Shown here in pieces: positions 1-26,686 of a DNA stretch of 26,686 nucleotides. The notes under the pieces were generated by a model. That model did no database searches. It saw nothing but the letters and a program-made list of their open reading frames with translations, and was not told where the DNA came from. Each line of letters begins with the position of its first letter. Position 1 is the first letter of the stretch. A program made the position numbers and the translations under genes. Origin of the DNA: a virus; the IMG/VR virus record IMGVR_UViG_3300037804_000131, positions 1 to 26,686 of that record; one strand, given 5' to 3'.

Positions 1-1289
1 GTAATACCGATACCTTCATCAGAAACGTATTGGTCTTTAACTCCGTCATAGTCGTTAGCTTGTATAGAAGCCTCGAACTTTGGCGCTCTGTATTGAGCAT
101 GGAATAGATTCTCGTCATTAACAATAACCATGTGTTTGTTGTACGGTCCTCTTAAAGAAGGAGTAGGAATCAACTGAAGCATTCCGTGAGGTGTTTCTAA
201 GGTTCTGTAATTGAAACCTAGAGTATCTCTCTTCATATCTCCAATATCTACACCCCATCCTGAGTCACCAGCAAAACCGCTAGCACCACTCATTTTGGAC
301 CAATGACCTAATGCACCAGCTCCAACGAAAGCACGTTTCATTCCACTTGTAGGAACATACTGGAAAATCTTTTCCATTGAGTCTACAAACTTAGAATAAC
401 TTTCAATGTCGCTAGAAGCAAAAATGTTTTGCTCATAACTAGTTGATGTGCTATTTCCATGCAGATTAAGAGCAGGAATTAACCCCATTGTAGTACGTAG
501 CGTATTTCCGTCTTTATCTGTAAGGGCTTCTAAATTAGCAAAAGCACCTGCATTATGTCCTGTACCCTGAGGGTTAGCACCAAATAAGAAAGCACGTTCT
601 TTTTGAATTTTGTGTTCTTGTGATTTCATATCACGAAGACGACCTAATTCTTTAGAAACACCTCTTAAAGACGCTTGCAGTAATGTACCTGTTATCTCGA
701 CTGGTGTCTTAAAAATCTGACACTGGTTCCAAACGACTTTTAAGTCATCTGACCATGCGGTAGGAGCGCCTGTACCTTCACCAAAAGCACTACCAATTAC
801 CATAGCATAGTCTGTGTTTACAAAAGCCGATGAACCTACATTGTCCAAAGCAACTACTTTCATAGTAGTTGTTGTAGCTTCTGTAACTACACAACGAAAT
901 TTTGCAACGTCAACATTAGAAAAAATCTCTAATTCAAGACCTGCTAGATTCGCACCTAATTCAATACCAACAGGTGTTCCGATAGTTATGTCTTGAGACT
1001 TTACATTTGAGCCACCAGCACTTCCAGTACTTGCCCAATTTGCATGTGTAACTGTTTCGTCAATTTGAAATTGCTGTTTAACCCAAGGGTTACGATGTTC
1101 AAACATTTTGAAAGTAGGGTCAGCCATACCAGACATTGTTGCTTGATTAGCAATAACGGTGGTAAAAGGCGTTACATCAGTCCAAAGTTCCTTAACAACA
1201 TTTGGACGAATGTAGAAATCTCTTCTTTCATCATAGAGAACACCAGATGAGCCAAGATTCTTAGCTCCAACTGTAGCTGTATTAGCCAT
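1..1289 (-). CDS. Major capsid protein (DUF5309/SU10-like), 3' end outside window
   Basis: This protein forms the head shell. The open frame starts at the ATG at 1289 (MANTATVGAKNLG) behind a perfect AGGAGG at 1298-1303 and runs off the left edge after about 429 codons. The N-terminal stretch with ELWTDVTPFTTVIAN and the central stretch WNQCQIFKTPVEITG, followed by a charged KELGRLRDMKSQEHKIQKE helix, match the pattern of the DUF5309 / phage SU10 major capsid family (recognised by eye). It lies directly after scaffold, portal and terminase genes, the usual head-gene order, which supports the call. The C-terminus is not visible. Confidence 0.85.
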   Translation of the reverse strand, partial: MANTATVGAKNLGSSGVLYDERRDFYIRPNVVKELWTDVTPFTTVIANQATMSGMADPTFKMFEHRNPWVKQQFQIDETVTHANWASTGSAGGSNVKSQDITIGTPVGIELGANLAGLELEIFSNVDVAKFRCVVTEATTTTMKVVALDNVGSSAFVNTDYAMVIGSAFGEGTGAPTAWSDDLKVVWNQCQIFKTPVEITGTLLQASLRGVSKELGRLRDMKSQEHKIQKERAFLFGANPQGTGHNAGAFANLEALTDKDGNTLRTTMGLIPALNLHGNSTSTSYEQNIFASSDIESYSKFVDSMEKIFQYVPTSGMKRAFVGAGALGHWSKMSGASGFAGDSGWGVDIGDMKRDTLGFNYRTLETPHGMLQLIPTPSLRGPYNKHMVIVNDENLFHAQYRAPKFEASIQANDYDGVKDQYVSDEGIGI

Positions 1290-1302
1290 TATTTAATCCT
1301 CC

Positions 1303-1320
1303 TAGACCCTCCAAGGTCTA
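1303..1320 (-). promoter_or_regulatory. Hairpin abutting the capsid ribosome-binding site
   Basis: Perfect 6-bp inverted repeat TAGACC / GGTCTA with a 6-base loop. In the leftward mRNA it covers the scaffold stop codon and ends where the capsid AGGAGG begins, sharing one base. On the plus strand the repeat is followed by TTTTTT, so it would look like a terminator for rightward transcription; the leftward transcript has no U-run after it. A role in scaffold/capsid translation ratio or mRNA processing is inference. Confidence 0.4.
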
Positions 1321-2226
1321 TTTTTTATTCGCCATCAAGCCGAGATTAAACAAATCCGATTCATTAAACTGAGGTTCAGCTTGTCCAGAGACAATGCCTG
1401 CTGGAGTAGGAACCTGAAGTCTTTTGCTTTGGTTTTGCATCATTTCAGCTTTCTGTCTTGTTGCAACTTCTGCTTGAGAAGGAGCATTTCGTAGCCTGTC
1501 TAAATTGACTAAGTTGTCTAAAGACAAAGATTCGGGTGCGCTGTAGTGTTTGATAAAATCAACAGCTTTCTCAGGAGTATATCCATATTGATTTACTAAT
1601 TGATTTTTCATTCCGTCTACTGCTTGATTACGTTGATTCTCTTGTTGGCGTTGTTGCCATACCGCTTCACGCTTATTGTTTTCTTCAATACGCATTTGCT
1701 CTTGATGTTCTTGGTAATCAATCATTCCGTCTCTGAAATTGTCTAATTCAACTCGGTATTTATACGAACCACTATCTGCATCCATATAGGCTTCAGTTGC
1801 ATCATAGTTAGTAGGTTTGGTTGGACGTGTTGGTTTCTGTGGTAATTCCACCGATTTCTCTTGAGAGGGAACCGTTGGGTTATCACCAGAAAGTGACCTT
1901 GCTACATTATTCAAAACTCCTGGATTATCCTGGATGTATTCCGCAATGGGAGCTATCTTTTCATATTCAGAGATTTTTTGACTCATGTTGTCAAATTCAC
2001 TTGCCTTTTGGTCATACCGTGATTGCCAATACTGGTAACGTTTCTGTTCGTCACCTGCATTCTCTGGCATTCCAGCTTCTTGAGCTGGAGGAGCTATCGC
2101 TTCATCAAAAGCATCTAGCTCTACTGTGGGTTCAACGTCAACGTTTGTTTCCTCACCCCAATATTCCTGACCAGCAGGTTCTTGAGGCGTTGGTTCAGCA
2201 ACGTCTTGTTGGGTTTCGTCTGTCAT
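1318..2226 (-). CDS. Capsid scaffolding protein
   Basis: 302 aa, very acidic at the N-terminus (EPTPQEP, WGEETNVDVEPTVELDAFDE) and then highly polar and coiled-coil-like, rich in Gln, Glu, Asn and Lys (MRIEENNKREAVWQQRQQE). There are no membrane segments or enzyme motifs. Position between portal and major capsid protein, together with this composition, is the classic signature of a scaffold that guides procapsid assembly and is later lost. Family assignment is by context and composition rather than by a diagnostic motif. The start ATG at 2226 has a GGAAAGG ribosome-binding site. Confidence 0.75.
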   Translation of the reverse strand: MTDETQQDVAEPTPQEPAGQEYWGEETNVDVEPTVELDAFDEAIAPPAQEAGMPENAGDEQKRYQYWQSRYDQKASEFDNMSQKISEYEKIAPIAEYIQDNPGVLNNVARSLSGDNPTVPSQEKSVELPQKPTRPTKPTNYDATEAYMDADSGSYKYRVELDNFRDGMIDYQEHQEQMRIEENNKREAVWQQRQQENQRNQAVDGMKNQLVNQYGYTPEKAVDFIKHYSAPESLSLDNLVNLDRLRNAPSQAEVATRQKAEMMQNQSKRLQVPTPAGIVSGQAEPQFNESDLFNLGLMANKK

Positions 2227-2247
2227 TTGTTTTCCTTTCCCATTCGT

Positions 2248-4470
2248 CTAACTGACGGCAACGGGGTTTTTCTGTTGTTGTTCGACTTCCCTGTTTTCTT
2301 TCTTAACCGTACTAAGCTCATCATTCAGTCTTGCTTCAAATAAACTGGAAGCATGCTCTGTTTTATTTGCTGAGTTGTTTAGCTTGGTTTTGAATTTTTC
2401 TACTTCTACTCGCTTCCTATCACTCGTGGATTCTCTTTGAGCTGTTTGTAGGTCGCCAGATAATTCTTTATTTTCTTCTGTAAGTTGTTCAACTTGTTGT
2501 TGTAACTGTTGTATCATACTCGTTCGTTTTAGTACGCCTTCAGTATCAGCAACTTCAGTTTGTTCCAAGACCTCTTGTTGGTCTATAATTCCTTTCTCAT
2601 ATAAATTCATATAGTAGTCAAATCTTGCCCATCTGTTAGAAGGCAGTGTACTGCCACTCACTACCACTAAATCATAATTACCTATAGTGACATCATTGAC
2701 TCTTCCTATAATTTCATTGGTAAAGTCGTCATATAGAGGACCGTTCATAGATACTTCGCTTACTTGACCATCTGGTTTCATAAGACGTATAATTTTTTCA
2801 TCGGTATAAGTTTGTTGAATAAGCTTTATAATAACCTTACCCATTTGATTTAAAGCTGAATCAATATCATCTAATTTTGACTTGATTCTTCTTTGGGCGT
2901 ACTCATCAATAGCCACAGTACCTTTATAAGTAGAAGGAGCTGAACTAGGGTCACCACTTTGAAGTGGGTGTATTCCCAGGATATGATAGATACTTTGCTT
3001 AGCATCCTCTCTATTTTTATATAATTCGTTGGGCAAAGGGACGGGTCCTGCAACGATAGGTTGACCCAATTCAGGGTCAAACTCTATAACACCAGTTCCA
3101 GCTCTAGACCATTCTTCTTCGAGCTGTTTTCTATTCATTGAACCACGAGGTATCAGTAGCTTAGTGTTGGTAGATGAACTTGCATGAGCAATAATCAAAG
3201 AGGTTATCTTATTTATATACTCTTGTATAGGTTTTATAAAGCGTACATCACTAATTGGATATGGATTTCTATTGTGTCTGTTCATTAGTGTGACGATAGG
3301 AAACTCTTCAATGTCCATTATTTGAAGAGCAACCAAAACCCTGCCAACTGATAGAACCCTCTTTATGCGGTCTACCAATACCTTATTGCATACTACAATT
3401 CCCTCTGCCACTAGGTCTTGAATTGTAATAATTGTTAATCTTGTTTCACTACCAGGAATTGCTTCAGGGGTTTCAGGTCCTGCCATCATTTTAGGTTGTC
3501 CCGTCTGCATATCCATCATTTGATGAAATACGCCACCTGTTGATTCATGGATTGCCATAAGTTCTTCAACTTTAGGCTTATCTGTAATATGTGTAATACC
3601 TTGAGCTGTCTCCATAATAATAGCTGGAGTCTGCATTAACTCTTGATAGCCCTCATCATCATGGATAAGCTCATTCCCATTGGTTGTATCTAAACAATGC
3701 CAGAAAGGAAGCTTTACTTTTTCGTATCTATCTAATACCTGATAAGTTCTAGTTGTACTTCCATTGCCATCCATTATAGGACCTATAGTCTGGTCTTCAC
3801 TGCCTTCTCGTGTACTCACTGGATATCTATGATTAGTTTCAGCCGACATATCGCTAAAAAGCGTTTCTCCTTCTTTACCACGAGGTTCCATCATCATAGG
3901 GTATAAAGTTTTAATTTGTTCTTCTGTAAAAAGACGAGATATAATTAGATTACTAGCATCACGAACATGTGTGTCCCTAGCAGAGGGGTCTATAAATAAA
4001 TCAAGAGGGTCTATACTCTTAAAGCAGACTTCACCTCGTCCAAAATCCATCATAGGGTCTACATAGGCTTGCATAACCCCCATCCCTTTTACATAGTAAT
4101 CATCTATGACCTGCTTTAACTCAACACTCCCTGCTGAGTTGTCCCATATATAAGACATAATATCTGAAAAGATACGCCCTACTTTAGTGTCGCTATCATC
4201 TCTACCTGTAGACTGAAACTTAGGCTTATTTGCTGTGAGCAATGCCTTTGCTTGTTCTACAGCGGGATGTATTACGTTGTCAACTACAGGAGACTGCGCC
4301 CTATCTTTTAATACATTAATCTGGTCTTTAGTCCACTGGGAATTGTTACGAAACTCATCATCTTCCATAGCCTGAGTTGCCCAATTAGTGCGTTGAGCGG
4401 TATAATCTTCGAGTAGGTCCTCCGACTTTTGTACTTCTGGATGAATATTTTGTGGCATAGAGTGTGCCAT
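2248..4470 (-). CDS. Portal protein (P22-like)
   Basis: About 740 aa; forms the dodecameric vertex through which DNA is pumped and to which the neck attaches. The N-terminal region (QWTKDQINVLKDRAQSPVVDNVIHP, split around residues 45-70, then LTANKPKFQSTGRD) and the segment KSIDPLDLFIDPSARD are typical of the long P22-type portals. The C-terminus is a Gln/Glu coiled coil (QQLQQQVEQLTEENKELSG) ending in a charged tail. It follows TerL and precedes scaffold. The frame is open from a TTG at 4518 that overlaps the TerL stop, but I prefer the ATG at 4470 (MAHSMPQN). Neither start has a clear Shine-Dalgarno, unlike most genes here; coupling to TerL is possible. Confidence 0.85.
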   Translation of the reverse strand: MAHSMPQNIHPEVQKSEDLLEDYTAQRTNWATQAMEDDEFRNNSQWTKDQINVLKDRAQSPVVDNVIHPAVEQAKALLTANKPKFQSTGRDDSDTKVGRIFSDIMSYIWDNSAGSVELKQVIDDYYVKGMGVMQAYVDPMMDFGRGEVCFKSIDPLDLFIDPSARDTHVRDASNLIISRLFTEEQIKTLYPMMMEPRGKEGETLFSDMSAETNHRYPVSTREGSEDQTIGPIMDGNGSTTRTYQVLDRYEKVKLPFWHCLDTTNGNELIHDDEGYQELMQTPAIIMETAQGITHITDKPKVEELMAIHESTGGVFHQMMDMQTGQPKMMAGPETPEAIPGSETRLTIITIQDLVAEGIVVCNKVLVDRIKRVLSVGRVLVALQIMDIEEFPIVTLMNRHNRNPYPISDVRFIKPIQEYINKITSLIIAHASSSTNTKLLIPRGSMNRKQLEEEWSRAGTGVIEFDPELGQPIVAGPVPLPNELYKNREDAKQSIYHILGIHPLQSGDPSSAPSTYKGTVAIDEYAQRRIKSKLDDIDSALNQMGKVIIKLIQQTYTDEKIIRLMKPDGQVSEVSMNGPLYDDFTNEIIGRVNDVTIGNYDLVVVSGSTLPSNRWARFDYYMNLYEKGIIDQQEVLEQTEVADTEGVLKRTSMIQQLQQQVEQLTEENKELSGDLQTAQRESTSDRKRVEVEKFKTKLNNSANKTEHASSLFEARLNDELSTVKKENREVEQQQKNPVAVS

Positions 4471-4502
4471 TTTAAGAAACACACTAGGGGGGTTCGCAAT
4501 GT

Positions 4503-6005
4503 CTAGGCTAACATCCAATCATTTGCTTTATGTCGAACAGCACCTTTTCCTTTTGACAGCAAAGAAGCCTGTTCGTCTATTGTTTCATGATGAGGAGGAT
4601 AACATCCTTTGTTAGCGTAGAAGAATCCATCTAGTAAATCATCGTGTTTCCCTCGTGGAAACAACAATAGCTCATTAATAAACGGCTCCATTTCTTTTTT
4701 CATGTAAACTTGCCCCCTAGCAAAGATAGGCTGTAAGCTTTCCAGTCTTCTTGATTTATTCGTTCTGGGGTTTTCTTTTATATTTAATCCAGGAATAAAC
4801 ATATTTTCATCTTCACAGCGTTTAATTACATACTGCCTTAACATCTCTTGATACCCAACACTCTCAATTCTAGTCTTTTGGGGATAGAATTTTTTATAAT
4901 TGTTTACAATTTCTTCTGCAATATCTAGCGGAGTAGCTCTTTTCCTGTAATAAGGCAATACATAGCGATTACTCTCTGCGTCTACACCAATATTGAAAAT
5001 AACTGAATAGTCTGCTGTTTGTTTTGTACTAGATGCTGGGTCAACTCCTGTAAAAATATTTATAGGAATTTGCTTCTTTTCAGGGGATGTCATATTGATA
5101 TACGCTTGTCTTTCATCATCAAGAAATACATCGCCTTTATAATACCTAAAATCATCTGCCCTAAACAACTGGTCCTCATCTCCTACAATCTCACACATAT
5201 ATTCTCTATAAAACACAGAAAGACGGTTAATAGACTCCAGTTCAGCCTTTTTTTCCTTTAATTTCTTTATAGACCACCAATCTTCCCATAAGGCAATACC
5301 TTTTTCCATGTCTGGTTTATATTGTAAGTTAGTCCAACCCTTCATTTCTTTAAGAGTTTCTACTAAACAACGCTCATGCTGAGGAGTTCCTATCACAATA
5401 ATTCTTCCTTTACGTGGGTCTAAGGAAGGAACAGCTGATTGCAACAACCATCTTAAGTTATTCTCCATAGCTTCAGAGGTTTTTGTGTTATTTTCATCTT
5501 CAGGGTCGTCAATGATAATAAGACTTGGACGCTGGTTCCCGATTTTTATTCCTCGTAACTGTTGACCTGTTCCCTTGCATATTATCATTGACCCATCTTT
5601 TAACTCAATTTCTGACTTAGACCAGCTTTTAGATGAATGTTGACCCCAATATCCAAATAACTGCCTACATTGGTCGCTAAAATCCAACGTGTCTTTTATT
5701 AATCCTAGTAGCTTGACTGCGTGGTCTTGGGTTCTAGAACACAAAACAATCAGTTTTTTACCTTCTCCAAAGAATATATGGTGCAAAGGTAATATACCGC
5801 CTACAATAGAACTCTTAGCGTGACCTCTAGGAGCTATAATATTAATCTGTTTATTAGACGCATTGTTAACATGCCCTGCTAGTTCATAGTGAAAATCAGG
5901 GGATTTAGCTGAAAACATCGAGGGAATGCATACTTTCCCAAAAAGCATCATATCATGCTTTATTTTACGTATAATTTCTTTTCTATTAGCATCATCCATT
6001 GACAT
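4503..6005 (-). CDS. Terminase large subunit
   Basis: 500 aa ATPase-nuclease that packages DNA through the portal. The Walker A variant is APRGHAKSS (residues 58-66) and Walker B is LIIIDDPED (162-170), giving the motor domain. The C-terminal RNase H-fold nuclease has the first Asp in FTGVDPASS (about 320) and the terminal acidic pair in KHDDLLDGFF (about 455). Length and motif order are normal for TerL. The start ATG overlaps the end of the small upstream gene by 14 bases, and its stop lies 32 bases before the preferred portal start. Confidence 0.95.
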   Translation of the reverse strand: MSMDDANRKEIIRKIKHDMMLFGKVCIPSMFSAKSPDFHYELAGHVNNASNKQINIIAPRGHAKSSIVGGILPLHHIFFGEGKKLIVLCSRTQDHAVKLLGLIKDTLDFSDQCRQLFGYWGQHSSKSWSKSEIELKDGSMIICKGTGQQLRGIKIGNQRPSLIIIDDPEDENNTKTSEAMENNLRWLLQSAVPSLDPRKGRIIVIGTPQHERCLVETLKEMKGWTNLQYKPDMEKGIALWEDWWSIKKLKEKKAELESINRLSVFYREYMCEIVGDEDQLFRADDFRYYKGDVFLDDERQAYINMTSPEKKQIPINIFTGVDPASSTKQTADYSVIFNIGVDAESNRYVLPYYRKRATPLDIAEEIVNNYKKFYPQKTRIESVGYQEMLRQYVIKRCEDENMFIPGLNIKENPRTNKSRRLESLQPIFARGQVYMKKEMEPFINELLLFPRGKHDDLLDGFFYANKGCYPPHHETIDEQASLLSKGKGAVRHKANDWMLA

Positions 6006-6138
6006 CTGTAATAGTAGCTAATATTCCCATGTCCTCAGCTACGTCTATTAACACAGCCATAAATATATCTATTTTCTGTTTATCTTGTTTGTTAACTACA
6101 ATAACTACTTCTTTTTTAATCGTGTCTTTATTCTCCAT
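5992..6138 (-). CDS. Small unknown protein between TerS and TerL
   Basis: 48 aa: starts MENKDTIKKEVVIVVNK, ends ILATITDVNG. It has a good ribosome-binding site (GGAAG, 6 bases before the ATG at 6138), overlaps the TerS stop by 11 bases and the TerL start by 14 bases, so it fills the only gap in a continuous overlapping operon. That tight fit is the main reason to believe it. No family recognised; it looks like a small alpha/beta fold with a hydrophobic strand (EVVIVV) and helix (IFMAVLIDVAED). Confidence 0.65.
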   Translation of the reverse strand: MENKDTIKKEVVIVVNKQDKQKIDIFMAVLIDVAEDMGILATITDVNG

Positions 6139-6886
6139 CTTGCTTCCTTTCTAAGCTTATCTTTCGAGTTTCTTCACTCTGTATTTCATCTAATATTTTT
6201 TTAGTCACATCAATTTGGACGGTGTCTGTTATCTGAGTCTTATTAGGCAACATGTCCATAATGCGTATATATTGGTCAGCACCCCTCAACATATTAGAAG
6301 GGTCTGCATTTTGACGAGCTAACTCTATTGCATCGGCTATAATATCCAGTACATCGCCTTGGTCTAGCTCTCTTTTATCTAAATACTCTTGTATCTTGGT
6401 ATCAACCATTCCTTTTATCCTTTCTTGCTTAAATAATCTTTTAACTGTAGCACTCGGGTCTCTTTGGTCTGGGCGATATGCTTGACCTAATTGTTTCCAA
6501 TCTATTTTGCCTGTTTGCATGAACATACTAACATATAGATTTACAGCGTTTTTTGTACGGGTAAGCGCACTTTCTCTCTCTTCCCATGTCCTAGTTCCAG
6601 TTTGACTATATTCGCCCGTATTTCGATGAGGTTCGTACAATAACTGAGCCTTACCACTTCTCCACATCCTGCCATAGGGAAATACAGCTTGAGATGCGTC
6701 TTTATATTGGTTTACTGCCAAGCATTCTGCTACATATCCGTCATCTGAAAGACCTAGTTCCCCTTTATTGACTGTTTTCCAATGAGAATACTCTAATCCA
6801 CGCTCTTTTGCTTCAGATTCTGTAAATATAGGGTAGGTAGTATCTACCCAGTCGTTAATTTTTAGCTTTCGGTTCAAAAAGTCCAT
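6128..6886 (-). CDS. Terminase small subunit (putative)
   Basis: 252 aa. The second half reads as a small terminase: a putative DNA-binding helix-turn-helix region (IDWKQLGQAYRPDQRDPSA then KRLFKQERIKGMVDTKI, about 125-165) followed by a helical oligomerisation region (LDIIADAIELARQNADPSN, MLRGADQYIRIMDMLP) and a charged tail with DEIQSEETRK. It sits just upstream of TerL, as expected for the subunit that recognises the packaging site. The first 100 residues (with an aromatic, Gly-rich segment) are not typical and may be an additional domain. The start overlaps the preceding gene by 32 bases. Confidence 0.75.
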   Translation of the reverse strand: MDFLNRKLKINDWVDTTYPIFTESEAKERGLEYSHWKTVNKGELGLSDDGYVAECLAVNQYKDASQAVFPYGRMWRSGKAQLLYEPHRNTGEYSQTGTRTWEERESALTRTKNAVNLYVSMFMQTGKIDWKQLGQAYRPDQRDPSATVKRLFKQERIKGMVDTKIQEYLDKRELDQGDVLDIIADAIELARQNADPSNMLRGADQYIRIMDMLPNKTQITDTVQIDVTKKILDEIQSEETRKISLERKQDGE

Positions 6887-7130
6887 GATAGTCAGGAATT
6901 GGGATTTTATATTTTTTTAAAATTGTAGTGTCCATACTACCTTTCCAGCATATTTCACATAATGCCTTTAATAAATACTTACCGCCTTGTGCTGGTGGGG
7001 GATATATGTTGTCTTCGTTCTGAAAAAAGGTCAAACCCATAAGAATCCAATCATAAAACGTCATCGCCTCGCCATTATACAAGACAATCTTATCTTTAGG
7101 GTGTTTTCTACCTTTTCTAAACTCTATCAT
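6855..7130 (-). CDS. Unknown protein, first gene of the packaging operon
   Basis: 91 aa (MIEFRKGRKHPKDKIVLYNG...). There is no recognised domain; it contains TFYDWILMGLTFFQNED and an ILKKYKIPIPDYHG motif, suggesting a small globular protein. It has no clear ribosome-binding site, but it is the first frame of the leftward packaging operon and overlaps TerS by 32 bases. The next upstream leftward start is beyond the operator-like array at 7202-7267, so its promoter probably lies there. Confidence 0.6.
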   Translation of the reverse strand: MIEFRKGRKHPKDKIVLYNGEAMTFYDWILMGLTFFQNEDNIYPPPAQGGKYLLKALCEICWKGSMDTTILKKYKIPIPDYHGLFEPKAKN

Positions 7131-7201
7131 AATGAAAATGAGTCACTGGCGACCCACTTTTTTTTAAAGTTATCGAGGGTAAATGGATTTTTAAACCATC
7201 T

Positions 7202-7267
7202 GTATTGACAATACTGTATTGTATATAACATAACTGACTACAATACTGTATTGTATACAGTACTGTA
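7202..7267. promoter_or_regulatory. Array of palindromic operator-like sites
   Basis: Half-site GTATTG/CAATAC recurs five times. 7209-7221 and 7241-7253 are perfect palindromes CAATAC-T-GTATTG whose centres are 32 bp apart, about three helical turns. 7202-7214 is a third, overlapping palindrome GTATTG-A-CAATAC. A different perfect palindrome, TACAGTACTGTA, is at 7256-7267. The array lies upstream of the leftward packaging operon and between it and the rightward genes. Helical phasing and symmetry suggest cooperative binding of a dimeric regulator; which protein binds is unknown. Confidence 0.6.
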
Positions 7268-7304
7268 AAAAAACAACATTAGTAGGGGGTTCCGCAAGTC
7301 TTTT

Positions 7305-7478
7305 TTAATCATATATGTAATTATTATTACCTAATAGCTTCATTTCGGCTGTTCTATCCTCTATTTCACACTCAGCTTTCACTCTATCGTAGGCTACCAA
7401 AAACAGTTTAAAGTCTTCAGGTGCCATATCAATGTGTTCAAAGGTATTCTTAGCCTTATTCCATCTTTCGTATTTCAT
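7305..7478 (-). CDS. Small unknown protein (57 aa), start uncertain
   Basis: The frame is open from 7679 (124 aa), but the upstream part crosses a GC-rich stem structure and reads unlike a protein from this phage, so I prefer the ATG at 7478 (MKYERWNKAKNTFEHID, then EDFKLFLVAYDRVKAE). The product is charged and helical with no recognised domain. The upstream sequence has no strong ribosome-binding site, but 25 bases before the ATG lies TTGCGAACCCC, also present 18 bases before the portal start. Expression is uncertain. Confidence 0.4.
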   Translation of the reverse strand: MKYERWNKAKNTFEHIDMAPEDFKLFLVAYDRVKAECEIEDRTAEMKLLGNNNYIYD

Positions 7479-7579
7479 GGTAGAACCTAGCCATTTGGGG
7501 GTAGGGGTTCGCAATCCTGGAAAATCTTGAAAATTATAGCTACGGTGTGCGTGGGTTATATATACACTTACCACTCCCG

Positions 7580-7660
7580 CCCGTTTGGGCATGGTGGGGT
7601 CACTTTTTCGTTGAAAAAAAGCAAGGTTGACCCCAGCGCACCATACCCCAAGGGCGCCCC
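7580..7660. other. GC-rich imperfect inverted repeat (possible packaging or termination site)
   Basis: In an otherwise AT-rich region, TGGG-c-ATGGT with GGGGTCA (7587-7602) pairs with TGACCCC (7628-7634) and ACCATACCCCA (7640-7650). The inside closes with CTTTTT (603-608 of the 7000 block) against AAAAAG (7616-7621). Flanking it are GCCC-GTTT-GGGC (about 7579-7590) and the palindrome GGGCGCCC (7652-7659). It lies between the leftward packaging genes and the rightward gene at 7712. A pac/cos site, an origin or a two-way terminator are all possible; the sequence alone does not decide. Confidence 0.4.
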
Positions 7661-7711
7661 TATCTTCATTGGACAACATTTAATTAATCAACATAAAGGA
7701 GAAACTTTATT

Positions 7712-8056
7712 ATGTGGAAAATTCAATTGAAAGGCATGAAGAATGGCAAATTCAGCATTCTCAACGGTGTGAGGAATCACGACAAAGGCAAAGACGTCGC
7801 TCTTCCACTCACCGAGGCGAATTACTCAAAGGCTGATATGCAAGATATGAAGGAGCGTTGCACCTACATAGCTATCTACCTTAAGAGTAACGCTGAAGCC
7901 CAAGATGCGCTTGATTTCATCAAGACGCACTTCCCCAAGTTCGAAGGTAAACCTTCTAACAAGGCAACCAGTAACGGCAACTGGTTTGTTGGGCAAGGGC
8001 TAGCCGACCCTGTAAGTGACCGCACTTTCATGGACGCCTGCTTTGCCTCTAAATAG
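7712..8056 (+). CDS. Unknown 114-aa protein with GC-richer codon use
   Basis: Starts MWKIQLKGMKNGKFSILNG behind AAAGGAG with 9-base spacing. No recognised domain; it has a Lys-rich N-terminal half, a helix with SNAEAQDALDFIKTHFPKF and a Gly/Asn-rich tail (SNGNWFVGQGLADP). Codon choice (many AAG, AAC, GGC, GAG, CTC) is visibly GC-richer than in neighbouring genes, which suggests either high expression or recent acquisition. It stands alone, is followed at once by a very stable hairpin at 8067-8099, and has no obvious partner. Confidence 0.75.
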   Translation: MWKIQLKGMKNGKFSILNGVRNHDKGKDVALPLTEANYSKADMQDMKERCTYIAIYLKSNAEAQDALDFIKTHFPKFEGKPSNKATSNGNWFVGQGLADPVSDRTFMDACFASK

Positions 8057-8133
8057 CTTAGAGCTTGACTCTGCATCTACGTTTCGTAGGTGTAGAGTCC
8101 TAAGACTATTTAATCCGTGCATTAAAAAGCACG
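8057..8133 (+). terminator. Strong hairpin pair after the 114-aa gene
   Basis: GACTCTGCATCTACG (8067-8081) pairs with CGTAGGTGTAGAGTC (8085-8099), a 15-bp stem with two G-U wobbles and a TTT loop. CTTAG (8057-8061) and CTAAG (8100-8104) extend it across a bulge. A second stem CGTGC/GCACG (8116-8120, 8129-8133) follows. No long T-run is present, so factor-independent termination is not certain; 3'-end protection of an abundant mRNA or a small RNA is equally possible. Confidence 0.55.
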
Positions 8134-8162
8134 CTAATTACAATTAACAAGGAGAATACATA

Positions 8163-8297
8163 GTGGGTTTAGTACTAGAAACAGATAAGTTCTGGTTATT
8201 TGAGGGTTGGTTAGGCTCATTCATTGAAGTGAGTAAAGTTAAGTACCCTACGTATGTGCAAGCGATTGCACGTGCTAGGGAAAAAGCTACTGCCTAA
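8163..8297 (+). CDS. Small unknown protein (44 aa)
   Basis: GTG start with AAGGAG eight bases upstream. The product begins MGLVLETDKFWLFEGWLG and ends in a helix, YVQAIARAREKATA. The strong ribosome-binding site and clean stop support it; no domain recognised. It is in a run of short rightward genes separated by hairpins rather than overlapping as in the early operon. Confidence 0.6.
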   Translation: MGLVLETDKFWLFEGWLGSFIEVSKVKYPTYVQAIARAREKATA

Positions 8298-8337
8298 ATA
8301 TCAGAACCAATAATCCCCTTGCATGAGGGATAGTATC

Positions 8338-8460
8338 ATGCTAAGAATTAATGTTGAAACAGTGTTAAGAACACTAGATATGATGTGCAACATACATTGG
8401 GGATTTCGCCGTCTTCAGTGGGATATTGCTCCAGAGCGGAGAGATGTTCATATCGGATAG
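8338..8460 (+). CDS. Small unknown protein (40 aa)
   Basis: Starts MLRINVETVLRTLDMMCN with GAGGG nine bases upstream, and ends RRDVHIG. A helical first half carries Met-Met-Cys, followed by an Arg/Trp-rich tail. No domain recognised. It lies 40 bases after the 44-aa gene; the ribosome-binding site is plausible but moderate. Confidence 0.45.
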   Translation: MLRINVETVLRTLDMMCNIHWGFRRLQWDIAPERRDVHIG

Positions 8461-8464
8461 TTTA

Positions 8465-8517
8465 TAGGTAGAGTAAGGCGTTTCGGTCTAAGACTGAAAG
8501 ACTGTCTGCTCTATCTA
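8465..8517 (+). other. Long hairpin between small genes
   Basis: TAGGTAGAG (8465-8473) pairs with CTCTATCTA (8509-8517) and, inside, TTTCGGTC (8481-8488) pairs with GACTGAAA (8492-8499) around a 3-base loop, each with one wobble. It begins just after the stop codon at 8460. This could be a processing or termination structure; no T-run follows. Confidence 0.45.
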
Positions 8518-8572
8518 GGCTATTTTGTAAGAATTTATAATGTTTAACAGTATATATTAAAAGGAGACAGTT

Positions 8573-8752
8573 ATGACTAACGATGTTTGGTTTGATGAAG
8601 ATATTATTAATCAGTTATATAATGTAAAGAAATGTTTAAAGAAAGCTAGACCTAAAGATTATAATAACAGAGGTCATCAAGATGAGCTTGACATCAATTT
8701 AACTGTAATAGATATTGTTATAAAGATTTTAGAAGATAGATATTTTGATTAA
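8573..8752 (+). CDS. Small acidic unknown protein (59 aa)
   Basis: Begins MTNDVWFDEDIINQLYNVKK and ends VIKILEDRYFD, with AAGGAG eight bases before the ATG. It looks like two helices joined by a polar, basic linker (KKARPKDYNNRGHQDE). No domain recognised. The strong ribosome-binding site and normal codon use make it a likely gene. It is the last coding frame before a roughly 590-base non-coding block. Confidence 0.6.
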   Translation: MTNDVWFDEDIINQLYNVKKCLKKARPKDYNNRGHQDELDINLTVIDIVIKILEDRYFD

Positions 8753-9292
8753 GGAGAGACCTAATGTCTTAAAGTGAATGCCTTTAGGCGAAAGTAAAGC
8801 TAGATAGCTCAATATGTATTGCCTTAATACATCAAACCTCATGTAAAGGAATACTACCTGAATCAGTATAGTAAGTGGGCTGAGTATAGGTGTGAGAAAA
8901 GTATTCATAAGGACTAGCAAAGATTTGCGGTGGAGAACTGGTGTTCAAGTGGGTTTCATAAGCCCGCCTCCGAAGGTTCGATTCCTTCCTCCGCAACCAT
9001 TTAGTGATAAGTCTTAAATAAAGATTTATTACTACTTATCTTGATTAAAAAACAAAGCAGTGGTCTTCGCTACGCTACGACAGTACTGCTTAGTTTCACG
9101 ATTTATTCCCTAGAACGTCTCTCGTTCTAATTAAATATACTACTGAGTTCTTGATATCAGCTAAATGACCTACATGGATAGCTTCCGTGTCGTGTGCAGT
9201 TGTAGACACGGTTTAGTAAGAACTATTTGTATTTGAAAATGCTTTAAAAAGCCTCTGCATCTAAAACAGTAGTATAGTTTTATCTAGTAAAC
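8753..9292 (+). ncRNA. Structured non-coding block (candidate RNA), includes a tRNA-like element
   Basis: No credible gene lies here. Stems seen: ATGTATT/AATACAT (about 8814-8832, 5-base loop); GAATACT (8849-8855) with AGTATTC (8900-8906), an alternative to a local ATACT/AGTAT hairpin; the tRNA-like element at 8926-8999; GATAAGT/ACTTATC (9006-9012, 9034-9040) enclosing AATAA/TTATT; AAGCAGT/ACTGCTT (9055-9061, 9085-9091); TAGAACG/CGTTCTA (9111-9117, 9123-9129); CCGTGTC/GACACGG (9185-9191, 9205-9211). A tRNA inside a hairpin-rich phage non-coding region recalls the GOLLD class of large phage RNAs, but no family match was tested. Confidence 0.4.
8926..8999 (+). tRNA. tRNA-Met(CAT) or tRNA-like element with short D-arm
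   Basis: 74 nt with encoded CCA (8997-8999). The T-arm is GAAGG-TTCGATT-CCTTC and textbook-like. The anticodon loop TTCATAA gives CAT (Met, initiator-like or Ile2). The acceptor pairs TGCGGTG with CTCCGCA with one T-T mismatch. Oddities: the D-arm GAAC-TGGT-GTTC has a loop of only 4 bases, and position 8 is G rather than the near-universal T. It may be a working phage tRNA of reduced form or a mimic inside a larger RNA. Confidence 0.6.
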
Positions 9293-9319
9293 TTGACACT
9301 TATGTATAGTATGTATAAA
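9293..9319 (+). promoter_or_regulatory. Promoter/operator for the ParB-like gene
   Basis: TTGACA at 9293-9298 and TATAAA at 9314-9319 (15-base spacer), overlapping a tandem TATGTATA repeat (9301-9308, 9310-9317). The core ATGTATAGT-nnn-TATAAATTA recurs with identical spacing in the repressor promoter at 13390-13416. The 15-base spacer is short for a sigma-70 promoter, so the conserved part may instead be a binding site. Confidence 0.55.
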
Positions 9320-9345
9320 TTAATGCCTAACAAAAGGAGTACTCA

Positions 9346-10101
9346 ATGGCTAAAGACAACCTGTTTAAGGATTTATCAGAGAATATTAAAATCCATAGTA
9401 CTATGAACTACGCTAAGTTTTCGCTGTTGAGGTGTAACAGACCTATTATAAAGACTCATGTAGAACGTATAGCCAATGAAATGATACGTAGAGACCTTAC
9501 TAGAGAGAATCCTATTAAAGTCAATACAGATTATGAGGTTATGGACGGACAACATCGTTTAGAAGCATGTAATCAGCTTAATATACCAGTTTATTATCAA
9601 TTTACAGAGATGGAGCCAATAGACATTGGTTTATTTAACTCTACGAGTGAGAAATGGAACTATGAGCAATATTTACACTATTGGATTGAGCATGATGTGG
9701 AAGATTATAAGATATTAGGTCAGTACAGAAGAAGATATCCTTACGCAATAAGTGCTTTCATACATTTATTGACAGGAGATTATGGTAAAAGACTATATGA
9801 TGATTTTAAAAATGGAACTTTTGTCATTACCCAGAGCCTTGCTAGTATAGAAGAAATCTTACGTAAGATAACTCAATTAAAAGAGTTTAATGACTCTATT
9901 TATAGGAATAAATCATTTATGATGACTTATGCCTATGATGTATTGACTCACCCTGACTTTGACCACGACAAATTCTTAAAGAAACTTGCATTAGTGCCTA
10001 CTAAGTTTATAAGGCAGACTAAAAAGAAAGATTATTTGAGAATGATAGAAGATATTTATAATAGAAATGTAAGTGAACCTAATTACATACGCTTCTATTA
10101 A
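9346..10101 (+). CDS. ParB-like (ParB/sulfiredoxin-fold) protein
   Basis: 251 aa. The N-terminal third has the ParB/Srx-type signature: NRPIIKTHVERIANEMIRRD, then PIKVNTDYEVMDGQHRLEA with the family's DGQHR motif, then IPVYYQF. The rest is helical and lacks the typical central helix-turn-helix of chromosomal ParB, so this is the phage form; such proteins act as DNA-binding, NTPase or nuclease-like regulators, and which applies here is unknown. ATG at 9346 with AAGGAG seven bases upstream. Its promoter resembles that of the repressor gene. Confidence 0.75.
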   Translation: MAKDNLFKDLSENIKIHSTMNYAKFSLLRCNRPIIKTHVERIANEMIRRDLTRENPIKVNTDYEVMDGQHRLEACNQLNIPVYYQFTEMEPIDIGLFNSTSEKWNYEQYLHYWIEHDVEDYKILGQYRRRYPYAISAFIHLLTGDYGKRLYDDFKNGTFVITQSLASIEEILRKITQLKEFNDSIYRNKSFMMTYAYDVLTHPDFDHDKFLKKLALVPTKFIRQTKKKDYLRMIEDIYNRNVSEPNYIRFY

Positions 10102-10105
10102 ATAT

Positions 10106-10248
10106 TAGAGAGTTTAGCGAACATTGGTACCTGTGGTTCAGCACATAAAGGTCAGCCCTTTATCTCTCTATTAACGGAAAGACCAGAGTTTGTTTCAATT
10201 TCCTGCAAAGGATTCAAAATCAACCTTGAATAGGTTGTTCTCTGGTCT
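10106..10248 (+). ncRNA. Two-domain structured intergenic RNA candidate
   Basis: Domain 1: TAGAGAG (10106-10112) pairs with CTCTCTA (10164-10170) and directly stacks on a hairpin ATAAAGG/CCTTTAT (10145-10151, 10157-10163). Domain 2: AGACCAGAG (10180-10188) pairs with CTCTGGTCT (10240-10248), a perfect 9-bp closing stem around a CAACCT-TGAAT-AGGTTG hairpin (10221-10237). It occupies the whole gap between the ParB-like gene and the 24-aa gene. Function unknown: leader, processed small RNA or terminator. Confidence 0.5.
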
Positions 10249-10278
10249 CTCTCCACAATATAAAAATAAAGGATAATT

Positions 10279-10353
10279 ATGGAAATAGCAATCGGTATAG
10301 CCTTATGGTTGATTATAGGCTTTAGTATTTATGGAAACTTTAAGGAGGATTAA
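10279..10353 (+). CDS. 24-aa predicted membrane peptide
   Basis: MEIAIGIALWLIIGFSIYG followed by NFKED: a single hydrophobic segment with a charged tail, like other tiny phage membrane proteins. It has an AAGGA ribosome-binding site and its stop abuts the ATG at 10354; the AAGGAGG of the next gene lies in its last codons. No family recognised. Confidence 0.5.
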   Translation: MEIAIGIALWLIIGFSIYGNFKED

Positions 10354-10575
10354 ATGAGTAAAATAAAAAAAAGAAAGATAACCTGGACAGATATAGCTTA
10401 TCAAAGCCATGAAAAAATAGAAGTTCCAATGCTCTATCATATTGATGAAGAAACTGGTGAAAAAGTATATGATTTAGAAGAAATGACAAATGAATTTGAA
10501 AATAAATTGGGTGCATTAACAGGAGTGACTGTTATGTGTTCTATAAAGAAGGTGAAACAAACTTATGAGGATTAA
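10354..10575 (+). CDS. Unknown 73-aa protein
   Basis: MSKIKKRKITWTDIAYQSH..., with a near-perfect AAGGAGG site eight bases upstream. Basic start, then a mixed strand/helix region (DEETGEKVYDLEEMTNEFENK). No domain recognised. It is directly joined to genes on both sides (stop/start adjacent at 10353/10354 and 10575/10576), so it is part of a small operon. Confidence 0.7.
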   Translation: MSKIKKRKITWTDIAYQSHEKIEVPMLYHIDEETGEKVYDLEEMTNEFENKLGALTGVTVMCSIKKVKQTYED

Positions 10576-10728
10576 ATGCTAAGTGAATGTTGCGACGCTA
10601 CAAGTTGGAATGATATGGAGGTAGTAGATGACTGGGCAATTTGCGGAGAATGTATGGACCACTCAGGTTTCTATGATTTTGACGTAGATGTAGATGAAGA
10701 TGGACCTTTTATAATTAAAACAAATTAA
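10576..10728 (+). CDS. Small zinc-ribbon-like protein (50 aa)
   Basis: Begins MLSECCDATSWNDMEVVDDW and has ICGECMDHSGFYDF, giving paired CC...CxxC that could bind one zinc ion, followed by an acidic tail (DVDVDEDGP). This matches a common short phage protein pattern of CC-x-A ... C-x-x-C-x-[DE]-H. Role unknown; starts one base after the previous stop, with the GAGG of the overlapping end as ribosome-binding site. Confidence 0.65.
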   Translation: MLSECCDATSWNDMEVVDDWAICGECMDHSGFYDFDVDVDEDGPFIIKTN

Positions 10729-10732
10729 CTGA

Positions 10733-10802
10733 AGGTGAGTCAAGTAGAAGAGAAACCTAACTAACATGCTATTATTATTAATCTCTTGCGAAAGCCTCAC
10801 CT
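10733..10802 (+). promoter_or_regulatory. Structured leader of the GHHH gene
   Basis: AGGTGAG (10733-10739) pairs with CTCACCT (10796-10802), enclosing AGAGA with TCTCT and a GC-GAAA-GC tip close to the 3' side. The structure ends about 17 bases before the AAGGAG of the next gene. It could be a terminator for the small operon or a translational control element. Confidence 0.4.
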
Positions 10803-10829
10803 AAAGTTAAATAAACAAGGAGTAAGTAA

Positions 10830-11276
10830 ATGGTAAAATATCAACAAGGAGACGTCCTATTTAAACAAATAGACCCTCAAGAGTTTAGAAAAAAGAGGGA
10901 TAAAGATTTAGCAGTCCGTACAAATAGGAATTATCATAATTATAATACAATGGAAGTAACCAGTCAGTATTATAACGACAAAGAGCCTGAAGGTGAATTA
11001 GATGGTGAGAAATGTACAGTTGCGCTTGGTGAAGCTACAGGACATCATCATAGTTTTATGCAAGGGTCGCCTGGAGTTGTAGTTACCGCCTATAAGCAAG
11101 GTTGGTTAAATAGTGAAACACCAGCAAGATGTCATTACGTAGCTGTTGAACAAGGAGATGCGACAGTAACGCATCAAGAACATAAGCCAATCACATTACC
11201 TTCTGGTTATTATAAGGTAGAGATTGTCAGAGAGTTTGACCATTTAGGTCAAATGGAAAGGGCGGTGGTAGATTAA
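10830..11276 (+). CDS. Conserved phage protein with GHHH motif
   Basis: 148 aa. A GDVLF start, a central LGEATGHHHSFMQG, and a late HQEHKPITLPSGYYKVEIVRE are the marks of a conserved phage/plasmid family seen beside DUF6745-like genes. The clustered His and Glu residues suggest a metal-binding beta-barrel (cupin-like), which is inference. Good AAGGAG upstream. It overlaps the following gene by a shared base (TAATG), so the two are probably translated together and may act as a pair. Confidence 0.7.
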   Translation: MVKYQQGDVLFKQIDPQEFRKKRDKDLAVRTNRNYHNYNTMEVTSQYYNDKEPEGELDGEKCTVALGEATGHHHSFMQGSPGVVVTAYKQGWLNSETPARCHYVAVEQGDATVTHQEHKPITLPSGYYKVEIVREFDHLGQMERAVVD

Positions 11277-12298
11277 TGGCTTTCGCTAACGCAAACTTTG
11301 GAAATTTTGACCAAAGAAATCTAAGAAATATTATGGATACATTCATTTCTGAAGCACCTAAGAGAACAGATAGTGTGTTGTATAAACAGTATATTAATGG
11401 CACTAGATATGTTGACTTTGTAGGTAATGCCTATAAGATTAATTTATTTACAGATTATAGCACACAACGTTGGTATAAGAATAATCATTCTAAAGCTAAA
11501 GCTATAACTCAAATACCTGATGGTATAATAGACGTCAATAAACAGACTATTGTTTTACACGACTGGCAGTTGTTTGAAGAAGGTTCTCAGGCTTTAGGTT
11601 CTGAGTTTTATGATTATTTTAAGTTAAGCAATCATTGGACTATTGAACTAAATGCAGGCACTTCTGATATGATAAGAGCAGATGGTTTTAAAGAGCTTAA
11701 GTGTAAGAATAGCGATGTGAATACGTGGTTTCCAGGGATTAAGATTGACCTTGTTAACTATAATGTGCTAAATAAACCACCTAAGAAACTCCAAGATATT
11801 GCTGATAACTGGAAGAAACTATACAGATTAAGAACCAATGGTCGTGCAAGAGCTAGAAAAGGCAATGACAGAGCTTTAGCTCGTCTTGACATGTATAAAA
11901 GAACAGGTAATGCAGATTTCGTTGAAATGACGGATGTATTTAAACTGTTTAATGTCTCTGACAGACGAAAAGTTATTGATATGTTTGGCATGGATACTAT
12001 CTTAGCTTCTTGTAACATGAAATCATTAAACGTTGACACAGTAGACGAAAGACCTTACGAATTAGTGTCTGTTGAGATTGAAGATGTAGGTAGCGTTAAA
12101 GGCGTAAGATGGTGTAACTACCTCAGAATGGTTAATCCAAGTACGGATGAAATACATTTTGAAGGCGTACCTAACACCGCAACTACAGTCAAAGAAGCAT
12201 TAGGCTGGAGAGACGGAGAGATTGAGCCTAAATGGAATGGAGCAAATAGAGAAAGAACTATGGAAGGTGAATACATCAAACCAAAAGTCCTTACCTAA
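11276..12298 (+). CDS. DUF6745-like protein
   Basis: 340 aa. The C-terminal third carries the DUF6745-type pattern: VFKLFNVSDRRKVIDMFGMD, an LRMVNPSTDEIHFEGVPN loop, and VKEALGWRDGE near the end. The N-terminal region is mixed alpha/beta with no recognised motif. The molecular role of the family is unknown to me. Start is coupled to the GHHH gene, and its stop overlaps the next gene's ATG, giving a three-gene cluster (10830-12513). Confidence 0.6.
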   Translation: MAFANANFGNFDQRNLRNIMDTFISEAPKRTDSVLYKQYINGTRYVDFVGNAYKINLFTDYSTQRWYKNNHSKAKAITQIPDGIIDVNKQTIVLHDWQLFEEGSQALGSEFYDYFKLSNHWTIELNAGTSDMIRADGFKELKCKNSDVNTWFPGIKIDLVNYNVLNKPPKKLQDIADNWKKLYRLRTNGRARARKGNDRALARLDMYKRTGNADFVEMTDVFKLFNVSDRRKVIDMFGMDTILASCNMKSLNVDTVDERPYELVSVEIEDVGSVKGVRWCNYLRMVNPSTDEIHFEGVPNTATTVKEALGWRDGEIEPKWNGANRERTMEGEYIKPKVLT

Positions 12299-12513
12299 TG
12301 AGTGAACTGTATAAAGTGAAAGCACCTTGGTATTGTAATGCCATTAAAACAAAGGTAAATCACTATAAAGAAAGAAGACCTTACATTGATGTTAAATATT
12401 GCAGTAAGTGTCAAACCACTTGGGAATACAACTACGGTGGTTCTTTAATACATTATCGTCATTTACCTACCTATGGATTAGATAGGGTTGAGTGTCAAGA
12501 GTGTGAGCAATAA
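12298..12513 (+). CDS. Small zinc-ribbon protein (71 aa)
   Basis: Two CxxC pairs, YCSKCQTTWEY and VECQECEQ at the very C-terminus, separated by about 35 residues with His/Tyr-rich sequence (IHYRHLPTYG). This is a likely zinc ribbon for nucleic acid or protein binding. Coupled to the DUF6745-like gene through TAATG and followed by a terminator-like hairpin. Confidence 0.7.
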   Translation: MSELYKVKAPWYCNAIKTKVNHYKERRPYIDVKYCSKCQTTWEYNYGGSLIHYRHLPTYGLDRVECQECEQ

Positions 12514-12549
12514 GAGTTGGGGTAGGGATGCGGTCTCTACCCCTCACTC
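12514..12549. terminator. Terminator-like hairpin between convergent genes
   Basis: GGGGTAGGGA (12519-12528) pairs with TCTCTACCCC (12534-12543) with one wobble and a 5-base loop, extended outward by GAGT/ACTC (12514-12517, 12546-12549). It exactly fills the gap between the converging stops at 12513 and 12551, so it can serve both directions. T-runs are absent. Confidence 0.65.
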
Positions 12550-12550
12550 G

Positions 12551-13345
12551 TTAAGCTAAGAACGTTGTTTTTGTGGACACTATTTTAGTTGACCAATTAA
12601 CACTACAGTAATTCATTGTATGGACTAAATGTCCGTCTTTATGAATATAACTAAGACCAATTGGAATGTAGTGATTGCCTACCATACCTTTGAAAATATC
12701 GTAAATTTTTGGCAATGTCTCCATAAGGTTCATAATAAGATTTGTACTATCTTTATGTAGTAGATTTTCTATGGGATGTTCAAACATTTTAAACTCTTCC
12801 CCTATCAGTGCATAGCAAGAAAATTCATCTAGTTTATAGCCTAGTTTCTCTCCAAAAACATCTAACCTATCTATAGACAACATAGTTCTAGTAACACCAC
12901 TTAATCTAAAATTCATCTTAGTTTTAGATTCAATCTCATACTCTGTAATTTCATCGTAAGAATTTTTATTAGAAGTATTGACTTTATTAATACTATCGCT
13001 CAAAGTTCTTACTTCTCTATTCAATCGAGAGATTTCGTTTTTTTGCAAATCAATTACATAATTTGCGTCTATTTCACCAGCTTGTTTAGACAGGTTTTCA
13101 TTTATGTCAGGTTTAAACATCTTATTTTTTCCCCCTAGGATTTTTAGCTTTGTATTGCCAAGAGTTAACTGTATATCATCTTTAAAATGAAGAAGAATCC
13201 TTTCTTTATTCCTCTTTCTTATATGATGAGAACCGTTAACCCAATTATGCAATGTAGCTCTTGAAATTCCAGTTTTTTTAGCTATATGTGCATAAGGCAG
13301 AGCTGTGATTTTAAGCCATTTGATTATTTTATCATTAGTATCCAT
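12551..13345 (-). CDS. Probable lysogeny repressor: HTH regulator with PAS-like C-terminus
   Basis: 264 aa. An N-terminal helix-turn-helix (residues 15-47, YAHIAKKTGISRATLHNWV) of Cro/XRE type is followed by a coiled coil (96-125, LQKNEISRLNREVRTLSDS) that should dimerise it. The C-terminal region (about 155-255) has a PAS-like rhythm: LGYKLDEF, a helix after FEHPIENLL, then SYIHKDGHLVHTMNY. There is no LexA/S24 Ser-Lys peptidase, so induction would not be by RecA-type self-cleavage. It is divergent from the early operon, as repressors often are. AGGA ribosome-binding site upstream of the ATG at 13345. The PAS call is by eye. Confidence 0.65.
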   Translation of the reverse strand: MDTNDKIIKWLKITALPYAHIAKKTGISRATLHNWVNGSHHIRKRNKERILLHFKDDIQLTLGNTKLKILGGKNKMFKPDINENLSKQAGEIDANYVIDLQKNEISRLNREVRTLSDSINKVNTSNKNSYDEITEYEIESKTKMNFRLSGVTRTMLSIDRLDVFGEKLGYKLDEFSCYALIGEEFKMFEHPIENLLHKDSTNLIMNLMETLPKIYDIFKGMVGNHYIPIGLSYIHKDGHLVHTMNYCSVNWSTKIVSTKTTFLA

Positions 13346-13389
13346 ATTTATGGTTCCTCATCATATAAACGAATATTCTTCGTCCATAA

Positions 13390-13416
13390 TTTATAAAAAC
13401 TATACATTCTTTACAA
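13390..13416 (-). promoter_or_regulatory. Repressor promoter/operator
   Basis: Read on the minus strand: TTGTAA (13416-13411), then TATAAA (13395-13390) 15 bases downstream. Aligned with the ParB-like promoter at 9293 it shares TTG and, in the ATGTATAGT...TATAAATTA core, 19 of 21 positions without gaps. It lies 45 bases upstream of the repressor ATG, a fitting distance for its promoter. Confidence 0.55.
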
Positions 13417-13448
13417 TAAAAATTTAACTGTATAGATGCATTTATGTC

Positions 13449-13514
13449 CTATTACAGATTGTATTACCTTTATTACGTTACACTAAAACTTTAATAACTT
13501 GACTAATATGTCAA
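13449..13514 (+). promoter_or_regulatory. Early-operon control region
   Basis: Between the repressor and the early operon. TTGAC-TAATAT-GTCAA (13499-13514) is a perfect inverted repeat whose first half can double as a -35 element for the gene at 13545. Upstream, ATTAC recurs at 13451, 13463 and 13472, with GTTAC at 13477. Symmetric plus direct repeats suggest operator sites; no clear -10 follows with ideal spacing. Confidence 0.45.
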
Positions 13515-13544
13515 ACTTTACTTAACTTTAACACAGGAATTAAC

Positions 13545-13856
13545 ATGAAACTAGAAAACCAAATACCATTCAAAACAAAACAGCTACTATTAGAAATGAG
13601 ACGTAGCAATGTTGATAAACAAAGAGCATTAGTCAAAGGTCGTTATTTTGCTGATGAAATTATTCGTATACGCCACATGTCAAAATCTAAACTGGTAGAA
13701 TATATAGCAGATACTAAAGCTAAGCCTGGTACTAAACTTGCTCTAAAGATTGCCCACTCGAACTCAACCAAAGTTTATAGAATGCTTGACAATAAGGTCA
13801 GGCAGGATATGGAGCTTGTTAACTATGCCCGAAATAGGCTCTATGCTACGGTTTGA
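13545..13856 (+). CDS. Unknown basic protein, first early gene (103 aa)
   Basis: MKLENQIPFKTKQLLLEMRRSN..., basic and mostly helical (KSKLVEYIADTKAKPGTK, LDNKVRQDMELVNYARNRL). No recognised domain; its place divergent from the repressor, in the Cro position, and its charge fit a DNA- or RNA-binding role, but this is positional inference. AGGA upstream of the ATG at 13545, eight bases away. Confidence 0.6.
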   Translation: MKLENQIPFKTKQLLLEMRRSNVDKQRALVKGRYFADEIIRIRHMSKSKLVEYIADTKAKPGTKLALKIAHSNSTKVYRMLDNKVRQDMELVNYARNRLYATV

Positions 13857-13866
13857 GAACATGCTT

Positions 13867-13920
13867 AACGCCTTCACAATTCCGCAAGGTCCCCAACCTA
13901 CCTTGTGTGGAGGCGTTTAA
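13867..13920 (+). promoter_or_regulatory. Hairpin that hides the ribosome-binding site of the next gene
   Basis: AACGCCTTCACA (13867-13878) pairs with TGTGGAGGCGTT (13906-13917), with one T-G wobble. Inside, AAGGT and ACCTT can pair around a C-rich loop. The GGAGG site of the GTG start at 13921 (13908-13912) lies fully within the stem, so translation of the 59-aa protein should need the stem opened, for instance by a ribosome, protein or antisense RNA. Confidence 0.6.
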
Positions 13921-14100
13921 GTGAAAGCCAAAGAACTCAGAGAAATCTGGACAGATATGTTTACTGCAATAGATGACTATGTAGAAAAGATACATAAGAA
14001 ATACCCTAATGAAAGTGCGTTTTTAGACAGGGAAGCAATTAAAAAAGCAGTATGTGCTACTGCTAAATATGACAAGGAGAACGTAAATGATAATACTTAG
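13921..14100 (+). CDS. Small unknown protein (59 aa), GTG start
   Basis: Begins MKAKELREIWTDMFTAIDDY and ends AKYDKENVNDNT; helical and charged, with one Cys. The only good ribosome-binding site (GGAGG) is buried in the preceding hairpin. The end overlaps the start of the 43-aa membrane protein by 14 bases. No family recognised. Confidence 0.6.
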   Translation: MKAKELREIWTDMFTAIDDYVEKIHKKYPNESAFLDREAIKKAVCATAKYDKENVNDNT

Positions 14101-14218
14101 TGTACCTGAATACATTATAACAGGATTTATTATATGTTTATCTTTTTATCTTGTTATGAAAGGCATTGAAATCATGAGCAAATGCATTACTAAACTATTC
14201 CACTGGAGTGTAAAATGA
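14087..14218 (+). CDS. 43-aa predicted membrane protein
   Basis: One clear hydrophobic segment (YIITGFIICLSFYLVM) followed by a basic tail (KGIEIMSKCITKLFHW). AAGGAG is eight bases before the ATG. Its stop overlaps the next gene through ATGA. It is one of several tiny membrane proteins in this phage; function unknown. Confidence 0.6.
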   Translation: MIILSVPEYIITGFIICLSFYLVMKGIEIMSKCITKLFHWSVK

Positions 14219-14562
14219 CATCAGAAGACTATAAGGGCTGGAGAGATAACTTCCTGCATGAAACGCTAGATTTATCAGATAAAAAACGCATTGAATATTG
14301 TAATGGTAATCAATATAATGATGTTCACACTAATTTTAAGGTGATATCCAGTAAACTAGGCTTAACACCTATGCAAGTGCTGTCCGTTTATCTAAATAAA
14401 CACATAGAGAGCCTATCCTCTTTTTTTAAGACAGGCAATACCTACTCCGATGAAACAATAGAAAGCAGAGTAAGTGATATAATAAATTATCTTTTATTAG
14501 CAATGAGTATGAAAGCTGATGAAGATATTAAAAAAGCATCTGACCTTCCTCAGGACAGATGA
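14215..14562 (+). CDS. MazG/Nmad1-like protein (putative)
   Basis: 115 aa, helical. The core RIEYCNGNQYNDVHTNF, then LGLTPMQVLSVYLNKHIESL and RVSDIINYLLLAMSM, matches the layout of phage proteins of the DUF1599 / nucleotide modification associated domain 1 group, which have a MazG-like all-alpha nucleotide-pyrophosphatase-type fold. A housekeeping or DNA-modification-linked nucleotide role would fit, but catalytic residues are not certain. GGAG upstream; start coupled to the preceding gene. Confidence 0.5.
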   Translation: MTSEDYKGWRDNFLHETLDLSDKKRIEYCNGNQYNDVHTNFKVISSKLGLTPMQVLSVYLNKHIESLSSFFKTGNTYSDETIESRVSDIINYLLLAMSMKADEDIKKASDLPQDR

Positions 14563-14639
14563 TTAGTACTGTAACCATAGTAACAGCTATTTTCATGATA
14601 ATGACAGTAGTGGCTTACTATGTTGACTCAAAACTATAG
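14559..14639 (+). CDS. 26-aa predicted membrane peptide
   Basis: MISTVTIVTAIFMIMTVVAYYVDSKL is a single membrane segment with a short charged end. The AGGA site lies in the last codons of the upstream gene. It fills the gap before the DUF932 gene. Short length limits certainty. Confidence 0.45.
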   Translation: MISTVTIVTAIFMIMTVVAYYVDSKL

Positions 14640-14647
14640 GAGAGACT

Positions 14648-15658
14648 ATGTCTCATTTAATTGACTCCATGTTCTACGTGGGGGAGACTCCTTGGCACGG
14701 CTTAGGCACTGCTTTGGACAAACCACCTACGATAGAAGAAGCATTAAAACTAGCAGGGCTTAACTGGAATGTAAGTAAAGTCCCTACTTATTATGAAATA
14801 ACTCAAAACAACTCAGGTGGTGGCACCAGTTGTAGAGATAAAGAAACTGGTCACTTCGTGACTATTCGTGACGATAAACAATCTGTACTTGGTAATGTAG
14901 GTACTAAATATGAAGTACTGCAAAATCATGAAGCATTTGAACCATTTAAAGTTATCCTGGATTATGGATTTACTTTAGAAACAGCAGGTAGTATTGATGA
15001 AGGTAAGAAAGTTTGGATATTAGCCAAAACGCCTGAGAAATACCTTGTTGGTGATGATGCTGTAGATGATTATATCCTGATGTATACCTCACATGATGGT
15101 AGCTCAGGTAGTTGTTTTAGAGATGTATATATTAGAGTAGTCTGTAATAATACCTTACAAGCTGGATTAGGTAGAGGGACTAATATAGAATACAAATTAA
15201 GACACACCTCTAGTATTCATGAGCGTGTTAGCGACCTAACAGCCCAACTCAAAGAGCGTAATGGCAACGTAAAGTTAGCTATGGACGAAATGAACAGAAT
15301 GGTTGACGTTGACATGACACCTGAAATGTTGAAGCTTTACATAGAATCTGTTATGCCTGTTCTTAAGAATAGACACAGAGAAAGTGTTCCTGAATTAGGT
15401 ATTTGGGTTCGTAATAAAACCAAACCAGTATATGATAAAATCACTGATTTGTTTTACAACGGAAAAGGAAATAAAGGTCGTACTGTCTGGGATGCTTACA
15501 ACGCAATCACAGAGTACCACGACCATCACAAGAAACACCAAAGCGACTGGGTTAAATCCACTCAATTTGGTCAATCTAATTTAGATAAAAGGCGTGCTTT
15601 TCTAGTAGCATCTCAAATTGCTAAGAATAGTAAGCCAACTCAAATAGGAGTATCGTAA
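14648..15658 (+). CDS. DUF932 family protein
   Basis: 336 aa. The start MSHLIDSMFYVGETPWHGLG with KPPTIEEALKLAGLNW is the hallmark of DUF932 (phage/plasmid-like protein family), as are LGNVGTKYEVLQNHEAFEPF, the YILMYTSHDGSSG loop and VRVVCNNTLQAGLG-like text (here IRVVCNNTLQAGLG). Length is usual. Such genes often sit beside replication and recombination genes in phages and plasmids, as here, but their activity is not established. GGAGAG upstream; stop overlaps the next start as TAATG. Confidence 0.9.
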   Translation: MSHLIDSMFYVGETPWHGLGTALDKPPTIEEALKLAGLNWNVSKVPTYYEITQNNSGGGTSCRDKETGHFVTIRDDKQSVLGNVGTKYEVLQNHEAFEPFKVILDYGFTLETAGSIDEGKKVWILAKTPEKYLVGDDAVDDYILMYTSHDGSSGSCFRDVYIRVVCNNTLQAGLGRGTNIEYKLRHTSSIHERVSDLTAQLKERNGNVKLAMDEMNRMVDVDMTPEMLKLYIESVMPVLKNRHRESVPELGIWVRNKTKPVYDKITDLFYNGKGNKGRTVWDAYNAITEYHDHHKKHQSDWVKSTQFGQSNLDKRRAFLVASQIAKNSKPTQIGVS

Positions 15659-16467
15659 TGGCAGTTAAAGCCAAACACCCTTATCAACTTAGAAAGGTTG
15701 ATTTTACACCATTTGTAGAGACCTTAGGTGGTGGCAGTTTTAGTGCTGACTACCTATCTTGGTCTGTGTGTTGGGATAAATTAAAAGAAATTTACCCTGA
15801 CGCTAGATACCAATGGGTTACTTACGAATATGACAATAAACCTTATGGTGGCATTATGCAACCAGATGGAACTTCTATTGTACATGCTCGGATAATATAT
15901 GCTGAAGGTACGCATCACGATGAATACCTTGCAGTACGTGATAACAGAAATCAGGCTGTATCAAATCCTGACTCTGCTCAAATGGAAAACACGTTTAGAC
16001 GTGCCATTGCTAAAGGTATATCAACCTTAACAGGCTTTGGTATTGCTTTGTGGACTGGTGAAGACATTCAAGCTATGAAATCTTATAGACCTGAGGTTTT
16101 ATTAGGAACAAATGAAAGACCTAAAGCTGGAATGGCAACAGTAGACCAAACTGTCAAACTAGATGCTCTTAGACGTGAAGCAACCTGTACGCCTAATGAC
16201 AAAAGGAGATTAAATACTCTTAAGGAATCTAGTTGGCAAGGGTTAACTGAGCAACAAGCTGTTATACTTATAGCAGACGTAAAAGAAGGTGTTAAGCAAG
16301 GTAAAAATGCCACAACAACACGTGTGAATAAAATGTTAACAATGGTCAATAAAATGGACGATGGTGATAAGAAAGATAGCTGTGTTAAATGGCTACAAAT
16401 TACTAGAACCAATTTAGAAATTGACACATTTGAACAAAAAATGAAAGGAGAATTAGATGTCGTTTAG
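15658..16467 (+). CDS. Single-strand annealing protein, Sak3/DUF1071 type
   Basis: 269 aa. YLSWSVCWDKLKEIYPDARY (about 33) and RRAIAKGISTLTGFGIALW followed by TGEDI (about 114-136) match the DUF1071 (Sak3) annealase core, a RAD52-like group that pairs complementary strands during phage recombination-dependent replication. The rest, with a Lys-rich C-terminal helix region (KEGVKQGKNATTTRVNKML), is probably for DNA contact or oligomers. An SSB-like gene follows, the usual annealase/SSB pairing. Confidence 0.85.
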   Translation: MAVKAKHPYQLRKVDFTPFVETLGGGSFSADYLSWSVCWDKLKEIYPDARYQWVTYEYDNKPYGGIMQPDGTSIVHARIIYAEGTHHDEYLAVRDNRNQAVSNPDSAQMENTFRRAIAKGISTLTGFGIALWTGEDIQAMKSYRPEVLLGTNERPKAGMATVDQTVKLDALRREATCTPNDKRRLNTLKESSWQGLTEQQAVILIADVKEGVKQGKNATTTRVNKMLTMVNKMDDGDKKDSCVKWLQITRTNLEIDTFEQKMKGELDVV

Positions 16468-17053
16468 TTTAGATAACAACAATGGCGAAATAAGGTCAGA
16501 TTATCCTAAAGGGGTATTTATTGACTTATTAACCATTACAAAAGTGGATAATTCCAAGTCGCAATACACGGATTTATCTATATTCGTAGAAGGAGAAGCT
16601 GAAAGAGCTAAGTACCCTAAGAAGTTTTATTTAAGCGGTAATCATCTTAAAGAAAAAGGTAAAGCAACTGACTGGGGTAGTTCCAGAAATGAAGTTAAGA
16701 ATGGCTCTTGGAAAATAGCTGGTTTCTTAAAGTCTGCTGGTATTACCACTAAAAAAGGTTTGCTAGATGCAGAAGGTCAACTCTCACAAGAAACACTAAG
16801 AGACTTGATAGGACGTAATCTTTATGTCCTACAGTATGAGTCTAATGGTAAGTACTCTAGAGAGACTTGGTTCTTCTTTGGTTCTGAAGATGGCGGTAAA
16901 GAATACTTGTTGGAAAAATGGAAGAGCATGAAAACTCCACCTAATTCTTACAAGCATCAATCTTCAAATAAGAAGTTAAATAGTATCTGGGATGAAATGC
17001 CTAAAGAAGAAGATGTTAATAAGAAGAAAGAAGAGGTCAAGCTACCCTTCTAA
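16457..17053 (+). CDS. Single-stranded DNA-binding protein-like
   Basis: 198 aa. The first two thirds are beta-rich (FIDLLTITKV, DLSIFVEGEA, KKFYLSGNHL) consistent with an OB-fold; the last 40 residues are a Ser/Asn/Lys/Glu-rich linker ending KLPF, like the acidic C-terminal tip with a Pro-Phe end of SSBs that recruits replication partners. It directly follows the annealase with an 11-base overlap and has AAGGAG upstream. No strict family match by eye; the tail and position make the call. Confidence 0.7.
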   Translation: MSFSLDNNNGEIRSDYPKGVFIDLLTITKVDNSKSQYTDLSIFVEGEAERAKYPKKFYLSGNHLKEKGKATDWGSSRNEVKNGSWKIAGFLKSAGITTKKGLLDAEGQLSQETLRDLIGRNLYVLQYESNGKYSRETWFFFGSEDGGKEYLLEKWKSMKTPPNSYKHQSSNKKLNSIWDEMPKEEDVNKKKEEVKLPF

Positions 17054-17358
17054 TGTCTTACGACTTTTCTAAAACACTACGTCATAAGGGGCAGAGCAAT
17101 GAGTCTTTGCTCCTTGACTGGTTTGAACTGCGAGGAAATATTCCTTTCGCTAGTTACGATATTCAGTCTAATGCTGTAAAGTTCTTTAAGAATATTTACA
17201 ACAGAAAAGTTCAACCTGATACCTTAAATAGGTTATGGAGAGCTATGAGACAAGAGTATGTAGCTGATAAAAACAATTCAAAATTGTATAAACACGGGTT
17301 TGCTTTTAAAGAAGTAACACAAGGAAAAGGAAAATCATGGGTAATTACTAATGAATAG
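17053..17358 (+). CDS. Unknown protein before the helicase (101 aa)
   Basis: MSYDFSKTLRHKGQSNESLLLDW..., with DTLNRLWRAMRQEYVADKN and a short beta end (GKGKSWVITNE). The pattern resembles a small winged helix used for DNA binding, but that is a guess from secondary structure. It shares its first base with the preceding stop and overlaps the primase-helicase by 8 bases, implying a replication role such as helicase loading. Confidence 0.6.
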   Translation: MSYDFSKTLRHKGQSNESLLLDWFELRGNIPFASYDIQSNAVKFFKNIYNRKVQPDTLNRLWRAMRQEYVADKNNSKLYKHGFAFKEVTQGKGKSWVITNE

Positions 17359-19147
17359 CGATATACGTATGGTAGAAATAGCTACAGGTCATGTTTCAAA
17401 CAGAAGCCAAGTAGCTGAAATATCAAAGATACCTGAGTATATCTTTGAAAAATCTGAAAAGACAGAAACATATCATAGTTGGTATCAATTTGACGAACAA
17501 CTAGACCAGCATATTAAATCTACTGGAACCATTCAAGGTTACAACGGAGTTTATTACGTTGGAAACATCATATTAGATTACGATAGAAACAATCTATCTG
17601 ACCAACAGTTGTATCAAGCTGTTCACCACCTAGTAAACACAGGTATGATTGAAGACTTAGGAATCAACAGTAGTCATATACTTATATGGTACTCTGGAAC
17701 TGGTTTTCACATAGAAATACCTAACTTATTTGGGTTTTCACCTTCTACTACCTTACCTAGTATTGTAAGAGAAACGCTCACGGCTATATTTCCTGAATGT
17801 GACTCTATATACGATGGTGCTAGACTTATTAGAGCTGGTTTTAGCTTTAACAATAAGAAAGGTAACTTTAAAATTCCTTATAGAGTAGAAACGTTTAACG
17901 ACCTTTCTATGGTAGATATTTTAAAGGACAGTAATGATAGAATTGGGAGAGCTAATCCATACAGATGGGACAATGTTAAGCCTTATTTAAGTGAATACAT
18001 TAAATACCCTAAACTTAGTTTAACCCGTGAGAACAACACAGTTAGAACAGAGTTTAGGATAGACCCTAATTCTGTTGTAACCTGCATGCAAACTGTTTTA
18101 GGTAATCACCCCACACGTGGAGAACGCAATACGACTATGATGCGTGTTGGTTCATGGATGAGACGCTCTGGTATTCCTAAAAGAATAGTAGAGATGACCT
18201 TATCTGAATGGTCTGGACTGCCTTCAGAGTCTGAAGAAGTGTCTACAAAAGTGTTTGAACAAGGATACGAATACAGTTGCAACGACCATATAATGGCAAA
18301 ACATTGCAAACCAAATTGTATTTACTTTAAACACAAAGACTACAACCTTAATATTGCTAATCCTGAAGACTTGTCTGATAGGTTTGCTGATTTTATTCAG
18401 AAAGACTTTACAGATAAAGCTTTCAATTTTAAGGACATTTATGACATACCCTACGACCACTGGTGTTTTCCTGGTGAATTAATTATTGTTACAGGAAATA
18501 CTGGGTTAGGTAAATCTACTTGGGTTCAAAACCTTGTAACCAAACTTCCAAATATGAGTACGTTGTTTTTATCTTTAGAGAACACTTACCATTTAACATT
18601 TAGGAGGTTTTGTCAAATAACACACTCTTTAACTAAAGAGCAGGTTATTAAAGACTATAAGGATAGCACAGTTAAGCCTAATTATCATGAAGCCTTTAAA
18701 CACATACATGTATTGTGTGAAGCTCCAGAGTTAGGAAAACTAACAGAGACTATAGCTAGAATGCAACCTAAGATAGTAGTTGTTGACACTACTGATATGG
18801 TATTCGTAAAAGGAATACACGATGAGATTGGCAAGATGAATGCCATTATTAATGGACTAAAAGCAATCGCTCAAAGTCAAGAAATAATAGTCATTGCAGT
18901 ACATCATGTCAATAAACAAGCTATGCACGAAGGAGTTTCAACTATCACCAGTTTAAAAGGTACTACTAATGTAGTGCAGAAAGCAGACAAAGTGTTTGCT
19001 ATTAATGGTGATAACAATGAAATCATGCGTAGCGTTCATTCAGAAAAAGCTAGAGACGAAGGGTTCATGAGAATGATGTTTAAGTTTCATAAGAACACCA
19101 TGATATTTGAACAACAAGCTAATAGTCAAGGATTTGGTGATGATTAG
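17351..19147 (+). CDS. Primase-helicase: AEP-type primase fused to RecA-fold helicase
   Basis: 598 aa. The N-terminal archaeo-eukaryotic primase domain has the metal-binding DYD (76-78), the SGTGFH motif (115-120) and DGARLIR (155-161) with a following SFNNKKG. Residues 255-325 include GERNTTMMRVGSWMRR and Cys310, Cys319 and Cys323, possibly a zinc-binding linker. The C-terminal helicase has Walker A GNTGLGKST (382-390), Walker B IVVVDTTD (475-482) and VIAVHHVNK. It should both prime and unwind at the phage fork. This is not the T7 gp4 type, whose primase is TOPRIM/DnaG. Confidence 0.88.
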   Translation: MNSDIRMVEIATGHVSNRSQVAEISKIPEYIFEKSEKTETYHSWYQFDEQLDQHIKSTGTIQGYNGVYYVGNIILDYDRNNLSDQQLYQAVHHLVNTGMIEDLGINSSHILIWYSGTGFHIEIPNLFGFSPSTTLPSIVRETLTAIFPECDSIYDGARLIRAGFSFNNKKGNFKIPYRVETFNDLSMVDILKDSNDRIGRANPYRWDNVKPYLSEYIKYPKLSLTRENNTVRTEFRIDPNSVVTCMQTVLGNHPTRGERNTTMMRVGSWMRRSGIPKRIVEMTLSEWSGLPSESEEVSTKVFEQGYEYSCNDHIMAKHCKPNCIYFKHKDYNLNIANPEDLSDRFADFIQKDFTDKAFNFKDIYDIPYDHWCFPGELIIVTGNTGLGKSTWVQNLVTKLPNMSTLFLSLENTYHLTFRRFCQITHSLTKEQVIKDYKDSTVKPNYHEAFKHIHVLCEAPELGKLTETIARMQPKIVVVDTTDMVFVKGIHDEIGKMNAIINGLKAIAQSQEIIVIAVHHVNKQAMHEGVSTITSLKGTTNVVQKADKVFAINGDNNEIMRSVHSEKARDEGFMRMMFKFHKNTMIFEQQANSQGFGDD

Positions 19148-19316
19148 ACTAAAAACAACTAAATCAAAAATGGGTAGGTCGTATAGATTTACCATATTTG
19201 GTTTATTTACAGTAGAAACAGGAGTGCATGATGTCAATGGGATACATGCTAATCTAGGTCTTGGAGTAGGACCTTGTGAAATCTCCTTAACACTTCATAA
19301 TTGGGATAAATGGTAA
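19140..19316 (+). CDS. Unknown 58-aa protein
   Basis: Starts MIRLKTTKSKMGRSYRF at the ATG that overlaps the helicase stop (AAGGA upstream) and ends NWDKW. Beta-rich, with a Gly-rich loop (GIHANLGLGVGPC). No family recognised; the tight overlap on both sides makes it a likely gene. Confidence 0.6.
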   Translation: MIRLKTTKSKMGRSYRFTIFGLFTVETGVHDVNGIHANLGLGVGPCEISLTLHNWDKW

Positions 19317-19636
19317 TGGGTAAAATGAAACATGAGTTTGAGAAACTCGAAAAGAACGGTCCTGAAGACATAACTGATATGATGATGCCAGATGACCTTA
19401 AGGTTTATATGGAATCACAATCAGCAAACAAGTTTGAAGTACATGAAGTGCGTAAACAACTTATCAGAAGTATGGAAACAGGTGAATCTATCATGGATTT
19501 AGTTAAAAAAAGATTTGAGTTTATAGAATCTGATATAAAGAGAGTAGATAACGTGAATCAGAAACAGGAAGCTTTAATGAATGAGATAATGCTTATGTTT
19601 GAATCAGTAAATAAAAAGTTAAATGAGTCATCCTAG
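19316..19636 (+). CDS. Unknown acidic helical protein (106 aa)
   Basis: I chose the ATG at 19316 because it forms the TAATG junction used repeatedly in this operon; an ATG at 19310 is also in frame. The protein is strongly helical with coiled-coil stretches (EVHEVRKQLIRSMETGES, RVDNVNQKQEALMNEIM). No domain recognised. It overlaps the next gene by 14 bases. Confidence 0.6.
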   Translation: MGKMKHEFEKLEKNGPEDITDMMMPDDLKVYMESQSANKFEVHEVRKQLIRSMETGESIMDLVKKRFEFIESDIKRVDNVNQKQEALMNEIMLMFESVNKKLNESS

Positions 19637-19925
19637 TAAGATAAAAGGTAACAAATTTGAACGTGAACTGGTAGACCTCGCTAAAGAGCGGGGTCTGTCA
19701 GCTAAGAGAGCGTGGGGTAGTAACGGACGTTCCCTTGGCATGCACGATGAAGTTGACTGCCTTATTGAAGATTATACCGTTCAAGCAAAACGAAGAAAAA
19801 GTATCGCCTCATTTTTGAAATGTGAGCATACTGATATAGTTGCATTTAGAGAAGACAGAGGTGATACATACGCTTTAATACCTATGGAAGTCTTTCTCGA
19901 TTTATTAAAAAAACTAAAAGGTTAG
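19623..19925 (+). CDS. Hjc-like Holliday junction nuclease (PD-(D/E)XK)
   Basis: 100 aa. GNKFERELVDLAKERGL, the AWGSNGRS loop (31-37), EVDC (43-46) and VQAKRRKS (53-60) follow the Hjc/PD-(D/E)XK order: acidic residue, Ser-rich loop, catalytic Asp45 and a QxK in place of the usual ExK, a substitution tolerated in several phage nucleases. It would cut four-way junctions during recombination-driven replication or before packaging, which suits the annealase upstream. Confidence 0.8.
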   Translation: MSHPSKIKGNKFERELVDLAKERGLSAKRAWGSNGRSLGMHDEVDCLIEDYTVQAKRRKSIASFLKCEHTDIVAFREDRGDTYALIPMEVFLDLLKKLKG

Positions 19926-19928
19926 AAA

Positions 19929-20138
19929 ATGACAGTTAAAGAAGCAAAAAAGTATTTAGACCGCTATGATGACAATGATGAAATTACTATAGCTTGGTGG
20001 GATAAAGACATGGCTCCCTATGATACAGAAGAAATACCTTGGGAAGAGCAAGTTAGCATTCTGGACAATAAAATGGATTGGTCAGGCACTCATGAAGATA
20101 TGAGAATTTGTATAGACAGCTATTGGAGTGACGAATGA
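19929..20138 (+). CDS. Small acidic protein, WW-motif family copy 1
   Basis: 69 aa, highly acidic: MTVKEAKKYLDRYDDNDEIT, then IAWWDKD, PWEEQVSIL and an end DSYWSDE. It shares the order E-I-x-x-x-W-W ... W-[DE]-E ... W with the protein at 20530, so the two look like paralogs. Such Asp/Glu/Trp-rich short proteins are frequent in phage early regions; DNA mimicry is one idea but not shown. Confidence 0.6.
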   Translation: MTVKEAKKYLDRYDDNDEITIAWWDKDMAPYDTEEIPWEEQVSILDNKMDWSGTHEDMRICIDSYWSDE

Positions 20139-20398
20139 AGTACTACGTAAAGATGAGTGGTATGCTAGGTCCTGATGAGTACATGATAATGACAGAAGGT
20201 GGCTATGGATATGATGGTGTTAGCAATAAAGACAACAAGTTTGTTGCCAAGTTTGATACACTAGAAGACGCCATAGAGTATTGTGAAATGTACGATGAAT
20301 ATATAGTCTCAACAGAAGATGAGTACGATGTTCTATACGAAGGTAAAATGGAAATGGACGACCACTACGAGGAGTTAAACGATGAACAAGCCAAGTAA
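20135..20398 (+). CDS. Acidic unknown protein (87 aa)
   Basis: MKYYVKMSGMLGPDEYMIMT..., with a Gly/Tyr-rich middle (EGGYGYDGVSNKDNKF) and a very acidic C-terminal half (CEMYDEYIVSTEDEYDVLYE). GGAG seven bases upstream; overlaps neighbours at both ends. No domain recognised. Confidence 0.6.
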   Translation: MKYYVKMSGMLGPDEYMIMTEGGYGYDGVSNKDNKFVAKFDTLEDAIEYCEMYDEYIVSTEDEYDVLYEGKMEMDDHYEELNDEQAK

Positions 20399-20540
20399 AA
20401 AAGAATGTTTAGACGCTATAAACTATCTATGGACTATGGGATATACACAAGAAATGACTAGTGATAAAAGGCACTATACAGAAATATTATGTAAGGCGGT
20501 AGCTAGTACATACAATATGGAACTACTAGATGAAAGCTAA
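20382..20540 (+). CDS. Small unknown protein (52 aa)
   Basis: MNKPSKKECLDAINYLWTMG... to YNMELLDES. It has a good GAGGAG site upstream and overlaps the previous stop by 17 bases and the next start by 11 bases, filling an apparent gap in the operon. Helical; no family recognised. Confidence 0.6.
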   Translation: MNKPSKKECLDAINYLWTMGYTQEMTSDKRHYTEILCKAVASTYNMELLDES

Positions 20541-20754
20541 AGCATACATTAAGGTGATAGAAGAGTCTTGTGACCCAGAAGAAGAAATCTTTTGTAGTTG
20601 GTGGACTGAAAGTTGTAACAGTTCACTAGTTGATGATTTAGACATAACATGGGACGAAGCCTGTAAGTTATTTGACCATGATTATCATTGGGACTTATGG
20701 GACGAATTTAGAAGTTTTTTAGAATACGTATTAGAAGAAAGGAGTAAAGAATGA
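20530..20754 (+). CDS. Small acidic protein, WW-motif family copy 2
   Basis: 74 aa: MKAKAYIKVIEESCDPEEEI, then FCSWWTES, ITWDEACKLFDH, WDLWDEF. The arrangement parallels the protein at 19929, and the two are separated by two unrelated small genes. Very acidic, Trp-rich. Weak ribosome-binding site; likely coupled to the overlapping 52-aa gene. Confidence 0.6.
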   Translation: MKAKAYIKVIEESCDPEEEIFCSWWTESCNSSLVDDLDITWDEACKLFDHDYHWDLWDEFRSFLEYVLEERSKE

Positions 20755-20957
20755 AAATAGAATTTGTAAAACCAGTATTTCAAATTGATAAGTTTTTTAA
20801 AGTAGCTGACCATTTGCTTAAAGCAGATGATTATGAGCTAGTTGAACTTGGAAGAACTATGAGAGAAGCTTACAAGGCTCAGATGATGGAAGTAGACTTT
20901 GAAAAAGAAAAAGAATTTCCTTTTCAGCCTACGCCTATCCCTGGTACTGGAGAGTAA
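20751..20957 (+). CDS. Unknown 68-aa protein, last of the early operon
   Basis: MKIEFVKPVFQIDKFFKVAD... with a helix (YELVELGRTMREAYKAQMME) and an acidic, Pro-rich tail (FPFQPTPIPGTGE). AAGGAG upstream; ATG overlaps the previous stop. No family recognised. The structured non-coding block starts a few bases later. Confidence 0.6.
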   Translation: MKIEFVKPVFQIDKFFKVADHLLKADDYELVELGRTMREAYKAQMMEVDFEKEKEFPFQPTPIPGTGE

Positions 20958-20961
20958 AAAA

Positions 20962-21318
20962 TTGACCTCCCCCAAACATGACGTCGGAAAGCAGGATATA
21001 AAATGACAGGGTACTGCCTATGGGACAGAGGCTAGGTTTCTTTGAAGCGCACTCGGACCCGACTAACGCTGTGGCGTAAAAACGCCTATATAAGAAACCT
21101 AGTGGTCAATAAGATTTTGAGACTTTGTGTAAATAATTATTTTAATAACTAACGTAAGCGTGGAACATATAAAGCGCTTATACATTGTGTGTGCAAAAAA
21201 TGCACTTGTAATATGCTGGAATTAAGATGAATTATAAACACTCGGTTGGCGCCAAAAGTCTCAAAAGTATTATGGTAAACAAGAACATTGGGGGTTGCTT
21301 CTCCTACCCCCTTTGTTC
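20962..21318 (+). ncRNA. Candidate large structured RNA (about 350 nt)
   Basis: A gene-free stretch with nested stems. Domain I: CTAGGTTTCTT (21032-21042) with AAGAAACCTAG (21092-21102), 11 perfect pairs, enclosing AGCG/CGCT (21046-21049, 21067-21070) and GGCGT-AAAA-ACGCC (21073-21086), a three-way junction. Domain II: TTTTGAGACTTT (21115-21126) with AAAGTCTCAAAA (21255-21266), 12 perfect pairs, enclosing GTGCA-AAAAA-TGCAC (21191-21205). Domain III: GAACA-tt-GGGGG with CCCCC-tt-TGTTC (21283-21318). TTGGGGG (21288-21294) can instead pair with CCCCCAA at 20969-20975, a possible switch. TATAAA at 20997-21002 may be a -10 element. No known class recognised. Confidence 0.5.
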
Positions 21319-21340
21319 GTAAAATAGATAAGGAGCATTT

Positions 21341-21466
21341 ATGAGATATTATTGGGAAGCTGTCTTCAGTACGGAATATTTTCCCTATTGGGAGTTTACA
21401 ATGTTGATGGTCACATTTATGTGGCTACATGTTTGTAAAAAAATTGACAGAATTAAAAAGCGTTAA
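21341..21466 (+). CDS. 41-aa predicted membrane protein
   Basis: MRYYWEAVFSTEYFPYWEF, then one hydrophobic helix (TMLMVTFMWLHV) and a basic tail (CKKIDRIKKR). AAGGAG seven bases upstream. Stands just after the structured RNA candidate and before the zinc-ribbon gene. No family recognised. Confidence 0.55.
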   Translation: MRYYWEAVFSTEYFPYWEFTMLMVTFMWLHVCKKIDRIKKR

Positions 21467-21481
21467 TCTAAAGGAAAGCTT

Positions 21482-21823
21482 ATGTACTCGTCTAAAAAGG
21501 CGAGTGGGAAAGAAAGGGCTATTACTCAAGCAAGAATTAAAGACCTTGAGTATTATTTAGGAAGTGACTGGGTTGATTACAGTAAAGTCTCTTCTGAGTT
21601 AATCATCGAGATGTACCGAAATATTGGTACGTCAGCATATCAACCAAAGCAGTGTTTAAGTTGTAAGAAGTATTGGCACATGGAGTTACTTACACAGAAC
21701 GTTAAAAAACAAACGTATCTAAAAAGCACTATATTTGGCAATATACCTACGGAAAAAGAAACGTGTCAGGTATGTATATCAAAGTCAGGCAAGTCAATGT
21801 CTTCAACTAACAAAGGAGCGTAA
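21482..21823 (+). CDS. Zinc-ribbon protein (113 aa)
   Basis: QCLSCKKYWH and ETCQVCISKS give two CxxC pairs about 35 residues apart, a zinc-ribbon layout, preceded by a charged helical N-terminus (KKASGKERAITQARIKDLEYY). AAGG upstream. The last 58 bases overlap the 3' end of the integrase on the other strand, so the transcripts are antisense there. Placement opposite int suggests, without proof, a regulator or an excision partner. Confidence 0.6.
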   Translation: MYSSKKASGKERAITQARIKDLEYYLGSDWVDYSKVSSELIIEMYRNIGTSAYQPKQCLSCKKYWHMELLTQNVKKQTYLKSTIFGNIPTEKETCQVCISKSGKSMSSTNKGA

Positions 21824-22701
21824 CATCTTTCTGTAACTAACACAGATGAATGCCCTAATAGTTTAGACACCTGGAATATAGGCATTCCACCTTTGATAAG
21901 GTTTAGTCCGTAAGTTCTGCGTAAGTCATGAAATTTAGCGTTAGGTATTTCTAATGTCCTAGCTACGCTCTTAAAAGTTTTAGTGATATAATCTTCTGGA
22001 TAATTCCACAATACCTCTTGCTCCATTAAAATTACACGAGCCTGAGAATTAAGCTTTATATACCTTTCCTTTGATTTTCCCCTTACCCTAAGTCTGACTG
22101 GTTCAATTTGGTGAGGTTTTAGGCTATTTATTTCGCCTCGTCTAGCTCCAGTAAAGTAAGCAAACTTCAAAAAGGCACTAAAATCGCCATATTTCTTACC
22201 TTTTCTAAAAATAATAGGCGTTTCTTCAAGCAATAAGGATAACTCTCTGTTATTAAAACAACGAGTTCTACCCATTTGTTTTTCTAATTTGTACTTTTTT
22301 TGGTCTGTTTCTATACCCATACGCTTTCCCCAATTTACAACAGCATTGAGTTTTCTTTCATAAGTAGTTCTAGAAACACGCTTAACATCTTTAGGCATTC
22401 CATGTTTCATATAATACGTTAGAAAGTACGTATTTTCACGTAATGTTTTAGGAGACCACCTAGCTTTAACATCCTTATTCTCTAAGTAAACTCTAATAAG
22501 CTTCTTAAAGTCCATAAACCTTGCTCGTTGTTTTGGTTCATGGTATTGCATAAGAGCTTGATACTCTAGTGTTTGGTGTAATTTGTTTGCTACCCTTAAG
22601 TCTTTAGTATGAGTAGCTAGGATTATTTTAGTTCCGTTGATTTGTTTACGATAAAATATATTGCCTTTTAAATCAACCCAGAAATTTGGTTTGAGTCCCA
22701 T
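21766..22701 (-). CDS. int: Tyrosine-type integrase
   Basis: 311 aa. The C-terminal catalytic domain has Arg187 in TGARRGE, Lys in GKSKERY (209-214), HDLRRTYG (His258, Arg261), LLGHSS (His284) and the nucleophile Tyr294 in TERCYAPL. The N-terminus includes an arm-binding-like segment (WVDLKGNIFYRKQINGT) and a core-binding helical domain (SPKTLRENTYFLTYYM). Length is normal. It lies right next to attP, in the same orientation as the tRNA fragment, so in the lysogen it would sit just downstream of the rebuilt tRNA. AAGGG precedes the ATG. Confidence 0.93.
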   Translation of the reverse strand: MGLKPNFWVDLKGNIFYRKQINGTKIILATHTKDLRVANKLHQTLEYQALMQYHEPKQRARFMDFKKLIRVYLENKDVKARWSPKTLRENTYFLTYYMKHGMPKDVKRVSRTTYERKLNAVVNWGKRMGIETDQKKYKLEKQMGRTRCFNNRELSLLLEETPIIFRKGKKYGDFSAFLKFAYFTGARRGEINSLKPHQIEPVRLRVRGKSKERYIKLNSQARVILMEQEVLWNYPEDYITKTFKSVARTLEIPNAKFHDLRRTYGLNLIKGGMPIFQVSKLLGHSSVLVTERCYAPLLVEDIDLPDFDIHT

Positions 22702-22716
22702 GATTTTTGCCCTTTA

Positions 22717-22736
22717 GTTGATAGCTATGTTGATAG
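22717..22736. repeat. Tandem GTTGATAG sites, possible integrase arm sites
   Basis: GTTGATAG occurs at 22717-22724 and 22729-22736, 12 bp apart, between the integrase start and the tRNA-derived core. Direct repeats in this position are typical of arm-type binding sites for the integrase N-terminus; they could also control int expression. Only two copies are seen on this side. Confidence 0.45.
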
Positions 22737-22777
22737 TCAGCAAAAAAAGGACAACTACAAATCACGTTTTCTCGACA

Positions 22778-22830
22778 GTCGGGGTAACAGGATTTGAACC
22801 TGTGGTCTCCTGCTCCCAAAGCAGGCGCTA
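22778..22830 (-). other. attP: attP: 3' half of tRNA-Pro(TGG)
   Basis: On the minus strand the segment carries the tRNA-Pro anticodon arm CCTGC-TTTGGGA-GCAGG (anticodon TGG), the T-arm ACAGG-TTCAAAT-CCTGT and the acceptor 3' strand TACCCCG plus discriminator A, followed by CT instead of a CCA. The 5' half of a tRNA (acceptor CGGGGTA and D-arm) is absent upstream, so it is not a gene but the segment that replaces the 3' half of the host gene on integration. Phage genes lie on both sides, so this is an intact attP. Confidence 0.8.
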
Positions 22831-22855
22831 GGAGTCGTGAGTGAAGTACAGAGCC

Positions 22856-24628
22856 TTATTCTTGCTGTTCATTTTGCATAATGTTATCATAAACTGCTGG
22901 ACCAATCAAGCCTAATTTTAAATAATCCCTCATTTGAGCTTTACCTAATGGTGATAATTCGTTGGATATACTATTTAAATGACTAGTATCTCCAAATCCT
23001 TTTCCCCAGTCTGGTCTAATAGGGTCTTGTAATCCCATAACGTATCTTCCTTGGTTTACCATTTCAGTTAATCCTTTAGGACCAAATACATTATCTAATG
23101 CCATTGCGTTCTTAGCTTCGTCTTTTCCTATAGTAAATAAAGGTTGCCTTACATACGCTGGTGGATTTGTTGTAGTAAATTCATTTCCAAGAACTTGATG
23201 ACCTTTCATACGGTCAGTTTTAGCTGTTAGTCTTATATCATTTACAAAGGGAACATTTTGTGTTATAGTCTGAGGTCTTGACTTCCACACGTCCACATTC
23301 ATATTAGGAAAAGGATTACCGTTTCTTTCAATTTGCCCAAACATGTCACTAACCCAAGGGTTATAATATCCACGCTTACCTTTTTTAATATTCATTTGAG
23401 GGGAACCTAAGAAATCTATCAAGCCTTCACGTTGTTTTAATGAATTAGGAAGGTCCCTAAACCACTTATTAGCATCCATTGAATATTTTCTCATAGACAT
23501 AAGAATATACGCTGGGTCCATATTAAAAAATTGACCCATTTTTACAAAATCTTTAATAGCGTCATTACCTCTGCTTTTCTTAGCTCCTTCTTGACCTATA
23601 TCCATTATACTAACACCGCCTGGAGTTGAAGAAAAAGACAAAGCTCTTTCATCTGGATTTTGAGCTACCCATTTTCTAGCTCTTTCTTCAGCTTCTCCAA
23701 TATTGTCCATAGTGACAAACTTGTCTTGGTGCGAAGGATTAGGTCTGTCCATATCTACATGAGTAGACGGAGTTCTGCCAAAGAAAGTAGAAGCTTCATT
23801 ATTATTACCTATTCTACGTAAATTTTCATCACCTCTCATAACACCTAATCCATGAGTAGTATTTTTTGAATCATACGTTGAGCCTTGTTTAAAAAAGTCT
23901 ACCGCATTATCGGGTCCATATTTCCCAATTAAAGCATTATCTATATCTCCAGCATCTAACTCTGTTATTGTTCCATCTGGATTTAATCTAGGTAATCCAC
24001 TTACTGAACTAGGGTCTTGTAAATCATTACTTTCGTTACTAAGAATACGTGCTATTCTTTCTCTTAAACTTTCGCTTGTTTTAGCTCTTTCTTTTGGAGT
24101 AGGCAAATTTTGAAAAGGTTGTTCTATCTTTTTATTTTTAGGAGTAGTGACTTTATAATCCCCATAATAACCCGAAGAGTAATCTAGGTAATCATCTAAA
24201 ACTGTGTTATTACCATACCCTCCATCATAATAATTATCCTTTGTGTAAGAAAGTGTTTTGTTTTCAGCTATTATATTTTTCTTAGGCGGTCTACCTGTAG
24301 CTAAGCTTGTTATTAAACCTCCAACTGCACCTGCGGTTCCACTACCACTTGCTTCACCTATGCCAGTAGCTACAGTTTCTATAGCTAAATCAGATGCAGT
24401 ACCTGTAAGTATTAAAGGTATTAAACCTCCGTCAGTTTCTGGATTAGCAAATTCACCTCTTTCAGGATTAAGCTTATCTCCTACCAACTCATGTCTTTTA
24501 ACTTGGCTTTTGTCTAATACCTTCCCATATTTAGTATACTTACTAGGATTAGGCTGTTTGCCTTTTACTAAACTAGAAAATCCTGGGATATTTTCACCCA
24601 GCCACTTAATAACCTCTCGTTCATTCAT
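22856..24628 (-). CDS. Putative internal virion protein (590 aa)
   Basis: No family is recognised. The first 70 residues are polar (GKQPNPSKYTKYGKVLDKSQ), then a Gly/Ala-rich hydrophobic stretch (about 75-110, with LIPLILTGTASDLAI and GTAGAVGGLITSLATG) like the membrane-inserting segments of ejection proteins, then Asn/Ser/Tyr-rich and Gly-rich sequence and an extended C-terminal half. It overlaps the end of the upstream virion-type gene by 8 bases with AGGAAG as ribosome-binding site, so both are made from one leftward late transcript. A tail or ejection role is inference. Confidence 0.55.
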   Translation of the reverse strand: MNEREVIKWLGENIPGFSSLVKGKQPNPSKYTKYGKVLDKSQVKRHELVGDKLNPERGEFANPETDGGLIPLILTGTASDLAIETVATGIGEASGSGTAGAVGGLITSLATGRPPKKNIIAENKTLSYTKDNYYDGGYGNNTVLDDYLDYSSGYYGDYKVTTPKNKKIEQPFQNLPTPKERAKTSESLRERIARILSNESNDLQDPSSVSGLPRLNPDGTITELDAGDIDNALIGKYGPDNAVDFFKQGSTYDSKNTTHGLGVMRGDENLRRIGNNNEASTFFGRTPSTHVDMDRPNPSHQDKFVTMDNIGEAEERARKWVAQNPDERALSFSSTPGGVSIMDIGQEGAKKSRGNDAIKDFVKMGQFFNMDPAYILMSMRKYSMDANKWFRDLPNSLKQREGLIDFLGSPQMNIKKGKRGYYNPWVSDMFGQIERNGNPFPNMNVDVWKSRPQTITQNVPFVNDIRLTAKTDRMKGHQVLGNEFTTTNPPAYVRQPLFTIGKDEAKNAMALDNVFGPKGLTEMVNQGRYVMGLQDPIRPDWGKGFGDTSHLNSISNELSPLGKAQMRDYLKLGLIGPAVYDNIMQNEQQE

Positions 24629-26686
24629 CTTTATTCTTCCTAATTTTTTTACCTAAAGCGTGAACTGGAACACCAAACATATATTCAGGCGCCATTTCAG
24701 GAGCTTCTAAAGTCATTGCAATACTTCTTCCTACTCTACCCAGTGGATAAAGTGTATGAACATAATAGTTTGTCCAATTTTCCCAATCTCCATTTATTGT
24801 TGCAGTTAACGCTGGCATCCAATATCTATGTATTGGACCTGTTACAACTTGTAATGGCGCTAAAGCGTGTACAGGATAAGAACTGTAAAATGCTTTTTCC
24901 CTTTCGTTTTCATCACCAAACAACCAATTAGCAGAATCTTGCATCCAACTATAAGGAGGTGGTAATGTGCTATCAAAAATAGAAGATACGAATATATTGG
25001 CTAATGCAACTGCTGTTAAATCTTGAGTCATCATTCTTCTAAGTCTATCCATACTTTGTTGGTCTGAGAACCCATAACGTTTAGCCATCTTGTAAGTATG
25101 TCTTCTAAAGCGTACAGAGTTCCATGCAAAAGGCTGAAAACGAGTAAGTACCTTCCCCATTGCAGAGCTGGTAGCTTGAGGACGTGATACATTATGATAT
25201 AAAAACTGTGAAGCTTCTACGCCTTTTAACGCCATCTTTAATAAATACGGATTATCAAACGCCATATCAGGAACTAATTGACCCAACGTTTCCCTAGCGT
25301 GTAAATAGTGTGCAATAAAAGCGTCACCACGAAGTTTTCTTTCAGAAGTTCTCATAAAATACCCACCAGCCTGTACGAAAGAATCAAATACTTTATGCTT
25401 TTTCTGTAATTCCATTAAGCTTTTATCTGACATAAAAGGGTCTTTACTTAGCTTTTTAAATACATCTCTAAAGAACGGTGTCATTTTCTTTAAATCAAAA
25501 CGTCTATCCATTTGAGCTTCAGTCACATAGAAAGATTCTAACGCACCAGTTTCTGTAATGAACCTATATATGGTATTTCTATCAGTAATAGGAGTTCCGT
25601 CTTTTAACTTAGCGTCTTTAAATACATTAGTTAATAACCAAGGTGTATCCCAAGCTCTTGTAAAGTTTCTTAAGCCAGTATTGGTAATAGTATTCTGACT
25701 ACCACCGAGTATATTACCTAATGCTGTTTTAGGGTGGGCTAATAAAGAAATCAGAGACATTTTAGCCTCATAAGCTCCTGCATTATTCAATATGTTAAAC
25801 AACACCTGTTTTCTTGCTCTTTCTGTTATAGGCAGTTTACCGTATAAAGGCAGACTAGGATTCTTTTCATTTCCAAATCCTAATACTTTATTAACTAACG
25901 GAAATTTAAAATCTAAAGACTGAGATTTCATATCTAACCAGTCTACAATATTTTGGTCGGATACTTTAAATTTCACATTATTAGACCACTTATAGTTTGC
26001 CTTCTTCTTTTTATCAGCTATTAATTCCTTTCTTAAACTCACTACTGTTTCTTTAACCTCTTTGTCTTTATTCTTTTTGTGTTGGTTTATATAAGCCACG
26101 TGCTGTTTAATCTGAACCTTACTTAATCCAAGCTTACTGTAGGGGATTGTCCCAGGTCTTTTCATTAATGAGGCTGAGAAATCTCGCATGGTTTCCAACC
26201 AAGGTCCTTTTACCTCTTTAGGTAGTGGGTTTTTTGACTCGTAATTGCCTATTGTTTTTTTAGCAACTAAAGAGTTCATATTGGAAAAGAAAGCATTAAT
26301 CCATTGATTTGTATAAGCTTCTAAAACGTCAAACCTGTAACTAAAATGAGGCATTGGAGTATCTCCCCTCATTCCCCCAGACCCAGGTCTGGAACTATAA
26401 TTTAAATCTTTCCACTCTCCTTGCTTTTCTCTAAACTTGTGATTAAGCCACTGCACCCCCCAGTCTCCATGAATTTCACTGTTCTCTAATCTTGAAGATA
26501 GGAATAGTTCAAAATCTTGCTCTTGCAGTAATAACTTTTCTTTTATTATTTGATGTATGGGTTTCTCTGGTTGACCGTTAGGTTTGTTTCGTTTACCTAA
26601 GGCTATATCTATCTCATACTGGGTTGGCTTGTATTTATTTTTTATTGCATAAGGTTCTAAATTAACCCTACCTGTTTGATTTAGCT
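24621..26686 (-). CDS. Large virion-type protein, N-terminus outside window
   Basis: The frame runs from the right edge (codon ending at 26684) to 24621, at least 687 aa; a GTG at 26456 is internal, not the true start, because codons continue upstream with natural sequence (ALGKRNKPNGQPEKPIHQII). The protein is rich in basic and aromatic residues (HFSYRFDVLEAYTNQWINAF, RFQPFAWNSVRFRRHTYKM) with a few moderately hydrophobic patches and a PYSWMQDSANW segment. It looks like the C-terminal part of a long structural or ejected protein. No family recognised. Confidence 0.55.
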   Translation of the reverse strand, partial: LNQTGRVNLEPYAIKNKYKPTQYEIDIALGKRNKPNGQPEKPIHQIIKEKLLLQEQDFELFLSSRLENSEIHGDWGVQWLNHKFREKQGEWKDLNYSSRPGSGGMRGDTPMPHFSYRFDVLEAYTNQWINAFFSNMNSLVAKKTIGNYESKNPLPKEVKGPWLETMRDFSASLMKRPGTIPYSKLGLSKVQIKQHVAYINQHKKNKDKEVKETVVSLRKELIADKKKKANYKWSNNVKFKVSDQNIVDWLDMKSQSLDFKFPLVNKVLGFGNEKNPSLPLYGKLPITERARKQVLFNILNNAGAYEAKMSLISLLAHPKTALGNILGGSQNTITNTGLRNFTRAWDTPWLLTNVFKDAKLKDGTPITDRNTIYRFITETGALESFYVTEAQMDRRFDLKKMTPFFRDVFKKLSKDPFMSDKSLMELQKKHKVFDSFVQAGGYFMRTSERKLRGDAFIAHYLHARETLGQLVPDMAFDNPYLLKMALKGVEASQFLYHNVSRPQATSSAMGKVLTRFQPFAWNSVRFRRHTYKMAKRYGFSDQQSMDRLRRMMTQDLTAVALANIFVSSIFDSTLPPPYSWMQDSANWLFGDENEREKAFYSSYPVHALAPLQVVTGPIHRYWMPALTATINGDWENWTNYYVHTLYPLGRVGRSIAMTLEAPEMAPEYMFGVPVHALGKKIRKNKDE

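Follow-up and report, generated by a model that had tools for sequence, protein, structure and literature searches.

A candidate modular RNA with a conserved UUGGCR hairpin at one genomic place in ocean viruses

What is encoded by 383 nt without genes near the end of a phage early operon? The stretch in question occupies positions 20958-21340 of a 26.7-kb virus record, which was analysed over its full length and is called the window here. The + strand of the window carries an early gene block, which includes a Sak-like annealing protein, a primase/helicase (17351-19147) and a RusA-like resolvase (19623-19925), and the − strand carries the integrase (21766-22701) and the terminase. The 5′ edge of the gene-free block is the stop codon of a 68-aa ORF (20751-20957, + strand) and its 3′ edge is the start codon of a 41-aa ORF (21341-21466, + strand; MRYYWEA...), which is followed by a 113-aa zinc-ribbon-like CxxC...CxxC ORF that is conserved in the clan (21482-21823, + strand). 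No open frame crosses the block, as the original prediction had it, and there are 4-11 stops per frame in all six frames. The block had also been placed between the early operon and the integrase; a gene-free block is indeed found there, with the integrase at approximately 0.4 kb, but the block is not the last element of the early operon, as two further ORFs on the + strand come after it, ahead of the convergent integrase.

Two long stems with exact Watson-Crick pairing are found in this block, one of 11 bp (CTAGGTTTCTT, 21032-21042 with 21092-21102) and one of 12 bp (TTTTGAGACTTT, 21115-21126 with 21255-21266), and 20958-21330 contains no other perfect stem of at least 9 bp. Both had been predicted at these positions and as exceeding chance expectation, and both statements were borne out. 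Among 1000 dinucleotide-preserving shuffles, one stem of at least 11 bp was observed in 17, one of at least 12 bp in 2, and two such stems in none; additionally, when the window was divided into 141 overlapping stretches of 373 nt, only 20958-21330 contained two. Taken as a whole, the block also outperforms its shuffles in folding, with z = −3.5 for the + strand and −4.6 for the − strand. A palindrome of the window, UUGGCGCCAA, was considered as a dimerisation element and rejected, as its 3′ half is lost in relatives.

Relatives of the locus were sought in several ways. The helicase found no close relatives among cultured phages and GTDB genomes, and the RusA-like protein found, among cultured phages, only those of Salinibacter (~46% identity), in which another annotated gene begins immediately after it. 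DNA similarity searches against phage records returned short chance matches only, and the small ORF at 19929-20138 recovered no relatives when used as bait. The relatives compared here are uncultured (marine) viral contigs, and the first of them, found through the helicase, are mostly syntenic with the window. In these contigs, the stretch 3′ of the small ORF or of the RusA-like gene is likewise gene-poor and rich in inverted repeats, and their comparison revealed the motif GGTTGGC(R)(Y)(Y) directly 5′ of the 3′ strand of a long closing helix.

In the window, the closing helix is the 12-bp stem, and the domain that it encloses (21115-21266, + strand), called module B, is assigned as a structured RNA from a covariance model match (model R3, see below) and from synteny in relatives. 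The two strands of this helix, P1, are located at 21115-21126 and 21255-21266 (both on the + strand), and they pair exactly and covary. The 5′ strand of a second helix, P2 (21127-21138, + strand), is taken from the minimum-energy fold of the window, in which GUGU (21127-21130) pairs with ACAC (21238-21241) and AUAAUU (21133-21138) with AAUUAU (21230-21235); a helix at the place of P2 is also seen in relatives (no formal count). The covariation of P1 was counted in a gap-free cut-out alignment (A5) of 27 sequences and nine core pairs, which was used because MAFFT leaves P1 unaligned when the full bodies of the diverse sequences are given to it. In this alignment, 99.6% of the cells are paired, nine of nine pairs are changed on both sides and double changes amount to 97 cells in total, and sliding the partner by 1-3 columns lowers pairing to 29-46%. 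For instance, the innermost counted pair shows a C-G to U-A exchange between the window and three of the relatives (L020, L023 and L034). The best helix was picked for each sequence, with the identical pick applied to controls, and the closing helices of 27 of 29 homologues scored above all 232 dinucleotide-shuffled controls, and 20 of 29 exceeded the highest score among 232 random positions. Compensatory changes had been named beforehand as the decisive check, and they were thus found in the domain of the 12-bp stem. The strand signal of P1 is neutral (nine G-U versus six A-C cells), and no frame is open through module B in 21 of 27 homologues. Comparative evidence shows that selection maintains the predicted fold of module B across phages at one genomic place; the body of the module, the sequence of P1 and the downstream gene all vary across these phages. 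Homologues of the enclosed type measure about 75-182 nt. The longest closing helix found in any module B, of 18 bp, belongs to L169 (4729-4910), where an extended stem lies below the loop.

Model R3 was built from 16 relatives, with the window left out, and it finds module B in the window at 21118-21263 with 55.4 bits (E 8.6e-8), the next match reaching 18.6 bits. When applied to 888 kb of related loci, it gives 14 matches with E < 1, all of them at listed module B sites and some of them in a distant group of phages (L160, L180, L186, L187 and L193). In whole viral contigs, module B is present in 21 of 22, with one copy in each; two contigs gave a second match, which is the first site read on the opposite strand. 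The distant group (L159, L160 and L180-L194) shares a conserved module B interior, which contains a hairpin, CAGAGUUUGUAACC...GGUUGCUCUG, and a segment, UGACAAAUGA, that pairs with a 5′ UCAUNUGUCA-like strand; a CAAGGAAGACCCUUG hairpin is common to this group and to L006, which is close to the window. Downstream GGTTGGC is present in 33 of 55 helicase-anchored loci, with helicases down to ~30% identity and the structure checked in part, and module B is carried by roughly fifty ocean viruses at the same genomic place. Model R1, from which the variable body was removed, missed even the window and was dropped, and about ten matches of a pattern scan, which have no P1, were attributed to chance. 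Might the block be a set of inverted repeats that arose by chance and serve no function? The lack of detected homologues for domain 1 and for the third hairpin (see below) fits such a view, but neither the presence of both long stems, unmatched by any shuffle, nor the covariation of module B and its recovery by the model agree with it. Consequently, chance is an extremely improbable account of the block and, for module B, a chance origin is already refuted.

Just 5′ of the 3′ strand of P1 lies a mini-hairpin, Pm, which in the window is GGU-UGGC-GCC (GGUUGGCGCC, 21244-21253, + strand) and has the general form GGU-UGGC-RYY, with a near-invariant loop, UUGGCR, and stem changes on both sides. Variants of Pm were gathered by searching for TTGGC with a flanking helix, so the occurrence of UUGGC at 50 of 50 collected sites is partly by construction; GGUUGGC was first noticed without TTGGC as a search condition. 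The stem is changed on both sides in L016 (GGTTTGGCGATC), in L037 and L039 (GATTGGCGTC) and in L065 (TGTTGGCACA). Among 41 distinct sequences, double changes are observed in four of five pairs, the UUGGC loop (which was the search term) is invariant, and the 5′ side hardly varies. The many G-U pairs of Pm favour an RNA of the + strand; module B has the direction of the operon in all relatives, and we consider it highly probable that the RNA strand is +. A pseudoknot between UUGGC and an upstream GCCAA was also considered, and it is not claimed, as the pairing is present in some relatives and absent in others. In seven distant phages (L136, L147, L155, L162, L165, L167 and L170), the loop caps a 14-15-bp stem that no P1 encloses, and their putative homology rests on motif and place.

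The 11-bp stem closes domain 1 (21032-21102, + strand), a three-way junction that combines the exact closing stem with a similar minimum-energy fold. Inside it are the helix AGCG/CGCU (21046-21049/21067-21070) and the hairpin GGCGUAAAAACGCC (21073-21086). Several relatives have a different three-way junction, module A, between the upstream ORF and module B, with the layout P1, GUUGC, P2, ACAGYGAAUYAACRCC, NAYGC, P1′. In 14 sequences of module A, 95.8% of the cells are paired and 13 of 19 pairs are changed on both sides; judged by this comparison, it is a second undescribed three-way-junction RNA, with a predicted fold and strong covariation. Copies of module A are about 75-95 nt long (L003:9346-9421, L006:12888-12963, L018:2136-2231, L159:2464-2543, L173:2043-2119 and others). 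Its model, R2, finds it in nine of 22 contigs, with one copy in each, and it adjoins module B in close kin and lies some kilobases away in distant kin. Pattern matches to module A were also seen in bacterial genomes, but with R2 they reach 13-18 bits and resemble chance matches. When R2 was run with its filters off, domain 1 gave no match in 20958-21340, and a word search of the viral contigs with an 18-base word of domain 1 found none. Domain 1 and module A have in common their place, the three-way junction and a third hairpin of similar form (GCG-N6-CGCC-UA), and an as yet unproven possibility is that domain 1 is a diverged counterpart of module A. The structured RNA originally proposed is retained for module B. 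The 11-bp domain has no recognisable homologue and is backed by the chance test, and a single RNA spanning all three domains is a putative arrangement.

The third hairpin of the block (GAACA/UGUUC and GGGGGU/ACCCCC, 21283-21318, + strand) is derived from folding and has no U-tract. It had been described as terminator-like, but no T run follows it and a terminator scan of the window does not list it, which does not support a terminator. No homologue of it was detectable among the relatives. On paper, its UUGGGGG (21288-21294) could alternatively pair with CCCCCAA (20969-20975); the two mutually exclusive folds proposed from this pairing are hypothetical, and no relative suited to comparing the pairing was found. 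Many relatives have additional hairpins 3′ of module B. One of these, at a distance of 20-100 nt, has the conserved internal loop ACANUA/GACCU and is called module C. This GGCAGGGACANUAGA...UCGACCUUCCUGCC-like element is found in L020, L022, L023, L027, L030, L032, L034, L039 and their kin, and the third hairpin of the window occupies its place without its sequence. From these comparisons, the block appears to be a short series of RNA modules that can replace one another, anchored by module B. Elsewhere in the window, a GC-rich hairpin, GGGGTAGGGATGC...CTCTACCCC (12519-12543), lies between convergent ORFs and is possibly a two-way terminator.

Small proteins are also encoded around module B. 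Among 49 loci, 27 have an ORF that ends in C-x4-CD in the vicinity of module B, and no such ORF occurs anywhere else in these loci, which makes this the strongest genetic link of the module; such ORFs end by module B in L003, L004, L006, L007, L016, L018, L021-L023, L027, L030-L034, L036-L039, L041, L042, L154, L159, L160, L169 and L173. The C-x4-CD stands directly before the stop codon and its codons vary, which indicates that conservation concerns the protein ending. The upstream ORF of the window (20751-20957) has no such tail, although its homologues in several relatives do, and the link between C-x4-CD and module B is thus not obligatory. Additionally, a small CxxC...CxxC ORF is present at most 1.5 kb downstream of module B in 31 of 49 loci. 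The window has two CxxC...CxxC proteins (12298-12513 and 21482-21823), neither of which had a Pfam or NCBIfam match above the cut-off. The ORF at 21341-21466 and its counterparts in L002, L003, L007 and L015 encode proteins of 41-73 aa that start with MRYYWEA.FS.EYFPYWEF.MLM, are very conserved, belong to no family and are probably membrane-associated.

What, then, might this RNA do? We are almost certain that it is a structured RNA; it has no counterpart in Rfam 15 and is, very probably, a functional RNA of an undescribed type. The stretch 20958-21340 would encode a modular structured RNA on the + strand, within the transcript of the early operon. Its conserved core would be module B, in which P1 encloses a variable body and the UUGGCR hairpin juts out beside P1, and the first domain and the third hairpin would be accessory modules that are swapped phage by phage. 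The paired block may outlast the decay of the early mRNA, or it may be cut from this mRNA to give a stable RNA, and the UUGGCR loop could be the contact with a conserved partner, either a protein or a host RNA, for which the C-x4-CD-tailed protein is one candidate. A mechanism based on a stable RNA or RNP is our leading view and has, in our estimate, slightly less than an even chance of being correct. The complete proposal, namely that very divergent uncultured marine phages share a class of RNA not described before, which functions as a stable RNA/RNP, binds a conserved host or phage partner through UUGGCR early in infection and is genetically linked to the likewise undescribed C-x4-CD protein, is made tentatively.

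The main rival to a stable RNA/RNP is a cis element that serves the early operon: recognition of the nascent RNA, whether by RNA polymerase, by an RNase or by a phage antiterminator, would set the expression of flanking genes, as in put/nut-like, processing or stability elements. This is a real but doubtful possibility. Module B lies between co-directional genes. Usually the C-x4-CD ORF ends shortly before it, and in many relatives a start codon follows after tens of bases, a position that would suit a cis element; in L155, L162 and L167 it is followed by a GC-rich hairpin ending in T. However, the first downstream gene differs among relatives, which makes a leader for one gene unlikely, no boxA or terminator is consistently attached, and in L031 and L033 module B precedes the C-x4-CD gene. 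Furthermore, nut and put sites are known near the start of early operons, and module B is near the operon end. The neighbouring proteins offer a further reading, autoregulation, in which the C-x4-CD protein or the nearby CxxC...CxxC protein would bind Pm and control its own message. We consider it unlikely: the exclusive association of the C-x4-CD ORF with module B and the frequency of downstream CxxC...CxxC ORFs (see above) argue for it, but the tail is missing in the window ORF and in L117-L136, L146-L148, L155, L162-L167 and L174, and no RNA-binding family was found among the window proteins tested.

A function at the DNA level must also be weighed, as compensatory changes alone cannot separate RNA from DNA, P1 carries no strand signal and, in the window, the integrase is only 0.4 kb away. 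Under this reading, the block would be a replication origin, a recombination element or an attachment site that acts as a cruciform or a single-stranded hairpin. The frequent G-U pairs in Pm, the constant orientation with the operon and the several relatives without an adjoining integrase match all count against it, and we regard it as quite improbable. Module B adds to the phage RNAs a family that Rfam 15 lacks. Its covariation is strong, its consensus (P1 and the UUGGCR hairpin) is tight and its genomic address is fixed, so that it lends itself to annotation in viral metagenomes and to tests by ordinary genetics. Additionally, a loop that is kept almost letter for letter amid RNA turnover points to a conserved partner, and the conserved partners of phage RNAs are mostly unknown.

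How does this RNA compare with known families? A search of the whole window with Rfam 15 (4227 models) gave no match at gathering score, only chance matches were obtained in 20900-21500 at E <= 10, and the relatives yielded tRNA only; this search had been called for at the outset and, with no relevant family found, points to an uncatalogued phage RNA. A description of P1 together with the UUGGCR motif was likewise not found in open-access papers. Both GOLLD, known also from marine samples, and ROOL are structured RNAs of phages and prophages whose functions are unknown (PMC12286853). GOLLD is large, with many members above 800 nt, and found near tRNA islands, and ROOL has extensive helices, several predicted pseudoknots and a solved representative of 659 nt, and is often near tRNA islands as well (PMC12286853). 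By contrast, the window RNA, of about 150-380 nt and in an early operon, matches neither in Rfam, the 383-nt block falls short of the 600-800 nt or more of these families, and the sole tRNA of the window (8926-8999) is 12 kb away. The kinship with GOLLD or ROOL suggested by the original prediction is thus not upheld, as the RNA has no Rfam match, is much smaller and is outside any tRNA island. Comparative genomics has also revealed the manA and wcaG motifs, structured RNAs of marine phages that are described as associated with metabolic genes (PMC2864571). Module B, in contrast, is followed by a gene that varies, is small and has no known function, and it has no Rfam match. In T-boxes, UGGN pairs with the NCCA of tRNA, and by analogy the UGGC of the Pm loop might, in principle, base-pair with the GCCA end of a tRNA, but module B has none of the other T-box parts. 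Finally, the put sites of HK022 and the nut sites of lambda are structured RNA segments of early phage transcripts, formed by short hairpins near early promoters; module B shares with them its place in an early transcript, but it is larger and lies near the end of the operon.
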